Assembly: GCF_024584805.1 (NCBI RefSeq)
Contig: NZ_CP075715.1
Location: 62,001 to 126,000 of the forward strand
Reading direction: 5' to 3'
DNA: 64,000 nucleotides
From: Streptomyces sp. FIT100
Lineage (GTDB): Bacteria > Actinomycetota > Actinomycetes > Streptomycetales > Streptomycetaceae
A program made the translations under genes and the position numbers. This document shows, piece by piece, positions 1-64,000 of this stretch. The first letter of the stretch is position 1, and each line of letters starts with the position of its first letter. The notes beneath the pieces are model-generated. The model made no database searches. It was not told the DNA's origin and saw only the letters and a list, made by a program, of their open reading frames with translations.

Positions 1-1342
1 GGCGATAGCGTTCGAGAACGGCACCGCGACGGCCGTCGCCCCGGTCACCGGCATGTCCCTGGTCGAGGACCGGGCGCTGGACAGCCTGCGCACCGCGTAT
101 CTGCGCGCGAGCGCCACGGAGGCACGGGCCGTGGTCATGCCCGTGAAGCAGACGCCGCCGCGCATAGGCACCGCCGAGACCGACCGGGCCATGAAGAACT
201 TCGCCCAGCCCGCGATGTCGGGCCCGGTCACGCTCACCCTCGCCGGTGAGCGGATATTCATCGGCCCCGCCACCATAGGCCGCCACCTCACCATGAAGGC
301 CGGCAGCGGCGACCGGCTCGAGCCGGCCCTGGACGCCAAGGGCCTGCTCGCCGAGCCGGAGGTCGCCGCCCAGGTGAACGCGGCCGCCCAGGGCCCCCGG
401 GACGCGAAGCTCGGCCTCGGCGCCGACAACCGGGTGACCGTGGTGCAGGAGAGCCGCGAGGGACACGAGGTCACCGACAAGGCGCTCGGCGACGCCGTCA
501 TGCCCCTGCTGACCCGCACCGGCGCCGCCCGTACCGGCGAACTGGCGGCCAGGACGATCGAGCCGAAGCTCAGCGCCGCGTCGGCACGGGAGCTCGGCAT
601 CAAGGAGAAGATCTCGTCGTTCACCGTCGAGTTCCCAGCCGCGCCCTACCGGACGACCAACATAGGCCGCGCCGTCCAGCTGATCGACGGCTCGCTCGTC
701 CTGCCCGGCAAGGAGTGGAGCTTCAACCGGACGGTCGGCGAGCGGACCGAGGAGAACGGCTTCGTCGACGGCATCATGATCAACGACGGCCAGTACGTGA
801 AGTCGCCGGGCGGCGGCGTCTCGGCCGTCGCCACCACGATGTACAACGCCCTCTTCTTCGCCGGGGTCAAGCCGCTGGAACACGGCGCGCACTCGTTCTA
901 CATCGAGCGCTACCCCGAGGGCCGCGAGGCCACGGTCGCCTGGGGCACCCTCGACCTGCGGTGGCTCAACGACTCCGGGCACGCCATCTACGTCAAGGCC
1001 CAGTCCACCGACACCTCGCTGACCATCACCTTCCTCGGCACGAAGAAGTACGACGAGATACGCGCGACCAAGGGGCCGCGCACCGGTATCACGCAGCCCG
1101 GCAAGCGCACGGGCAGCGGCCCCACCTGCGAGGTCCAGACCCCGCTCGAGGGCTTCGACGTCGCCGTCGGCCGCGTCTTCCTCCAGGACGGGCGGGAGGT
1201 CAAGCGGGAGAACTACAAGACCCACTACACCCCGCGCGACGAGGTCACGTGCACCCCGGAGGAGCCGGCCGGCAAGCAGGCGGCGGACGGAGCGCGGACT
1301 CCGCCCGCGGCGGACGCGACGGACGGCGCCCCGGCCGCCTGA
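1..1342 (+). CDS. VanW family protein, 5' end missing
   Basis: The reading frame is open from base 2 and runs through the first ATG at 53, so the gene starts upstream of the window and only the C-terminal ~446 residues are visible. The middle part (about 560-1100) carries the VanW signature: a PYRTTNIGRAVQLIDG-like segment, a GKEWSFN stretch and the GGGVSAVATTMYNALFFAG core. The region before it resembles the peptidoglycan-binding-like domain that usually precedes VanW. In this family the N-terminus is normally a membrane anchor, so it probably acts outside the cell near the wall. The C-terminus is low-complexity (Ala/Pro/Asp). Biochemical role is unknown; the name comes from vancomycin-resistance clusters and does not itself imply resistance. 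Confidence 0.85.
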   Translation, partial: AIAFENGTATAVAPVTGMSLVEDRALDSLRTAYLRASATEARAVVMPVKQTPPRIGTAETDRAMKNFAQPAMSGPVTLTLAGERIFIGPATIGRHLTMKAGSGDRLEPALDAKGLLAEPEVAAQVNAAAQGPRDAKLGLGADNRVTVVQESREGHEVTDKALGDAVMPLLTRTGAARTGELAARTIEPKLSAASARELGIKEKISSFTVEFPAAPYRTTNIGRAVQLIDGSLVLPGKEWSFNRTVGERTEENGFVDGIMINDGQYVKSPGGGVSAVATTMYNALFFAGVKPLEHGAHSFYIERYPEGREATVAWGTLDLRWLNDSGHAIYVKAQSTDTSLTITFLGTKKYDEIRATKGPRTGITQPGKRTGSGPTCEVQTPLEGFDVAVGRVFLQDGREVKRENYKTHYTPRDEVTCTPEEPAGKQAADGARTPPAADATDGAPAA

Positions 1343-1406
1343 TCGGCCCCGGCCGCCTGATCCGCACCGGCAGCACCGGCAGCACCGACCAGTGCCCGAC
1401 GGTCCG

Positions 1407-2903
1407 TCAGAATCCGGCGCGCAGTTCCCTCTTGAGGATCTTGCCGCTCGCGTTGCGCGGCAGCTGGTCCACGAGGACGATCCGCTTCGGCACCTTGAAC
1501 CCGGGGAGGTGCTCGCGTGCGTGGGCGAGGAGTTCGTCCTCCGTCACGCCGTCGCGGGGAACGACGACGGCGGTCACGGCCTCGATCCAGCGCTCGTCCG
1601 GGAGGCCGATCACGGCGGCCTCGGCGACCGACGGATGGGTGTAGAGGACGTCCTCGACCTGGCGTGAAGCGACCAGCACTCCCCCGGAGTTGATGACGTC
1701 CTTCACCCGGTCGACGATCGTGTAGTAGCCCTCGCCGTCGCGTACGGCGAGGTCACCGGAGCGGAACCAGCCGCCGCGGAACGCCGCCCGGGTCTCCTCC
1801 GGCTTGTTCCAGTACCCCTTGCAGAGCTGCGGCGAGCGGTAGACGATCTCGCCCGGCGTACCGTCGGGCACGTCCTCGCCGTCCTCGTCGACGACCTTCG
1901 CCTCGACGAAGCGCACGGGCCTCCCGCAGGAGTCCATCCGGCCCTCGTGCTCCTTGGGCCCGAGCACGGTGGCGAGCGGTCCGATCTCGCTCTGGCCGAA
2001 GCAGTTGTAGAACGCGAGTCCGGGCAGGCGTTCCCGCAGCCGTTCCAGCACGGGCACGGGCATGATCGAGGCTCCGTAGTACGCCTTGCGCAGTCCGCCG
2101 AGGTCGCGCGTGGCGAACCCGGGGTGCTCGGAGAGGGCGATCCAGACGGTCGGCGGCGCGAACAGGCTGTCGGCGCGGCCCGCCTCCACCAGGTCGAAGA
2201 TCTGCGCGGCGTCCGGCGCGTCGAGAAGGGTGCTCTCCGCGCCGACGGCGAGGTACGGCAGCAGGAACACGTGCATCTGCGCGGAGTGGTAGAGGGGCAG
2301 CGAGTGGACGGGCTTGTCGTGCTCGTCCAGGTCGAGCGCGGTGATGGCGCTGATGTACTCGTGCACCAGCGCCCGGTGCGTCATCATCGCGCCCTTCGGC
2401 AGGGCCGTCGTCCCCGAGGTGTAGAGGAGCTGGGCGAGGTTGTGGGCGTCCCGGTCGGGGTCGAAGTCCTGCGGTTCGGCCAGCGCCGCGAGCAGCGAGT
2501 CACCGGTGTCGCGCAGGGCCCGGACGACGTGCCCCTCCGGGACGCGGTCCGCGAGAGCGGGGTCGGCGAGGACGAGTGAACTGCCGGACTGGTCCAGGAT
2601 GTACGTGAGATCGTCGCCGGTCAGGTTGTGGTTCACGGGCACGTGGACGAACCCGGCGCGGGCGCAGGCCAGGAAGGCGATGAGGTAGGCGTCGGAGTTG
2701 CGGCCGTAGACGGCGACGCGGTCGCACTCGCCCAGGCCGTGGTCGCTCAGCACGGCGGCCGCGGTGGTGACGGCGGCGTCCAGCTCTGCGTAGGTCCAGG
2801 ACCGGTCGCCGTAGCGGACGGCGGTGCGGTCGGGCACGCGCTGGGCGCTGCGTCGCAGGACGCCGTCGACGGTGCTGCTGCGGAGTCGTTCCAAGGCTGC
2901 CAT
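1407..2903 (-). CDS. Long-chain fatty acid--CoA ligase (AMP-binding, FadD type)
   Basis: 498-aa ANL-superfamily adenylating enzyme expected to activate a carboxylic acid to its AMP ester and then its CoA thioester in the cytosol. Visible motifs: the P-loop-like LLYTSGTTALPKGAM (about residue 160), the YNCFGQSEIGPLATV A5 segment, the GWFRSGDLAVRDGEGYY A7 segment, and the C-terminal PRNASGKILKREL with the catalytic lysine. Start chosen at MAALERLRSS; an upstream in-frame ATG at 2990 would add 29 residues that do not look like the family. It is monocistronic on the minus strand. Substrate cannot be told from the sequence. Confidence 0.9.
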   Translation of the reverse strand: MAALERLRSSTVDGVLRRSAQRVPDRTAVRYGDRSWTYAELDAAVTTAAAVLSDHGLGECDRVAVYGRNSDAYLIAFLACARAGFVHVPVNHNLTGDDLTYILDQSGSSLVLADPALADRVPEGHVVRALRDTGDSLLAALAEPQDFDPDRDAHNLAQLLYTSGTTALPKGAMMTHRALVHEYISAITALDLDEHDKPVHSLPLYHSAQMHVFLLPYLAVGAESTLLDAPDAAQIFDLVEAGRADSLFAPPTVWIALSEHPGFATRDLGGLRKAYYGASIMPVPVLERLRERLPGLAFYNCFGQSEIGPLATVLGPKEHEGRMDSCGRPVRFVEAKVVDEDGEDVPDGTPGEIVYRSPQLCKGYWNKPEETRAAFRGGWFRSGDLAVRDGEGYYTIVDRVKDVINSGGVLVASRQVEDVLYTHPSVAEAAVIGLPDERWIEAVTAVVVPRDGVTEDELLAHAREHLPGFKVPKRIVLVDQLPRNASGKILKRELRAGF

Positions 2904-3002
2904 GGCTGGATCCTGTGCGGCGCGGGAGCGGCGGTCAAGCGTGTCGCCGACGCGGATACCGAGCGGATACCGAACGGAACGTTGACACACGCCGCCCGCG
3001 CT

Positions 3003-3190
3003 GCGTGCAGCGCATCCCGGTGCACGGCGGCACCGGGTCGCTCGGCGTCCGGAACAAGACCGTGCCGGTGTGGAACGCGGAGAGCAGCGGGTACGGCGGG
3101 CGCTGCCCGGTGGCCCGCACCCTGCTGACGTACTCCCAGTCGTCGAACCCGCGGTCGCCGCAGTTGCGCGTGGTCCGCGTCAGGGGCTGA
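3003..3190 (+). pseudogene. Penicillin acylase family C-terminal remnant
   Basis: A ~62-residue plus-strand segment reads RIPVHGGTGSLGV, then RCPVARTLLTYSQSSNPRSP before a stop. The LTYSQSSNPRSP motif and the preceding HGG segment match the extreme C-terminus of actinobacterial penicillin acylase-like (Ntn hydrolase, S45) proteins. The typical tail after NPRSP (YADQT...) is replaced by unrelated sequence, and the rest of the gene is absent. Read as the decayed 3' end of an acylase gene squeezed between two minus-strand genes. Inference from motif memory only. Confidence 0.55.
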
Positions 3191-4280
3191 ACGACAGGAA
3201 CACGAAGGCGGCGAAGATCAGCAGATGGACGCCGCCCTGGAGGAGGGTGGCCCGGCCGGGTACGACGGTGAGGGCGCTGACCACGGCGGTGAGTGCGAGC
3301 AGCACCATGTGGGTGGCGTCCTCGCCGAGGATCAGGCTCCCGGGCAGCCAGACCGAGGCGAGGGCGATCGCCGGGATCGTCAGGCCGATGCTGGCGATGG
3401 CGGAGCCGTAGGCGAGGTTGAGGCTGGTCTGCATGCGGTCCCGGCGCGCGGCCCGGACGGCGGCGAGGGTCTCGGGCATCAGGACCATGAGGGCGATGAC
3501 GACGCCGACGACGGAGTTCGGCAGTCCGGCCGACTCGACGCCGCCCTCGATGGCGGGCGAGACGAGTTTGGCGTCGCCGACGACGGCGACGAGTGCCACG
3601 AAGAGCAGCGCGACGCTCCACCAGGTCTGCCGGACCCCGGGCGGCGGGGCGTGGCTGTCGGGGCCGGAGTCCTGGCCGTCCCGGACGACGGGCAGGAAGT
3701 AGTCGCGGTGCCGCACGGTCTGCACGGCGACGAAGAGCCCGTACAGGCAGAGCGAGGCGGCGGCGGCGAAGGCGAGCTGGGCGCCGGTGAACTGCGGCCC
3801 CGGGCGGCCCGTGGTGAAGGTGGGCAGCACCAGCGTCATGGTGGCGAGGGTGCACACGGTCGCGAGCGCGCCGCCCGAGCCCTCGGCGTTGAAGACGGCG
3901 ATCCGGTTGCGCAGGGCGGCAACCAGCAGGGAGAGCCCGACGATGCCGTTGCATGTGATCATGACGGCGGCGAAGACGGTGTCCCTGGCATAGGTGGACG
4001 CCTTGTCGCCGCCGCCCGCCATCAGGGTGACGATGAGGCCGACCTCGATGACGGTGACGGCCACGGCGAGCACGAGGGAGCCGAAGGGCTCGCCGACCCG
4101 GTGGGCGACGACCTCGGCGTGGTGCACGGCGGCCAGCACGGCGCCGACGAGGCACAGCCCGACGACGGTCACGGCGGAGACCGGCAGCACGCGCCCCCAG
4201 CCGAGGACGAGCGCGACGGCGGCGACGACCGGCACCCAGGTGGTCCACTGCGCTGCCTGCGATGCCGTGCCGCTCCTCAT
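3180..4280 (-). CDS. chaA: Calcium:proton antiporter, ChaA type
   Basis: 366-aa polytopic membrane protein with about ten to eleven hydrophobic segments. The two alpha-repeat cores typical of the Ca2+/cation antiporter superfamily are visible: VTVIEVGLIVTLMAGGGD with the conserved Glu in the first half (about residue 78) and GVVIALMVLMPETLAAVRAA in the second (about residue 258). These acidic residues form the cation site in this family. Length and order of motifs fit ChaA, which exchanges Ca2+ (and Na+/K+) for protons at the cytoplasmic membrane. The start at 4280 lies just after a strong hairpin at 4294-4326. Its 3' end overlaps the plus-strand acylase remnant. Confidence 0.85.
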   Translation of the reverse strand: MRSGTASQAAQWTTWVPVVAAVALVLGWGRVLPVSAVTVVGLCLVGAVLAAVHHAEVVAHRVGEPFGSLVLAVAVTVIEVGLIVTLMAGGGDKASTYARDTVFAAVMITCNGIVGLSLLVAALRNRIAVFNAEGSGGALATVCTLATMTLVLPTFTTGRPGPQFTGAQLAFAAAASLCLYGLFVAVQTVRHRDYFLPVVRDGQDSGPDSHAPPPGVRQTWWSVALLFVALVAVVGDAKLVSPAIEGGVESAGLPNSVVGVVIALMVLMPETLAAVRAARRDRMQTSLNLAYGSAIASIGLTIPAIALASVWLPGSLILGEDATHMVLLALTAVVSALTVVPGRATLLQGGVHLLIFAAFVFLSFSP

Positions 4281-4293
4281 GCGGGCCAGGCTG

Positions 4294-4326
4294 CCAGTAC
4301 CCCGCGCGTGCCGCGCGGGGTACTGG
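4294..4326 (-). terminator. Perfect 14-bp stem-loop, probable terminator
   Basis: Bases 4294-4307 and 4313-4326 are perfect complements with a 5-base loop (stem begins CCAGTACCCCGCGC). It lies 60 bases past the stop of the minus-strand acyl-CoA synthetase and 14 bases before the antiporter start, so it would end the 7059-4388 transcript. There is no U-tract, as is common for Streptomyces terminators. Confidence 0.6.
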
Positions 4327-4387
4327 TCCGATGGGGTCGGGTGTACGCCGGGCCCCGCCGGGCGTCACAGGGGCGCTCCGCCGGGCG

Positions 4388-5938
4388 TCACAGGGGGCGG
4401 GCGTGGCCCTGCCAGTACGGGTCGCGGAGCCGGCGTTTGTAGAGCTTGCCGTTGGGGTCGCGGGGCATGGCGTCGATGAAGTCGACGCTCTTGGGGCGCT
4501 TGTACCCTGCGAGGCGCCGCTCGCAGTGGGCGAGGATCGCGGCGGCGAGGTCCGGGCCGGGGACATGGCCGTCGGCGGGCTCGACGACGGCCTTGACCTC
4601 CTCGCCCCAGTCGTCGTGCGGGATGCCGAAGGCGGCGGCGTCGGCGACGGCGGGGTGGGCGAGGAGAGCGGCCTCGATCTCGGCGGGGTAGATGTTGACA
4701 CCGCCGGAGATGATCATGTCGATCTTGCGGTCGCGGAGGAAGAGGTAGCCGTCCTCGTCGAGGACGCCGAGATCACCGACGGTGAAGAAGTCGCCGATGC
4801 GGTTCTTGCGCGTCTTGGCCTCGTCCTTGTGGTAGCTGAAGCCGCCGGTCGACATCTTCATGTAGACGGTGCCGAGTTCGCCGGGCGGCAGCCGGTTGCC
4901 GTCGTCGTCGAAGACGGCGAGCTCGCTGATGGGCCAGGCCCGCCCCACGGTGCCGGGCTTCTTCAGCCAGTCCTCGGCGGTGGCGAAGGCGCCGCCGCCC
5001 TCGCTCGCCGCGTAGTACTCCTCGACGCTGTTCCCCCACCACTCGATCATCGCCCGTTTGACGTGGTCGGGGCAGGGTGCGGCGCCGTGGATGGCGTGCC
5101 GCATCGACGAGACGTCGTACCGCGCCCGTACGTCCTGCGGGAGGGCGAGGAGCCGGTGGAACTGCGTCGGGACCATGTGGGTGTGCGTGCAGGCGTAGGC
5201 GTCGATGAGGCGCAGCATCTCCTCGGGCGCCCATTTGTCCATCAGCACCAGCCGGTGGCCGATGTGCAGGGACGCGCCCGCGAACTGGAGGACGGCGGTG
5301 TGGTAGAGCGGCGAGCAGACGAGGTGGACGTTGTCGTCGAAGGGCCTGATGCCGAAGATGGCGAGGAAGCCGCCGAGATACGTCTCCTCGGGGAGCTTTC
5401 CGGGCAGCGGGCGCCGGATGCCGCGCGGCCTGCCGGTCGTGCCGGAGGTGTAGTTCATGACCCAGCCGAGGGTGCGGTCGGCCGGCGCCGACTCCGGCTG
5501 CCCGTCGAGGAGTTCGGCGTACGGGCGGAAGCCGTCGACCGCGCCGACGGCGTAGCGGTGGCTCGCGGGCAGGTGCGCCTCGTCGGCCGCGGCGCTCGCC
5601 GCGGCGGCGAAGCGCTGGTGGGCGATGAGGGCCTTGGCGCCGGAGTCGGCGACGATCCAGGCGATCTCGGGGCCGACGAGGTGGTGGTTGACGGGCACGA
5701 GGTAGAAGCCGGCCTGGGAGGCGGCGAGGTACGCGGTGAAGAACTCGACGCCGTTGGGGAGGACGACGGCGAAGGCGTCGCCGCGCTCCAGTCCCGCGGC
5801 GCGCAGCCCGTGCACCAGCCGGTTGGCCTCGGCGTGCAGCCGGCCGGCCGTCCACTCCTCGCCGTCGGGTGCGATCAGGACCGTACGCTCGGGGTCGGCG
5901 GTCGCCTGCGCCCAGAAGCCTCCCGGCTGCTCGCTCAT
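4388..5938 (-). CDS. Acyl-CoA synthetase (AMP-binding)
   Basis: 516-aa ANL-family ligase, a distant paralogue of the one at 1407-2903. Motifs: VMNYTSGTTGRPRGIRRP (A3), EYYAASEGGGAF (A5), NRIGDFFTVGDLGVLDEDGYLFLRDRKIDMI (A7/A8) and the catalytic-lysine tail PRDPNGKLYKRRLRDPY. The ATG at 5938 overlaps the TGA of the upstream nitronate monooxygenase gene in the sequence TCATGA, giving a 4-base ATGA overlap and probable translational coupling. The NPD/nitronate-monooxygenase-plus-FadD pairing resembles actinobacterial lipid/steroid side-chain catabolism operons. Substrate unknown. Confidence 0.9.
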   Translation of the reverse strand: MSEQPGGFWAQATADPERTVLIAPDGEEWTAGRLHAEANRLVHGLRAAGLERGDAFAVVLPNGVEFFTAYLAASQAGFYLVPVNHHLVGPEIAWIVADSGAKALIAHQRFAAAASAAADEAHLPASHRYAVGAVDGFRPYAELLDGQPESAPADRTLGWVMNYTSGTTGRPRGIRRPLPGKLPEETYLGGFLAIFGIRPFDDNVHLVCSPLYHTAVLQFAGASLHIGHRLVLMDKWAPEEMLRLIDAYACTHTHMVPTQFHRLLALPQDVRARYDVSSMRHAIHGAAPCPDHVKRAMIEWWGNSVEEYYAASEGGGAFATAEDWLKKPGTVGRAWPISELAVFDDDGNRLPPGELGTVYMKMSTGGFSYHKDEAKTRKNRIGDFFTVGDLGVLDEDGYLFLRDRKIDMIISGGVNIYPAEIEAALLAHPAVADAAAFGIPHDDWGEEVKAVVEPADGHVPGPDLAAAILAHCERRLAGYKRPKSVDFIDAMPRDPNGKLYKRRLRDPYWQGHARPL

Positions 5939-7059
5939 GAGGCGCTCCTCCCGGCGATGCGGTTGATGCGGTCGACGGTGCGCTCGAATCCGCGGGTCAG
6001 GTCGTCGAAGACCTGCTGGACGCTGTGCTCGGAGTTCATACGGCCGACGATCTGGCCGACGGGGGTGCCGAGCAGCGGTTCGACCTCGTACTTCTGGATA
6101 CGGGAGACGGCCTCGGCGACGAGGAGGCCCTGGAGCGGCATGGGCAGGGCTCCGGGGCCGTTCGGGTCGTCCCAGGCGTCGGTCCACTCGGTGCGCAGCT
6201 GGCGGGCGGGTTTGCCCGAGAGGGCGCGGGAGCGGACGGTGTCACCGGAGCCGGCGGCGAGGAGCTTGTCCGTGAGGGCGCGGGAGTGGAGGTCGGCCTC
6301 GGTGGTGGTGAGCCAGATCGAGCCGAGCCAGACGCCCTGGGCGCCGAGGGCGAGTCCGGCGGCGATCTGCTCCCCGCTGCCGATGCCTCCGGCTGCCAGG
6401 ACGGGCAGCGGCGAGACGGCGTCGACGGCGTCCGGGGTGAGGACCATGGAGGCGATCTCGCCGGTGTGGCCGCCCGCCTCGTAGCCCTGGGCGACGACGA
6501 TGTCGATGCCGGCCTCGGCGTGGCGGCGGGCGTGCTTGGCACTTCCGGCGAGGGCGGCGACCAGGACGCCGTGGTCGTGGGCGCGGGCGACGACGTCCGG
6601 GGGTGGGGAGCCGAGCGCGTTGGCGAGCAGCTTGATCGGGTAGTCGAAGGCGACGTCGAGCTGGCTGCGGGCGACCTGCTCCATCCAGCCGGTGATCCGC
6701 CAGCCGGACGCCTCGCCCTCCGGGAGCGCCGGCACGCCGTGCTTGGCGAGGGTCTCCTCGACGAAGCGGCGGTGCCCTTCGGGGATCATCGCCTCGACCT
6801 GGGCCTCCGTCAGCGTCTGGCCTCCCGGGGCCTCGGCCTTCTTGGCGGGCATCACGACGTCGAGGCCGTACGGCTTTCCGCCGGTGTGCTCCTGCATCCA
6901 GTCGAGGTCGCGGGCGAGGTCGCCGGGCGCGGTGTAGCGGACCGCGCCGAGGACGCCGAAGCCGCCGGCCCGGGTGATGGCGGCGGCGACCGCGGGGAAC
7001 GGCGTGAAGCCGAAGATGGCGTGCTCGATCCCCAGTTTCCTGCTCAGTTCCGTCTCCAT
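5935..7059 (-). CDS. Nitronate monooxygenase / 2-nitropropane dioxygenase-like flavoprotein
   Basis: 374-aa TIM-barrel FMN protein. The N-terminus IEHAIFGFTPFPAVAAAITRAGGFGVLGA and the later VVAQGYEAGGHTG and PVLAAGGIGSGEQIAAGLALGAQGVWLGS segments are the classical FMN-binding landmarks of the NPD family; the His in GGHTG is at the family's catalytic-base position. Start chosen at METELSRKLG (7059), where the family alignment begins; the open frame extends to 7146. It is the first gene of a two-gene operon with the acyl-CoA synthetase. In actinobacteria such proteins are often found in fatty-acid or sterol breakdown clusters, where the true reaction may not be nitronate oxidation. Confidence 0.85.
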   Translation of the reverse strand: METELSRKLGIEHAIFGFTPFPAVAAAITRAGGFGVLGAVRYTAPGDLARDLDWMQEHTGGKPYGLDVVMPAKKAEAPGGQTLTEAQVEAMIPEGHRRFVEETLAKHGVPALPEGEASGWRITGWMEQVARSQLDVAFDYPIKLLANALGSPPPDVVARAHDHGVLVAALAGSAKHARRHAEAGIDIVVAQGYEAGGHTGEIASMVLTPDAVDAVSPLPVLAAGGIGSGEQIAAGLALGAQGVWLGSIWLTTTEADLHSRALTDKLLAAGSGDTVRSRALSGKPARQLRTEWTDAWDDPNGPGALPMPLQGLLVAEAVSRIQKYEVEPLLGTPVGQIVGRMNSEHSVQQVFDDLTRGFERTVDRINRIAGRSAS

Positions 7060-7208
7060 GGGCGGCAGGATGCCGCAGCACGGCGGCCGAGGGAAGAGAT
7101 TTTCTGATGCAGTGTCAGATTCTTGCCGGTCTTGACGCCCCCTCACCTTGGTAAGAAAGTTTCACGTGTTGCGTGATTCCCGAAGGATTCTTTCAGGGAG
7201 GGTGAGGT

Positions 7209-8999
7209 ATGACGGAGGTCTCGGCGGGCAGAGCGATCAGCCGTCGCCGACTGGGCGGCGGGGTGCTGGCACTGGGAGGTGCACTGGTGGTCGGAGCGTT
7301 CCCGGGCGGGGCCGCCGCGGCGGCCGTACCGGCGGCCCGGCACGGCCGCACGACGCTGCGGCGCGGCTCCCCGGAGCGGGCCGGACTGATCGCGGCGCAC
7401 CTGGACACGCTCGTCACCGACGCCGAGAAGTACCTCGCCCCCTCTCCCAAGCACCCCTGGTACGCCGGCGCGGTGCTCCTCGCGGGCCGGGGCGGGACGG
7501 TCGCGCTGCACCGGCCGATCGGGATGGCCGTGCGGTACGCGGCCTACGACGCGACGACCGACACGGGAGTGGAGTTCCCGCCCGAGGAGCAGATCCCGAT
7601 GGCCGAGGACACGGTCTTCGACCTCGCCTCCGTCTCCAAGCTGTTCACCTCGATCCTGGCCGTGCAGCAGATCGAGCGGGGCGCGCTGGAGCTGGAGGAG
7701 CGGGTCGCCGCGTACCTTCCGGAGTTCGGCGCCGCGGGCAAGCAGGACGTCACCGTACGGCAGTTGCTCACGCACACCTCCGGTTTCCGGGCGTGGATCC
7801 CGCTGTTCAAGGAGCCCACACGGGAGGGGCAGCTGCGGCTGCTGTGGAACGAGGCGCCGGCGAATCCGCCCGGCACCCGGTACCTCTACTCCGACCTCAA
7901 CCTGATCTCCCTCCAGCTGGTCCTGGAGAAGATCACCGGCCACCCCCTGGACGCGCTGCTCCACGACGAGATCACGGCTCCGCTGGGTATGGACCGCACC
8001 CGGTTCAACCCGCCGGCCGCCTGGAAGCCGAAGATCGCCGCCACCGAGGACGCACGGCTGCCGTGGTCGGGGCTGGAGCGCGGGCTGGTCTGGGGCGAGG
8101 TGCACGACGAGAACGCGTACGGCTTCGGCGGCGTCGCGGGGCACGCCGGGGTGTTCTCGTGCGCGTGGGACCTGGCGGTGCTCGCGCGGACCCTGCTCAA
8201 CGGCGGGGCGTACGGGCGCGCGAGGATCCTGTCCGAGGAGTCGGTCGAGCTGATGTTCACGGACTTCAACACCGCGTTCCCCGGCGACGAGCACGGGCTC
8301 GGCTTCGAGCTGTACCAGCACTGGTACATGGGTGCGATGGCCACGCCGCGGACGGCCGGGCACACCGGGTTCACGGGCACGAGCCTCGTACTCGACCCGA
8401 CGACGGACTCGTTCCTCGTGGTACTCGGCAACTCCGTCCACCCGGTGCGCAGTTGGCGCTCGGGGAGCGCACCGCGGGTCGCCGCGGCGAACAACATGGC
8501 GCGCGCCACCGCGGTACGGCCCGCGCAGGGGCGCACGGCCTGGTTCTCCGGGATGGCGGGCGCGACGACGGCGACGCTGGCGCTGCCGGAGGTGAGGCCG
8601 GTGACGGCGGACGCCCGGCTGCTCTGCGGTCTGTGGTGGGACACGGAGCCGGGGGCCGACAAGGTCTTCCTGGAGGCGTCGTCCGACGACGGCACCAGCT
8701 GGCAGCCGGTGCCGTTCACGACGGTGCGGGCCGGCCGGAGCCCCGAGCCCCACCCGGAGGGGTACGCCACCGGCTGGTCCGGTCGCAGCTGGCACCGTCT
8801 GGAGGCGCCACTGGCCGCGTGGCGCAGCGGTCCGGTGCGGCTGCGGTGGCGGTACGCGACGGACCAGCTGTACGTGGGGCGGGGGGTGTACGTGGACGGG
8901 CTGCGGGTGGAGGACGGCGAGCGGGTGCTCTTCGACGAGCGGCGGGCGCCGGACGCGGACCTGATCGAGGCGCTGGGGTGGACGGTGTCGTCCGACTGA
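7209..8999 (+). CDS. Tat-exported serine hydrolase, beta-lactamase (class C/esterase) family
   Basis: 596 aa. The N-terminus has a twin-arginine signal (ISRRRLGGG at about 10-18, then a hydrophobic stretch ending AAAAAVPAA), so it is probably exported folded. The penicillin-binding fold follows: S141-V-S-K144 gives the SxxK nucleophile, YSDLN serves as the YxN-type motif and AGHTGFTG as the KTG-type motif. After about residue 420 comes a separate beta-rich domain (WFSGMAGATTATL, LCGLWWDTEPGADKVFLEASSDDG) resembling a carbohydrate- or wall-binding module. The ATG is preceded by a purine-rich GGGAGGGTGAGGT. Substrate unknown; esterase or D-amino-acid peptidase activity is as likely as lactam hydrolysis. 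Confidence 0.85.
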   Translation: MTEVSAGRAISRRRLGGGVLALGGALVVGAFPGGAAAAAVPAARHGRTTLRRGSPERAGLIAAHLDTLVTDAEKYLAPSPKHPWYAGAVLLAGRGGTVALHRPIGMAVRYAAYDATTDTGVEFPPEEQIPMAEDTVFDLASVSKLFTSILAVQQIERGALELEERVAAYLPEFGAAGKQDVTVRQLLTHTSGFRAWIPLFKEPTREGQLRLLWNEAPANPPGTRYLYSDLNLISLQLVLEKITGHPLDALLHDEITAPLGMDRTRFNPPAAWKPKIAATEDARLPWSGLERGLVWGEVHDENAYGFGGVAGHAGVFSCAWDLAVLARTLLNGGAYGRARILSEESVELMFTDFNTAFPGDEHGLGFELYQHWYMGAMATPRTAGHTGFTGTSLVLDPTTDSFLVVLGNSVHPVRSWRSGSAPRVAAANNMARATAVRPAQGRTAWFSGMAGATTATLALPEVRPVTADARLLCGLWWDTEPGADKVFLEASSDDGTSWQPVPFTTVRAGRSPEPHPEGYATGWSGRSWHRLEAPLAAWRSGPVRLRWRYATDQLYVGRGVYVDGLRVEDGERVLFDERRAPDADLIEALGWTVSSD

Positions 9000-9029
9000 G
9001 CCGGGGCGGCCGGTCGTCCGCCGACTGAG

Positions 9030-9057
9030 CCCCACTGCCCGCCGTCGGGCGGTGGGG
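9030..9057 (+). terminator. Stem-loop after the serine hydrolase gene
   Basis: CCCCAC-T-GCCCG (9030-9041) pairs with CGGGC-G-GTGGGG (9046-9057) through 11 Watson-Crick pairs and one G:U, loop CCGT. It starts 31 bases after the stop of the hydrolase. Followed to 9175 by short GC-rich direct repeats (units around GGGGCGCCCGGCCG) with further hairpin potential. Confidence 0.5.
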
Positions 9058-9184
9058 CGTGCCCCGTGGCCCGACGGCGGGAGCCGACCGGCCGCGGGCT
9101 GGGGCGCGCCCTGCCGGGGGGCGCCCGGCCGTGGGGGGCGCCCGGCCGCGGGGGGCGCCCGGCCGCGGGGAAGGGCTCCCGGCC

Positions 9185-10750
9185 CTACCGCCCCAGTGCC
9201 GCCATCGCCGCGTTGTGGCCCGGGATGCCGCTCACCCCGCCGCCGCGGACGGCGCCCGCGCCGCACAGGAGGACGTTGGGGTGGGCGGTTTCGACGCCCC
9301 ACCGGCCCGTGGCGGCGTCCGCCGCGTACGGGAAGGCCAGGTCCCGGTGGAAGATGTGGCCGCCGGGGAGCCTGAGGTCCCGCTCCAGGTCCAGCGGCGT
9401 CTTCGCCTCGATGCAGGGCTGTCCGGCCTCGTCGACGGCGAGGCAGTCGGCGATCGGCTCGTCGAGGTGGGCGTCGAGCTCGGCGAGTGTGGCCTTGAGC
9501 AGGGCGTCGCGGGTGGCGTCGGGCGCGTCGGCGAACAGTCGCGCGGGGGTGTGGAGGCCGAAGAGGGTCAGGGTCTGGTAGCCCTGCGCGGCGAGTTCGG
9601 GCCCGAGGATCGAGGGATCGGTCAGGGAGTGGCAGTAGATCTCCGACGGGGGCGCCTCGGGGAGGCGGCCGGACGCGGCCTGCGCGTAGGCCGCGGCCAA
9701 CTGCCCGTAGCCCTCGGCGATGTGGAAGGTGCCGGAGAAAGCCTGGCGGGGGTCGACCGCCCGGTCGCGCAGCCGCGGCAGCCGGCGCAGCAGCATGTTG
9801 ACCTTGAGCTGGGCGCCCTCCGCGGGGACCGGGGGCGGCGCGTCGCCGAGGAGGGCGGCGAGCGCCTGCGGGGAGGCGTTGACGAGGACCTTGCGGGCGG
9901 CGACGGTGCCTTCGCCGTCGTCCGTGCGGAAGCGGACCTCGGCCGTGTCGCCGTCCGTCTCGATCCGGATCGCCTCGTGGCCGGTGGCGATCTCCGCGCC
10001 GGCGCCGCGTGCGGCCCCGGCGAGCGCGTCGGTCAGCGCGCCCATGCCGCCGACCGGCACGTCCCAGTCGCCGGTGCCGTTGCCGATGACGTGGTAGAGG
10101 AAGCAGCGGTTCTGCACCAGTGAGGGGTCGTGGGCGTCGGCGAAGGTGCCGATGAGCGCGTCGGTCAGGACGACCCCGCGGACCAGGTCGTGCGCGAAGG
10201 TCTCCTCGATGGCGGCCCCGATCGGCTCCTCGAAGAGCATCCGCCACGCGTCCTCGTCCCCGATGCGCTCGCGCAGTTCGTCCCGTGCGGGCAGCGGCTC
10301 GGTCAGCGTCGGGAAGACCCGCTCGGCGACCCGTCCGGTCATGGCGTAGAACGCCTGCCACGCCTCGTACTCGCGGTCGGATCCGGTCAGCGCCCGGAAG
10401 GAGTCCCGTGTGCCGTCGCCGCCGACCAGCAGCCCGGTGGGGCGGCCCTCGTGCACCACCGGGGTGTACGAGGACACGGTCCGCTTGCGCACGGAGAAGT
10501 CGAGCCCGAGATCGCGCACGATCTGCCGGGGCAGCAGGGACACCAGGTACGAGTAGCGGGAGAGGCGGGCGTCGACACCGGCGAACGGGCGGGTGGAGAC
10601 GGCCGCTCCCCCGGTGTGCCCGAGGCACTCCAGGACGAGGACGGATCGCCCGGCGCGGGCGAGATAGGCGGCGGCGACCAGTCCGTTGTGGCCACCGCCC
10701 ACTATGACGGCGTCGTACACGGCTCGGGAGAACGCTTCGGCTGCGGGCAT
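9185..10750 (-). CDS. FAD-dependent phytoene desaturase-like oxidoreductase
   Basis: 521 aa. The N-terminal dinucleotide fold YDAVIVGGGHNGLVAAAYLARAGRSVLVLE is followed by GGAAVSTRPFAGVDARLS, and the C-terminus ends with LLCGAGAVRGGGVSGIPGHNAA, the layout of CrtI/COG1233 amine-oxidase-like proteins. No carotenoid genes are nearby, so it is better called a NAD(P)/FAD-dependent oxidoreductase of that family. Start taken at MPAAEAFS; an ATG five codons earlier (10765) is the alternative. It runs in the same direction as the DUF2252 gene but with a different spacing, and no shared operon is evident. Confidence 0.8.
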   Translation of the reverse strand: MPAAEAFSRAVYDAVIVGGGHNGLVAAAYLARAGRSVLVLECLGHTGGAAVSTRPFAGVDARLSRYSYLVSLLPRQIVRDLGLDFSVRKRTVSSYTPVVHEGRPTGLLVGGDGTRDSFRALTGSDREYEAWQAFYAMTGRVAERVFPTLTEPLPARDELRERIGDEDAWRMLFEEPIGAAIEETFAHDLVRGVVLTDALIGTFADAHDPSLVQNRCFLYHVIGNGTGDWDVPVGGMGALTDALAGAARGAGAEIATGHEAIRIETDGDTAEVRFRTDDGEGTVAARKVLVNASPQALAALLGDAPPPVPAEGAQLKVNMLLRRLPRLRDRAVDPRQAFSGTFHIAEGYGQLAAAYAQAASGRLPEAPPSEIYCHSLTDPSILGPELAAQGYQTLTLFGLHTPARLFADAPDATRDALLKATLAELDAHLDEPIADCLAVDEAGQPCIEAKTPLDLERDLRLPGGHIFHRDLAFPYAADAATGRWGVETAHPNVLLCGAGAVRGGGVSGIPGHNAAMAALGR

Positions 10751-10804
10751 GCCTCTTCGTAACACGTGATCCCCGCCCGGGCCAGAGGCAGGCTGGGCCG
10801 CAGG

Positions 10805-12148
10805 TCAGACTCCCGTTGTGGCCTTGATCGCACCGGAGTCGACCGCCGCGCGCAGGGCGGCGTGGTCCGCGGCCGTCCGGTCGGCGTAGGCGAGGGCGAA
10901 GTCGGCCATGGCCCGGTCGAACCGGTCGGAGCCGCCGAGGTAGGCGGCGATCGCGACCCGCTCCCCCGTCCGGGCGTGGGCGCGCGCGAGCGCCCGGCCG
11001 CACAGTCCGGCGTAGTCGCGCAGCACGGCCGGGGACATGTCGGAGATCTCCGCCGTCCCCTTCATGTCGCGCAGCTGCCGCCAGTAGAAATGGCGGCCCT
11101 GGGGCCCGGTGACCCAGCCGAGGAAGATGTCGCTGGCGGCCTGGAGCAGCCGCTGGCCCGCCACGACGCGCTGGCCCTGGTGGCGGTAGGCCGACCGCGG
11201 CAGATGGGGTTCGAGCACGGAGTGCTGGGCCTCCTTGATCTGGAGGAAGAGCGGGTCGTCGGTGTCCCTGCCGGTCAGCAGCGCCACGTAGCAGCGGGTG
11301 CCGACGCTTCCCACGCCGACGACCTTGCGGGCCGCCTCGGTGAACCGGAACCGGTCGAGCAGGACCCGCCGGTCCTCGGGCAGCGTGCTGCGGTAGGCGC
11401 CGAGGATCTTGTGCACCTCCGCGGCTTCCGGGAGGTCGAGCGCTTCCAGCAGCGGCGGGTCATGGACGATGCGGCGCTCCCCCTCGCCGGTCAGCTCGGT
11501 GAGTTTGGCCACGGCCTGCAGATTGGTGCGGCGGCGGGCCCTGGCCACCTGGGCCTCGAAGCGCTCGCGGCGCATTCTCCGCACTAGCGGGGCGATGTCG
11601 TCGGTGGTGATGCGCTCGTACCAGACGTCGAGTTCGCCGAGTCCGGCGAGGCGGGCCATCGTCGTCCGGTACGACTCGGCCGCCGCCTGGGCGGCGCGGC
11701 GGGCCTTCTCGTCCGGCTGCCCGTTGTCCCGGGCGGCCACGGCGACGCTGGCGGCGAGCCGTTGCACATCCCATTCGAACGGTCCCGGCAGGGTCTCGTC
11801 GAAGTCGTTGAGGTCGAACAGGAGCGTGCGCTCCGGGGAGGCGAAGACGCCGAAGTTCAGCAGATGGGCGTCGCCGCAGAGCTGGACGGTGAGGCCGGTG
11901 GCGGGCCGCGGGGCCAGGTCGGCGGCCATGACGGCGGGTGCGCCGCGCAGATACGCGAACGGCGACGCGGCCATGCGGCCGTAGCGGATGGGCACCAGCT
12001 CCGGCACCCGGGTCCTGGCCTGCTCCTCGAGGATGTCGAGCGGATCCGGCCGGTCCGCGCCGGGGATCCAGCTCCCGAGCGAGGAGCGGGGCACCTGTTT
12101 GCGTACGGAGCGGCCGCGCCGCACCTGTTCGGACAGGTCCGGTGTCAT
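10805..12148 (-). CDS. DUF2252 family protein (kinase-like fold)
   Basis: 447 aa. Diagnostic DUF2252 segments: PIRYGRMAASPFAYLRGAP near residue 57, LCGDAHLLNFGVFASPER and FDLNDFDETLPGPFEWDV near 95-130, and a C-terminal GRALARAHARTG. The GDAHxxNFG and DxNDFDE motifs resemble the catalytic and metal-binding loops of aminoglycoside-phosphotransferase-like kinases, but the substrate of the family is unknown. The ATG at 12148 was chosen because upstream in-frame sequence is the tandem-repeat DNA. Confidence 0.85.
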   Translation of the reverse strand: MTPDLSEQVRRGRSVRKQVPRSSLGSWIPGADRPDPLDILEEQARTRVPELVPIRYGRMAASPFAYLRGAPAVMAADLAPRPATGLTVQLCGDAHLLNFGVFASPERTLLFDLNDFDETLPGPFEWDVQRLAASVAVAARDNGQPDEKARRAAQAAAESYRTTMARLAGLGELDVWYERITTDDIAPLVRRMRRERFEAQVARARRRTNLQAVAKLTELTGEGERRIVHDPPLLEALDLPEAAEVHKILGAYRSTLPEDRRVLLDRFRFTEAARKVVGVGSVGTRCYVALLTGRDTDDPLFLQIKEAQHSVLEPHLPRSAYRHQGQRVVAGQRLLQAASDIFLGWVTGPQGRHFYWRQLRDMKGTAEISDMSPAVLRDYAGLCGRALARAHARTGERVAIAAYLGGSDRFDRAMADFALAYADRTAADHAALRAAVDSGAIKATTGV

Positions 12149-12198
12149 GGTGACAGTGTGCGGGCAGGCCGCGGCGCGCGACAGTCGAGCCGGGGCGG

Positions 12199-12475
12199 GG
12201 GTGCGGCGCCCGGGTGCGGCGCCGGTGCCGGGGTGCGGCGCCGGGGTGCGGCGCCGGGGTGCGGTGCCGGGGTGCGGCGCCGGGGTGCGGCGCCGGACCG
12301 TGGAGCGCCCGGGCGTGCGGCGCCAGGGGCCGGGACTCCGAGGGCATGCGGCGCCAGAGGCCAGGACTCCCGGGCGTGCGGCGCCAGAGGCCGGGACTCC
12401 GAGGGCATGCGGCGCCAGAGGCCAGGACTCCCGGGCGTGCGGCGCCAGAGGCCGGGACTCCCGGGAGTGCGGGAT
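12199..12475. repeat. Two adjoining GC-rich tandem repeat arrays
   Basis: From about 12199 to 12297 a ~13-14 base unit GGGGTGCGGCGCC is repeated about eight times with small changes. From 12313 to about 12475 a 30/31-base unit (beginning GCGTGCGGCGCCAGAGGC) occurs five times plus a partial sixth, at 12313, 12344, 12374, 12405, 12435 and 12465. Alternating GCGTGC and GCATGC starts give a 61-base higher-order period. GGCGCC and GCATGC are palindromes, so each unit can form small hairpins. The arrays fill the whole gap between the kinase stop and the DUF2252 start; no gene is seen here. Confidence 0.85.
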
Positions 12476-14811
12476 CAGCCGCCGTGGCCGCCGCGCTGCC
12501 GGCGCAGGGCCGCTACACGCCGGTAGAGCTCCACCGCCTCGCCTCCCCTGCCGAGCTGCTCCAGGCAGTGCGCCTCGTCGTTGCGGCTGGCGAGGGCGTC
12601 GGGGTGGTCGGCACCGAGCACCCGCTCGCGGGCCTCGGCCACCTGCCGGTAGACGGTGAGGGCGTCGCCCCAGCGGCCGAGCCAGCCGAGGCCGACGGCG
12701 ACCTCGCGGCGGCTGACGAGGGTGTCGGGGTGGTCGGGCCCCAGCACCCGCTCCCGGACCGCGCAGACGTCCCGGGCCTCGGCAAGCGCCTCGTCCCAGC
12801 GGGCGAGCCGCCCGAGGTTGACGCCGAGGCCGTGGCGGGCGCGCAGCGTCTCGGGGTCGGCCGGACCGTGTGCGCGGGTGCGGTCGCCGACGAGCGCGCG
12901 GTAGAGCTCCAGGGCCTCGGCGCTGCGGCCGAGGCGACCGAGGCTGATGCCCACCTCGTAGCGGGCGGAGAGCGTGTCGGGGTGGTCGGGTCCGAGGACC
13001 TGGGCGCGGGCCGCCGCGATGTCGCGGTACAGCTGCAGCGCCTCCTGCCAGCGGCCCAGCCGGCCGAGGGCGTAGGCCACTTCGTAGCGGGTGACGAGGG
13101 TGTCCGGGTGCTCCGGCCCGAGCACCCGGGCGCGGGCGGCGGCGACCTCGGACGCCATCCGGTAGGAGTCCTCCAGGCGGCCGAGGCGGCTCAGGTTGAA
13201 GGCGAGGTTGTGCCGGCACCGCAGGGTGTCCGGGTGGTCGGGCCCCATGGTCCGCTCACGAGAGGCGAGGACCTCCGCGTACACCTGGTGGGCCTCGAAG
13301 TGGCGGCCCAGACCGCCCAGTACGTACGCCGTCTCCTGGCGCGCGGCCAGGGTCTCGGGGTGGTCGGGGCCCAGGGTGCGCTCGCGGCCCTCGGCGACGC
13401 GGCCGAACTCGCGCAGGGCGTCCGCAGTGCGTCCGGTCCTGCTGAGGGTGAAGCCGACCTCGTAGCGGCTGGCGAGGGTGTCGGGGTGGTCGGGCCCGAG
13501 CGCGTGATCGCGCTCGGCGGCGACCGCGCGGTGCACCTCGCCCGCCTCCTCCCAGCGGCCGAGCCGGCCGAGGCTGAGGCCCGCGTTGTGGCGGCTGGTG
13601 AGGACGGCGAGCAGCTCGGGCGGCGGGGCGGGGCGTTCGGGGCGGGGCAGCTGCACGGGGACCGGTGCACGCAGACCGACGCCGGTGGTCCACTCGCCGG
13701 TGAGGCCCGCCGTGTGGTCCGGCGGGGTGGGGCGGAGCAGGCCGGCGCCGGCGGCCTTGTGGCCGGTGGTCATGCCCCGCGTCCACGACGGCAGGCGGCG
13801 CTCGGACGGGTCATCGGGCCAGGACGCGCGCTCGGACCCCGACACGTGCCCGGACCCCGACACGTGTCCGGACTCCGGCCGGGGCTCCCGCTGGGGCTCC
13901 CGCTGGGCCGGGACGACCGCCGGGCGCTCGGTTCCGTCCGGGGACAGCCCGACGGACGTGGACCGCCCGGCGGCGGTGAACCGGCGGCGCAGGTCCCTGG
14001 CGTCGGCGGGCCGGCCTTCCGGCATCTTGGCGAGCAGGTCGAGAACGATCCGGTCGATGAAGCCGGGCAGTTCGGCGCGGTGCTTGCGCAGCGGCTCGGG
14101 CGGCGTGTCGCGGTGTCCGACGAGGACGGCCCAGGTGTCGTCCAGGTCGAACGGCGGGGCTCCGGTGGCGATCTCGTACAGCACGCAGCCCAGTGAGTAG
14201 AGGTCGCTGCGGTGGTCGACGCTGCCGCCGCTGATCTGCTCGGGCGACATGTAGTGCGGGGTGCCCATGGCGATGCCGGTGCCGGTGAGCCGTGAGGTGA
14301 AGCCGATGTCGTGGCCGAGGCGGGCGATGCCGAAGTCGCATATCTTCACCGTGCCGTCGGTGAGCCGCATGATGTTGGCCGGCTTCAGGTCCCGGTGGAC
14401 GATGCCCTGTTCATGGGTGTAGGCGAGGGCGTCGGTGACCTGCTCGGCGATGTCGACGATGTCGGGCACGGCGAGCGGGTGCTGCTTGTTGTCCTCCAGG
14501 AGCTGGCTGAGATTGCGGCCCTCCAGCAGCTCCATGACCAGATAGAGCACGCCCTCGTGCTCGCCGAAGTCATGGACGACGGTGACCCCGCGGTGCTGGA
14601 GCGCGGCGGCGACCCGGGCCTCCCGGCGGAAGCGCTCGCGCAGGACCCCGGCGAAGGGCCGGTCGTGCTGCGGGCCCAGGGGTTTGAGGCACTTGACCGC
14701 GACACGCCGTCCCAGCGACTCGTCGCGGGCCCGCCACACCTCGCCCATTCCGCCGCGCCCGATCACATCGAGCAGCCGGTACCGGCCCTGGATCAGCCTG
14801 GTGTCCGCCAT
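12475..14811 (-). CDS. Serine/threonine protein kinase with C-terminal TPR array
   Basis: 778 aa. Kinase domain about residues 8-275: glycine loop IGRGGMGEVW, VAVK lysine at K40, HRDLKPAN catalytic loop, DFGIA, and GTPHYMSPEQI. A Pro/Ser/Arg-rich linker (~300-400) leads to about nine tetratricopeptide units of ~42 residues. Eight of these share a motif close to VLGPDHPDTLASRYEV followed by LGRLGRWxEA. No transmembrane segment or PASTA domain is seen, so the protein is probably cytosolic and may use the TPRs to gather partners. The ATG at 14811 lies inside the end of the upstream MpaB-like gene (19-base overlap), suggesting co-transcription. Confidence 0.92.
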   Translation of the reverse strand: MADTRLIQGRYRLLDVIGRGGMGEVWRARDESLGRRVAVKCLKPLGPQHDRPFAGVLRERFRREARVAAALQHRGVTVVHDFGEHEGVLYLVMELLEGRNLSQLLEDNKQHPLAVPDIVDIAEQVTDALAYTHEQGIVHRDLKPANIMRLTDGTVKICDFGIARLGHDIGFTSRLTGTGIAMGTPHYMSPEQISGGSVDHRSDLYSLGCVLYEIATGAPPFDLDDTWAVLVGHRDTPPEPLRKHRAELPGFIDRIVLDLLAKMPEGRPADARDLRRRFTAAGRSTSVGLSPDGTERPAVVPAQREPQREPRPESGHVSGSGHVSGSERASWPDDPSERRLPSWTRGMTTGHKAAGAGLLRPTPPDHTAGLTGEWTTGVGLRAPVPVQLPRPERPAPPPELLAVLTSRHNAGLSLGRLGRWEEAGEVHRAVAAERDHALGPDHPDTLASRYEVGFTLSRTGRTADALREFGRVAEGRERTLGPDHPETLAARQETAYVLGGLGRHFEAHQVYAEVLASRERTMGPDHPDTLRCRHNLAFNLSRLGRLEDSYRMASEVAAARARVLGPEHPDTLVTRYEVAYALGRLGRWQEALQLYRDIAAARAQVLGPDHPDTLSARYEVGISLGRLGRSAEALELYRALVGDRTRAHGPADPETLRARHGLGVNLGRLARWDEALAEARDVCAVRERVLGPDHPDTLVSRREVAVGLGWLGRWGDALTVYRQVAEARERVLGADHPDALASRNDEAHCLEQLGRGGEAVELYRRVAALRRQRGGHGG

Positions 14812-15692
14812 CTCGTGCTGTCGCCCCCGTCGGTCTGCTGCGCCCTCCCCGGCCCGCCGTCCAGTATGGCCGCCTGACTGCGGAGTTTGTACGGTGCGGG
14901 TCGGCTGCCCGGTCCGAGTCGCGCCATCGCCTTCAGAATGTGACCCGGCGGGAGCTGCCAGCGCAGCCGGGCGGGGATGCAGCGCAACGCCCTGCCGGTG
15001 ACGCCGAGTTGGCGGGTGACCCGGTCGGGTGGGGGCGCGGGGCGGCCGTACAGCTCGTGGGCGTACGCGGGCAGCGCGTTGTACGCGAGCGCCGCCACGC
15101 GCCGCCAGAGCAGTTCGCGCGCCGGTACGAGCAGGGGGTGGATCGGCGGCCGGCGCAGGAAGTCGTCGACGGTGCGCGCGTCGTCCCCGGCGGCGAGCGC
15201 GGGCCGTACGGCGCTGAAGTAGGCGGCCAGTTCGGCGGTGGTGGCGGGCACGCGGGCCGGGTCGAGGCCGACGAGCCGCGCGCTCTCGCGGTGTTCGGCG
15301 ACGTACCGGTCGGCCTGGGCGTCGCTGAGGGGGAAGCCGGAGCGGCGTGCGACGCTCAGGTACGAGTCGGTCTCGGCGCAGTGCACCCACAGGAGCAGCT
15401 CGGGGTCGTCGACGCCGAGCATCCGGTGGATCCTGCGGACGCGGGCGCCGGCGTGCTCGGCGGCGGCGCTGGTGCCGTAGGTGATGGTGCCGACGAAGTC
15501 CGCGGTGCGCATGAGGCGGCCCCAGGCGTCCTTGCGGAAGTCCGAGTTGATCATGACACCGCGGACGGCCCGCGGGTGCAGCGCCTGGAGATAGAGCGCG
15601 CGGACGCCGGCGACCCACATCACGGGGTCGCCGTGCATCTGCCAGGTGACCGATTCGGGACCGAAGAGCCCGGGGTCGCGGTCGGCGCTCAT
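14793..15692 (-). CDS. Oxygenase MpaB family protein (DUF2236)
   Basis: 299 aa. Starts GLFGPESVTWQMHGDPVMWVAGVRALYLQALHPRAVRGV, the typical opening of DUF2236, followed by the GRLMRTADFVGTITYGT and LLWVHCAETDSYL segments in which conserved His/Arg residues are thought to bind heme. Named after the fungal MpaB that oxidatively cleaves a lipid side chain in mycophenolic acid synthesis; bacterial members are mostly uncharacterised (latex-clearing proteins are relatives). Its 3' end overlaps the kinase start. Confidence 0.8.
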   Translation of the reverse strand: MSADRDPGLFGPESVTWQMHGDPVMWVAGVRALYLQALHPRAVRGVMINSDFRKDAWGRLMRTADFVGTITYGTSAAAEHAGARVRRIHRMLGVDDPELLLWVHCAETDSYLSVARRSGFPLSDAQADRYVAEHRESARLVGLDPARVPATTAELAAYFSAVRPALAAGDDARTVDDFLRRPPIHPLLVPARELLWRRVAALAYNALPAYAHELYGRPAPPPDRVTRQLGVTGRALRCIPARLRWQLPPGHILKAMARLGPGSRPAPYKLRSQAAILDGGPGRAQQTDGGDSTRWRTPG

Positions 15693-15701
15693 GGCTCGAC
15701 G

Positions 15702-16892
15702 TTAACGCCGTACGCGCGGCATGCCGAGTCCGATCCAGGAGATGATCTCGCGCTGGATCTCGTTGTTGCCGCCCCCGAAGGTGAAGATCACGGCGGAGCG
15801 GTAGCCGCGCTCCAGTTCACCGTGGAGGACGGCGCCCGCCGAGCCCTCCTTGAGCGCGCCCGCGGCACCGACGATCTCCATCAGCCAGGCGTAGGCGTCG
15901 CGGCGCGCCTCGGAGCCGTACACCTTGACGGCGGAGGCGTCCTGCGGGGTGAGGGTGCCGGCCTCGACGGCGCCCACCATCTGCCAGTTGAGCAGCTTCA
16001 TCGCGTCGAGCCTGGCGTGCGTGCGGGCGAGCCGGCCGCGGACCCAGCCGAGGTCGATGACGCGGCGCCCGTCGGCGAGCTTGGTGCCGGCAGCCCAGCG
16101 CTGGACGTCGTGGAGGGCGCGGATGGCCATGGTGCCGTGGGCGGCCAGGGTCACGCGCTCGTGGTTGAGCTGGTTGGTGATCAGCCGCCAGCCCTTGTTC
16201 TCCTCGCCGACGCGGCGGGCGGCGGGGACGCGGATGTTCTCGTAGTAGCTGGCGGTGGTGTCGTGGGAGGCGAGGGTGTTGATGACGGTGCACGAGTAGC
16301 CCGGGTCGGAGGTCGGGACGAGCAGCATGGTGATGCCCTTGTGCGGCGGGGCGTCCGGGTCGGTGCGGACGGCGAGCCACACCCAGTCGGCGGTGTCGCC
16401 GTTGGTGGTCCAGATCTTCTGCCCGTTGACCGTGTAGTGGCCGGTGGCCTCGTCGCCTTCGCGCACGGCGCGGGTCTTCAGCGCGGCGAGGTCGGTCCCG
16501 GCGTCGGGCTCGCTGTAGCCGATGGCGAAGTCGATCTCGCCGGAGAGGATCCGCGGCAGGAAGTGCGCCTTCTGCTCGTCGGTGCCGTACTGCATGATCG
16601 TCGGGCCCACGGTGTTCAGCGCCATCAGCGGCAGCGGTACGCCCGCCTGGGCCGCCTCGTCGAAGAAGATGAACTGCTCCATCGGGGTCAGCCCCCGGCC
16701 GCCGTACTCCTCGGGCCAGCCGACACCGAGCCAGCCGTCGGCCCCGAGACGGCGGATGGTCTCGCGGTAGAACCGCTTCTGGGCGGCGGGGTCTGCGTAG
16801 CGGGCGTACGCGTTGTCGGGGACGAGCCCGTCGAAGTACGCACGCAGCTCGGCGCGCAACTGCTGCTGCTCAGGCGTGTATTCGAGGTGCAC
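15702..16892 (-). CDS. Acyl-CoA dehydrogenase
   Basis: 396 aa. Begins at a GTG (16892) giving (M)HLEYTPEQQQLRAELRAYF, the usual ACAD N-terminus. Motifs: GVGWPEEYGGRGLTPMEQF, FAIGYSEPDAGTDLAALKTRA, GQKIWTTNGDTADW, and the C-terminal FGGGNNEIQREIISWIGLG. It would use FAD to make a 2-enoyl-CoA in beta-oxidation. The ending differs from straight-chain ACADs and resembles members acting on branched or steroid side-chain acyl-CoAs. Stands 10 bases upstream (in minus-strand sense, downstream) of the MpaB-like gene start, so the three genes 16892-12475 likely form one transcript. Confidence 0.9.
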   Translation of the reverse strand: MHLEYTPEQQQLRAELRAYFDGLVPDNAYARYADPAAQKRFYRETIRRLGADGWLGVGWPEEYGGRGLTPMEQFIFFDEAAQAGVPLPLMALNTVGPTIMQYGTDEQKAHFLPRILSGEIDFAIGYSEPDAGTDLAALKTRAVREGDEATGHYTVNGQKIWTTNGDTADWVWLAVRTDPDAPPHKGITMLLVPTSDPGYSCTVINTLASHDTTASYYENIRVPAARRVGEENKGWRLITNQLNHERVTLAAHGTMAIRALHDVQRWAAGTKLADGRRVIDLGWVRGRLARTHARLDAMKLLNWQMVGAVEAGTLTPQDASAVKVYGSEARRDAYAWLMEIVGAAGALKEGSAGAVLHGELERGYRSAVIFTFGGGNNEIQREIISWIGLGMPRVRR

Positions 16893-17057
16893 GGCCCCTC
16901 CAGGCGTGGTCGTCGCTGCGGCGGCACAGACTAGAACGCGTTGCAGTAATCCGGAAGAGCCGTGCGCCGGGGATGCCGGTTCACCGTGCCGGTCGGTGCT
17001 CCCGCGTGGGACGAGGTCGCGGCCCGCCATCCGCCATGCCGAAGCGAAACGGGGAGG

Positions 17058-19664
17058 CTAACGCTTCTGCGGTAGTAGGTGTGACACCTCTATGCAGGTG
17101 AACTCGTCGCCGTCGTAGGTCGTCGTTTCCGTCTTGGGTTCTGAAGTGCGCGTCAGCGTTACGCCACCGAATATGATCACCTCCGCCTCTGAGGGCACCC
17201 GGCTGAGTCCGTAGATTTCAGCGTACAACCCGGTGGCCTCACCGTTACCGGGGAACGTGATCGTATCCAGGACAGGGGTTTTGAAAAGATACCCGGAATG
17301 CTCATAGGCGAACCTCTGAGCTATGTCGTACTTTCGAGAAGTGCTTGTAATCTTTGGTGTGGCATATTTCTTGCTGACGACCGTTGGAGAGAACGACACC
17401 TTCGGTTTATACGTTCCTCGATAGACTTGCGTACCGGCTGCGATGGCGGGAAATTTGATGCCCCCGAGCGCGGTGGCAGCGTCCGAGCACATTTTGAGCT
17501 GCTCGTCCAAGGGCCTCCAGTCGTATGCTTTGATTGCGGCGACCAGCTGTTTTCTGGACTGCTTCGCCTGCTTCTTCGCCGCCTCTGTCGCCCCGTCCTT
17601 GTTGGCCTCTCTGGCATCGTCCAGCGCCTTCTCCCAGGTTGCGCCGAGTTGCTTGGGATCGGTGATGACGACCGGCAGATCGTTATGCTTGCTGGTTGGG
17701 GTCGCTCTGTTCAGATCTTTCTCTGCCGTCGCGATCGCGGTGTCTCGGATCGCTTTGGCTCTGCCCTTGGGTGCCACTTTGTCGGCTGCGTTCAACAACG
17801 TGAAACTACCCGATGAGTACACATAGACTCCGCATACAGTGGCCAGTGTCTCCCAGGGTTCGGTGGAAACGATGTCTTTGCCGGCCACACCAAGGGAATT
17901 CAGCCACTCCTTCATCCAATAGTATCGAGTAAGCCCGTTGGAGCCTTTGAAGCTGCCATTGAAAAATGCGCCTGCTTCTTTGATGGGAAGTTTACTTCTC
18001 ACAGTCCCGTCGTCCGGGTGGCTTCCTGGAGTTGTCACGAGAGGCAGGTATTTCGCCATGGCGAGCACCAGTGACGCCTCATCGACGGTGAGCGCACTGA
18101 GAGGCGGTGACGGCAGGGGCTTCCTGTCCGCTGCGGCCTTGTCCCGACTTTCGGCCCACGTTGTCAACAGATCGGCCAGATCCTGTTTGGGGTGCGGAGT
18201 CGGGGATTTCGTGCCGAGCTTTTCGCTGAGCCCCTGGTAGGCTTCCTTGGCTCCCTTTTTCAGCAGCACGGTCAACTCGTCCAGTTGACTGTTGTCCCTA
18301 CCGCTCGAAAGGAGCCTCTCCTTGCGTTTGCGGAGAACCAAGCTCTCGCAGCTCCAGGTGCCGGCATCCTTCGGATCGAGCATGGCGATATGGACAGCCT
18401 TGAGGATCTCGTACACGGAGTGGTCGCGAACCGGGAGCATCCAGGCCAGCAGCGCTTTGACGAAGTCTATGGCTGGGGTGTCGGGGACGTTGATCCAAGC
18501 GAAGGTGCAGAACATCCGTGCGGCCGTCCCGGAGAGGCCGGCAACAAGTGGATATCCCCTGCGGAGGCAATTGTTGACGTACCAGGGGCCTTTCGCCAGG
18601 CCCACACTCTTGAAGCCCTCGACCCAGGGAAGTGGATATTCAGGGCCGTACGCCGCCGCGTTGTCGAGATCCCAGGCCCGCACATTGTGAGGGGTGATCT
18701 TGGCGGGTTTGATGATCGTGTAATACTTGAGGAAGGTCTTCCCGTTTGGACCGTAGGAGTAGGCGTTCTGCACCTGGATCGCCTGCTCTCTTTGCAGCAC
18801 ATCACGCATCTCCAGATCGGTCAACTCGATGCCACGCTGGACTTCTTTGTAGCTAAGGCCATCGATCTCGGGTATCACAAGAACACTGTTCTGGAATTCC
18901 CTTTCCCCCTCGCTGAGCCCAATACCCGGTCCCAGCCTCAGGTAGTCGGACGGAAAGGTGTCGCTCCGGGCTCCATGGCCACCAAGCTGGCGACAGATCT
19001 GTGAACTCGCATATTCCAAATAATGAGATCCGTATTTTGCAAGGCTCCCCACCGCATATATGTCCTTTTCGAACCCGACCGAGAACACGTTACGCAGCTT
19101 GCCGAGCTTGGCGTTATTTTCCAGATAATTCGTGTAGGGCGCCAGATGCCGGTGGTTGAGTTTCAGTGTTCCCGCAAGTCGCCCGCATTCGGCCCTATCC
19201 CCCGTGAAGTAGATGCGCTGGATGGTACTCTTCAGGGAAATTTCCTCACCCCCAACGCTCGGGCGGAAATAGGCAGCGTTGAAGAGCGCGGTCATCATTT
19301 CCCTGAGAGTGGCCCTACTGTCCTTGCCTATGAGGTACGCGATTCCCTTCGAAGCATTTATCTGGCCCGCACTGTTGGCATTCTTCGGATCGGACAGGAA
19401 GAAGGCCTGGGCAGCTTTCTCCTCTCGCTCGGTACTCGACAGGTTTTTCTGTGTGTTCTCCAGGTCCCAAGTAAGAACCTCGTGCAGGCGCCGGATGGTT
19501 CGCCTCGCCGCTTCCTTCACGCTTTCCTGTTCGGCGAGTTCGGCTCCGAGGTTCATTTCCCAGGTCTTCGCCCGGATTTGCCACGGAGAGTCCGCGTTCT
19601 TCTTCTGCCAGGCCGAGTAGTAGGCCTCGTAATCAAAGGGAGGTTCGGGTGTGGGCGTGCTCAT
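17058..19664 (-). CDS. Large protein with C-terminal ADP-ribosyltransferase (ART) toxin-like domain
   Basis: 868 aa. The last ~125 residues carry the three landmarks of the R-S-E class of mono-ADP-ribosyltransferases: Arg749 in QVYRGTY, Ser-Thr-Ser 774-776 in KITSTSRKYDIAQRFA, and the ExE pair Glu826/Glu828 in VPSEAEVIIFGG. These are the NAD-binding and catalytic elements of Arg-modifying ART toxins (ADP-ribosyltransferase exoenzyme fold). The ~740 residues before it match nothing I recognise; they are mixed alpha/beta with Lys/Glu-rich helices and no Sec or Tat signal. GC content and codon choice are visibly lower than in the neighbours, suggesting transfer. It lies 52 bases downstream of the 728-aa gene, same strand. 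No obvious immunity gene is adjacent. Confidence 0.75.
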   Translation of the reverse strand: MSTPTPEPPFDYEAYYSAWQKKNADSPWQIRAKTWEMNLGAELAEQESVKEAARRTIRRLHEVLTWDLENTQKNLSSTEREEKAAQAFFLSDPKNANSAGQINASKGIAYLIGKDSRATLREMMTALFNAAYFRPSVGGEEISLKSTIQRIYFTGDRAECGRLAGTLKLNHRHLAPYTNYLENNAKLGKLRNVFSVGFEKDIYAVGSLAKYGSHYLEYASSQICRQLGGHGARSDTFPSDYLRLGPGIGLSEGEREFQNSVLVIPEIDGLSYKEVQRGIELTDLEMRDVLQREQAIQVQNAYSYGPNGKTFLKYYTIIKPAKITPHNVRAWDLDNAAAYGPEYPLPWVEGFKSVGLAKGPWYVNNCLRRGYPLVAGLSGTAARMFCTFAWINVPDTPAIDFVKALLAWMLPVRDHSVYEILKAVHIAMLDPKDAGTWSCESLVLRKRKERLLSSGRDNSQLDELTVLLKKGAKEAYQGLSEKLGTKSPTPHPKQDLADLLTTWAESRDKAAADRKPLPSPPLSALTVDEASLVLAMAKYLPLVTTPGSHPDDGTVRSKLPIKEAGAFFNGSFKGSNGLTRYYWMKEWLNSLGVAGKDIVSTEPWETLATVCGVYVYSSGSFTLLNAADKVAPKGRAKAIRDTAIATAEKDLNRATPTSKHNDLPVVITDPKQLGATWEKALDDAREANKDGATEAAKKQAKQSRKQLVAAIKAYDWRPLDEQLKMCSDAATALGGIKFPAIAAGTQVYRGTYKPKVSFSPTVVSKKYATPKITSTSRKYDIAQRFAYEHSGYLFKTPVLDTITFPGNGEATGLYAEIYGLSRVPSEAEVIIFGGVTLTRTSEPKTETTTYDGDEFTCIEVSHLLPQKR

Positions 19665-19716
19665 TGGAAACTCCAGACCATGCGACGGCGATTGGTGAGA
19701 GCAGAGCCTCGCGGGT

Positions 19717-21903
19717 TCAGGTCCGCGTAGACGGGTTCAGCGCCGCGTACGCGACGGTAGTTGTGGTGTCGCCGAGTTTGGCAATGAGATTGAGGGCGTG
19801 CCCTTGGTCGGTGTCGTACGTGAAGCCCGCTTGGGTGATGGCGAGTTCGGGGAGCAAGGGCAGTGCCGATGGCAGGGAAGGGATCAGGTCGGCGACGGTG
19901 AGGCCGCCGGCGTCGGTGCACCGGGCAGATATGCGGGTGTGTCGGGGGTCGGCGCCGGAGTCGAGCGTGAAGTAGAGGGGGGAACGCGATGGGTCCGCAC
20001 GCGAGATGATGAGGTCCCCGTCCAGCGACCATCCATGGGCCTCTTTCATGAAGCGCATGGCGTAGGAGCTTTTCTGGTCGAGGATCGTGAGGTTTCCGGT
20101 GCAGTCGAGTTCCAGGGTGGTGCCGTCTGCGCTTCGTCCGGCGGTGAACTGGATGTGGTCGGGAAGGGCATCGAGGAGGTGCGTCAGGAAATGTGGCGGG
20201 CCCTGTGGCCTGAGCCACTCGCGAGCGGGATCAGCCTCAAGGACGCCCCGTATGGTCCAGTTCCCGTCCTCGTAGGCGGCAGCCACGGTGATGGTGTCCT
20301 TGCCGACCCTGGCGTCGGCTTCCAGGGCGACGGCCGTGCTCTGCGTCGAGTCGGCCTTGGACAGGGACAGGCTGATGCCGGTGAGGGTGAAGGCGGGGTC
20401 GGTGCGTATGGTGAGGTTCGCGGCCAGGTCCACATCAAGGCTGTAGGTCTTCCGACTCAGTGAGTAGGTGGCCTTCAGGTCGGCCAGGCAAACGGCGGAG
20501 TCCGAGGTGTGTGCCGCGAAGTCCTTGATGTCTTTCAACTCAGTGGCGTCGAAGTCCTTGAGGACCTCGGGGTCGAGAATCTCCAGGGTGAGGTCGCCCG
20601 GGGGAAACTGGGCGGTGGCGGCGAAGCAGGGTGGGGTCCGGTCGTCCGTCGGGGCTTTGCCGAGATGGCCGAGAGCCTCGGCTCCCGCGGAGTACTGCCA
20701 TGTGCCGTCTGAGGCACGGCCCGCGAGGAACCACAGATCGAGGGTGTCCAGGGTCAGGCCGGGGATGAAAGAGACACTTGCATCCGGTACGCAGGAAATG
20801 CCCGCAGCCAACGCGGTGACCTTGCCGGCGGTGAGGTCGTAAACCACGGACATGCCCGTCAGGGACACCTTGGCGGGCAGGAGCTTCTCGGGGAGGGCGA
20901 TACCCGACGCGAGGTTGAGACTTGTGTCCAGCTTCATGAAGGGCTGGTCGTGGATGTCCTTCACACCGTCGAGTTGAGGGGCCTCGCCGGTGCCGGGGTC
21001 AGTGGTGTCTGCGGTCAGAGCGATGACCTTTCGCTTGCCGTCGTCGGTGTAGTCGAAGGCGAAGTCCACGTCCGTGCCGTGGGGAGTGATGGTGCCGCCG
21101 AGCTCCCACGACGGTGTGCCGCCCTCGCCGCCGGCGCTCCGCTGGAAGAAGCAGGAGACCTCGCACTCGCGCTGGAAGAGGTTCAGGGTTCCGTCCACCC
21201 CGAGGTGGGTGGTGGCGAATCCGTCGCTCCAGGACACCGTCACCGCCCTGGGCTGCAGCCCATTGACCACATCCGGTATCGACGGCGGGGATACGCCCGT
21301 TGATACCGACCAGGCGGCCGCATCGGCCATACCGACGTTCGACGGAAGAGGCCCGAACGTGACAGCGGCGCGGGTGGGCTGCCCGGCGGAAGGGGGTAGG
21401 GGGAACCGCGTCTCCACGGTCCCTGTGGCGACGGCCGGTAGCGACCCGACGGCCGCGGCAGTGAACTCGTACCGTGCGATGTTGGCCTTGTCCACCAGGT
21501 CACAGTCCACGACCAGCCGCCGGACCTGGAACTCCGGACGCGCTGCGAGACTCCCCGCGACCGTCTCCGCGTACGGCACCGCCACACCGGGCATGCCCGG
21601 CTGGCCCTGCGCCGGGGTGAACACCAGCGAAATCCCACGAACACCTGCCTGCTCCACGGTGAACGTCACCGTCAGAGGACAGGCTTGTAACGCACCGGGA
21701 AGCGTGACAACGCCCGTGATCGTGTAGGGGGATGTGTCAAGATGCGCCACCGGCGTTTCGAGTTTGATGGTGGAACCATTGAGGATGTCCGCCACGTTGT
21801 CCTCTCCCTGCGCGACACCCAGCTGCTGAAGCGGCACGCAACCCGGATTCGACCGCACGAAGGACACAAGTTCACTGAACGGCATGAGCGAAGCAGAAGG
21901 CAT
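19717..21903 (-). CDS. Beta-rich repetitive protein of unknown function, partner of the ART protein
   Basis: 728 aa, not recognised. The sequence is dominated by short beta-like stretches with recurring patterns of the kind LTL-x-x-LDLWF, TLDGDLIIS, SLSLSKADST, SYAMRFMKEAHGWSLDG, suggesting repeated ~60-90 residue beta domains. Three Cys sit close together near residue 240 (RECEVSCFF). No signal peptide or membrane segment is seen. Leu72 is encoded by TTA (plus-strand TAA at 21688-21690), a codon that in Streptomyces needs the bldA tRNA, so expression may be tied to development. It precedes the ART gene by 52 bases and is probably co-transcribed; a carrier, adhesin or delivery role is conceivable but unproven. 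Confidence 0.6.
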   Translation of the reverse strand: MPSASLMPFSELVSFVRSNPGCVPLQQLGVAQGEDNVADILNGSTIKLETPVAHLDTSPYTITGVVTLPGALQACPLTVTFTVEQAGVRGISLVFTPAQGQPGMPGVAVPYAETVAGSLAARPEFQVRRLVVDCDLVDKANIARYEFTAAAVGSLPAVATGTVETRFPLPPSAGQPTRAAVTFGPLPSNVGMADAAAWSVSTGVSPPSIPDVVNGLQPRAVTVSWSDGFATTHLGVDGTLNLFQRECEVSCFFQRSAGGEGGTPSWELGGTITPHGTDVDFAFDYTDDGKRKVIALTADTTDPGTGEAPQLDGVKDIHDQPFMKLDTSLNLASGIALPEKLLPAKVSLTGMSVVYDLTAGKVTALAAGISCVPDASVSFIPGLTLDTLDLWFLAGRASDGTWQYSAGAEALGHLGKAPTDDRTPPCFAATAQFPPGDLTLEILDPEVLKDFDATELKDIKDFAAHTSDSAVCLADLKATYSLSRKTYSLDVDLAANLTIRTDPAFTLTGISLSLSKADSTQSTAVALEADARVGKDTITVAAAYEDGNWTIRGVLEADPAREWLRPQGPPHFLTHLLDALPDHIQFTAGRSADGTTLELDCTGNLTILDQKSSYAMRFMKEAHGWSLDGDLIISRADPSRSPLYFTLDSGADPRHTRISARCTDAGGLTVADLIPSLPSALPLLPELAITQAGFTYDTDQGHALNLIAKLGDTTTTVAYAALNPSTRT

Positions 21904-22440
21904 CTGAACCTCACTGACAGAGACGAAGATGGTCCGGAACTGAAAAGGACGTCAGCCGTGCCAAGCCATGCCGAATCCCGGGGCGCTTGCCCGGAGCCTG
22001 CGCCGGCAGCAATGGATGACCGGTTCATCGATGAGCTTGCAGGCCCCAGCCCGGCCCGAAGGGCTACAGGCCCATGCCTGCGCCGGGGGCTCTCACCCAG
22101 GTAGGGCAGCGTGTCTCGCGATCTGGTTCGCGTGGTTGGACCGATGGGCTGCGCAATTGACGGGCCGTGGCCTACAAAGATCCCTGCGGGTGGCAATGCG
22201 GAGGCGGGTGCGGACTTCATGTGAAGTGGCGCGGCACCTCAGATGCTTCACCGATCGCGGCGCGTGCAGCCGATCACCCGGGGCGACGGGATATCGATGC
22301 ACTCATCCCAGAAGGCATCGAAATCGAAGATTAGGCAAGAAGAGTGACAGAACTCACAAAACGTGTCAACTCACACCATCGTGGTCGAGGGCATGGGCCT
22401 GCGACGGCGTACGAACGGACCTGTAGGGCGGACGGCCCTG
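21904..22440. other. 537-base intergenic region without a recognised gene
   Basis: Lies between the start of the beta-rich protein gene and the end of the universal stress protein gene. Base composition is less GC-biased than most of the window, as in the adjoining island. It must hold the promoter of the ART operon. No tRNA, integrase attachment site or convincing ORF was identified. Confidence 0.5.
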
Positions 22441-22890
22441 CTACGAGACCTCGACCTCAGGCCTGACGATCACCACCGCGCAGGTGGCGTGGAGCGCGCA
22501 CTGCTGGCTCACCGAGCCGAGCAGCGTCCGGGCGAAGCCGCCGCGGCCGCGGCTGCCCACGACCAGGAGCTCCGCTCCCTCGGACGCGTCGAGGAGCACC
22601 TCGACGGGGTTGCCGCGGAGGAGATGCGTGCGGACCTGGGACGAGCCCGACTCGCCCAGCACCTTGCGGATCTCGTCGGTGAGGCCCTCCCTGGCGACCT
22701 CCGCGTCGAAGGTGGGGTCCACGACGGGTGCCGACCACCCGTGGGCCCCGGGCAGCTCGTACGCGCCGACGGCGTCCACCGTCGCGCCGATCAGTTGTGC
22801 GTGGTCGACCGCCCAGCGCAGCGCCGCGTGCGACGAGGGTGAACCGTCGACGCCCACCACGACGCGCGGAGCCGCATCCTGCTTGTCCAT
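22441..22890 (-). CDS. Universal stress protein (UspA family)
   Basis: 149 aa single-domain Usp. N-terminal VVVGVDGSPSSHAALRWAVDHA and the C-terminal nucleotide loop VVGSRGRGGFARTLLGSVSQQ, which fits the G-2x-G-9x-G(S/T) pattern of ATP-binding Usp proteins, then VVIVRP. Start chosen at MDKQDAAPRV (22890); the frame is open further up to 22980. Cytosolic, probably stress- or dormancy-related; stands alone. Confidence 0.9.
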   Translation of the reverse strand: MDKQDAAPRVVVGVDGSPSSHAALRWAVDHAQLIGATVDAVGAYELPGAHGWSAPVVDPTFDAEVAREGLTDEIRKVLGESGSSQVRTHLLRGNPVEVLLDASEGAELLVVGSRGRGGFARTLLGSVSQQCALHATCAVVIVRPEVEVS

Positions 22891-23000
22891 CCTGCTCGCC
22901 TTTCTCGCGCTTCCCCTTCCACCTTCCCGCCATCCGGGCCGGTCGGCGCGCGCGGAGTCCGCCATGCGGGGCAGCCCCACCGCCCCGCGCCGGGCGGGCG

Positions 23001-24860
23001 TCAGCGCTCCAGGTGGGCCTCGGCCACCGCCAGGGCCGTGGCCATGATGCTCAGCTGCGGGTTGACCTCGGGGCAGCCGGGCAGCACCGAGGCGTCCGCG
23101 ATCAGCACGCCCTGCACGCCGCGGAGCCGGCCGGTGGCGTCGGCGGGGAAGCGTCCCGGGTCGGCGCCGGCCGCGACCGTGCCGGTGGGGTGGTAGGCGG
23201 AGAGGTGCAGCTGCCGCGGGCCCACGCGGGCGAGGACGGCGTCGAGCTCCGCGAGGGTGCGGGCGCGCGGGGCGGTGGGGATGCCGGTGAGCACCTCGTG
23301 CGCACCGGCGGCGAACAGCAGTTCGCCCATGGCGCGCACGGCACGCATCAGCCTGCCCGTGTCGCGGCGGTCCAGGTCGTAGCGGATCAGGGTGCGGTCG
23401 CGGCCGAGGACGCGGCCCGAGGGGCGGTCGGCGATCATCGCGCCGAGGGTGGCGAGCCGGTCGGCGCCCTCCAGTTCCCGCCGCAGTTCGCTGCCCAGGC
23501 CGGGCAGGACGAAGGAGCCCATGCCGGGTGGGGTCGCGGTGGCCTCGATGAGGACGCCGCCGTCGTGGTGCTCCTCGACTCCCACGCTCTGCAGCACGCC
23601 TTCCCAGGCGGTGACCGGCTCGGCGAAGCGTCCCGCGACGCTCGTGGCCGGGTGGACGCTCAGGTTCCGGCCGAGTCGCGGGTGTCCGCCGAGACCGGAG
23701 CGGCGCAGCAGGGGCGGTGACTGGAGGGCGCCCGCGGCGACGACGACGAGCGGTGCGAGGATTTCGAACTCGCCGCCGCCGTCCTCACGGCGTACGCGCA
23801 CTCCGGCCGCGCGGGGGCCGCCGGGGCGGTCCGGGTCCACGAGGACGCGCCGCACCTGCGCCCCGGTGACGATCCGGGTTCCGGCGGCGCAGGCGTCGGG
23901 CAGCACGGACAGCTGCACGCTCTGCTTCGCGCCGGTCGGGCAGCCGACGACGCACTGGCAGGAGCCCTTGCAGCCGGGGGCGTTGCGGCGCAGTGGCGCT
24001 GCGCGCCAGCCGAGGCGTTCGGCTCCCGCGAGGGCGATGCGGCCGTTGCTGCCGATGACGTCCAGCGGCTGGGTGGCGACGCGCAGCGTGCGTTCCACCT
24101 CGTCGAGGTACGGTCCGAGGCGCTCGGCGAGTGCGAAGCCGAAGTCCTTCGCCCAGCCTTCCCTGACATGGTCCGGAGTGCGGTAGCAGGTGCCGGAGTT
24201 GACGACGGTCGTGCCGCCGACGGCACGGCCCGCCGGGAGCAGCAGGGGCGGGTTGCCGAGGGCGACGGTGGCCCCGCCGTCCCGGTACAGCTCCGCGAAC
24301 CGGTCGAGCGGAGTGCGCCGGCCGAAGGACCGGGTGGAGTGGTGCTGTCCTTCCTCCAGGACGACGACGTCGAGTCCGGCGCGGGCCAGGGTCCGCGCGG
24401 CCATGGCGCCGCCCGCGCCGGAGCCTATGACCACGGCGTCCGCGGTGGACCGGGCGGGCCAGGCGCCGGCGGGCGTGCAGTCCAGCGGAGGGTCCTCGCG
24501 TGCCGGTGCGGCGGTGCGTACGCCCTGGTGGAGCATGCGTTCCGTACCGGCGGCCAGGAGGACGGGCACCTTGACCACGTCGAGCAGCGGGAGGAGTGCG
24601 GGGCGCGCCGCGAGGCCGGCGACCAGCGTCTCCCGTTCGGCCGCGCTCAGGGCGGCGAGTCCCCGGCCGGTCCTGGCCAGGGCGTAGGCGTCCAGGCCGC
24701 GCGCGGCGGCGCGTACGCCGGCGCGGGCGGGCAGCGGCATCGAGTCGAGGACCGTCTCCAGCCGCCCCGGTACGCGAGCGGGCCAGTCGGCTGCGGAACC
24801 GCCGCTGGAGTCGTCGTTGATGAGGGCGGCCACGAAGCCGGTGAGGCTGCGGGAACTCAT
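23001..24860 (-). CDS. GMC family FAD oxidoreductase (long-chain alcohol oxidase-like)
   Basis: 619 aa. The first ~120 residues resemble the small helical N-terminal domain seen in plant/fungal long-chain fatty alcohol oxidases and in gluconate 2-dehydrogenase subunit 3. The FAD fold follows (ADAVVIGSGAGGAMAARTLARAGLDVVVLEEG), then GRAVGGTTVVNSGTCYRTP, and the C-terminal GMC signature LHLSAYHPTGTVAAGADP and GVLIADASVLPGCPEVNPQLSIMATALAVAE with the catalytic His region. It shares a 4-base ATGA overlap with the upstream CrtC/AttH-like gene, so the two are translationally coupled and under the GntR regulator upstream. Substrate probably a lipophilic alcohol. Confidence 0.88.
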   Translation of the reverse strand: MSSRSLTGFVAALINDDSSGGSAADWPARVPGRLETVLDSMPLPARAGVRAAARGLDAYALARTGRGLAALSAAERETLVAGLAARPALLPLLDVVKVPVLLAAGTERMLHQGVRTAAPAREDPPLDCTPAGAWPARSTADAVVIGSGAGGAMAARTLARAGLDVVVLEEGQHHSTRSFGRRTPLDRFAELYRDGGATVALGNPPLLLPAGRAVGGTTVVNSGTCYRTPDHVREGWAKDFGFALAERLGPYLDEVERTLRVATQPLDVIGSNGRIALAGAERLGWRAAPLRRNAPGCKGSCQCVVGCPTGAKQSVQLSVLPDACAAGTRIVTGAQVRRVLVDPDRPGGPRAAGVRVRREDGGGEFEILAPLVVVAAGALQSPPLLRRSGLGGHPRLGRNLSVHPATSVAGRFAEPVTAWEGVLQSVGVEEHHDGGVLIEATATPPGMGSFVLPGLGSELRRELEGADRLATLGAMIADRPSGRVLGRDRTLIRYDLDRRDTGRLMRAVRAMGELLFAAGAHEVLTGIPTAPRARTLAELDAVLARVGPRQLHLSAYHPTGTVAAGADPGRFPADATGRLRGVQGVLIADASVLPGCPEVNPQLSIMATALAVAEAHLER

Positions 24861-26305
24861 CGGGTGCCCACCTCCGCGTGCGCCGTGCCGTCGAGGGTCC
24901 ATGCGGACTCGGTGCGCCAGCCGCCGAACCACCACCGCTCGACCAGCACGTGCGCGTCGGCTCGTTCGCTGTTGCGGCACACGGCGCGGGCTCCGTCCGG
25001 GTCGGTGTAGTCGAGGGCGAGCGTGCGGTCGTCGGGCTGGGTGACCTCGACGCGGATCCGGCGCAGGCCGGCGCGCCCGGTCACGGTCCAGGTGGGCAGC
25101 CCGATGGCGGCGCGGAAACGCCCGATCCCGGCCCAGCCCACAGCGGTGCGCTCCGGCCGGCGCGGCCAGGTGCGGCCGGCCCGGCGCAGCCGCAGGAAGA
25201 CCAGCGGCGGCAGCCGGCGCAGGCCCGGGCGCATGGAGACCGCGGCGACGATCTCCAGGACGTCTCCGCCGCCCAGGTCCGCGTGCAGCCAGGCCCAGCG
25301 GCGCGCGTTGCCGTGACCGTGGATCCGGGCGGAGGCACCGGGGGCGTCCCCGAGCGTCAGATGTGCGGCGTCGTACGAGAAGGTCCCGTCGTACGCGGCG
25401 GTCGCGGCGGGGAGGATCTGGGCGGCGGGCAGCAGCGGCCTGCGCCAGGACCAGCGGGGGAAGGTGAACAGCGGGGCGCCCGTGGCCCGTTCGGTGAGGT
25501 CCCAGCGCAGGGTGCCGGCGGCTCCGGTGAGCCGGCCGGGCCCGGCCGAGATCCCGTCCGCGGCGAATCCCCCCTCTCCGCCTGCCCACGTGGCGGGGCC
25601 GAAGCGGGCGTGGCGTACGGGTGCGTCCTTCGGGAAGACCGCGGCCCAGCCGTGCGCGTAGGGCTCGGATCCGTCGGCGGGCGCGGTGAGTTCGTGGTGG
25701 AGCCACAGCCCGGTGCCGGTCGCCGGGTCGGTGAGGGTGGTGTACCAGACCTCGATACGGCCCGGCTCGCCCTTCCAACGGGCCGCCGCCAGCGGCTCCG
25801 GGGCCTCGCGGCGCGGGAAGCGGAAGCTCGCCAGGAAGGGCAGCAGGCCGGTGGCCAGGGGGAAGCGGAGGGTTCCCGTCCCGACGCGGGCGCCGTCCTC
25901 GTGGAGGGTGTACGGCAGCACGGTCATCGACGCGACGGGCCTGCGCGGGGTGACGGACTTCCAGCCGTCGAGGGTGAGACGACGCCCGTCGGCGGTGAAC
26001 GTGACGCGGTAGCGGATGCGCCGTCTGGCGAGCGGGGAGATCTCCAACTCGCCCTCGGCGTGCGGGTCGTCGGCCCAGCCGGCGATCCGGATCCGTCCGG
26101 TGGCGCGCGCCTCGGTCGTCCCGAGCGGGCGCAGGGCGCGGTCGGCCGAGACGCGCAGGTCGAGACGGACCCGGCGGGTGCGCTCCTCGCCGTCGAGCCG
26201 GACCGAACCGAGCATCGTCTCGCCGAAGGCCGTGCCCCTCGTGAACCGCGCTTCCCTCCCGCCCTTCGTGCCGCGCGCGCTCCTTTCACCGTGATCCGTA
26301 CTCAT
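24857..26305 (-). CDS. CrtC/AttH-like lipocalin-fold hypothetical protein
   Basis: 482 aa, no signal peptide. Beta-rich and Trp-rich with segments such as TGLWLHHELTAPADGSEPYAHGWAAVFP, FPRWSWRRPLLPAAQILPAATAAYDGTF and ARRWAWLHADLGGGDVLEIVAAV. The GHGNxRRWAWLHADLG-type box is like that of tocopherol-cyclase / hydroxyneurosporene-synthase (AttH) proteins, which bind or hydrate hydrophobic substrates. It sits between the GntR gene (20-base overlap) and the GMC oxidase (ATGA overlap). This supports a shared job on a lipophilic molecule. Function itself is inferred only from fold resemblance and context. Confidence 0.6.
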   Translation of the reverse strand: MSTDHGERSARGTKGGREARFTRGTAFGETMLGSVRLDGEERTRRVRLDLRVSADRALRPLGTTEARATGRIRIAGWADDPHAEGELEISPLARRRIRYRVTFTADGRRLTLDGWKSVTPRRPVASMTVLPYTLHEDGARVGTGTLRFPLATGLLPFLASFRFPRREAPEPLAAARWKGEPGRIEVWYTTLTDPATGTGLWLHHELTAPADGSEPYAHGWAAVFPKDAPVRHARFGPATWAGGEGGFAADGISAGPGRLTGAAGTLRWDLTERATGAPLFTFPRWSWRRPLLPAAQILPAATAAYDGTFSYDAAHLTLGDAPGASARIHGHGNARRWAWLHADLGGGDVLEIVAAVSMRPGLRRLPPLVFLRLRRAGRTWPRRPERTAVGWAGIGRFRAAIGLPTWTVTGRAGLRRIRVEVTQPDDRTLALDYTDPDGARAVCRNSERADAHVLVERWWFGGWRTESAWTLDGTAHAEVGTR

Positions 26306-26999
26306 GCGAGCCCTTCCCCAGTCCGTCCAGCATGATCCGCTCCGTGGCCGTCAGATACTCCTCGGCGGCCTGCCGCGCGCCGGACCCGTCGCCGGCCGCC
26401 ACCGCGGCGACGACCGGCGCCAGCCGTGCGTACGCCGCCTCCGCGTCGGTGAACGGCCCGACGAGCGCCGCCCGCACCGGCAGATAGGCGTTGAAGAGGG
26501 TGTTGGTCAGCAGGACGTAGACGCGGTTGCCGGTCGCTCGGGCGAGCGCCCGGTGCACCTCGATGTCGGCGAGCTGCACGGCGTCCCCGCCCTCGGCGTC
26601 CCGCACGGCTTCCAGCAGGGCGCGCAGCTCCGCCCGTTGCGGCCCGCCGGCGCGGGCGGCGGCGCGCTCGGCGATCAATGCGCCGACGCTGCGCCGCACT
26701 TCGAAGATCTCACCGACCCAGTCCGGGCTGTGGCGCACGAGCATGGGCAGCAGGTCCGCCCCGCCGAGCCGGGCGTAGTCGCGCACCCGGGTGCCGACGC
26801 CGTGCCGGGTCTCCAGCAGCCCGGCCTGCACGAGGCGGCCGAAGGCGTGCTTGAGCGTGGTGCGGGTGACGCCGTAGCCGTCGGCGAGCAGACGCTCCGG
26901 CGGCAGAAGGCTGCCCGAGGGGTGCCGCCCGGTGAGGATGTCCTCCCGCAGCCGGTTCTCCAGGACGTCGACGATGGTTTCGCGCGGCAGTGCTTCCAC
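26286..26999 (-). CDS. GntR/FadR family transcriptional regulator
   Basis: 237 aa from the GTG at 26999. N-terminal winged helix: VDVLENRLREDILTGRHPSGSLLPPERLLADGYGVTRTTLKHAFGRLVQAGLLETRHGVGTRV. The C-terminal all-helical FCD-type effector domain has DIEVHRALARATGNR with its conserved Asp/His. ATG codons at 27047 and 27071 are in frame, but the perfect palindrome at 27013-27035 would then be inside the coding region. The GTG start leaves the palindrome 14 bases upstream as an autoregulatory operator. First gene of the operon with the CrtC-like and GMC genes. Confidence 0.85.
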   Translation of the reverse strand: MEALPRETIVDVLENRLREDILTGRHPSGSLLPPERLLADGYGVTRTTLKHAFGRLVQAGLLETRHGVGTRVRDYARLGGADLLPMLVRHSPDWVGEIFEVRRSVGALIAERAAARAGGPQRAELRALLEAVRDAEGGDAVQLADIEVHRALARATGNRVYVLLTNTLFNAYLPVRAALVGPFTDAEAAYARLAPVVAAVAAGDGSGARQAAEEYLTATERIMLDGLGKGSHEYGSR

Positions 27000-27012
27000 G
27001 CCATCCCTCCCC

Positions 27013-27035
27013 AGTGGCTCAGTGGATGAGCCACT
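27013..27035. promoter_or_regulatory. Perfect palindromic operator upstream of the GntR gene
   Basis: AGTGGCTCA (27013-27021), 5-base spacer, TGAGCCACT (27027-27035): nine-base perfect inverted arms. Its place directly before the GntR regulator start suggests the regulator's own binding site. Confidence 0.75.
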
Positions 27036-27061
27036 CAACCAACGCATGCCGGTGAAGTCAA

Positions 27062-27328
27062 TGGCCCGCACGCGATGCCGGCGCGACGGTGGTGCCGCGT
27101 CCGCTGCTGGGCCGGGTCAAGGCGCTGAGCACCTCGCTGGCCTGGGCCGGTATCCCGCTGGGCGGGCTGATCGCCGGAGTGGCGGTGGCCTCCTTCGGGC
27201 TCACGCCGGTCCTGCTGGCGGGCGCGGCGGCGTACTTCCTCGCCACGAACCTCGGCGGGCTGCGGCCGGAGTGGCGGCAGATGGACCGCCGGCGGCGCCT
27301 AGAGCGCCTGACCTCGGCCACCCGATAG
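27062..27328 (+). pseudogene. MFS transporter C-terminal remnant
   Basis: About 85 residues: VVPRPLLGRVKALSTSLAWAG, then PLGGLIAGVAVASFGLTPVLLAGAA and a basic tail GLRPEWRQMDRRRR. This is the conserved 'P-x-L-LGRV' cytoplasmic loop plus the last two membrane helices of an MFS_3-type drug exporter. The preceding ten helices are missing and no start/RBS is present, so it is a gene fragment. Confidence 0.65.
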
Positions 27329-27405
27329 GTGCGCGATACATCCGGACGCGTGTGCCGGGAATCCGGCATATGGTTCAAAGGTGCCGGTCTCGTGACCTGC
27401 AGGCC

Positions 27406-27583
27406 TTAGGGAGTGTCTTCAAAGTGGCGTCGTCCGCCCGGAGGGCGGGCCCGGCGGCGTCTGGTGCGTGCGATCGCAAGGCGGAGGAGGGAGTCCATGC
27501 GGAGCATAGGCGACCGACGACAACGCAGCGAGCGTGGGTGCCAGACGCCGCCGGGCAGACGGGACTTTGAAGACACGACCTAG
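27406..27583. repeat. CTAG-bounded hairpin repeat, copy 1 (178 bp)
   Basis: Left end TTAGGGAGTGTCTTCAAAGT, right end (reverse complement) CTAGGTCGTGTCTTCAAAGT. Internal inverted repeats such as CCCGGCGGCGTCTGG / CCAGACGCCGCCGGG let almost the whole element fold on itself. Closely matches copy 2 (33981-34193) and shares modules with copies 3 and 4. No protein is encoded. MITE-like. Confidence 0.8.
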
Positions 27584-27592
27584 GAGCCGCTG

Positions 27593-27727
27593 ATGCCCGA
27601 CCTCATCGTCATCGGCCACGACGACAGCCTCTTGGCCGCGCATCACGCCTTCGACGCCGTTCAGGCCCCCGGCCGACCCGGCGGTCGCCGTCCGCGCGTC
27701 CCCCTCCCCGGCACCGGCGCCCGATAG
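27593..27727 (+). pseudogene. 44-residue N-terminal remnant, DUF1269-like
   Basis: Starts at an ATG ten bases after repeat copy 1 and reads MPDLIVIGHDDSLLAAHHAF, then a Pro/Arg-rich tail and TAG. The opening is like that of DUF1269 membrane proteins (xDLIVIGYxDExxA), whose body is absent. Probably a truncated gene whose remainder was lost during rearrangement next to the repeat. Confidence 0.4.
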
Positions 27728-27785
27728 GGCCTGCTCCACCCGGCACTCGGCACTCAGCATCCCCGCACGGTCGGAAAGGGTTCCG

Positions 27786-28883
27786 ATGTACCCCTCTCTC
27801 ACCTCCGATGTCCTTGCCCAGTTGCGCCGGCAGCGCCGCTATCCGGCGGTGTCGGTGCTGATGCCCACGCACCGACGCGATCCGGACAAGGCGCAGGATC
27901 CCGTCCGGCTGCGCAATCTGATGACCGAGGCGAAGGAGCGGCTCGAAGCCGATCCGGCCGTCACGCGGGACACCCGGATCGACGTCACCCAGCAGCTCGA
28001 TCTGGCGCTGGGCGAGATCGACCTGGTGCACGCCGAGGACGGGCTGGTCATCTTCGCCGCGCCGGGAGAGCACGAGGTGTGGATGGTGGGCCGGAGCGTG
28101 CCCGAGCGCGTCGTGCTCTCGGACACGTACCTGACCCGGAACCTCGTGTCGGCGCAGGCCGTCGAGCGGCCCGTCTGGGTGCTGGCCGTGTCGGCCGACC
28201 GCGTCAGCCTGTGGAGCGGCGCGGCGGACCGCGCCACCGAGTCGGAGACCGGAGGCTTCCCGCTGACCCGGACCAACGAGAACTTCGACGCCGAGCGCCG
28301 GGAGCAGATCGGCGATGTGCCCAGCACCTTCACCGACGAGGCGACCCGCCAGTTCCTGAAGGGGGCGGACGCGGCGATGGGCGCCGTGCTGAAGTCCGAC
28401 CCCCGGCCGCTGTACGTCGCCGGGGAGGCGGCCGCCCTGTCGCTCCTCGACGACGTCGGGACCGTGTCCAGGGGCGCCACCGGGCGGCTGACGCACGGCG
28501 GGCTGGCGTCGGGACCCGGCGACGCCGTGTGGCAGGCGGTCAGGCCGGTCCTCCAGGAGCGTGCGAAGCAGGAGGTCTCCGGGGTGCTCGACGACCTGGA
28601 CCGGGCCCGCGGCCGGCGGGCGTTCGCCGCCGGTCTCGACGAGATCCACCAGAACGTGGAGTCGGGCCGGGTGGCGCTGCTCGCCGTGGAGGAGAACTAC
28701 CGGGAGACGGTGCGCGAGTCCGGCGGACACCTCGTGCCGGCGGAGCCCGGGGACCTGGACGCCGTGACCGACATCGTCGACGAGATCGTCGAGCGGTCGC
28801 TGGACACGGGTGCCCAGGTGCGGTTCGTGCCCGACGGCACGCTCGCCGAGGTGGGCGGTATCGCGAGCGCCCTGCGCTACTGA
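27786..28883 (+). CDS. Bacterial eRF1-like protein (baeRF family; possible ribosome-associated factor)
   Basis: 365 aa. N-terminus YPSLTSDVLAQLRRQRRYPAVSVLMPTHRRDPDKAQDPVRLRNLMTEA and the middle PVWVLAVSADRVSLWSG and EIHQNVESGRVALLAVEENY segments are those of the bacterial archaeo-eukaryotic release factor-like families. The GGQ catalytic loop of true release factors is absent. Length is close to mycobacterial Rv2629 and the hibernation factor Balon, members of the same superfamily, so a ribosome-binding stress role is plausible but not shown. Plus-strand monocistron. Confidence 0.7.
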   Translation: MYPSLTSDVLAQLRRQRRYPAVSVLMPTHRRDPDKAQDPVRLRNLMTEAKERLEADPAVTRDTRIDVTQQLDLALGEIDLVHAEDGLVIFAAPGEHEVWMVGRSVPERVVLSDTYLTRNLVSAQAVERPVWVLAVSADRVSLWSGAADRATESETGGFPLTRTNENFDAERREQIGDVPSTFTDEATRQFLKGADAAMGAVLKSDPRPLYVAGEAAALSLLDDVGTVSRGATGRLTHGGLASGPGDAVWQAVRPVLQERAKQEVSGVLDDLDRARGRRAFAAGLDEIHQNVESGRVALLAVEENYRETVRESGGHLVPAEPGDLDAVTDIVDEIVERSLDTGAQVRFVPDGTLAEVGGIASALRY

Positions 28884-29126
28884 GCTCTCTGCGCCACCGC
28901 GCGCCCCGGGCCACCGCGTTCCCCTGGCCGACGAGTTCGGCTCGGCCACCGGGCGCGCCGCGGGGCCGAGCCGGAGCAACGGAGCAACCGTCCCGGCCGA
29001 GCGGCCCCTTGGCCGCCCAGGGCCGCCGGCGTCCGGCTCCCGAAGTGGTCCGGAGTGATCCGTAGTGACCCCTTCTTGGCGAATGCCGTGCAGAGTGTGG
29101 GTAGCTAGTCTCGTCAGGAGGTAGTC

Positions 29127-30119
29127 ATGAGGATGCTCATCAATGTCCCCGAGACGGTCGTCGCGGACGGCCTGCGGGGGCTGGCCGCCGCCCACCCCGA
29201 GCTGAGGGTCGACGTCGAGAACCGGGTCGTCGTACGGGGCGACGCGCCCGTGGCCGGCAAGGTGGCGCTGGTGTCCGGCGGCGGGTCCGGGCACGAGCCG
29301 CTGCACGGGGGGTTCGTGGGGCCGGGAATGCTCTCGGCCGCCTGCCCCGGGGAGGTCTTCACCTCCCCCGTTCCCGACCAGATGGCGCGGGCCGCGGCCG
29401 CCGTGGACAGCGGCGCCGGGGTGCTCTTCGTCGTCAAGAACTACACCGGTGACGTCCTCAACTTCGACATGGCCGCCGAGCTGGCCGAGGACGAGGGCGT
29501 CCAGGTCGGCAAGGTGCTGGTGAACGACGACGTGGCGGTCGTGGACAGCCTGTACACGGCGGGTCGGCGCGGCACCGGGGCGACGCTGTTCGTCGAGAAG
29601 ATCGCGGGTGCGGCGGCCGAGGAGGGCGCGCCGCTGGAGCGGGTCGAGGCCATCGGGCGTGAGGTGAACGCACGGTCGCGGAGCTTCGGCGTCGCCCTCA
29701 GCGCGGTGACGACGCCCGCCAAGGGCAGCCCGACCTTCGATCTGCCCTCCGGGGAGCTGGAGCTGGGCATCGGCATCCACGGTGAGCCGGGCCGGGAGCG
29801 GCGGGCCATGATGACGTCGCGGGAGATCGCGGACTTCGCCGTGGACGCGGTGCTGGAGGACCTCAAGCCGTCGACCCCCGTCCTGGTGCTCGTCAACGGG
29901 ATGGGCGCGACGCCGCTGCTGGAGCTGTACGGCTTCAACGCGGAGGTGCACCGGGTGCTCGGCGAGCGGGGCGTTCCGGTGGCCCGCACACTCGTCGGCA
30001 ACTACGTCACCTCGCTCGACATGGCCGGCTGTTCGGTGTCGGTGTGCGCGATGGACGAGGAGCTGCTGCGGCTGTGGGACGCGCCGGTGCAGACGCCCGC
30101 GCTGCGCTGGGGGCGCTGA
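29127..30119 (+). CDS. dhaK: Dihydroxyacetone kinase subunit DhaK
   Basis: 330 aa. Binds dihydroxyacetone covalently through a His; the ALVSGGGSGHEPLHGGFVGPGMLSAACPGEVFTSP segment is the family signature, with the active-site His later at GIGIHGEPG. A strong AGGAGGT lies 4 bases before the ATG. First gene of dhaK-dhaL-dhaM, which converts dihydroxyacetone to DHAP using phosphate from the PTS (PEP - EI - HPr - DhaM - DhaL) in the cytosol. Confidence 0.96.
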   Translation: MRMLINVPETVVADGLRGLAAAHPELRVDVENRVVVRGDAPVAGKVALVSGGGSGHEPLHGGFVGPGMLSAACPGEVFTSPVPDQMARAAAAVDSGAGVLFVVKNYTGDVLNFDMAAELAEDEGVQVGKVLVNDDVAVVDSLYTAGRRGTGATLFVEKIAGAAAEEGAPLERVEAIGREVNARSRSFGVALSAVTTPAKGSPTFDLPSGELELGIGIHGEPGRERRAMMTSREIADFAVDAVLEDLKPSTPVLVLVNGMGATPLLELYGFNAEVHRVLGERGVPVARTLVGNYVTSLDMAGCSVSVCAMDEELLRLWDAPVQTPALRWGR

Positions 30120-30147
30120 TTCCATGGGGCAGGGTGAAGGAGGTCCT

Positions 30148-30740
30148 GTGCTGGACACCGGGTTCTTCCGCAGGTGGATGTCGGCCACCGCCGCGGCCGT
30201 GGACCGCGAGGCGGGCCGGCTGACCGAGCTCGACTCGGCGATCGGCGACGCGGATCACGGCACCAACATGCAGCGCGGCTTCGCCGCGGTGACGGCCGTG
30301 CTGGAGAAGGAGGCGCCGGAAACGCCGGGGGCCGTACTGGCCCTGTCCGGGCGGCACTTGATCTCGACGGTCGGAGGGGCTTCCGGGCCGCTGTACGGGA
30401 CGCTGCTGCGGCGCACGGGCAAGGCGCTGGGCGACGCGCCGGAGGTGTCGCGGGAGCAGCTCGCGGACGCGCTGCGGGCGGGGGTCGCGGCGGTGGCGCA
30501 GCTGGGCGGGGCTCGGCCCGGGGACAAGACGATGCTCGATGCCCTGGAGCCGGCCGCGGCGGCGCTGGGCGAGTCGTTCGCGGCCGCCCGGGAGGCCGCC
30601 GATGAGGGCGCGGCCGCGACCGTGCCGATGCTGGCGCGCAAGGGCCGGGCGAGCTATCTGGGCGAGCGCAGCATCGGGCACCAGGACCCGGGGGCGACGT
30701 CGTCGGCGCTGCTGATCGCGGCCCTTGAGGAGGCGGGACG

Positions 30741-30744
<4 letters not shown>
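30148..30744 (+). CDS. dhaL: Dihydroxyacetone kinase ADP-binding subunit DhaL
   Basis: 198 aa from the GTG at 30148, which follows AAGGAGGTCCT; an ATG at 30124 would add eight residues. Nucleotide/Mg loop: ELDSAIGDADHGTNMQRGF with the three conserved Asp positions, then STVGGASGPLYGTLLRRTG and PGDKTMLDAL. DhaL carries ADP as a permanent cofactor, re-phosphorylated by DhaM and passed to DhaK-bound dihydroxyacetone. The stop overlaps the dhaM ATG by 4 bases (ATGA). Confidence 0.94.
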
Positions 30745-33372
<2,628 letters not shown>

Positions 33373-33438
33373 CGCGGGCCCGGCAGGATCCGAACCGCCG
33401 CGGCCCCGGGGCCGCGGCGGCGTCCCTAGGATGCGGAC

Positions 33439-33984
33439 ATGTCCCTGCCGCACGCGATCCTGACCGCCCTGCTCGAGAAGCCGTCGTCCGGTCTGGAGCT
33501 GACCCGCCGCTTCGACCGGTCGATCGGCTACTTCTGGTCCGCCACGCACCAGCAGATCTACCGCGAGCTGGGCAGGCTGGAGGAGGCGGGGTTCATCCGC
33601 GCGCTGCCGTCGCCGGGGCCCACGCGCGGACAGAAGAAGGAGTACGAGGTGCTGCCGGCCGGGCGGACGGAGCTGACCGCGTGGGTGGGCAGTGCCGAGG
33701 AACCGAAGCCGATCAGGGACGCGCTGCTGCTGCGGCTGCGGGCGGCCGCGGTGGTGGGGACGGAGGGCCTTGAGGCGGAGCTGCGGCGCCATCTCGCCCT
33801 GCACGAGGGGCAGCTGGCCGAGTACGAGGCGATCGAGAAGCGGCACTTCCCGCCGGAGCGGGACACGGCGGAGGACCGCCTGCGCCATGTCGTCCTGCGC
33901 GGCGGGATCGATCTGGAGCGGTTCTGGATCGAGTGGCTCACCCATGCGCTGGCGGAGCTGGCCCGCCCGCCGGCCGGCCCCTAG
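33439..33984 (+). CDS. PadR family transcriptional regulator
   Basis: 181 aa. Winged-helix PadR domain: HAILTALLEKPSSGLELTRRFDRSIGYFWSATHQQIYRELGRLEEAGFI, followed by the Vir_act_alpha_C-type C-terminal helical dimerisation region ending in IEWLTHALAELA. Possible regulator of the FadH-like gene immediately upstream (same strand, 119-base gap). Its stop codon TAG is formed by the CTAG that opens repeat copy 2, so the C-terminus may have been shaped by insertion. Confidence 0.9.
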   Translation: MSLPHAILTALLEKPSSGLELTRRFDRSIGYFWSATHQQIYRELGRLEEAGFIRALPSPGPTRGQKKEYEVLPAGRTELTAWVGSAEEPKPIRDALLLRLRAAAVVGTEGLEAELRRHLALHEGQLAEYEAIEKRHFPPERDTAEDRLRHVVLRGGIDLERFWIEWLTHALAELARPPAGP

Positions 33985-34193
33985 GGAGTGTCTTCACAGT
34001 GGCGTCGTCCGCCCGGAGGGCGGGGCCTGGCGGTGTCTGGTGCGTGCGATCGCGAGGCGGAGGAGGGAGTCCATGCGGTGGGGGCACCTCCCGTGCCCGA
34101 TGGGCTACGGGGGACATAGACGACCGACGACAACGCAGCGAGGGTGCGTGCCAGGCGTCGCCGGGCAGACGGGACTTTGAAGACACGACCTAG
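33981..34193. repeat. CTAG-bounded hairpin repeat, copy 2 (213 bp)
   Basis: Ends CTAGGGAGTGTCTTCACAGT and (reverse complement) CTAGGTCGTGTCTTCAAAGT. About 90% alike to copy 1 outside an extra ~35-base module containing GTGCCCGATGGGCTACGGG, which copies 3 and 4 also carry in inverse orientation. Its left CTAG gives the PadR stop and its right CTAG gives the stop of the convergent GNAT gene. Confidence 0.85.
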
Positions 34194-34693
34194 CGGGCGT
34201 CGACGGACGGTCGGGGAAGGGTCCGTACGAACCGCAGGCCCGGGCGGCCGTCCACCAGGAGCTCGCCGTCGCGGGTGAACCCCGAACGGGCCAGGACCGA
34301 GCGTGAACCGGCGTTGTCGAGCGTCGTGACGGCCCGCAGCGCGGTCAGGCCGTATTCCTCCGCGGCCAGTGCGCACACCTGGCCGACGGCTGCCGTGGCC
34401 AGGCCCCGGCCTGCGGCGTGCTCGGCTATGCGGTACCCGAGCTCGGCGGCGCCGTCCGCCACGTCGACCAGGTTGACGCGTCCGAGCACCTCACCGTCGC
34501 CGCCGACCAGCAGGTGGAAGTGGCAGAGCCCGGTGGCCTGTTCGGCGAGGAGCGCACCGTGCCGTTCGTCGAAACGGGCGAAGTAGTCGTCACCGCGGTC
34601 GGGCACGGACGCGGCGAAGTAGGCCCGGTTCTCCCGCTCGAAGGCGAGCAGTGCGGGTGCGTGATCGGCGCGCAGGCGCTGGAGTACGGGCAT
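34190..34693 (-). CDS. GNAT family N-acetyltransferase (RimJ/RimL type)
   Basis: 167 aa. RLRADHAPALLAFERENRAYF opening, ELGYRIAEHAAGRGLATAAV for the acetyl-CoA pyrophosphate loop (Q/RxxGxG/A pattern), and LTALRAVTTLDNAGSRSVLARSGF. These are typical of the RimJ/RimL branch acting on protein N-termini or small amines. The stop TAG lies in the terminal CTAG of repeat copy 2. Confidence 0.85.
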   Translation of the reverse strand: MPVLQRLRADHAPALLAFERENRAYFAASVPDRGDDYFARFDERHGALLAEQATGLCHFHLLVGGDGEVLGRVNLVDVADGAAELGYRIAEHAAGRGLATAAVGQVCALAAEEYGLTALRAVTTLDNAGSRSVLARSGFTRDGELLVDGRPGLRFVRTLPRPSVDAR

Positions 34694-34783
34694 GAGGGGA
34701 ACCTTACGCAGCCCCGGGGGTGGGGATACTGATCGTTCCTGGATCTCATTCCCGGATCGACTCGCTGACCACGAGGGGCGGAC

Positions 34784-36244
34784 ATGGTGAACCATGAGCA
34801 GGACACGGGCAGTTGGCGACGGAGCCACGGGACGAACGGGGCGAACGGGCGCCATGCCGTCGTCATCGGGGGAAGTCTCGCGGGGCTGTTGGCGGCGCAC
34901 GTGCTGGCCGGGCACGCGGACAGGGTGACCGTCGTGGAGCGCGACCGCCTCCCCGATGGCCCGCAGCCACGTGCGGGCGTCCCGCAGGGCCGGCACGCGC
35001 ATGTGCTCCTTGAGGGCGGCCAGCTGGCCCTGGACTCCCTGTTGCCGGGGTTCATGGCGGAGCTGCGGGCGGCTGGCGCGCCCCGGGTGGGCATGCCGGC
35101 GGACATGGTGTCGTGGAGCGACGGCACCTGGTTCCGGCGCACCGCGCCGACCACGCACATCTACACCGGCTCCCGCGCCCAGATCGAGCATCTGGTGCGC
35201 GAGCGGGTGCTGGCCAACCCCGTGATCACGGTGGTGGGACCGGCGGAGGCCGTCGGGCTGGTGGGTGACGCCTCCCGGGTCCGGGGCGTACTGCTGCGCG
35301 AGCGCGGCGGGGACGCGGGGAACGGCGGAGCGGGCCGTGAACCGCGTACGCTCCTCGCCGATGTGGTCGTGGACGCGTCGGGGCGCGGCTCGCGTGCCCC
35401 GCAGTGGCTCGGCGCGATCGGCGCGGAGGCCCCGGAGGAGGAGACCATCGACACCGGTCTCGCCTACGCCTCGCGCATCTACCGCAACAGGAGCGCGAAC
35501 CTGGGCACGGAATCCCTCGCGTACTGGGTCTATCCCAACGCCTCGCAGGTGCACGGCGGCGGGGTGCTGCCCCTGGAGGACGGCACCCATCTGGCCATCT
35601 TCTCCGGTCTGCGGGGCTGCGAACCGCCCACGGACGAGGAAGGGTTCACCGCCTTCGCCGCCCGCTTCCCGCACCCCTTCGTGCACGAGTGGCTGCTGGA
35701 GGCGGAGCCGCAGACGCCGCCGTTCGGCTTTCGCTCCACGGCGAACGTCCGCCGCCGCTACGACCGTTCGGGCCGCCGCCCGGCCGGATTCCTCGCCACC
35801 GGCGACGCGCTGTGCACGTTCAACCCGGTCTACGGCCAGGGCATGGCGGTGGCGGCGCAGTGCGCGGTGGCGCTGCGCGACACGCTGGACGATCCGCGCC
35901 GTACACCGACGACACGCCGGGTCCAGCAGGCGCTCTTCGCGGCGTCGCGGCAGGCGTGGGACATCTCGGCGGGCGCGGACCGGAGCATGCCGGGGGCGGT
36001 GGGCAGCGGGCTCGCCACGCGGGCCGTGGAGCGCCCCGTCGGCTGGTATCTGAAGCGGGTACAGCAGCGGTACCCCGGTGACCCGGACGTCGTGGGTCCC
36101 GCCTTCCGCTCCGTGCTGACGCTCAGCGCGCCCGTCACCACGCTGTTCTCGCCGAGGGTGGCCCGCGCGGTGCTGTTCGGACCGGTCGGCGCCACGCCCG
36201 CCGGGCCCCCGATGAGGCGGGACGCGGCGGGCGGCGGCGTATAG
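34784..36244 (+). CDS. FAD-dependent oxidoreductase/monooxygenase
   Basis: 486 aa. FAD fold HAVVIGGSLAGLLAAHVLAGHADRVTVVERD at about residues 24-54, an internal VVVDASGRGSRAPQWL (the DG-like motif of group A flavin hydroxylases), and FLATGDALCTFNPVYGQGMAVAAQCA for the ribityl-binding GD motif. The first ~22 residues are a polar extension without targeting features. Similar proteins occur in tailoring and geranylgeranyl-reductase-like groups; substrate unknown. It stands alone between two minus-strand genes. Confidence 0.8.
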   Translation: MVNHEQDTGSWRRSHGTNGANGRHAVVIGGSLAGLLAAHVLAGHADRVTVVERDRLPDGPQPRAGVPQGRHAHVLLEGGQLALDSLLPGFMAELRAAGAPRVGMPADMVSWSDGTWFRRTAPTTHIYTGSRAQIEHLVRERVLANPVITVVGPAEAVGLVGDASRVRGVLLRERGGDAGNGGAGREPRTLLADVVVDASGRGSRAPQWLGAIGAEAPEEETIDTGLAYASRIYRNRSANLGTESLAYWVYPNASQVHGGGVLPLEDGTHLAIFSGLRGCEPPTDEEGFTAFAARFPHPFVHEWLLEAEPQTPPFGFRSTANVRRRYDRSGRRPAGFLATGDALCTFNPVYGQGMAVAAQCAVALRDTLDDPRRTPTTRRVQQALFAASRQAWDISAGADRSMPGAVGSGLATRAVERPVGWYLKRVQQRYPGDPDVVGPAFRSVLTLSAPVTTLFSPRVARAVLFGPVGATPAGPPMRRDAAGGGV

Positions 36245-36278
36245 CCGCGCGGGGCGCGGGCGGGCAGGGCGGCGCGGG

Positions 36279-37175
36279 TCAGGCAGGGTCCTGCCGCGCC
36301 GCCTCCAGCGCGTCGGCCACCTGGTGGAAGAACCGGGCGTGGGCACCCGCGCTGCACGGCGCCTCCGGGTTCCACGGCACGATGCGGGCGCCCCAAGCGG
36401 CGGACCGCCAGGCCGCGTTGGAGCGCAGGGCGTCGAGGGGGTGCGCGTTGGCGCGTACGTCCACGAGCAGCACCTGCGGGGCGATGTCGCCGATGTCGGA
36501 CCAGTCCGCAGCGAACCAGTTGGTGCTGGGCCCGCCCTGCGGGTCGACGAGGTCGAGGCCGAAGCCGGCGAGCTCCCGCAGATCCGGCCAGGAGTACGGC
36601 TTCGCGAGGTAGGCGCCGTCCGCCGACGCCGGCGACAGCGCGAGCACCGTGGGCCGCGACTCGGGAGAGCCCACGGCCGCCTGGTCGCGCAGCCGGGCCT
36701 CGGCGCGGGCGAGCGGGCCCTCCATGGCGACCTCCCCCGCCGCCCCGAGAGCGCGGGCGAGGTCCGCGAACCGGGCGCGTACGGCGGCGAGTGACTGCCC
36801 CTGCCCGACGTCGAGCACCACCAGCGGGACCCGCTCCTCGACGTGCTTGGCCGCCTCGGGATCGAGGCCGTAGACCTGTCCTCCGCCGTAGGTGACGGCG
36901 ACGACGAGATCGGGGGCGCCGCGGAGCAGCGCCTCGGCGTCGAGCGCGGTGCCGGAGCCGAGGTACACGATGCCGTCGAGCGGCAGTCCGCCGGCCTTGA
37001 CGGGGTCCGGTCCCGCGCCGTCGTGGTTCGAGCCGAAGACCGCCGTCGGGCGTATGCCGTGGTCCCAGAGGGTCGCGCCGGCCTGTATGTAGGTGACGGC
37101 CCTGGCGGGCCGCCGCTGCGCGGTCGCCAGGTGCCCGCGGTCGTCGAGGAACTCCCAGTCCGTCTGCCGCTCCAT
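36279..37175 (-). CDS. Periplasmic-binding-protein-like (FepB/BtuF fold) without export signal
   Basis: 298 aa. The fold landmarks of iron-siderophore binding proteins are present: RAVTYIQAGATLWDHGIRPTAVFG, ALLRGAPDLVVAVTYGGGQ, PTVLALSPASADGAYLAKPYSWPDLRELAGFGLDLVDP, and a C-terminal FFHQVADALEAA. The expected N-terminal signal peptide or lipobox is absent: translation starts MERQTDWEFLDDRGHLATAQ. An upstream in-frame ATG at 37211 does not add one. No permease or ATPase is adjacent. It may be a cytosolic relative acting on a ligand inside the cell, or a wrongly truncated N-terminus. Confidence 0.7.
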   Translation of the reverse strand: MERQTDWEFLDDRGHLATAQRRPARAVTYIQAGATLWDHGIRPTAVFGSNHDGAGPDPVKAGGLPLDGIVYLGSGTALDAEALLRGAPDLVVAVTYGGGQVYGLDPEAAKHVEERVPLVVLDVGQGQSLAAVRARFADLARALGAAGEVAMEGPLARAEARLRDQAAVGSPESRPTVLALSPASADGAYLAKPYSWPDLRELAGFGLDLVDPQGGPSTNWFAADWSDIGDIAPQVLLVDVRANAHPLDALRSNAAWRSAAWGARIVPWNPEAPCSAGAHARFFHQVADALEAARQDPA

Positions 37176-37282
37176 GATCAGTGCGCTCCTGCCCGTCGCC
37201 TGCCGGTGCATGCGAGGGGTTTCCTGCCCACGGACGGGTCGGCTCGAACGGCAGGCCGGGGGGCGGGTGCAGCCGGCGGGTG

Positions 37283-38698
37283 TCAGCCGGCGGGCGCCGA
37301 CTCGGGCTCCGTGCCCCGCCAGACGGTGGTGGTGTTGCAGAACTCCTTGATGCCGTGGCCGGACAGCTCGCGTCCGTACCCGGAGCGCTTCACGCCGCCG
37401 AACGGCATCGCCGGGTGGGACGCCGTCATCCCGTTGACGAACACCCCGCCCGCCTCCAGATCGCGGACGAAGCGGGCCACTTCGCTCTCGTCGCGGGTCC
37501 AGACGTTCGAACTCAGCCCGAAGGGCGAGTCGTTGGCGACCTGCACCGCCTCGTCGAGGTCCGCCACCCGGTAGACGGTCGCCACCGGCCCGAAGGTCTC
37601 CTCGCGGTGGATCCGCATCTCGGGCGTGATCCCGGTGAGGACGGTCGGGAGGTAGAACCAGCCCTGCGGGTGGTCCCCCGGCCGGCCCCCTCCGCACAGC
37701 GCATGCGCACCGAGGCGTACGGCGTCGTCGACGAGCTCCTCCAGATCCTCGCGACCCCGCTCGCTGGCGAGGGGGCCGACCTCGGTGGACTCGTCGAGCG
37801 GGTCGCCCACGGTGAGCGCCTCCATCCGCGCGGAGAACCGCTCGGTGAAGCTGTCGTAGACGTCCTCGTGGACGATGAAGCGCTTGGCCGCGATGCAGGA
37901 CTGGCCGTTGTTCTGGACGCGCGCGGTGACCGCGGTCCGCGCGGCCTTGTCGACGTCGGCCGAGGGCATCACCACGTAGGGGTCGCTGCCGCCGAGCTCC
38001 AGAACGGTCTTCTTCACCTCGTCGCCGGCGACGGACGCCACGGACCGTCCGGCGGGCTCGCTGCCGGTGAGGGTCGCGGCGGCGACACGCGGATCGCGCA
38101 GGACGCCCTCGACCGCGCCGGCACCGATGAGCAGGGTCTGGAAGCAGCCTTCGGGATAGCCCGCGCGGTGGAAGAGGTCGCCCAGGTAGAGGGCGGTCTG
38201 CGGGACGTTCGACGCGTGCTTGAGCAGCCCGGTGTTGCCCGCCATGAGCGCGGGCGCGGCGAACCGGACGACCTGCCAGAGGGGGAAGTTCCACGGCATG
38301 ACGGCCAGGACGACGCCGAGCGGCCGGTAGTGGACGTGCGCCCGGGCGGCGCCCGAGTCCTTGGCCTCGGCGTCCGCGACGGGCTCGTCGGCGAGGAGTT
38401 CCTCGGCGCGGTCGGCGTACCAGCGCATCGCCTTGACGCACTTCGCGGCCTCGGCCCGCGCGGCCGTGACCGGCTTGCCCATCTCGGTGGTCATCGTCCG
38501 CGCGATGTCCTCCTGGTCCTTCTCCAGGAGCAGGGCGGCCTTCTTGAGCAGCAGCGCTCGCTCGCCGAAACCGGTGGTGCGGTACTGCCGGAACGCCTCG
38601 TGGGCGGCGGCCAGGCGGCTCTCGATCGCCTCGGGCCCGAGTGGTTCGAAGGTCTTGAGCGTCTCGCCGGTAGCGGGGTTCACCGTGGCGATGGGCAT
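37283..38698 (-). CDS. NADP-dependent succinate-semialdehyde dehydrogenase (aldehyde dehydrogenase superfamily)
   Basis: 471 aa. Starts [18 protein letters not shown] like GabD1 proteins. Cofactor and catalytic motifs: [41 protein letters not shown] with the general-base Glu, and [14 protein letters not shown] with the nucleophile Cys. [11 protein letters not shown] and the C-terminal [15 protein letters not shown] complete the fold. It oxidises succinate semialdehyde (or a similar aldehyde) to the acid. 107 bases separate it from the binding-protein-like gene downstream. Confidence 0.9.
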
Positions 38699-38964
38699 GG
38701 CTGTGTCCTCCTTGGACTCCCACCTACGACCCTGCCGCGCCGCCCGCGCCGATGCAACGCGGCGACACCGCGGCCACCGCTCCCGGCCACCGCTCCCTGC
38801 CGCAGCCCGCGGATCCCGGCCGCGGCCCCGGCCCCGGCCCTGCCCGGCCTGCGGCCCTTGGTCCGAACGGGCGCGGGCCCGGACGCCGACGTACGCTCGT
38901 CAGGTACCGACCGCACGCCACGGAACGCCGGGGACCGCCGGGCAGCACCAGGGAGGCGAGCGGC

Positions 38965-39729
38965 GTGAGCGGACATCGCTTCACCGCACACACGCCGGTG
39001 TCCGCGTGTGCGGCGGCCCTGGTCGTCGCGGTGCTGGTCATGGCGGGCGGCTCGCCGGCGTACGCGGGCGACGACATCGACTCCCTCAGCGCCCAGCAGA
39101 TCTCCGAGCGGGCCAAGGAGGCCCTGCGCGGCGCCACCTCGGTGCACTTCGTCACCGAGGGCAGTCTGAACCCCGCGGGCACGACCAGCGAACTCGATCT
39201 CCGGCTGGACCGCGACGGCAACTGCGCCGGCACGGTCAGCACCGGCGCGAAGGGCTCCGTCGAGATCGTCAAGCGCGGTACGACGGTGTGGATGAAGCCG
39301 GACGAGACCTTCTGGAAGAGCCAGGTGCCGGGCACCGGGGAGCGCGCCGCGGAGCTCTTCAAGGACCGCTATCTGCGCGGGTCCACGGACGACCCCGTGC
39401 TCAGCAGCATGGCCGAGGTGTGTGATCTGGAGCGGCTGGTGAAGTCGGTCACCGGCTCCCCCGACCTGCGGCTCCCGCTCACCAAGGGCGAGAAGACCGA
39501 GGTCGACGGCGTCGAGGTGATCCCGGTGATCGCGAAGCAGGCGGGCAAGACGGTGACGATGTACGTGGCCGCCGAGGGCACGCCCTATCCGGTGCGCCTG
39601 GACGCGGTCCAGGCCGGTGAGGGCGAGGCGAGCATCGCCCTGTCGGACTACGGCGAGCCCGTTCCCTCCGCCACTCCCCCGGCGGACAGGTCGATCGACA
39701 TTTCCACGCTGATGGAGCGGGGGAACTGA
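38965..39729 (+). CDS. Secreted LppX/LprG-like protein
   Basis: 254 aa from the GTG at 38965 (AGGGAGGCGAG upstream). Signal peptide: basic start, hydrophobic segment VSACAAALVVAVLVMAG, cleavage after SPAYA, no lipobox Cys. The mature part (ISERAKEALRGATSVHF, LDLRLDRDGNCAGTVS, GTTVWMKPDETFWKS) resembles the half-barrel domain of actinobacterial LprG/LppX or outer-membrane lipid-carrier-like proteins. Probably cell-surface or extracellular; ligand unknown. Confidence 0.65.
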   Translation: MSGHRFTAHTPVSACAAALVVAVLVMAGGSPAYAGDDIDSLSAQQISERAKEALRGATSVHFVTEGSLNPAGTTSELDLRLDRDGNCAGTVSTGAKGSVEIVKRGTTVWMKPDETFWKSQVPGTGERAAELFKDRYLRGSTDDPVLSSMAEVCDLERLVKSVTGSPDLRLPLTKGEKTEVDGVEVIPVIAKQAGKTVTMYVAAEGTPYPVRLDAVQAGEGEASIALSDYGEPVPSATPPADRSIDISTLMERGN

Positions 39730-39797
39730 AGCAAACCCCCTCCAACCGCCGTGCGCCCCGATGGCGGTGGCCCGCACCGGACAGCAGACTCGGCCGC

Positions 39798-40277
39798 ATG
39801 TCGGGCAAGCGAAGCGCCGGTCTTCTGCTGTTCCGGTCCGCGGGGCCGGGCGTCGAGGTGCTGATCGGGCACATGGGCGGCCCCTTCTGGGCTGCCCGCG
39901 ACGTGGGCGCGTGGTCGATCCCCAAGGGTGAGCACGACCCCGACGAGGAGCCGGAGGCCGCCGCACACCGGGAGTTCGAGGAGGAGCTCGGACTGCCCGC
40001 GCCCGCGGGGGACCGCGTACCGCTGGGCGAGAGCCGCCAGCCGGGCGGGAAGCTCGTGACCGTCTGGGCGGTCGAGGGCGACCTCGATCCGGACCGGGTG
40101 GCGCCGGGCACCTTCCGCATGGAGTGGCCCCCGCGCTCAGGTGTGCTGCGCGACTTCCCCGAGATCGACCGCGTGGGCTGGTTCTCCCTGGAGCGCGCGG
40201 CCGAGCTGCTCGTCCCCGGCCAGCGGATCTTTCTGGACCGCCTCGCCCATCACATACAGATACGCGGCGGCCGCTGA
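39798..40277 (+). CDS. NUDIX hydrolase
   Basis: 159 aa. Complete Nudix box from Gly44: Gx5E50x7REFEEELGL, all catalytic Glu residues present. Preceded by GAWSIPKGE. The SAGLLLFRS opening is of the subgroup that hydrolyses nucleoside-diphosphate derivatives; substrate unknown. Cytosolic. Confidence 0.92.
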   Translation: MSGKRSAGLLLFRSAGPGVEVLIGHMGGPFWAARDVGAWSIPKGEHDPDEEPEAAAHREFEEELGLPAPAGDRVPLGESRQPGGKLVTVWAVEGDLDPDRVAPGTFRMEWPPRSGVLRDFPEIDRVGWFSLERAAELLVPGQRIFLDRLAHHIQIRGGR

Positions 40278-40309
40278 CAGCGGCCGTCCAGACCGAAGGA
40301 AGAACGCCC

Positions 40310-41005
40310 GTGCCCTCTCGTACCAAGGCCGTCGCCGCCGCAGGCGCGACGCTGCTCACCGCCGCCGTACTGCCCGCGGCCCTGCTCCCCGCCCCCGCCG
40401 CCACCGCCGGTTCCGCCTCCGAGGGCTCGGTGAGCGCGCGAGCGCTGCTGGACGCGCTGGGCAGCTGCGATCGAATATCGGACGGCCGGTACCGAATAGA
40501 CGAGGACGAGGACGAGGACGTCCCGGTGTGCGGTATGCGCGATGTCGTGTACTGGAAGGCGGACATGGACATCGACTGCGACGGCTGGCCCACGGACGAG
40601 TGCAACAGCGACACGGACCCCTACTTCCAGGACGAGACCGCCTACGTGGACGCCGACGGGGACCCGCTCAGCTCCGAGTACGTGCCGTTCATCGTCGTCC
40701 CGGGGGCCGGCGGCCGCTGGGACTACAACGACTCCGGCATCCGCGGCGGCAGCGTCGCGGCCGTCGTCTACGGCGACAGGGTGGTGTACGCGGTCGTCGG
40801 GGACGTCGGGCCGAGCAACATCATCGGCGAGGCGTCGTGGGCCACGGCCGACGCGCTCGGCATAGACCCCGACCCGCAGATCGGCGGCGTCAACTCCGGT
40901 GTGACGTACATCGTGTTCCGTGACTCCCAGGTCTCCCCGATCCACTCCCACCGGGCCGCCGTCACGCTGGGCAACCGGCTGGCGCGGGAGTTCGTCGGCG
41001 ACTGA
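40310..41005 (+). CDS. Secreted glycoside hydrolase family 75 chitosanase
   Basis: 231 aa from a GTG. Signal peptide (VAAAGATLLTAAVLPAALLP, cleavage near ATAGS). Mature part has the GH75 landmarks: VVYWKADMDIDCDGWPTDEC, VPFIVVPGAGGRWDYND, GSVAAVVYGDRVVYAVVGDVGPSNIIGEASWATADALGI and GGVNSGVTYIVF. The catalytic acids lie in the MDIDCDG and GD/GE segments. Family members cleave chitosan endolytically outside the cell. An acidic IDEDEDEDVP loop precedes the catalytic core. Confidence 0.88.
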   Translation: MPSRTKAVAAAGATLLTAAVLPAALLPAPAATAGSASEGSVSARALLDALGSCDRISDGRYRIDEDEDEDVPVCGMRDVVYWKADMDIDCDGWPTDECNSDTDPYFQDETAYVDADGDPLSSEYVPFIVVPGAGGRWDYNDSGIRGGSVAAVVYGDRVVYAVVGDVGPSNIIGEASWATADALGIDPDPQIGGVNSGVTYIVFRDSQVSPIHSHRAAVTLGNRLAREFVGD

Positions 41006-41020
41006 CCGGGGCACCCCGCC

Positions 41021-42070
41021 ATGGATCCCGTGGAGGCACTGGACCGGATCGCCTTTCTGCTGGAGCGGTCCGGGGCGCCGACGTACCGCGTACGGGCCTT
41101 CCGTACGGCGTCGGCGGCCGTCGACGCGCTCGGTGCGCGCGAGACCGCCGAGCGGGCCGCGGCGGCCGGATCACTGGAGGCCGTTCGGGGACTGGGGCCC
41201 AAGACGGCGCAGGTGGTGCGGGAGGCCCTGGCCGGTGAGGTGCCCGCGTATCTGCGCCGGCTGGAGGAGGAGGCCGGCGCAGGCCCCGGCGAGGGGGACG
41301 CCGGGGCGCGGCTGCGGGCGGCGCTGCGCGGCGACTGCCATCTGCATTCGGACTGGTCGGACGGGGGCAGCCCGATCGAGGCGATGGGCAGGGCGGCCGC
41401 GGCGCTCGGCCATGAGTGGGCCGTGCTGACCGACCATTCGCCGCGGCTGCGGGTGGCGCGCGGGCTGTCGGCCGAGCGGCTGCGGGAGCAGCTCGACGTG
41501 GTGGCCGGACTCAACCGGACGTGGGCGCCGTTCCGGCTGCTGACCGGGATCGAGTGCGACATCCTGCCGGACGGCTCGCTCGACCAGGAGGACGGGTTGC
41601 TGGACCGGCTCGACCTGGTGGTCGCGTCGGCCCACTCCCAACTGCGCATGGCGGCGCGGCCGATGACGCGACGGCTGATCGCCGCGGCCGCGAACCCGCT
41701 CGTCGATGTACTGGGGCACTGCACCGGACGGCTGCTGACGGGGCGTGACGGGGGCCGGGGCAGGCCGGAGTCCGAGTTCGACGCCGAGAAGGTCTTCACG
41801 GCGTGTGCGGAGCACGGGACGGCCGTGGAGATCAACAGCCGTCCGGACCGGCTCGATCCGCCCCGGCGGCTGCTGCGGCTGGCGGTGCGGGTGGGGACAC
41901 TGTTCGCCATCGACTCGGACGCGCACGCCCCCGGGCAGCTGGACTGGCAGCTCGCCGGCTGTGCGCGGGCCGAGGAGTGCGGGGTGCCCGAGGCACGGAT
42001 CGTCAACACCTGGGGCGCGCAGGAGCTGCTGCGCTGGACGCGGACCCGGGCACTGCCGGGGGCGCCCTGA
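41021..42070 (+). CDS. PHP domain phosphoesterase with N-terminal HhH domain (PolX-like)
   Basis: 349 aa. Residues 1-95 have the helix-hairpin-helix module of family X polymerases (VRAFRTASAAVDAL; LEAVRGLGPKTAQVV). The PHP phosphoesterase domain follows: DCHLHSDWSDGGSP, VLTDHSPRL, GIECDILPDGSLD, ASAHSQLRM, VLGHCTGRL and IDSDAHAPGQL, giving the metal-binding His/Asp set. The polymerase palm of full PolX is missing. Probably a DNA-end or nucleotide phosphoesterase. Confidence 0.88.
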   Translation: MDPVEALDRIAFLLERSGAPTYRVRAFRTASAAVDALGARETAERAAAAGSLEAVRGLGPKTAQVVREALAGEVPAYLRRLEEEAGAGPGEGDAGARLRAALRGDCHLHSDWSDGGSPIEAMGRAAAALGHEWAVLTDHSPRLRVARGLSAERLREQLDVVAGLNRTWAPFRLLTGIECDILPDGSLDQEDGLLDRLDLVVASAHSQLRMAARPMTRRLIAAAANPLVDVLGHCTGRLLTGRDGGRGRPESEFDAEKVFTACAEHGTAVEINSRPDRLDPPRRLLRLAVRVGTLFAIDSDAHAPGQLDWQLAGCARAEECGVPEARIVNTWGAQELLRWTRTRALPGAP

Positions 42071-42201
42071 CGGCGTTCCGGTGGCGGCCGCCACCCGAAG
42101 GACGCGCTGTCCGTGCCGCGGGGTGCGCGAGGTGGGACCGTGGAGGTGGAGGCACCGGTGAGGCCGGGGGCGGCCTCGCACACGAGAGGACAGGGATCAC
42201 C

Positions 42202-42582
42202 GTGACCGCGACGGACAAGCACGGCGAGGAAGTATCGGTGCAGCTCAGCGGCGCACCTCAGGACGCGGACGCCGTCTTCGGCGCACTGCTCGCGGCGTAC
42301 CCCTGCGACCGGGACGCCGAGGAGCACCCGCACGAGCTGGGCGCGGGCGGGCACCCGACGATCTGGATGGCCACCTACGACGTGTCGCCCGCCGACACGG
42401 CCGGGCCGGTGGCGCGGACGGCGCTCGGCGCGCCTGTGGCGGCGGAGCTGTCCGGCTCCTACCCGGCGGTGGACCGGCTGGCCAAGGCGCTCACCTCGGG
42501 CTTCTCGGTCGAGGTGGAGCACGAGGTGTCGGGCGACGGCGAGAAGCAGCTGCGGGTGAGGCTGGAGTCGCCGGCGGGCTAG
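42202..42582 (+). CDS. Hypothetical protein, 126 aa
   Basis: Not recognised. GTG start at 42202 follows AGAGGACAGGG. Acidic protein without membrane segment or signal; contains VSVQLSGAPQDADAVFGALLAAYPCDRD and FSVEVEHEVSGDGEKQLRV, suggesting a small alpha/beta domain. The TAG stop lies in the CTAG that opens repeat copy 3. Confidence 0.6.
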   Translation: MTATDKHGEEVSVQLSGAPQDADAVFGALLAAYPCDRDAEEHPHELGAGGHPTIWMATYDVSPADTAGPVARTALGAPVAAELSGSYPAVDRLAKALTSGFSVEVEHEVSGDGEKQLRVRLESPAG

Positions 42583-42822
42583 GCCGTGTCTGACAAATCC
42601 CGCCTGGCGCGCGACGCCCGGCACGCTCCCCCAGAGCTCGCGCCTGGGAGGTGCCCCCACCCCCGTAGCCCTTCGGGCACGGGAGGTGCCCCCACGCTGC
42701 GTTGTCGGAGTCATCCGAGTACGCCCAGTACGAGGATGATCCTCCGCCTTGCGATTGCACGCACCGGACGCCGCGCACCCCGCCCTGCGGGCGGACGGCG
42801 CCATTTGTCAGACACGACCTAG
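42579..42822. repeat. CTAG-bounded hairpin repeat, copy 3 (244 bp)
   Basis: Ends CTAGGCCGTGTCTGACAAAT and (reverse complement) CTAGGTCGTGTCTGACAAAT: almost perfect terminal inverted repeats of ~20 bases, a variant of the TGTCTTCA ends of copies 1 and 2. The interior has CACGCTCCCCCAGAGCTCGC and CCCGTAGCCCTTCGGGCACG, shared with copy 4. No coding potential. Together with 42823-42879 it fills the gap before the ArsR gene. Confidence 0.85.
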
Positions 42823-42874
42823 CCGACGCGTCGGCGGTCGGCGGTCGGCGCCCCGGTAGGCCGCGCCGGATTAC

Positions 42875-42911
42875 ATGCCTTGACAGGCATATAACCAGTG
42901 GCGCATATTCT
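42875..42911 (+). promoter_or_regulatory. Promoter and palindromic operator of the ArsR gene
   Basis: Consensus -35 TTGACA at 42880-42885 and a -10-like CATATT/TATTCT at 42904-42911. The -35 is embedded in the inverted repeat ATGCCT-tgac-AGGCAT (42875-42890), an ideal repressor site. The ATG at 42917 is only a few bases past the expected transcript start, so the mRNA may be leaderless. Confidence 0.6.
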
Positions 42912-42916
42912 CTTTC

Positions 42917-43384
42917 ATGACAGACGCCATCTGGTCGGCCCTGGTGGACCCCCACCGGCGGGCGGTGCTCGACCTGCTGCGCGACCGCGACCGAGCGGTC
43001 AGCGAGCTGGTCGAGGTGCTCGGGCAGTCCCAGCCGAATGTCTCGAAGCATCTGCGGGTGCTGCGGGAGGCCGGGCTCGTGCGGGTCACGAAACAGGGGC
43101 AGCAGCGCATCTACGCGATCGAGCCCGGCCCGATCGCGGAGCTGGATGCCTGGCTGGCCCCGTACCGGCGTCTGTGGAACGAGCGCCTCGACCTGCTCGG
43201 CCGCTACCTCGACTCGGCCGCCGCCGACGACACCGGAGCCGGTGCCACGTCGTCGGGCCGTACATCAGGCCGTACGTCCGGCAGTACGTCAGGCAGCACG
43301 TCGGGCCGTACCAGCGAACCCAGAGAGCACTCGGACCGCACAGAGCACACAGAGCGGACAGAGCGCGCAGAGGAGCCATCATGA
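42917..43384 (+). CDS. ArsR/SmtB family transcriptional regulator
   Basis: 155 aa. Winged helix with DPHRRAVLDLLRDRDRAVSELVEVLGQSQPNVSKHLRVLREAGLVRV, the ArsR subgroup typically paired with an SRPBCC protein. No metal-binding Cys pair is seen, so it is not a classical metal sensor. The last ~50 residues are low-complexity with repeats of RTSG and STSG and of HTERTER type. Its stop overlaps the next gene's ATG (ATGA), so the pair is coupled; the palindrome over its promoter suggests autorepression. Confidence 0.9.
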   Translation: MTDAIWSALVDPHRRAVLDLLRDRDRAVSELVEVLGQSQPNVSKHLRVLREAGLVRVTKQGQQRIYAIEPGPIAELDAWLAPYRRLWNERLDLLGRYLDSAAADDTGAGATSSGRTSGRTSGSTSGSTSGRTSEPREHSDRTEHTERTERAEEPS

Positions 43385-43908
43385 ACCGCGGTACCTTCAT
43401 CACCTTCCAGGGCCGCCCGGCCGTCCAGTTCCAGCGCACGTACCCGCATCCGGTCGAGCGGGTCTGGGCCGCCGTCTCCGAGCCGGAGGGTCTCGCCCAC
43501 TGGTTCCCGTCGACGGTCCGGCTGGAGCCGCGTGAGGGCGGGAAGATCGAGTTCTCCGACGACCCCCACCTGTACACCTCGACGGGAAAGGTGCTCGCCT
43601 TCGAGCCGCCGCACCGGTTCGCCTTCTCCTGGGAGGGCGACGAGATCCACCTGGAGCTGACGGCGGAGGGGGACGCCGGCTGCCGGCTGACGCTCACCAA
43701 CGTCCTGGCGGCGGAGAACACCGCGGCCCGCAACGCCGCGGGCTGGAGCGTCTGCCTCGCCGAGCTCGACAAGCATCTGGCCGGCGCCCCGGCCGAGGGT
43801 CCGCACAGCGGGTCGGCCGAGCCGTGGCAGCCGCACTACGAGGCGTACGTCGCCGAGGGAATGCCCTCGGGGGCCGAGATCCCGGGCGCGCCGCAGCAGG
43901 ACGCCTGA
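43381..43908 (+). CDS. SRPBCC (AHSA1-like) protein
   Basis: 175 aa. FQRTYPHPVERVWAAVSEPEGLAHWFPSTVRLEPREGGKIEF, VLAFEPPHRFAFSWEG and LTLTNVLAAENTAARNAAGW are diagnostic of the activator-of-Hsp90-ATPase-like START/Bet v1 fold. These cytosolic proteins hold hydrophobic ligands in a groove. Coupled to the ArsR gene, which probably controls it. Confidence 0.88.
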   Translation: MNRGTFITFQGRPAVQFQRTYPHPVERVWAAVSEPEGLAHWFPSTVRLEPREGGKIEFSDDPHLYTSTGKVLAFEPPHRFAFSWEGDEIHLELTAEGDAGCRLTLTNVLAAENTAARNAAGWSVCLAELDKHLAGAPAEGPHSGSAEPWQPHYEAYVAEGMPSGAEIPGAPQQDA

Positions 43909-43978
43909 GCACGTCGCGGCAGGCCGTGCGGCCGGACGGCACGAGCGCACGGCGGGCGCCGGGCGCCGACGGGTGCCG

Positions 43979-45217
43979 TTACGTCACGGGCCGTACCGGC
44001 AACTCCTGCACGCTGTTGCCCACGAAGCCCGCGTGACGCGGCAGTTCCGTGTCCGGCACGGCCAGGTCCAGCTCGGGGAAGCGGGTGAACAGCCGCTCCA
44101 GCGCGACGGTCGCCTCCAGCCGCGCCAGCGGGGCGCCCAGGCAGTAGTGGGGGCCGTGGCCGAGCGAGAGATGGCGGGCCCCGGAGGCGCGGGTGAGGTC
44201 GAAGCGGTCGGCGTCCGGCCCGTGCGCCGCCCTGTCCCGCCCGGCGGCCGAGTAGCCGGCGAGGACGGGAGTGCCCTTCGGGACGAGCGTGCCGTCGAGG
44301 GTGAGGTCCTTCGTCGGGTAGCGGAACGGGAAGTAGCTGACCGGGCTGTCCCAGCGCAGGGTCTCCTCGACGACGTCCGCCCAGCTCGCCCTGGCCTGCC
44401 GCACCAGGGCGAGCTGGTCGCGGTGGGTGCACAGGGCGCGTACGGCGTTGGTGATGAGGTTCAGCGTCGTCTCGTGCCCGGCGATGACCATCAGCAGCAG
44501 CGTGCCGATCAGTTCGGGCCCGCTGAGCCGGTCGCCGTCCTCCTCGCGCGCGGCGACGAGGGCGCTGGTGAGGTCGGGGCCGGGGTCCGCCGTCCGCGTG
44601 GCGACGACCACGGCGAGGACGTCGACGAGCTCCTTGTTGGCGGCCATCGCCTCCTCGGGTCCGATGTCGGTGGCGACGACCTGGTTCGACAGATGGTGCA
44701 GCCGGTCCTGGTAGCGGGGGTCCACGCCGAGCAGTTCGCAGATGACGCCCATCGGCAGCGGCATGGCGAAGTGCCGGCGCAGATCGACGGTCCCGTCGCC
44801 CGCGGCGGCAGCCGCGCCCAGACCGTCGAGGAGCTGCTCGGTCACCGCCTCGACGCGGGGGCGCAGTTCCGCCACCCGGCGCGCCGTGAACGCCCTGCTC
44901 ACCAGCGCCCGCAGCCGCCGGTGGTCGGCGCCGTCGGCCGTGGTCATGCCCCGCACGGTCGCGAAGGTCTTCAGCGGCCAGCCGTCGGGTATCCGGCCCT
45001 CGCGGAGCGCGGTGAAGTGCTCGGCACCCTTGGCGACGTCCGGGTGGGCGAGGAACTCCTTGAGGGCGTCGTGCCCGAGCACGGCCATCCCCGCCACCTC
45101 GCCGGGGAGGACGACCGGGGCCACGGCGCCCCGCGTGAGCAGCCGTGCGTTGTCCGCGTGGGGGCAGCCGCCGGCCGGGTCCATCCGGTGCGGCACGGCG
45201 GGCGAGTCGTCGTCCAA
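43979..45217 (-). CDS. Cytochrome P450 (CYP107-like)
   Basis: 412 aa. I-helix oxygen-binding AGHETT, K-helix ExxR in VVEETLRWDSP, and heme loop [19 protein letters not shown] with the axial Cys. The first ~25 residues include a Cys-His-rich MDPAGGCPHADNA. Soluble bacterial P450, needing ferredoxin and reductase that are not encoded nearby. The GNAT gene lies 36 bases upstream on the same strand. Role unknown; it could tailor a secondary metabolite. Confidence 0.93.
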   Translation of the reverse strand: MDDDSPAVPHRMDPAGGCPHADNARLLTRGAVAPVVLPGEVAGMAVLGHDALKEFLAHPDVAKGAEHFTALREGRIPDGWPLKTFATVRGMTTADGADHRRLRALVSRAFTARRVAELRPRVEAVTEQLLDGLGAAAAAGDGTVDLRRHFAMPLPMGVICELLGVDPRYQDRLHHLSNQVVATDIGPEEAMAANKELVDVLAVVVATRTADPGPDLTSALVAAREEDGDRLSGPELIGTLLLMVIAGHETTLNLITNAVRALCTHRDQLALVRQARASWADVVEETLRWDSPVSYFPFRYPTKDLTLDGTLVPKGTPVLAGYSAAGRDRAAHGPDADRFDLTRASGARHLSLGHGPHYCLGAPLARLEATVALERLFTRFPELDLAVPDTELPRHAGFVGNSVQELPVRPVT

Positions 45218-45253
45218 CGAAGGCTCCTGTCGGCGGGTCAGGGGGCACAGATC

Positions 45254-45823
45254 CTACGGTCGGAGGTCCAGCATGCAGAAGACCTTGTCGTAGCGGTGTT
45301 CGCCCACGGCGACGAAGCCGGGGAGACGGCCGTATTCGGTGAAGCCCAGCGACCGGTAGAGGCACAGCGCATGGGTGTTGTCGCCGCGGGCGTCCAGGGT
45401 GAGGACCTCGACACCCGCCTCCCGGGCGTCAGCGATCAGGGCCGCGGTCAGGGCCCGACCGATGCCGCGACCATGGGCATCCGCGGCTACCGCGAGCTTC
45501 TCCAGATCGGCGTGCGGCCGATGGGTCGGCCGGGCGTAGCGGAGCCAGTACCCCAGCCCGACAAGCCGACGGTCGAGGTAGGCAGCGCGCAGGGCCGCAT
45601 CCCCGTCCCGCGCCGCAGCGACGACGTGGCCGAGCAGTTCCGCCACCTCATCCCGCGACGGTGGTTCGACCCAGCCCAGCGCAGCGCCACCACGGACCAG
45701 GTCCGCCAGGATCCGGTGGGCCGACTCCGCGAACCGGACCTCCAGCTCCGGCTCGCAAGTCAGCTCCACAGCGTCGAGGATGGCGGGCTCAGTGGTCACA
45801 CCGCTGGTCGTGGCCGGATTCAT
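45254..45823 (-). CDS. GNAT family N-acetyltransferase
   Basis: 189 aa. GNAT core: DLEKLAVAADAHGRGIGRALTAALIADAREAGVEVLTLDARGDNTHALCLYRSLGF, containing the R/QxxGxG/A acetyl-CoA loop. The ATG at 45823 is only 11 bases from the 59-bp IS remnant (45834-45892), so the native promoter region has been replaced or interrupted. The open frame even continues through the remnant. Expression may now depend on it. Followed by the P450 gene. Confidence 0.85.
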   Translation of the reverse strand: MNPATTSGVTTEPAILDAVELTCEPELEVRFAESAHRILADLVRGGAALGWVEPPSRDEVAELLGHVVAAARDGDAALRAAYLDRRLVGLGYWLRYARPTHRPHADLEKLAVAADAHGRGIGRALTAALIADAREAGVEVLTLDARGDNTHALCLYRSLGFTEYGRLPGFVAVGEHRYDKVFCMLDLRP

Positions 45824-45833
45824 GACCCGCAGC

Positions 45834-45892
45834 CTAGGGCGTGTTTCAGAAGTGGATCTTGATGTGTCAAGATCCACCGAAACGCACCCTAG
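45834..45892 (-). mobile_element. 59-bp IS remnant: exact fusion of both ends of the IS at 48721-49666
   Basis: The first 44 bases equal the right end of the intact IS in reverse complement (CTAGGGCGTGTTTCAGAAGT and the palindrome GTGGATCTTGA-tgtg-TCAAGATCCAC at 45852-45877). The last 15 (CGAAACGCACCCTAG) equal its left end in reverse complement. CTAG is present at both borders. Orientation is opposite to the intact element. Its right CTAG supplies the TAG stop codon of the methyltransferase gene. Confidence 0.92.
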
Positions 45893-46581
45893 TCGGGCAG
45901 GCGCGAAGCGAGGATCATCCCGGTGGCGTACTGGAGCAGAGCGCAGGCGACTCGGGAGTCCTCAAGCAGTTGCTCGGGGTTGCGCCCGTCCAAGGGTGGG
46001 CGGGTCGCGCCCTTGCCCCAGTACGGGTTCATGTCATCGATCAGGAGCTGCCCGCCGGGCTTCAGTGCGGTGATGGCACCATCGAGCAGGGAGGCTTTCA
46101 GCTGACCGGGGACGTCCAGGAAGATCAGGTCGTAGCTCCCCAGGGTCGGGAGGGCCTCCTTGGCGTCGCTGACCATCAGAGTCACCCAGTCAGGCCAGCT
46201 CGCGCCTGACGCGAGGGCAGACTTCTTCGGGTCGACCTCGACGCTGACGACTTCGGCGTCGGTGCGGCTGTGCAGGCCGTGCACGATCCATGCGAGGCCA
46301 ACGCCAACTCCAGTGCCGAGTTCGAGAATGCGTCCGCCGATGGGGGTCGCCGCCGCTAGGACGGACATGAGCGCGCCCACCTCGGGGCAGCATGATTTCG
46401 CAAATCCGATTCGCTGGGCCCGGGCGTAGGCGGCGTCGACCGTGGGCGGCACCTGCAGGGCGGTTCGCGCACCCAGGCGCCGTTTCATGCTCTCGACCTC
46501 AGCCGTCGACATCTCGCGGCCGAACGTTAGGGTGACCAGGCACCGTGTGCCTGATTCCTCCGCGGTGCCCGTTCGCTCCAT
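45889..46581 (-). CDS. SAM-dependent methyltransferase with RiPP-leader-like N-terminus
   Basis: 230 aa. Class I Rossmann methyltransferase: motif I ILELGTGVGVG (85-95), acidic VVSVEVDPKK (111-120), YDLIFLDVPGQ (150-160) and LKPGGQLLIDD (173-183), as in O-methyltransferase/Methyltransf_24 proteins. Residues 1-45 are extra and align without gaps to the start of the divergent 67-aa peptide; Phe20 coincides in both, and Arg22, Glu23, Glu28, Val29, Met32, Ala38 and Ala41 are identical. This supports the ATG at 46581; an upstream ATG at 46623 is possible. The methyl acceptor is unknown, but the context suggests the neighbouring peptide. The stop codon lies in the IS remnant, so the C-terminus may be slightly changed. 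Confidence 0.8.
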   Translation of the reverse strand: MERTGTAEESGTRCLVTLTFGREMSTAEVESMKRRLGARTALQVPPTVDAAYARAQRIGFAKSCCPEVGALMSVLAAATPIGGRILELGTGVGVGLAWIVHGLHSRTDAEVVSVEVDPKKSALASGASWPDWVTLMVSDAKEALPTLGSYDLIFLDVPGQLKASLLDGAITALKPGGQLLIDDMNPYWGKGATRPPLDGRNPEQLLEDSRVACALLQYATGMILASRLPD

Positions 46582-46812
46582 GACATGGCTCCTCGGTCTG
46601 GATGCCCGCCGCGCGGAATGCACCGTCCGTCAGGCTGCGCACCTCTGCTACACGAACGCCCGTTCAGGTGACTTTCCGGCACGCCGCGAGGAACTCGCGC
46701 AGCCGTTCGGGCATGAATGATGTTCGCACGGCTGACGTTGTCTCGCGATTCGAACCGTATCCAGAAACTGGGGTTGGCTTTTCAGTCCGACTCCGGAGAA
46801 GGGCGCCAAGCC
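46582..46812. promoter_or_regulatory. Divergent promoter region of the RiPP-like cassette
   Basis: 231 bases between the methyltransferase and the peptide gene starts; it must drive both directions. Less GC-rich than neighbours. No clear palindrome was found by eye. GAAGGG (46798-46803) is the ribosome binding site of the peptide gene. Confidence 0.55.
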
Positions 46813-47016
46813 ATGGCAGCTTCCAGTAATCCCGGGAACCGCGAACCCGAATCCCGCGTGATCCTCGAATTCGACCGCGAGGTGACCGATGAGGAGGTCA
46901 AGGAGATGCAGGCCAAGCACAACGCGACCTCTGCCTTCGTGGAGGCTGGCGGCCATCACCACCACCACGACGACGACGAGCCCGACGTCGTGGACATGGG
47001 AGAGGTCGACCAGTAG
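46813..47016 (+). CDS. Putative RiPP precursor peptide with Gly-Gly-His5-Asp3 core
   Basis: 67 aa. Residues 1-45 form an acidic leader-like region (SRVILEFDREVTDEEVKEMQ, predicted strand then helix). Then AGG at 45-47, five consecutive His (48-52), Asp53-55 and the tail EPDVVDMGEVDQ. A double-Gly before the core is the usual processing signal of peptide leaders. The His codons are mixed (CAT then CAC). The ATG at 46813 has a spaced GAAGGG; a longer frame starts at 46717 but lacks a good site. Downstream come a hairpin and the HExxH hydroxylase gene, same strand. No Cys, Ser or Thr in the core, so lanthionine chemistry is excluded; His/Asp hydroxylation or methylation is more likely. Function inferred from architecture only. 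Confidence 0.7.
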   Translation: MAASSNPGNREPESRVILEFDREVTDEEVKEMQAKHNATSAFVEAGGHHHHHDDDEPDVVDMGEVDQ

Positions 47017-47030
47017 CACCCTATGCTCGC

Positions 47031-47053
47031 ACCGCACCGTTCCTCGGTGCGGT
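47031..47053 (+). terminator. Perfect 9-bp stem-loop between precursor and hydroxylase genes
   Basis: ACCGCACCG (47031-47039), loop TTCCT, CGGTGCGGT (47045-47053). It starts 14 bases after the peptide stop. Such leaky terminators between a precursor gene and its enzyme genes keep precursor mRNA in excess in many RiPP operons. Confidence 0.6.
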
Positions 47054-47137
47054 CGAGCGGCGTTGGGCGAGCTACCGCGGGGCGACACACGAACGACGCT
47101 CAGGTGCGCCGGGGCGGTAGAGGCAGAAAGGCGAGAG

Positions 47138-48706
47138 ATGGACTTGAATGCATTCGACACCGCGCTGTCGCGCAAGCCGTTCGGCGACAGCGCCTATGTG
47201 CGTGAACAGATGCACCTCACGTTCAAACGTCGGCTCGAGAGCCTCGGTATCTCGGTTCAGGCTGCTCGCCATCTGCTGACGGCACTTCAGCAGGCAACGC
47301 CACAGACCGAATACCGCACTCTTGGGGATCCGCTTCTGCGCAGGGCTGTCCAACATCTACTGACTCCCGAGGTCGTCGGGCCACGGCGGAACTTGCTGTC
47401 CCCGCAGCTGTCAGCCCAGGTGATCGAAGCCGTCGCGCAGCACGTGGAGACCGGCGCTGCCAACGGACCGCTGCAGGGCGATTCCGCCGACGCGCAATGG
47501 CTCGGCGATCCGTCCAGCACTCCCTGGATCTGGTCCCCTGGGCAGGACCGTGGCTTTGTCGGGGAGACGTTCACGCGCTTCATCGAGCAACAGTTCGGGG
47601 GCGGGCTGGCGCAACCGAGCGAGAGTGATCTCGCGGTGCTACGCCAGGGCTTCCAACTCCTGGACGAACTCCTGCCGCTGACCTCTCGCGGAGCCCTGAG
47701 CCACACTCACCTGATCGGGCTCACCCCCGGTACAGACACGTGGGCGGGCAAGGCGTCGTCGTCTCAGTTCACCGTAGTCGGCATCGTCTTCCTGAACCGC
47801 AAGCTCCTCCAGAACCCCTGGTGGGTGGCCGAGCACCTGCTCCACGAGGCACTCCATCAGAAGCTGTACGACTTCCGCCACGCCCATTCATTGCTGGCCC
47901 GCGATCTCGACGACTCCCCTAACGCTCCCGTCGATGTCAGTCGCGTCGTGTCGCTGTGGAACGTCCCGGGCCTCGACGGGAACAACCGGTGGGACGTCCA
48001 CCGCGCCATGGCGGCTTTCCACGTCTACGTCCACCTGGCTCTGTTGTGCTCCCTCGCGGAACAATACGCTTCACGGCTGCGGGACATCTACGGTCCGCTG
48101 GACGCCCCAAAGCCCATGACCGAGAGCCGCAAGGCCTTCGAACGGGCCCACTACCTGGCCGAGAGTCTGCGGGCCGAGTGCTGGGACGAACTCGGCCTCG
48201 CGGGCCGACGCATGGTCGACTGGCTCAACGCTGTCCTGGATGCCATGGACCAGGCACCTCCCCCGGCGGGCTCGTTCCTCCACCTCATCCTCGACCGCTA
48301 CCTCAAGGAAGCACGCCGACTTCGTGGGGCAACGGTCACCGACGATCTGGCGACCACACTGGCAGCTCTCGGGCGGTCCGAAGCCGAGACCTTCCGCGAG
48401 GTCCTGTCCGCCATCGGTGCCAAGGACCACCTCGACACCTTCACGACCGAACCGGCGCCACGGCCCGCCCATGACCACCAGACGGCCTTCGCGCAACAGC
48501 GCCACCACATCGCCGACACTCTCCTGCGGCTCGCGCCGAACGGCTACAGCCTGGCCTCCCTGTGCCGGCCCCCCGGACCGTCCGCAGACGAGATGGTGCG
48601 CGCCATGGTGGAGGCCTCCAGCCGAGAGCTGGCAACAACCTCGGCGGCAATCCCCACAGACCGTGACCGCCCCCATCACATCCCGAGCCCTTGGCATGGC
48701 CACTGA
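47138..48706 (+). CDS. HExxH-motif protein, probable alpha-ketoglutarate-type peptide beta-hydroxylase
   Basis: 522 aa from the ATG after AAAGGCGAG. H236-E-A-L-H240 in WWVAEHLLHEALHQKLYDF, and downstream NNRWDVHRAMAAFHVYVHL supplies further His candidates (H288, H295, H299) for the third iron ligand and an Arg for the co-substrate. This combination (HExxH, then Arg and HVY/H about 50-60 residues on, in a ~500-aa all-helical protein) is that of the 'HEXXH motif domain' RiPP-associated family, now known to include Fe/alpha-KG peptide beta-hydroxylases rather than proteases. The gene follows the His/Asp-rich peptide gene, its likely substrate. The C-terminus ends HIPSPWHGH just before the IS. 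Confidence 0.75.
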   Translation: MDLNAFDTALSRKPFGDSAYVREQMHLTFKRRLESLGISVQAARHLLTALQQATPQTEYRTLGDPLLRRAVQHLLTPEVVGPRRNLLSPQLSAQVIEAVAQHVETGAANGPLQGDSADAQWLGDPSSTPWIWSPGQDRGFVGETFTRFIEQQFGGGLAQPSESDLAVLRQGFQLLDELLPLTSRGALSHTHLIGLTPGTDTWAGKASSSQFTVVGIVFLNRKLLQNPWWVAEHLLHEALHQKLYDFRHAHSLLARDLDDSPNAPVDVSRVVSLWNVPGLDGNNRWDVHRAMAAFHVYVHLALLCSLAEQYASRLRDIYGPLDAPKPMTESRKAFERAHYLAESLRAECWDELGLAGRRMVDWLNAVLDAMDQAPPPAGSFLHLILDRYLKEARRLRGATVTDDLATTLAALGRSEAETFREVLSAIGAKDHLDTFTTEPAPRPAHDHQTAFAQQRHHIADTLLRLAPNGYSLASLCRPPGPSADEMVRAMVEASSRELATTSAAIPTDRDRPHHIPSPWHGH

Positions 48707-48732
48707 ACCCCCGGCATCACCTAGGGTGCGTT

Positions 48733-48781
48733 TCGACCGTGCTGGTCACAGCCACTCGTTGATGGCTGCGACCAGCACGGT
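48733..48781. terminator. Long stem-loop in the IS left end
   Basis: CGACCGTGCTGGTC then CAGCC pairs with GGCTG then GACCAGCACGGTCG across a single mismatch and a short loop. It covers the transposase stop codon. It can act as a bidirectional terminator for both the HExxH gene and the transposase, shielding each from read-through. Confidence 0.65.
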
Positions 48782-49297
48782 CGCTTCGTAGCGGACGGCG
48801 AGCTTGTCGTATCTCGTGGCGACCGCGCGGTGGCGCTTGAGGCGATTGATTCCGCACTCCACCGCGTGGCGCTGCTTGTAGTCGTCCTTGTCGAACTTCG
48901 GTGGCCGGCCGCCCTGGGAACCGCGTTTCTTGCGGTTGGCGATCTGGTCGCGCTTCTCCGGGATTGCGCAGCGGATACCGCGTCTGTGCAGGTAGGCGCG
49001 GTTCGCGCGGGAGCCGTACGCCTTGTCGGCACGGACCTTGTCCGGGCGGGTGCGAGGGCGACCCGGTTCAAGCCGGGGCACCCGGATCCGGCCCAGGACC
49101 ACCTGGAACTGCGGGGAGTCGCCGCGCTGTCCGGCCGTGATGACCAGCGACATCAGCTTCTGGGCCTGCTCGACCGCCAGGTGGAGCTTGGTGGTCAGCC
49201 CGCCCCGGGAACGTCCGAGCCCGTGATCGTCGGGCTCGGTGAACACACCACCTGGCGACTCGATCTGCAGATCCCCTTTTGCGGGCACCGGCCGCAT
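48746..49297 (-). CDS. IS5-family transposase, C-terminal part (OrfB)
   Basis: Reads [19 protein letters not shown], then [20 protein letters not shown] (second catalytic Asp) and [24 protein letters not shown] (catalytic Glu with the Y-x-x-x-R-like context), the DDE part of the transposase. Frame is +1 relative to OrfA. The useful fusion point is the run AAAAGGGG (minus-strand sense; 49273-49280), where OrfA codons AAA AGG become AAA GGG; upstream residues of this frame are probably not translated on their own. Confidence 0.85.
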
Positions 49298-49619
49298 GCT
49301 GGTGGGCGCGGGCGATGGTCGAGTCCACCGAGACGTCCCAGGTGATCAGCCCCTCGGCGTCGGCCCGGGCCTGCAACTGCTCGAAGATACGGTGCCAGGT
49401 GCCGTCCCGCTGCCAACGCCGGAACAGGCCGTACACAGTCGCCCATGGGCCGTATCGCTCGGGTACGTCCCGCCAGGGAGCGCCAGCGCGGATACGCCCG
49501 CGTATGCCGTCTATCAACTGCCGCTTTGTGTGCACCGGTGGCCGTCCAGGCTTCTTGCCCACCGGGAGCAAGGGCTCCAGCTTCGCCCACTGTGCATTGG
49601 TCAGATCGTGCCGCCCCAC
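49068..49619 (-). CDS. IS5-family transposase, N-terminal part (OrfA)
   Basis: Starts [19 protein letters not shown] and continues [44 protein letters not shown] (helix-turn-helix part typical of IS5/IS427 transposases), then [23 protein letters not shown] with the first catalytic Asp. After the AAAAGGGG run the frame continues as unrelated Arg-rich sequence, so a +1 (or -2) frameshift into OrfB at that point would give a ~290-aa active enzyme. Confidence 0.88.
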
Positions 49620-49756
49620 GAAGTGGATCTTGACACATCAAGATCCACTTCTGAAACACGCCCTAGAGGGTGTCCGGCCCGGGGCCCGGCCGAGAGTCCG
49701 AGCCCCGACCTCGGCGGCGGCCGCACCGTGCAGCCGGCCGTTGCCGACCCGCGCTC

Positions 49757-49998
49757 CTCGGTCGTGTCTTCACAGTGGCGTCGTCTGCCCGGGGACGCCT
49801 GGCACGCTCCCCCAGAGCTCGCGCCTGGGAGGTGCCCCCACGCCGCGTTGTCGTCGGTCGCCGATGTCCCCCGTAGCCCTTCGGGCACGGGAGGTGCCCC
49901 CACCCCATGAACTCCCTCCCCGCCTCGCGATCGCACGCACCAGACGCCGCCGGGCCCGCCCTCCGGGCGGACGACGCTGCTGTGAAGACACTCCCTAG
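49757..49998. repeat. CTAG-bounded hairpin repeat, copy 4 (242 bp)
   Basis: Left end CTCGGTCGTGTCTTCACAGT (CTAG altered to CTCG), right end (reverse complement) CTAGGGAGTGTCTTCACAGC. The interior shares CACGCTCCCCCAGAGCTCGC and CCCGTAGCCCTTCGGGCACG with copy 3 and, inverted, the modules of copies 1 and 2. Its right CTAG gives the TAG stop of the tetracycline-resistance-like gene. The ~90 bases between the IS and this repeat hold nothing recognisable. Confidence 0.85.
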
Positions 49999-51995
49999 CC
50001 GCGGACCCGTCGTACGACGTGCAGGAGGTACTCCTTGCGGTCGAGCGGGTTGTGGTCGGTGCGCGGCCGGGACGGCACGGTGCCGTCGGCGACCGGTGCG
50101 TACCGCTCGAAGGCGCACTCCAGGACGCCCTCGCCGCGCGTCAGGCCGGGCAGTTGCTGTTCGAGCCCGTGGATCCGCACGGCCGGGATCTCGCCCTCCA
50201 GCGCGTACGCCGTGCCGCGGGCCTCGGTGGTCAGCGGGACGGCCCGGTGGCGCGCCAGGGCGGAGAGGACCGCCGCCAGCGTGTCGGCCGGTGCCTCCAG
50301 CCGGAAGCGGTGCAGGGGCTCGTGCACGCGGGTGCCGGCCTCGCGCAGTGCGTCTGTCAGGACCAGCGGTGCCAGGCCGCGGAAGTCGCCGCCGGTGCTG
50401 GACATGCTCTTGTCGAAGACGGCGTGGGCGTGGCTCTGCCGGGGGCAGTACCCGCAGTGCGTCAGGGTGACGGTGCAGTCGGGGATCTGCCAGCCGTGGA
50501 GGCCCTGCCGGAGTGTCTCGCGCACCGATTCCTCGGTCGCCTTGAAGAAGGCGTACGGCATCGAGCCCAGCTCGACCCCGAGCCGGAACGTCGCCCCGGC
50601 GCCGGGCGGCGCGGGTTCGACGCGCAGTCCGATCGTCGCGAGGAAGGGGTTGGTCGCCTTGTGCTCCTTGAACTCGACGGCCTCGCCGGTGCCTGCCGGG
50701 CGTTCGATGCAGACGGTGGTCGTCTCCCGGAAGGTGACGTCGACGGCGAAGTCGTTCGCGAGCGTCGCCTGGATGACCTCCTTCTGCACCTCGCCGTAGA
50801 GCGAGACGGATACTTCCCTGCGGATGTCGTCCTGTCGCAGGCCGATCAGCGGATCCTGCTCGGCGAGCTGGGTGAGGGCGGTGTGCAGGGCCGCCCTGTC
50901 GCCGGGGCGGCGGGGCACGACGACCGTCTCCAGCGTGGGCGGGGCGAAGTGGTGCCGCTGCGGGTCCGTCGTGCGCTCCGCGCCGACCGGATCGCCGATG
51001 CGGATGCCGCCGAGGCCCCAGACCCTGGCGATCTGCCCCGCGGCGACGGCGTCGTGCCGGGCGTGCGGGCCGCGGTCGAAGACGCTGATCGCGGTCACCT
51101 TGGCCTCGTCGTCGTCGGGGAGGCGCAGCCGGTCCCGGGTCCGTACGGTGCCCGAGTACATCCGTACATACGCGATCTTCTCCCCCGCGGGGCCGCGCTC
51201 CACCTTGAACACCGTGCCGGAGACGGGCCCGCCGGGGTCGCCGCCGGCCGCGGGCAGCAGCTCCCTGATCCCGGCCGTCAGCGCGTCGGCGCCGGCGCCG
51301 GTCGTCGCGGAGCCGAAGAAGACGGGGTGCACCAGCGCCCGACGGGTCTGCGCGGCGAGTTCGCCGCGCAGTCTCCGGTACGAGAGGGCCTCGTGGTCGT
51401 CCAGGCACGTGGCGAGGAAGGCATCGTCCTGCGCGGAGAGCACATCGGCGAGCCGGGTGGTGAACGCGCTGTCGGCGGCGGTGAAGGAGGTGAACCGGGC
51501 CCCGGGGGTGCCGAGTCCGGCGGCCGAGCCCATCGCGACGGCCGAGGAGGCCAGCCGCTCGGCGATGCCGCGCAGCACGTGTGCGTGGCCGGCCCCGGCC
51601 CGGTCGATCTTGTTGACGAAGAGCAGCGTCGGAATGCCCAGCCGCCGCAGGGTCCGCATCAGGACCCGGGTCTGCGCCTGCACCCCCTCGACGGCCGACA
51701 CGACCAGGACCGCCCCGTCGAGGACGTTCAGCACCCGCTCCACCTCGGCGATGAAGTCCGGATGACCGGGTGTGTCGATCAGATTGACCGTCAGGTCGCC
51801 GATGGCGAACGACACGACGGCGGATCTGATGGTGATGCCGCGCTGCCGCTCCAGCGCCAGCGAATCGGTCTGTGTGTTCCCGTCGTCGACGCTGCCGATC
51901 TCGTCGATGGCACCGGCGGCGTACAGCAGCCGCTCGGTCAGGCTCGTCTTACCGGCGTCTACATGCGCCAGGATTCCCAGGTTGAGTGTGCGCAC
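49995..51995 (-). CDS. Tet(M)/Otr(A)-type ribosomal protection GTPase
   Basis: 666 aa from the GTG at 51995. EF-G-like GTPase: G1 AHVDAGKTSL, effector RGITIRSA, G3 DTPGHPDF, G4 NKID. The C-terminal domain IV has the QSHAHAVFDKSMSSTGGDFRGLAPLV region and domain V ends QLPGLTRGEGVLECAFERYAPV, typical of tetracycline ribosomal-protection proteins rather than EF-G itself. Such proteins displace tetracyclines from the 30S A site. The start codon is inside a 20-bp hairpin preceded by a leader ORF (see 51949-52059). The stop codon lies in repeat copy 4. Resistance spectrum unknown. Confidence 0.9.
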   Translation of the reverse strand: MRTLNLGILAHVDAGKTSLTERLLYAAGAIDEIGSVDDGNTQTDSLALERQRGITIRSAVVSFAIGDLTVNLIDTPGHPDFIAEVERVLNVLDGAVLVVSAVEGVQAQTRVLMRTLRRLGIPTLLFVNKIDRAGAGHAHVLRGIAERLASSAVAMGSAAGLGTPGARFTSFTAADSAFTTRLADVLSAQDDAFLATCLDDHEALSYRRLRGELAAQTRRALVHPVFFGSATTGAGADALTAGIRELLPAAGGDPGGPVSGTVFKVERGPAGEKIAYVRMYSGTVRTRDRLRLPDDDEAKVTAISVFDRGPHARHDAVAAGQIARVWGLGGIRIGDPVGAERTTDPQRHHFAPPTLETVVVPRRPGDRAALHTALTQLAEQDPLIGLRQDDIRREVSVSLYGEVQKEVIQATLANDFAVDVTFRETTTVCIERPAGTGEAVEFKEHKATNPFLATIGLRVEPAPPGAGATFRLGVELGSMPYAFFKATEESVRETLRQGLHGWQIPDCTVTLTHCGYCPRQSHAHAVFDKSMSSTGGDFRGLAPLVLTDALREAGTRVHEPLHRFRLEAPADTLAAVLSALARHRAVPLTTEARGTAYALEGEIPAVRIHGLEQQLPGLTRGEGVLECAFERYAPVADGTVPSRPRTDHNPLDRKEYLLHVVRRVRG

Positions 51996-52059
51996 TGCGT
52001 GTCATGTCCTTTGAACAGTCGGAGATTCCCTTCGCGTTGGACATGAACGCAGTGCGCAT
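51949..52059 (-). CDS. 36-aa leader peptide of the ribosomal protection gene
   Basis: ATG at 52059 follows GAGGAG with a 6-base spacing, a better ribosome site than that of the resistance gene itself. It reads MRTAFMSNAKGISDCSKDMT, then RSAHTQPGNPGACRRR and TAA at 51951-51949. The ORF overlaps the first 47 bases of the resistance gene in another frame. Ribosomes translating or stalled on it would cross the hairpin that hides the resistance start. Inferred attenuation leader, comparable in logic to tet(M) leaders. Confidence 0.6.
   Translation of the reverse strand: MRTAFMSNAKGISDCSKDMTRSAHTQPGNPGACRRR
51989..52058 (-). promoter_or_regulatory. 20-bp leader hairpin sequestering the GTG start
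   Basis: Minus-strand arm TGCGCACTGCGTTCATGTCC (52058-52039) pairs with GGACATGACACGCAGTGCGC and the next A (52009-51989) with a single bulged base, around a 29-base loop. The GTG start at 51995 is inside the 3' arm, and AAAGGA, its only Shine-Dalgarno-like stretch, is at the loop edge. Translation would be shut unless a ribosome opens the stem. Confidence 0.75.
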
Positions 52060-52133
52060 TACCCGCTCCTCGGTCTATGGGCTGTCGGCGGCAGTGCAGC
52101 AGAGTGCCGGCCGGAGCGGCAAACGGTTTTCCG

Positions 52134-53018
52134 TCACTCCGCCACCGGCTGGAGCTCGCGGGCGCTCCTCCCCCGCAGCAGGGCGATGAGTCCGGTCGCG
52201 GTCTCCGCCATCGCCCACCTGCCGACCGAGAGGTACTTGCGGGAGTCGACCGCCTCGGCGTCGGCGGCCAGGAACTCCCTGATCGCGGCGGTCATCGCGA
52301 CGTTCAGCGCCGTCCCGATGTTGATCTTTGCCATGCCGCCGGCGACGGCCGCCGAGAGCTCGTCGTCGGGGACGCCGGACGAGCCGTGCAGCACCAGCGG
52401 CACGTCGAGGGCGTCCACCAGCCGGGCGAGCAGCTCGTGGTCGAGTGCGGCCGTGCGGGTGGTCATCGCGTGGCTGCTGCCGATCGCGACGGCGAGGGCG
52501 TCCACACCGGCCGCCTCGACGAAGGCCCGTGCCTCGTCGGGGTCGGTGCGGGCGCCCGGCGCGTGGGCGTCGAGCGGCGCGGCGCCGTGCTTGCCGCCGA
52601 CCTCGCCCAGTTCGGCCTCGATCCAGAGGCCGTTGGCGTGCGCCCAGTCCGCTGCGGCCCGGGTGGCGGTGAGGTTCTCCGCGTACGGCAGGTGCGAGGC
52701 GTCGTACATCACGGAGCTGAAGCCCGCGTCGGCCGCCTGCCGCAGCAGATCCCCGCTCGTGACGTGGTCGAGGTGGAGCGCGACGGGTACGGCGGCGGCC
52801 CGGGCCGCCTCGATGGCGGCCCGGGCGAGCGGGCGGACCCGCCCGTAGCGGTACTTCACCGCGTTCTCGCTGATCTGCAGGATGACCGGGGAGCCCGCGG
52901 TCTCCGCCCCGGCGACGACGGCTTCGGCGTGCTCCAGCGTGATGATGTTGAACGCTGCGACGGCGCGGTGCTCCGCGGCGGCCGCGGCGACCAGCGTTCC
53001 GGTCTCGGCGAGCGGCAT
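52134..53018 (-). CDS. Class II fructose/tagatose-bisphosphate aldolase family protein
   Basis: 294 aa. VAAFNIITLEHAEAVVAGAE opening; zinc ligands in LHLDHVTSGD, ELGEVGGKHG, IGSSHAM and LHGSSGVPDDEL; NIGTALNVAMTAAI phosphate-binding loop. Similar to KbaY/GatY/FbaA. It would cleave a ketose bisphosphate to DHAP and an aldehyde. Three bases separate it from the stop of the SIS-domain isomerase gene, so they are one operon, likely for amino sugar or polyol use. Confidence 0.88.
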   Translation of the reverse strand: MPLAETGTLVAAAAAEHRAVAAFNIITLEHAEAVVAGAETAGSPVILQISENAVKYRYGRVRPLARAAIEAARAAAVPVALHLDHVTSGDLLRQAADAGFSSVMYDASHLPYAENLTATRAAADWAHANGLWIEAELGEVGGKHGAAPLDAHAPGARTDPDEARAFVEAAGVDALAVAIGSSHAMTTRTAALDHELLARLVDALDVPLVLHGSSGVPDDELSAAVAGGMAKINIGTALNVAMTAAIREFLAADAEAVDSRKYLSVGRWAMAETATGLIALLRGRSARELQPVAE

Positions 53019-53021
53019 CGG

Positions 53022-53906
53022 TCAGGCTCCGGTGAGGATGACGGAACGGGTGAGGTGGCGCGGGCGGTCCGGGTCGAGGCCGCGCGCCTCGGCGACGGCG
53101 ACCGCGAGGCGCTGGGCGCGTACCAGCTCGGCGAGCGGGTCGAGCCCGCCCGCCACCCACATCCCGCCGGTGGAGTGCACCTCGTCGGCGAGACCGGCCG
53201 GGGCGTCGCCGAGCATCCAGGTGGCGGTGCCACGGCTGGTCACGCTGATGGGACCGTGCCGGTACTCCATCGCCGGGTACGACTCCGCCCAGGACGACGA
53301 CGTCTCCCGCACCTTGAGCGCGGCCTCGGAGGCGAGGCCGACGGTCCAGCCGCGGCCGAGGAAGGTGAACTGCTTGCACTCGGTGAGCCATTCGGGCAGC
53401 GGCTCGGACAGCGCGTCGTGCGCGTCGTCCACGACGGCGTCGCTGTGCAGCCCGGTGTGGGCGCGCAGCAGGGTGAGGGCCGAGGTGGCGAACCGGGTCT
53501 GGACGACGGAGCGCTCGTCGGCGAAGTCGAGCACGAGGACGTCGTCGGCGGCGGTCATGACGGGGGTGGCCGGGTCGGCCGTGACGGCGGTGGTACGGGT
53601 CTTCCCGCGGAGCCTGCCGAGGAGTTCGAGCACCTCGGTGGTGGTGCCGGAGCGGGTGAGCGCGACGACCCGGTCGTAGGCGCGGCCGTCGGGGAACTCG
53701 GAGGCGGCGAACGCGTCCGACTCGCCGTGGCCCGCGCCCTCGCGGAGCGCGGCCGCGGCCTGGCTCATGTAGAGGGAGGTCCCGCAGCCGACGAAGGCCA
53801 CCCGCTCGCCCTTGGCCGGGAGCAGCTCCGCCCGGCTCGCGGCCAGGTCCGCGGCCCGGTTCCAGCAGTCCGGCTGGCTCGCCAGCTCCTCAGCGACATG
53901 GCTCAT
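53022..53906 (-). CDS. SIS-domain sugar isomerase/deaminase (AgaS/GlmS-C-like)
   Basis: 294 aa with two SIS folds: RVAFVGCGTSLYMSQAAAAL and VVALTRSGTTTEVLELL for sugar-phosphate binding in the first; FTFLGRGWTVGLASEAALKVRE and EYRHGPISV in the second. This is the layout of AgaS-type ketosamine isomerases and the isomerase half of GlmS, without the glutaminase. Together with the aldolase it fits galactosamine/tagatose-type sugar phosphate catabolism. Divergent from the DeoR regulator. Confidence 0.85.
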   Translation of the reverse strand: MSHVAEELASQPDCWNRAADLAASRAELLPAKGERVAFVGCGTSLYMSQAAAALREGAGHGESDAFAASEFPDGRAYDRVVALTRSGTTTEVLELLGRLRGKTRTTAVTADPATPVMTAADDVLVLDFADERSVVQTRFATSALTLLRAHTGLHSDAVVDDAHDALSEPLPEWLTECKQFTFLGRGWTVGLASEAALKVRETSSSWAESYPAMEYRHGPISVTSRGTATWMLGDAPAGLADEVHSTGGMWVAGGLDPLAELVRAQRLAVAVAEARGLDPDRPRHLTRSVILTGA

Positions 53907-54068
53907 GTCCGTGGTCCACCCTTCGCGTGCGATGCCTGTCGCCCTGCGCGACAGTCATGCGTGTTTATGCAAAGTAGCGCGAGTTTTCAAACATCTTCAA
54001 GCAAGCACAGGGGAATGACGTGCGCTAGGGTCACGACGGAAAGTCCGAGGAAAGGAAAGGAACCGCCG
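53907..54068. promoter_or_regulatory. Divergent control region between isomerase and DeoR genes
   Basis: 162 bases, AT-richer than surroundings (around 53957-54000). Near-repeated TTTATGCAAAGT and TTTTCAAACATCTTC-type motifs could be DeoR-family sites. GGAAAGGAAAGGAA precedes the DeoR ATG. Confidence 0.5.
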
Positions 54069-54848
54069 ATGTCTCGCGACGCCCGCTGGAAGGCACTCCT
54101 GGAGCTGCTGGTCGAGCAGGGCCGGCTGGACGTCGAGGAGGCGGCGACGGCGCTGGAGGTGTCGGCGGCGACGATCCGGCGCGACTTCGACCAGCTCGCC
54201 GAGCAGCAGATGCTCGTACGCACCCGCGGGGGCGCGGTGGTGCACGGAGTGTCCTACGAACTCCCGCTGCGCTACAAGACCTCGCGGCGCGCGGCGGAGA
54301 AGCAGCGCATCAGCGCGGCCGTCGCCGGGCTGATCTCGCCGGGCGAGGCGGTCGGCTTCACCGGCGGCACCACGACGACGGAGGTCGCCAGGGCACTGGC
54401 GGCCCGCGCCGATCTGGCCAGCGGCTCACCGGCGCTCACAATCGTCACCAACGCGCTCAACATCGCCAACGAGCTGGCGATCCGGCCCCAGTTCAAGATC
54501 GTCGTGACGGGCGGGGTGGCGCGACCGCAGTCGTACGAGCTGATCGGCCCGCTCGCGGACGGCGTGCTCAGCCAGATCACGATGGATGTCGCGGTACTCG
54601 GCGTGGACGCCTTCGACGTGGTCCACGGCGCCGCGGCGCACGACGAGGACGAGGCCGCGATCAACCGGCTGCTGTGCGAGCGGGCCCAACGGGTCGTGGT
54701 GGCGGCGGACTCGACGAAGCTGGCCGCCCGTGCCTTCGCCCGTATCTGCGGCACGGAGCAGGTGGACACGCTGGTGACGGACGCGGCCGTGCCCGACGAG
54801 ACGGCCGCCGCGTTCGAGGAGGCGGGAGTGGCCGTCATCCGGGCCTGA
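54069..54848 (+). CDS. DeoR/GlpR family sugar-responsive repressor
   Basis: 259 aa. N-terminal HTH: RWKALLELLVEQGRLDVEEAATALEVSAATIRRDFDQLAEQQMLVRTRGGAV (canonical DeoR signature). C-terminal ISOCOT-fold sensor: VGFTGGTTTTEVARAL, LTIVTNALNIANELA, LGVDAFDVVHGA and VVVAADSTKLA. It probably represses the divergent isomerase/aldolase operon and is released by a sugar phosphate. Confidence 0.92.
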   Translation: MSRDARWKALLELLVEQGRLDVEEAATALEVSAATIRRDFDQLAEQQMLVRTRGGAVVHGVSYELPLRYKTSRRAAEKQRISAAVAGLISPGEAVGFTGGTTTTEVARALAARADLASGSPALTIVTNALNIANELAIRPQFKIVVTGGVARPQSYELIGPLADGVLSQITMDVAVLGVDAFDVVHGAAAHDEDEAAINRLLCERAQRVVVAADSTKLAARAFARICGTEQVDTLVTDAAVPDETAAAFEEAGVAVIRA

Positions 54849-54896
54849 GCGCCTTCGGCCACGGCGCGCACCGGGTGCAGCGGCTATAACTGGACG

Positions 54897-55259
54897 GTGA
54901 TCATCCATGTGGCGCCGCTCGACGACTGGCTCGCCGTCCCCGAACGCCCGTACGCACCCCGTTCCTTGTCCGCCGAGGGCTTCGTCCACTGCTCCCCCGA
55001 CGAGGAGACGGCGCTCGCCGTCGCCAGCGCCTACTACCGTGACACGCCCGGCCCGTTGATGGCCCTGCTGATCGACGAGAGCAGGCTCCGGGCGACGGTC
55101 CGGTCCGAGCCCGCGGACTCCTCGCCGCCGCCGGGCGTCGCCCCGGGCACGCTCTTCCCGCATGTGTACGGGCCGATCGACCGGGCAGCGGTCGCGGGGC
55201 TGCTGGAAATCCAGCGGGACGCGCAGGGGCGCGCCGTGGGCTTCACGCCCTGGGCCTGA
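54897..55259 (+). CDS. DUF952 family protein
   Basis: 120 aa from a GTG. IIHVAPLDDWLAVPERPYAPRSLSAEGFVHCSPDEET and FPHVYGPIDRAAV are the typical DUF952 segments (a small ADP-ribosyltransferase-like fold whose activity is not established). 48 bases after the DeoR gene, same strand. Confidence 0.85.
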   Translation: MIIHVAPLDDWLAVPERPYAPRSLSAEGFVHCSPDEETALAVASAYYRDTPGPLMALLIDESRLRATVRSEPADSSPPPGVAPGTLFPHVYGPIDRAAVAGLLEIQRDAQGRAVGFTPWA

Positions 55260-55352
55260 AGTCCACGTGCCTGAAGTCCACGTGCCGGATGGACTCGTAC
55301 TGGATGCACTCGTGCTGGATGGACTCGTGCTGGACGGACACATGCTCGTAGG
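55260..55352. repeat. Short tandem repeats after the DUF952 gene
   Basis: CCTGAAGTCCACGTG occurs twice in a row, then a 15-base unit close to CTGGATGGACTCGTG is repeated about four times with changes. No gene is seen; the array lies between convergent genes. Confidence 0.7.
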
Positions 55353-55388
55353 CCATGGGCTCGTACGCCACGGCCCCCGAGCCCCGCG

Positions 55389-56384
55389 CTACCGCTTGCC
55401 TTCCCGCGGGGGCCACCGGGCGCCTGCGCCCGGGGAGAGCTGATCGACCACGTCCGCCAGCTCGACGCATGCCTGTTCGAGCTTTCGGCGGATCGTGGTC
55501 TGCTCGGTCACGATCGCCGACAGCAGCAGGCCGGTCAGCGCGGCGGAGGCGTTGAGCGCCTGGAGGGTGCCCATCACCGCGAGGAGGCTGTGCCCGGCGA
55601 ACGGCCCCACCCCGTCGGTGGCCGCCCAGATCGCCATGACGGACTCGATCAGCACGCACGGCGCGGCGCCGGCCAGCTGGAAGCGCAGCGCCGCCCAGAT
55701 CAGCAGCGGGAAGACGAGGAAGAACATGGGGACATCGGCCCTGGTGGTGAGGAGCGCGACGACGAACGTGCCGCCGAGGAGCAGCACCGCCTCGATCCAG
55801 CGGCCGGGGCGGACTCTCGTGGGCCGGCGGGCGTTGCGGGCGACCAGCAGCAGGGGCGTGATGACGAGGACACCCATGGCATCACCCACCCACCACGCCG
55901 ACCAGACCGGCCAGAAGTCGCTCCGGGAGATCTGACCCGCGAGGGTCAGCACCCCGGTGCCGACGGTCGCGCTGACCATCATCCCGGCGATCGCACCGAG
56001 AAAGACGAGCGCCAGCCCGTCCTTCAGCCGGTCGAGCTCGTTGCGGAACCCCACCCTGCGCAGCATCAGATACGCGAGGACCGGGGCGAGGCAGTTCCCG
56101 GCGAGAACGCCGAAGGCGGAGGGTCCGAGCGGGCCGACGGCCAGGATGGTGAGCACGATGCCGAGGGCGATTCCCGGCCAGATCCGCAGGCCGAACCAGA
56201 GCAGCGCGGCCAGGGCGATCCCCGTGGGCGGCCACAGCGGTGTGACCACAGCACCCTCGACGGGCACTTGGAGCGTCAGTCCCGCACGTCCCGCCACGAA
56301 GTAGAGGAGGGCGACGGTGACCATGAGGACGACGACTGCCCCGATGCGCCGGATCTCCCTGGTGCGGACCACAACACTCATCAC
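55389..56384 (-). CDS. MASE1 domain integral membrane protein
   Basis: 331 aa with about eight transmembrane segments. VTPLWPPTGIALAALLWFGLRIWPGIALGIVLT and VWSAWWVGDAMGVLVITPLLL are MASE1 landmarks. MASE1 is usually the sensor part of a histidine kinase or diguanylate cyclase; here only a short coiled C-terminal tail (LLSAIVTEQTTIRRKLEQACVELADVV) follows, with no output domain. The RsbU-like phosphatase gene immediately upstream on the same strand could be its partner. Start at 56384 or the next ATG at 56381. Confidence 0.85.
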   Translation of the reverse strand: MMSVVVRTREIRRIGAVVVLMVTVALLYFVAGRAGLTLQVPVEGAVVTPLWPPTGIALAALLWFGLRIWPGIALGIVLTILAVGPLGPSAFGVLAGNCLAPVLAYLMLRRVGFRNELDRLKDGLALVFLGAIAGMMVSATVGTGVLTLAGQISRSDFWPVWSAWWVGDAMGVLVITPLLLVARNARRPTRVRPGRWIEAVLLLGGTFVVALLTTRADVPMFFLVFPLLIWAALRFQLAGAAPCVLIESVMAIWAATDGVGPFAGHSLLAVMGTLQALNASAALTGLLLSAIVTEQTTIRRKLEQACVELADVVDQLSPGAGARWPPREGKR

Positions 56385-56459
56385 ACAACGCCGCCCGGCC
56401 CGGCGCCTCCCGAGACGACCGCGGCGGCAGGCCCGGCCACAGCGACCGGGGCGCCCGGT

Positions 56460-57374
56460 TCAGGCGGCCCTCTCCGGGGCGGCCACGTCGTGGCGGAGCA
56501 CGAGAACGGCCGCGTCGTCCGTGTGGTCCGTGTACGCGGCCGCCGTCATCACCTGGGCGGCCAGCTCATCGGCGCAGGCCCCGCTCCGGGCGCCCGAGCG
56601 CACCAGCCGGGTCACCCGGTCGAGCCCCGCGTCGATCGGCACCGTGGGCCCTTCGACCACCCCGTCGGTGACCAGGACGAACGCCCCCTCCTGGGTCAGC
56701 CGGCGCCTGATCACCGGGTACCCCTCGCCCGGCTGGATGCCCAGCGGCAGTCCCCCGGGGTCCTGGGCGGCGCCGCAGCGGCCGTCGGCCGTGGCCCAGA
56801 TGGCGGGTACGTGCCCGGCCCGTGCGCTCTCCAGTACCCAGGTGATCGGGTCGAAGCGGACGAAGGTGCAGGTGGCGAAGAGCTCCCGGCCAACGGAGAC
56901 GAGCAGGTCGTTGGCCCTGCTGAGCACTTCGCCCGGATCGGTGGAGGCCGTGGCGACGGCGCGCAGCCCGATCCGGATCTGCCCCATGAAGGCGGCGGCC
57001 TCGACATCGTGCCCCTGCACGTCCCCGATGGAGAAGCCGAGCGAGCCGTCGGGCATGACGAAGCCGTCGTACCAGTCGCCGCCGATGTCGAGGCCGTTGC
57101 GGGCGGGTGCGTAGCGGGCGGCCGTGCGCAGTCCGGGAAGGGCGGGAAGGGCGGTGGGCAGCGTGTCGCGCTGGAGCGCCTCGGCCAACTCCACCCGGGC
57201 CCGCTGCAGCTCGGCGCTCTCCCGCGCCTGCGCGGTGAGCCGCCCTAGCGTGGTCAGGAGGTCGTCGGCGGTCACCGACCTCGGGGGACGACGCCGCGCC
57301 ATGGACCGCTCCGATGAACCGTTCGATCTACGTCCGATCGCGCCTCTGCGCACCCTGCGGAACTCGTCGCTCAT
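56460..57374 (-). CDS. PP2C-family (SpoIIE/RsbU-type) serine phosphatase
   Basis: 304 aa from the ATG at 57374 (alternative 57302 preceded by GGAG). N-terminal coiled helix (LAEALQRDTLPTALPALPGLRTAARYAPA) then the SpoIIE core: GGDWYDGFVMPDGSLGFSIGDVQGHDVEAAAFMGQIR, ARAGHVPAIWA, PLGIQPGEGYPV, VLVTDGVVEG and HTDDAAVLVLRH, giving the Mg-binding Asp residues. Such enzymes dephosphorylate anti-anti-sigma factors. No HATPase or sensor domain of its own; the MASE1 gene 75 bases downstream could supply sensing. Confidence 0.88.
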   Translation of the reverse strand: MSDEFRRVRRGAIGRRSNGSSERSMARRRPPRSVTADDLLTTLGRLTAQARESAELQRARVELAEALQRDTLPTALPALPGLRTAARYAPARNGLDIGGDWYDGFVMPDGSLGFSIGDVQGHDVEAAAFMGQIRIGLRAVATASTDPGEVLSRANDLLVSVGRELFATCTFVRFDPITWVLESARAGHVPAIWATADGRCGAAQDPGGLPLGIQPGEGYPVIRRRLTQEGAFVLVTDGVVEGPTVPIDAGLDRVTRLVRSGARSGACADELAAQVMTAAAYTDHTDDAAVLVLRHDVAAPERAA

Positions 57375-57492
57375 CCTACTTCCGGGCACTCGGGGCCGCC
57401 TGACGAAGCGGTGCGGGCCCCTTCGCCTACGATCACCACACCGTGGTCACACATCGTGATCCCGGGACAGCGGACGCCAGGAGGCGGCTCAG

Positions 57493-58458
57493 GTGACCAC
57501 GCCCACGGCCGGCAGCGCCGACAGCACGGACCTTGCGGACAGCGATGCCGCGGACGGCACGGACAGCACGGACAGCACGCGGGAGCGCCCCACGGTGGCG
57601 CTGCTCGGCACCGGGATCATGGGCGCGGGAATGGCCCGCAGCATGCTCCGCGCAGGGCTGCCCGTCCGGGCCTGGAACCGGACCCGTGCGAAGGCGGAGG
57701 CCCTCGCCGCCGACGGGGCGTACGTGGCCGCCACGTCCGCGGACGCGGTCACCGGCGCCGGCGTCGTGGTGACCATGCTCAACGACGGACCGCGGGTGCT
57801 GGCGGCGATGCGCGACGCGGCCGGCGGCCTCGCCCCGGGGACGGTGTGGGCCCAGGCGGCCACCGTGGGCGACGCCGCCACGGCCGAACTGGCGGCGTTC
57901 GCCGGGGAGCACGGCCTCACCTTCGTCGACGCGCCGGTCCTCGGCTCCCGGCAGCCCGCCGAGAGCGGTGAACTGCTCGTCCTCGCCGCGGGTCCGGCCG
58001 CCGTCCGCGACGTACTCGGCCCCGTCTTCGACGCGATCGGCCGCCGTACCACGTGGGTCGGCGAGGACGGTTCGACGGCGGCGGCCAGCCGGCTGAAGCT
58101 GGTCCTCAACAGCTGGGTCACCGCCCTGACCCACGCCACCGCCGAGTCGCTCGCCCTCGCCCGCGGCCTCGGCGTCGACCCCCGCCGCTTCCTGGACGCG
58201 ATCGCGGGCGGCGTCCTGGACAACGGCTATCTGCGTGCCAAGGCCGCGCTCATCCTCGGCGACGACTACTCCCCCGACTTCTCCGTCGCCAACGCCCTGA
58301 AGGACTCGCGGCTCATCACCGAGGCCGCCGAGCGCGCCGGGGTCCGGCTGGACGTCGCCCGGGCCGGCGTCGCCCGCTTCGAGCGCGCGGAGCGGGCCGG
58401 GCACGGCGGCAAGGACATGGCCGCCACGTATCTGGCCTCGTTCGACGCGCCGTCCTGA
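57493..58458 (+). CDS. NAD(P)-dependent beta-hydroxyacid dehydrogenase family protein
   Basis: 321 aa from a GTG; the first ~30 residues are a Ser/Asp/Thr-rich low-complexity leader. Rossmann fold VALLGTGIMGAGMARSMLRAGLPVRAWNRT, substrate loop DAPVLGSRQPAESGELLVLAAG, and the catalytic Lys region ASRLKLVLNSWVTALTHATAE. A member of the 3-hydroxyisobutyrate / 6-phosphogluconate dehydrogenase-like group; the substrate cannot be told. Confidence 0.88.
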   Translation: MTTPTAGSADSTDLADSDAADGTDSTDSTRERPTVALLGTGIMGAGMARSMLRAGLPVRAWNRTRAKAEALAADGAYVAATSADAVTGAGVVVTMLNDGPRVLAAMRDAAGGLAPGTVWAQAATVGDAATAELAAFAGEHGLTFVDAPVLGSRQPAESGELLVLAAGPAAVRDVLGPVFDAIGRRTTWVGEDGSTAAASRLKLVLNSWVTALTHATAESLALARGLGVDPRRFLDAIAGGVLDNGYLRAKAALILGDDYSPDFSVANALKDSRLITEAAERAGVRLDVARAGVARFERAERAGHGGKDMAATYLASFDAPS

Positions 58459-58513
58459 CCCGCACGGCGGGGAACTCCGGCCCGTGGGCCCCTCGTTCCC
58501 GTGGGCCCCTCGT

Positions 58514-59389
58514 TCACCCACCAGGCCGGCGCAGGGGGTCCTCCGCCACGAGCCTGCGCCCCACGCGCCGCTCGTGCAGCAGCCGCCCCACGAGCGCGCC
58601 GCCGTAGACGACGAAGCCCACCCCCACCAGCCAGGACTGGAGCACCAGCACCGTCCCGAAGGGGCCGTACGTCACCGCGTTCGCCGCGATCAGCGGTGAG
58701 AAGACGAACTGGGAGAAGATCCGCAGCCCGAGCAGCCCCAGCGCGGTCGCCACCGCCCCGGGTGCCAGTGCTCGCCAGCGGATCCGGCCGCAGAGCAGCA
58801 GCCACTGCGACCACCAGAAGAAGAGGAAGGTGCCGAGCAGGTCCCCTGCGGCGACGAGCACCGTGCCCAGAACAGTGGGCTCCGCCTGGGTGGGGATGGT
58901 GACGAAGGCCAGGAGCGCCGTGATCAGCACGGCGAGCCAGACGACGTGCCGCCACATGGTGTGCCAGCGGGCCGTGGGCAGGTCCCACACCCTTTCGTAG
59001 CCGGTCTGCACGGCCGAGCCGAAGGTCACCCCGAACGCCGCCAGCGCGGCGAGACCGAACGCGGTGGTCTTCTGGAGCGCCTGCCCTGGCCGGCCGAAGA
59101 GCTCCTCGATCTCCTCCTGCGACACCTGCGACACACCGAGGCCCTGGACGAGCCACTTGGCGAAGCCCTGGCCGCTCGGCAGGTCCGCGGCCGCGACGAC
59201 GACGAGGAGGGGCACCAGGGTGAGGAAGCCCAGCGCGGCGAAGCCCATGGCACGGTGCATCAGCTCCATCTCGCGGCCGCGGTTCCAGGCCAGCCCGACG
59301 ACCGACGTCAGCACCAGCCGGTGGAGCCGCGCCAACCAGCGGCCGCGGTGCGCCGAGGCGCCGGCAGGCTCACCGAATCTGAAGGGCAT
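58514..59389 (-). CDS. YihY/virulence factor BrkB family membrane protein
   Basis: 291 aa, six hydrophobic segments. AMGFAALGFLTLVPLLVVVAAADL, FGVTFGSAVQTGYERVWDLP, and WRALAPGAVATALGLLGLRIFSQFVF followed by YGPFGTVLVLQSWLVGVGFVVYGGALV match the YihY/BrkB family. Wrongly called RNase BN in old annotations; role unknown. Confidence 0.88.
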   Translation of the reverse strand: MPFRFGEPAGASAHRGRWLARLHRLVLTSVVGLAWNRGREMELMHRAMGFAALGFLTLVPLLVVVAAADLPSGQGFAKWLVQGLGVSQVSQEEIEELFGRPGQALQKTTAFGLAALAAFGVTFGSAVQTGYERVWDLPTARWHTMWRHVVWLAVLITALLAFVTIPTQAEPTVLGTVLVAAGDLLGTFLFFWWSQWLLLCGRIRWRALAPGAVATALGLLGLRIFSQFVFSPLIAANAVTYGPFGTVLVLQSWLVGVGFVVYGGALVGRLLHERRVGRRLVAEDPLRRPGG

Positions 59390-59561
59390 GTGCCGTGGCT
59401 ACCCGTATGCGTCCCGGGAGCAGTCCCGAGTGCCGCCGAACGGGTGTCCACCGCCGCCCTCGACGACGGCGGCCCGGTCCGCCCGGGGGCCGCCGCCGGC
59501 CCCCCGATCCGGGTGGCGTGCGCGGTCGCCCGAGGGGGCGGCGCAGTGTTAGAACTGGGAC

Positions 59562-62345
59562 ATGATCGGACGTTCCCGCCGGTCCCGGCTGACGGCGGTC
59601 AGACCGCCCGGCCGTCGGCGGTCACGCGATCAGCGCGAGCGGCCGGCGAACCAGCGGCGGGGTCACCGTTCCTTCCTCGGGATGCACACGCTCGCCACCC
59701 AGGTCTTCCTGCTCCAGGCGATCGTGGTGATCCTCCTGGTGATCGCCGCCTCGGTGGCCCTGGTCCTGCAGGCGCGCTCCGACAGCGTGGAGGACGCGGA
59801 GAGCCGTTCGCTCTCCACCGCGGAAACGTTCGCGCACGCCCCCGGCACAGCGGCCGCGCTCAGGACCCCGGATCCGGCCGCGCTCCTGCAGCCCGCCGCG
59901 GACGAGGCGCAGAAGGGCGCGGGCGTCGACTTCATCTCCGTACTGAGCCTCGACGGGATCCGCTACACGGACCCGGAGCGCCATCTCGTCGGCAAGCGCG
60001 TCGACGGCGACATCTCGCGGGCGGTCGCGGGCGAGGCGTACACGGAGATGTTCTCGGGCCGGCCCCGGGACGCGGTCCGCGCCGTGGCGCCGGTCACCGA
60101 CGCCGGCGGGAAGGTGGTCGGGCTGGTCAGCGCCGGGATACAGGTCACGAACGTGGGAGAGCTGCTGGACCAGCAGCTGCCGGTCCTGCTGTGGTCCGCG
60201 GCCGGTGCGCTGGCGCTCGCCACCGGTGGCGCGGCGCTGATCAGCCGGCGGCTCCAGCGGCAGACCCACGGTCTGGCGCCGGCGGAGATGACCCGGATGT
60301 ACGAGCACCACGACGCGGTGCTGCACGCGGTCCGCGAGGGCGTGCTGATCGTCAGCGGTGACGGGCGCCTGGTGCTCGCCAACGACGAGGCGCGCCGCCT
60401 CCTCGACCTGCCGCCCGACGCGGACCGCAAGCCCGTGTCACAGCTGAACCTCGGCCCGGGCATGACCCAGCTGCTGGTCTCCGGCGAGGAGGTCACCGAC
60501 CGGGTGTTCCTCTCGGGCGACCGGCTGCTGGCGGTCAACACCCGGCCCACGGCGCCGTACGGAGGCGTCCCCGGTGTGGTCGCCAGCCTGCGTGACACCA
60601 CCGAGCTGCGGGCGCTGACCGGCCGTGCGGAGATCGCCCGTGAGCGGCTGACGCTGCTGTACGAGGCGGGGATGCGGATCGGTACGACGCTGGACGTGCG
60701 GCGTACGGCGGAGGAGCTGGCGGAGGTCGCCGTCCCTCGCTTCGCCGAGTTCACGACGGTGGAACTGCTCGACCATGTGCTGCACGGGGAGGAGCCGACC
60801 GGCTCGGCGACCGAGATGCGGCGCAGCGCACTGCGCGGCGTGCGCCCCGACCCGCCGCTCCAGCCGGTCGGTGACATGATCCGGTTCGTCATCCCCGCGA
60901 CCCCGATGGCCATGGCGCTCGACAGCGGCCAGGCGGTGCTCGCCCGGGACCTGACCGAGCTGGAGGGCTGGCGGAGCCAGGACCCGGAGGGGGCGCGCAG
61001 GGCGCTCGTGTACGGCATCCGTTCGCTGATCACGGTGCCGCTGCAGGCCCGGGGCGTCGTGCTCGGCATGGCCAATTTCTGGCGGACCTCGGACCAGCCG
61101 CCGTTCGACGAGGACGACGCGTCGTTCGCCGAGGAGCTGGCGGCCCGGTCGGCGGTGGCGATCGACAACGCGCGCCGGTTCACGCGGGAGCACGCGATGG
61201 CCGTGACCCTCCAGCGCAGCCTGCTCCCCCGCGATCTGCCCCAGCAGGACGCGCTGGACGTGGCCTGGCGCTATCTCCCGGCGCAGGCGGGGGTCGGCGG
61301 CGACTGGTTCGACGTCATTCCGCTGCCGGGGCTCCGGGTCGCGCTCGTCGTCGGCGACGTGGTCGGACACGGCATGCATGCGGCGGCGACGATGGGCCGG
61401 CTGCGCACCGCCGTGCTCAACTTCTCCTCCCTCGACCTGCCGCCGGCCGATCTGCTCGCCCACCTCGACGACCTGGTGATCCGCATCGACGCGGACCAGA
61501 GGGCCGAGGACGTCGGCCGCGCCCCGGTGACCGGTGCCACGTGCCTGTACGCGGTGTACGACTCGGTCAGCGGACGCTGTACGTTCGCGCACGCCGGGCA
61601 CGTCCCGCCGGCCGTGATCGATCCGGAGAGCGGAGTGAGGTTTCCGGAGCTGCCGGTGTCCCCGCCGCTGGGTGTCGGCGGGCATCCGTTCGAGGAGACC
61701 GAGCTGGACCTCGCGGAGGGCAGCCGGCTGGTGCTGTTCACCGACGGACTGGTGGAGGACCGGCGCCGGGACATCGACGAGGGGCTCGAACGGCTGCGCT
61801 CGGCGATCTCGCCACCCGGACTGACGCCCGAGCAGACCTGCGTAGCCGTGACGGACGCCCTGCTGCCCGCCACGTCCACCGACGACATCGCGCTGCTGGT
61901 GGCCCGCACCCGGCTGCTGCCGCAGGAGCAGGTGGCCGTCTGGGACGTGCCGCTCGATCCGACGCAGGTCTCCCGGGTACGCGCCGACGCCGCCCGCAAG
62001 GTGTCGGACTGGGGCCTCGACGGCTGCTCGTTCACCACCGAGCTGGTGCTGAGCGAGCTGCTGACCAACGCGCTCCGGTACGGGACCGAGCCCGTCCAGG
62101 CCCGTCTGCTGTACGGGCGCACGCTCGTCTGCGAGGTGTCCGACGGCAGCAACACCTCCCCGCATCTGCGCCGGGCCGCCACGACCGACGAGGGCGGCCG
62201 CGGGCTGTTCCTGGTCGCCCAGTTCGCCCAGCGCTGGGGGACGCGCTATGTCAGCGGCGGGAAGATCATCTGGGCGGAGCTGACGCCGGTCCGTGAGCTC
62301 CCCGACGAGCCGGTGATGGCGTTCGACGACGAGGTGGCCTGGTGA
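59562..62345 (+). CDS. Membrane sensor SpoIIE phosphatase with Cache, PAS, GAF, PP2C and HATPase domains
   Basis: 927 aa. Basic N-terminus, TM1 at about 47-69, extracellular single-Cache domain (DFISVLSLDGIRYTDPERHLVGK) like CitA/DcuS, TM2 at about 200-225. Then PAS (ILIVSGDGRLVLANDEARRLL), GAF (SLITVPLQARGVVLGMANFW), SpoIIE phosphatase (GGDWFDVIPLPGLRVALVVGDVVGHGMHAAATMGRLR; SRLVLFTDGLVEDR) and an RsbW-like HATPase (FTTELVLSELLTNALRYG; GGRGLFLVAQFAQRWG). It can thus both phosphorylate and dephosphorylate anti-anti-sigma partners in response to an extracellular ligand. No cognate regulator is adjacent. Confidence 0.93.
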   Translation: MIGRSRRSRLTAVRPPGRRRSRDQRERPANQRRGHRSFLGMHTLATQVFLLQAIVVILLVIAASVALVLQARSDSVEDAESRSLSTAETFAHAPGTAAALRTPDPAALLQPAADEAQKGAGVDFISVLSLDGIRYTDPERHLVGKRVDGDISRAVAGEAYTEMFSGRPRDAVRAVAPVTDAGGKVVGLVSAGIQVTNVGELLDQQLPVLLWSAAGALALATGGAALISRRLQRQTHGLAPAEMTRMYEHHDAVLHAVREGVLIVSGDGRLVLANDEARRLLDLPPDADRKPVSQLNLGPGMTQLLVSGEEVTDRVFLSGDRLLAVNTRPTAPYGGVPGVVASLRDTTELRALTGRAEIARERLTLLYEAGMRIGTTLDVRRTAEELAEVAVPRFAEFTTVELLDHVLHGEEPTGSATEMRRSALRGVRPDPPLQPVGDMIRFVIPATPMAMALDSGQAVLARDLTELEGWRSQDPEGARRALVYGIRSLITVPLQARGVVLGMANFWRTSDQPPFDEDDASFAEELAARSAVAIDNARRFTREHAMAVTLQRSLLPRDLPQQDALDVAWRYLPAQAGVGGDWFDVIPLPGLRVALVVGDVVGHGMHAAATMGRLRTAVLNFSSLDLPPADLLAHLDDLVIRIDADQRAEDVGRAPVTGATCLYAVYDSVSGRCTFAHAGHVPPAVIDPESGVRFPELPVSPPLGVGGHPFEETELDLAEGSRLVLFTDGLVEDRRRDIDEGLERLRSAISPPGLTPEQTCVAVTDALLPATSTDDIALLVARTRLLPQEQVAVWDVPLDPTQVSRVRADAARKVSDWGLDGCSFTTELVLSELLTNALRYGTEPVQARLLYGRTLVCEVSDGSNTSPHLRRAATTDEGGRGLFLVAQFAQRWGTRYVSGGKIIWAELTPVRELPDEPVMAFDDEVAW

Positions 62346-62369
62346 GCCGTGGCGGGTCGGCCCGGGGCG

Positions 62370-62636
62370 TCACGCCACGGGCCGCGCCTCGACCCCGGCG
62401 GCGGGCTGCTGGTGGCCGCCGCTGGCGAGCATCCGCACCTCGCCGCGGTCGCTGATCTCCGCCTGCACGATGCCGGTGTCGTCGGCGTACACCGGATGGC
62501 CGCCGGGGCCCTTCCGCTCGGTGCGCCGTACGACGACGACGTCCTCGCCCGAGTCGTCCGCCGCGGCTCCGTTGGTGTCGCCGGCGCGCCCGAAGATCAG
62601 TTCGTATGCCGCGTCCGTGTCGCCCTGGCCCATCAC
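62370..62636 (-). CDS. Small DUF6296-like protein
   Basis: 88 aa (ATG at 62636 or 62633). VVVVRRTERKGPGGHPVYADDTGIVQAEISDRGEVRML is a conserved segment I associate with DUF6296, found as small stand-alone Streptomyces proteins of unknown function. Cytosolic, no membrane segment. Confidence 0.65.
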   Translation of the reverse strand: MMGQGDTDAAYELIFGRAGDTNGAAADDSGEDVVVVRRTERKGPGGHPVYADDTGIVQAEISDRGEVRMLASGGHQQPAAGVEARPVA

Positions 62637-62919
62637 ACCGTCCTCCTATGTAGGAATATGACCCGAATGCTCATTATCAGGGAGTTCTCCGTGAGTGCGA
62701 GCGTGGTGTGACGATCGCGGGACCCAGCGCGACCGCGTATGTGGGCTCGGGAGTGCTCGTCGCCGACCAGGGTCCGGCCCGGCAGACCGGCACCGCGACA
62801 ACCCTGCGGGGGCAACGGGCCGGTCGAAGTAAGCCCCCCTCGCGCTCGCCCGCGCGCCGCACCAGATCCGCGTGGGCGGCGCAAAGCCCGCCCATGAGGC
62901 CCCCGCCCGGCACCGCGGC

Positions 62920-63220
62920 CGTCGCGCTCCAGGACGCGTTCGTCCTGGCGGTCGGTCGCGACCTGGCCGCGGGAACGGGTGGCTGCCATCCGGTGCCGGA
63001 GCTGTACACCCGCGTGGCGCTCACGCTCAAGACGGTCGCAGGGCTGAGCACGGAGGAGATGGCCGCGCCTTCGTCGTCGCGGAGACCACGAAGGCCCAGC
63101 CCCTCGCGGACGCCGAGCAGAAGATCGCCGAGGCCGGGATCCCGTACCGGGTGCCCGGTGCCGACGCGCTCCCGGAGCGGCCCGGCCGCCGTTCGCCGCC
63201 ATGCGTGCCCACGCACACCG
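62920..63220 (+). pseudogene. Broken ECF sigma factor (DUF6596-type) remnant
   Basis: VALTLKTVAGLSTEEMA is read in one frame, then after a single missing base in ATGGCC-GCGCC the next frame continues AFVVAETTKAQPLADAEQKI, then AEAGIPYRVPGADALPER. This is the sigma-4 region of YlaC/SigJ-type sigma factors with DUF6596 (usual form LTLRTVAGLTTEEIARAFLV). An ALQDAFVLAV piece at about 62920 may be the sigma-2 start; what lies between is largely deleted. The rest of 62637-63363 shows no intact gene. Confidence 0.6.
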
Positions 63221-63363
63221 GACGGCGACGCGGACGGCGGACGGGCCGCGGACGGGTGCGCGATCGAGCTGAGCGCGGACGAGGTCGAGCGGGTCGGACC
63301 GGAGCGGCGCCGGGCGGAGCCCGGCCCGCAGGGCCGTGCCGTCGCCGGCCGGTCCGCACGGTT

Positions 63364-64000
63364 TCAGCAGATGCGGGGCAGCTGCTCCCCCAGCGGCATG
63401 TCGACGACGCGCGTCCCGCCGAGTCCGGTGCGGGCCACCACCATGCCGGGATGGGCGTCGACCGTCTCGCCGATCACCGCCGCCTCGCGGCCGAGGGGGT
63501 GCGCGCGCATGGCGGCGAGGACCGCGTCGGCGTGCTCGCGCGGGACGAAGGCCACCAGCTTGCCCTCGTTGGCCACGTACATGGGGTCGAGGCCCAGCAC
63601 GGCGCAGGCGTTGGCGACGGCCGGCGGGACCGGGACGGCGCGCTCCTGGAGGACGACACCCGTGCCGGAGGCCGCGGCGATCTCGTTCAGGGACGCGGCC
63701 AGCCCCCCGCGGGTCGGATCGCGCAGCACGTGCAGGTCGCGGGTGACGGCGAGCATCGCTTCCACGAGGCCACCGAGGGCGGCGCAGTCGCTCTCGATCT
63801 CGACGCCGAACTCCAGCCCCTCGCGCACGCTCATGATCGCCACGCCGTGGACGCCGACCGGCCCGCTGACGATGACGACGTCGCCGGGGACGACGCGCTG
63901 CGGGCGCAGGTCGACGCCGGGCGGGATCAGGCCGATGCCCGAGGTGTTGACGTAGATCCCGTCGCCGTGGCCTGCCTCCACGACCTTGGTGTCCCCGGTG
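63364..64000 (-). CDS. hypE: Hydrogenase maturation protein HypE, 5' part outside the window
   Basis: The C-terminal 211 residues are visible; the reading frame continues past 64000 (TGDTKVVEAGHGDGIYVNT). AIR-synthase-like: ILVSGPVGVHGVAIMS-type loop, LRDPTRGGLAASLNEIA, YVANEGKLVAFV. It ends in PRIC, the conserved C-terminal Cys on which HypF places the carbamoyl group that HypE dehydrates to a thiocyanate for the CN ligands of [NiFe] hydrogenase. The other hyp and hydrogenase genes are presumably to the right of the window. Confidence 0.93.
   Translation of the reverse strand, partial: TGDTKVVEAGHGDGIYVNTSGIGLIPPGVDLRPQRVVPGDVVIVSGPVGVHGVAIMSVREGLEFGVEIESDCAALGGLVEAMLAVTRDLHVLRDPTRGGLAASLNEIAAASGTGVVLQERAVPVPPAVANACAVLGLDPMYVANEGKLVAFVPREHADAVLAAMRAHPLGREAAVIGETVDAHPGMVVARTGLGGTRVVDMPLGEQLPRIC

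Follow-up and report, generated by a model that had tools for sequence, protein, structure and literature searches.

Genes and features of the locus

The window, i.e., the complete stretch of 64,000 bases analysed, corresponds to bases 62001-126000 of a single Streptomyces contig of 7,965,264 bases, and the cassette described here lies near one end of this contig. Three ORFs reported in a preliminary description, encoding a methyltransferase (MT), a 67-aa peptide and a 522-aa HExxH protein, were all recovered where it had placed them (Table 1). The MT and peptide genes are divergent, with facing 5' ends, and GGHHHHHDDD forms residues 46-55 of the peptide. No sigma-70-type promoter was found within 46560-47160. 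A strong hairpin behind the peptide stop codon was detected in the window, on a plasmid (see below) and in genomes G038 and G058, and is absent from G054, G247, G374 and G946; the plasmid and G038 copies differ, by eye, in one paired A-T to G-C difference. It is possible that this hairpin acts as an attenuator or as an mRNA stabiliser.

Table 1. Positions of the cassette genes and their segments within the window.
Feature	Coordinates	Strand	Basis
Class I SAM methyltransferase (MT, P0002), 230 aa	45889..46581	-	
Leader-homologous arm at the MT N-terminus (residues 1-45)	46447..46581	-	hhalign, HMM match, genome-wide profile match
Precursor-like peptide P0001, 67 aa	46813..47016	+	14 relatives; 5' of the HExxH gene in 8/8 intact loci
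Conserved leader of the peptide, residues 1-44	46813..46944	+	two family alignments
Predicted core/tail of the peptide, AGGHHHHHDDDEPDVVDMGEVDQ	46945..47013	+	family rich in His/Asp
Hairpin right behind the peptide stop codon	47025..47058	+	intergenic fold z -2.18; similar one in 4/8 loci
HExxH protein P0003, alphaKG-HExxH oxygenase fold, 522 aa	47138..48706	+	
HEALH motif of the HExxH protein, residues 236-240	47843..47857	+	conserved in 64 relatives
C-terminal helical region of the HExxH protein, residues 377-509	48266..48664	+	model helices; outside 8S5F match

Distribution and mobility of the cassette

Of 392 genomes drawn from the genus, 6 have the peptide. Matches to the HExxH protein occur in 22 of these genomes, and the six close ones (E < 1e-140) belong to the same six genomes that hold the peptide; the remaining 16 genomes, as well as a second locus of G054, have distant HExxH matches only (E 3e-23 to 3e-5). 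One further genome, G946, came from a draw of 394 in the family that overlapped in part with the genus set, and draws from the class (394 genomes, E 1e-20) and the phylum (396 genomes, E 1e-3) yielded no genome except the window's own. In all seven genomes, or in 8/8 intact loci if the plasmid is included, the HExxH gene is immediately preceded by an ORF with the leader, so that the result named beforehand as refuting the preliminary description, a peptide lacking conservation beside HExxH genes, did not occur. Six of the seven genomes that carry the peptide and HExxH genes also have the MT; it was found nowhere in the G946 genome and is therefore dispensable. In G058, the HExxH frame is intact, with two TGA codons lying beyond its natural end, and the MT is present. 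The conserved gene content and order across genomes support the earlier view of peptide, HExxH protein and MT as one conserved system. With equal longest-contig size as a proxy for linkage, 9 of 14 peptides had a partner among 37 MTs, and 4 had one among 56 HExxH proteins.

All three genes were also found on a 290-kb linear plasmid of S. xanthophaeus, which is typed as mobilizable. Window and plasmid share DNA at 92.3% identity between 45889, where the MT gene ends, and 48693; the similarity extends no farther. In a comparison of six genomes by eye, only these three genes recurred and no fourth recurring neighbour gene was found. The preliminary description had seen no adjacent transporter or protease, and indeed none is so named among 30 features around the plasmid cassette; a linked leader protease or exporter, common though not universal in RiPP clusters, was found neither in the six genomes nor in the plasmid stretch. 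Because the three genes are conserved together, no other gene recurs and the plasmid copy ends at the cassette, the unit comprises these three genes and is mobile. S. sp. CNH099 has only a remnant, in which MT and HExxH fragments are joined next to a transposase-like frame and the peptide is missing.

The precursor-like peptide

A search over 5.8 billion proteins revealed 14 relatives of the peptide. Thirteen reached E <= 8.2e-13 and the fourteenth (P0017) 5e-3; P0017 has a tail of the family type, but its N-terminus is unlike the leader. Given these relatives and the leader-bearing ORF that immediately precedes the HExxH gene in all eight intact loci, the 67-aa peptide is not a chance ORF. 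Known leader families were rejected as the identity of its leader, as no Pfam or NCBIfam model matched and the best PHROGs match reached only E 0.031. A precursor gene with conserved leader and variable tail lies next to that of a predicted modifying enzyme in 8/8 intact loci, as expected of a RiPP cluster.

The tails were compared in 21 precursor sequences; the set includes P0004, a one-residue variant of P0001, and P0011, whose tail and contig size suggest that it is P0005 read from a later start. At least three Asp follow the leader in all 21 and at least three His in 19, and Lys is found in none; the tail of P0012 has no His and that of G054 has one. The His-Asp block itself varies (HHHHHDDD, HHDHDH, DDHDHDH, DDDHCHHH). 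An acid motif, (V/I)(V/I)D(M/A)GE(V/L)D, occurs once in seven precursors, twice in four and three times in one, and is absent from nine; such repetition is known from precursors with several core units. The proposal that Gly-Gly-His5-Asp3 is the core therefore has to be corrected, since this block is not invariant and the multiplied part is the acid repeat (one to three copies in 12/21). Similarly, the reported lack of Cys, Ser and Thr in the tail holds for the window's own peptide and fails for the family, where 11 of the 21 tails contain Thr, 4 contain Ser and 1 contains Cys.

The HExxH protein

The HExxH protein scored 32.2 bits against the NCBIfam model TIGR04267, under the cut-off of 40. 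One relative with 52% identity (P0033) carries the name of this family in NCBI. Among 64 relatives, H236 and H240 are invariant and E237 is conserved in at least 90%. A PDB sequence search with the HExxH profile gave only one match, a homeobox protein at E 0.39, which was considered spurious, and a fold comparison was therefore needed; it revealed that the predicted model has the fold of a solved HExxH oxygenase. The earlier assignment of this protein to the alphaKG peptide beta-hydroxylase type is thus strengthened, the predicted fold being that of a characterised enzyme, for which Asp and His are reported as hydroxylation sites (PMC12636437). Hydroxylation by ChlB is reported to depend on a preinstalled cyclophane (PMC12636437); no cyclophane-forming enzyme was identified for this cassette. 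A literature search on SjiH (22OB) turned up nothing pertinent. The two top fold matches end at residues 371 and 384 and do not cover residues 377-509, which are helical in the model; this region might serve as a dock for the leader or the MT, an idea offered here as a candidate function. A phage origin was rejected, as the HExxH protein was unmatched in 50,697 phage records and, of 92 pattern-matching stretches in viral contigs, none was confirmed.

The methyltransferase and its leader-like arm

The MT matched Methyltransf_24 (PF13578) at 40.9 bits, above the Pfam cut-off of 26.3, and scored below the cut-offs of Methyltransf_3 (PF01596; 18.2 bits, cut-off 22) and PCMT (17.7 bits, cut-off 20.3). 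Its predicted fold is of the COMT/CCoAOMT type, and O-methyltransferases of this type were the top fold matches. In PADLOC only mad2 was matched, by the MT domain at 48.5 bits; this was taken as a generic MT match, and a defence system was rejected. Sequence matches of the MT profile in the PDB begin at position 51 or beyond. In the predicted model, residues 4-25 are free of strand and helix, and residues 26-35 form a helix. However, 46 of the 50 structural matches listed already align from MT residues 2-11 onwards, against the N-terminal segments of ordinary O-methyltransferases, so that the arm may act inside the MT.

A search for MT relatives yielded 182 proteins at E 1e-10, the best 120 of which were listed. 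Those of about 230 aa start with a segment like VTLTFDRELTDAEVE.LK...GA..ALRVP, and those of about 190 aa start just past such a segment. A profile built from 16 precursor leaders, with no MT included, was run on 242 proteins (121 MT and 121 HExxH; E up to 10, database size 100,000). It matched 29 of them, every one an MT and every match in the arm (26 of 33 full arms and 3 shorter ones); E was below 0.01 for 11, with the best at 2.7e-7 (P0163) and the window's own MT at only 0.53, and 7 of the 33 full arms were beyond its reach at E 10. Three of the 29 also had an extra stretch matched elsewhere, at E above 1000. The same profile gave no match in 2420 shuffled sequences. When the 16 leaders were compared with the 33 arms by hhalign, a probability of 98.0 (E 1.9e-13, 42 columns) was obtained, versus 0.3 for the MT core, at most 1.0 for five HExxH windows and at most 2.4 for 30 column-shuffled arms. 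Genome-wide, two matches to the precursor profile were obtained at E up to 1, namely the precursor (6.6e-31) and the arm of the neighbouring MT (0.157). Taken together, the profile matches, the hhalign result and the genome-wide search show that the MT arm (about the first 43-45 residues) and the precursor leader are homologous, a relation that the preliminary description had missed. The literature searched, which lay mostly outside subscription journals, contained no evident earlier description of a partner enzyme bearing a copy of the leader.

The arm also goes with the HExxH gene. Among HExxH relatives, 360 passed E 1e-10 and the best 120 were listed. A longest-contig size equal to that of one of these 120 proteins, a proxy for linkage rather than a map, was found for 13 of 37 MTs with a whole or partial arm and for none of the 82 armless MTs listed (P0224, which has no contig size, was left out), the armless ones lying on shorter contigs; when the comparison was limited to contigs of 3500 bases or more, 13 of 29 armed and 0 of 31 armless MTs shared a size with a listed HExxH protein. 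In addition, 12 of the 120 HExxH matches listed exceed 600 aa, and 11 of these are HExxH-MT fusions, which had likewise escaped notice before. The fusions have no arm, the join falling where an armless MT begins; the twelfth protein (P0101) has an N-terminal extension and no MT fusion. As the arm accompanies the HExxH gene and the fusions lack it, it may be a docking tag, a role that fits its absence from fusions because an MT that is covalently tied needs no tag. The lack of strand or helix in residues 4-25 of the MT model agrees with this, although it is suggestive only.

Proposed pathway and alternatives

These observations could be combined in a model of a mobile RiPP-like cassette, for which we see about an even chance. 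The conserved leader of the precursor, as recognition element, would bind the HExxH enzyme, which would beta-hydroxylate His and Asp residues of the acidic tail; the MT would dock through its arm at a site of the same kind and then O-methylate the new hydroxyls, so that hydroxylation would come first and methylation second. The chemistry suggested earlier for the cassette, judged from the sequence, is plausible. Several findings count against this model: the TIGR04267 score under the cut-off, the cyclophane dependence reported for ChlB, the missing MT in G946, the His-poor tails of P0012 and G054, the structural alignments that begin within the arm, the full arms beyond reach of the leader profile together with the weak match of the window's own MT, and the failure to find a linked protease or exporter. 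A more specific version is put forward tentatively, and we would not be surprised if it failed: the arm would be a copy of the leader that docks the MT on the HExxH hydroxylase and allows handover on one platform, covalent HExxH-MT linkage would do the arm's job in the fused proteins of other bacteria, and the product would contain partly O-methylated runs of beta-hydroxy His/Asp that chelate a metal ion. Metal binding by the modified peptide is a guess. beta-Hydroxy-Asp and beta-hydroxy-His are established chelators in non-ribosomal metallophores (PMC12971057), and bufferins are an example of ribosomal peptides that, once modified, function in metal homeostasis (PMC12452194).

Other explanations concern the arm and the peptide. 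The homology of leader and arm might be real and the arm nevertheless a structural part of the MT, such as a lid or dimer contact, the relation having arisen by duplication, in either direction, between divergent genes whose 5' ends face each other, with the HExxH step unchanged. The 46 of 50 structural alignments that start within the arm would fit this; however, related MTs of about 190 aa and the 11 fusions manage without an arm, and leader-like residues are kept in the arms of MTs only 41-50% identical to the window's, which makes a purely structural role rather unlikely. Slightly less likely still is that the peptide is not a substrate but a small adaptor or metallochaperone, whose leader unit docks and whose His-Asp tail delivers iron or another metal, the HExxH protein and MT acting on some other target. 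Such a role would agree with the His/Asp-rich tails (19/21), with the same interaction unit on the MT and with the failure to find a linked exporter or protease, whereas the variable tail and repeated acid motif resemble multi-core precursors, and the alphaKG-HExxH enzymes described in two reports act on an adjacently encoded peptide (PMC12636437, PMC13060819).

The remaining alternatives concern the enzymes. RiPP aspartimide enzymes exist, and the Asp-rich tail and weak PCMT match might suggest that the MT, like RiPP isoaspartyl methyltransferases, methylates tail Asp carboxylates to give aspartimide rather than the new hydroxyls; this seems improbable, as Methyltransf_24 matches better and O-methyltransferases of the COMT/CCoAOMT type lead the fold matches. 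That the HExxH protein is a zinc peptidase which matures or degrades the peptide can hardly be expected in view of its fold, despite the HExxH motif and the ability of PflC, an alphaKG-HExxH enzyme, to hydrolyse a truncated substrate (PMC12636437).

If the proposed hydroxylation and docking by the leader copy are correct, the cassette may have wider implications. RiPP pathways with several enzymes need all of them at one leader, and how the peptide is handed over is mostly an open question; one peptide, two enzymes, a leader copy and natural fusions as control would provide a testable answer. The leader profile also offers a handle for genome mining that catches both precursor and partner enzyme. 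In addition, the predicted product, with consecutive hydroxylated His and Asp, would bring the chelators of non-ribosomal siderophores into a ribosomal peptide.

Comparison with known systems

Known alphaKG-HExxH peptide beta-hydroxylases include the HExxH domain of ChlB (8S5F), SjiH (22OB), PflC/PosC and PesO, with TIGR04267 as family model. Compared with these, the present protein scores under the cut-off of the model and carries extra helices at its C-terminus; a search for partners identified neither a radical SAM nor an MNIO enzyme, and an O-methyltransferase is paired with or fused to it. The FDLD-lanthipeptide clusters on plasmids of S. goshikiensis and S. globosus are RiPP clusters that also encode a distantly related HExxH protein (27-28% identity); however, they contain genes for a lanthipeptide dehydratase, cyclase and transporter, which the cassette does not have, and their leader is different. 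The MT shares a common fold with O-methyltransferases of the COMT/CCoAOMT/TrmR type and differs from them by its leader-homologous N-terminal arm.

Borosins likewise have a methyltransferase with sequence in common with its substrate (a presumed one in the cassette), and there the methyltransferase carries its own core. The present MT ends in ..LASRLPD, its arm has no His/Asp tail and the shared part is the N-terminal leader, so that, unlike in borosins, no core lies in the MT chain. With bufferins and non-ribosomal siderophores containing beta-OH-Asp or beta-OH-His, it might share a suggested role, metal chelation by a modified peptide (PMC12452194, PMC12971057); however, bufferins are MNIO- and Cys-based and siderophores non-ribosomal, and metal binding by the cassette product is no more than an idea. 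The leader copy on the MT, and the lack of such a copy in the fused enzymes, set the system apart, and the cassette is best read as a variant among alphaKG-HExxH RiPP-like clusters.

Insertion sequences around the cassette

The cassette, consisting of the genes for the SAM methyltransferase, the precursor-like peptide and the HExxH protein, is bordered on both sides by insertion sequence (IS) DNA (see the table), the 44-bp arms at 45834-45877 and 49623-49666 being perfect inverted repeats, and the CTAG of the left IS remnant contains the stop codon of the methyltransferase gene. The GC content is 66.2% in the cassette versus 72.3% in the remainder of the window. A peptide-less deletion remnant of the cassette is found in Streptomyces sp. 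CNH099 (L002:1-1200), in which a methyltransferase fragment is fused onto an HExxH fragment, with a transposase-like frame adjoining.

IS elements bordering the cassette in the window and further HExxH loci in the same genome (G000)
Feature	Coordinates	Remark
IS remnant, 59 bp, both IS ends present	45834-45892	one border of the cassette
Full IS	48721-49666	other border of the cassette
Transposase-like frames of the full IS	48746-49619 (-)	
Further HExxH protein	G000:C1:5423087-5423626	above TIGR04267 cut-off
Further HExxH protein	G000:C1:1428364-1428762	above TIGR04267 cut-off

Peptide gene and precursor tail

Upstream of the peptide gene, TTGAC[CG]-N16/18-TA[CG][AG]TT-like pairs were recognized by eye in three other cassette carriers, G058, G247 and G374 (loci L033, L034 and L035); a promoter scan of positions 46560-47160 in the window gave no such pair. 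P0017, an 88-aa relative encoded on a 683-bp contig, has the tail GGHHHHHDDDDTPDVIDMGEVDPDVIDMGEVDR, where the N-terminus preceding it is dissimilar to the leader, and, judging from this sequence, the tail may be portable onto another leader.

Fusions and other HExxH proteins

Two HExxH-methyltransferase fusions (P0112 and P0113) carry the source names Paraburkholderia kirstenboschensis and Ramlibacter; one of them is annotated as tRNA 5-hydroxyuridine methyltransferase, a name probably derived from the methyltransferase half. Outside Streptomyces, Nonomuraea gerenzanensis has an HExxH protein (L052:9650-11464) with 32% identity over 93% of the query, in a record that carries no annotated genes. 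In Streptomyces plasmids, FDLD-lanthipeptide clusters contain distantly related HExxH proteins (L053:7872-9440 and L054:7647-9077), with a sulfotransferase as neighbour. With regard to the two additional HExxH loci of G000 (designated L056 and L057), the protein encoded at G000:C1:5423087-5423626 is similar in sequence to the 22NU/22OB chain, 22OB being the structure of SjiH, a known alphaKG-HExxH enzyme.
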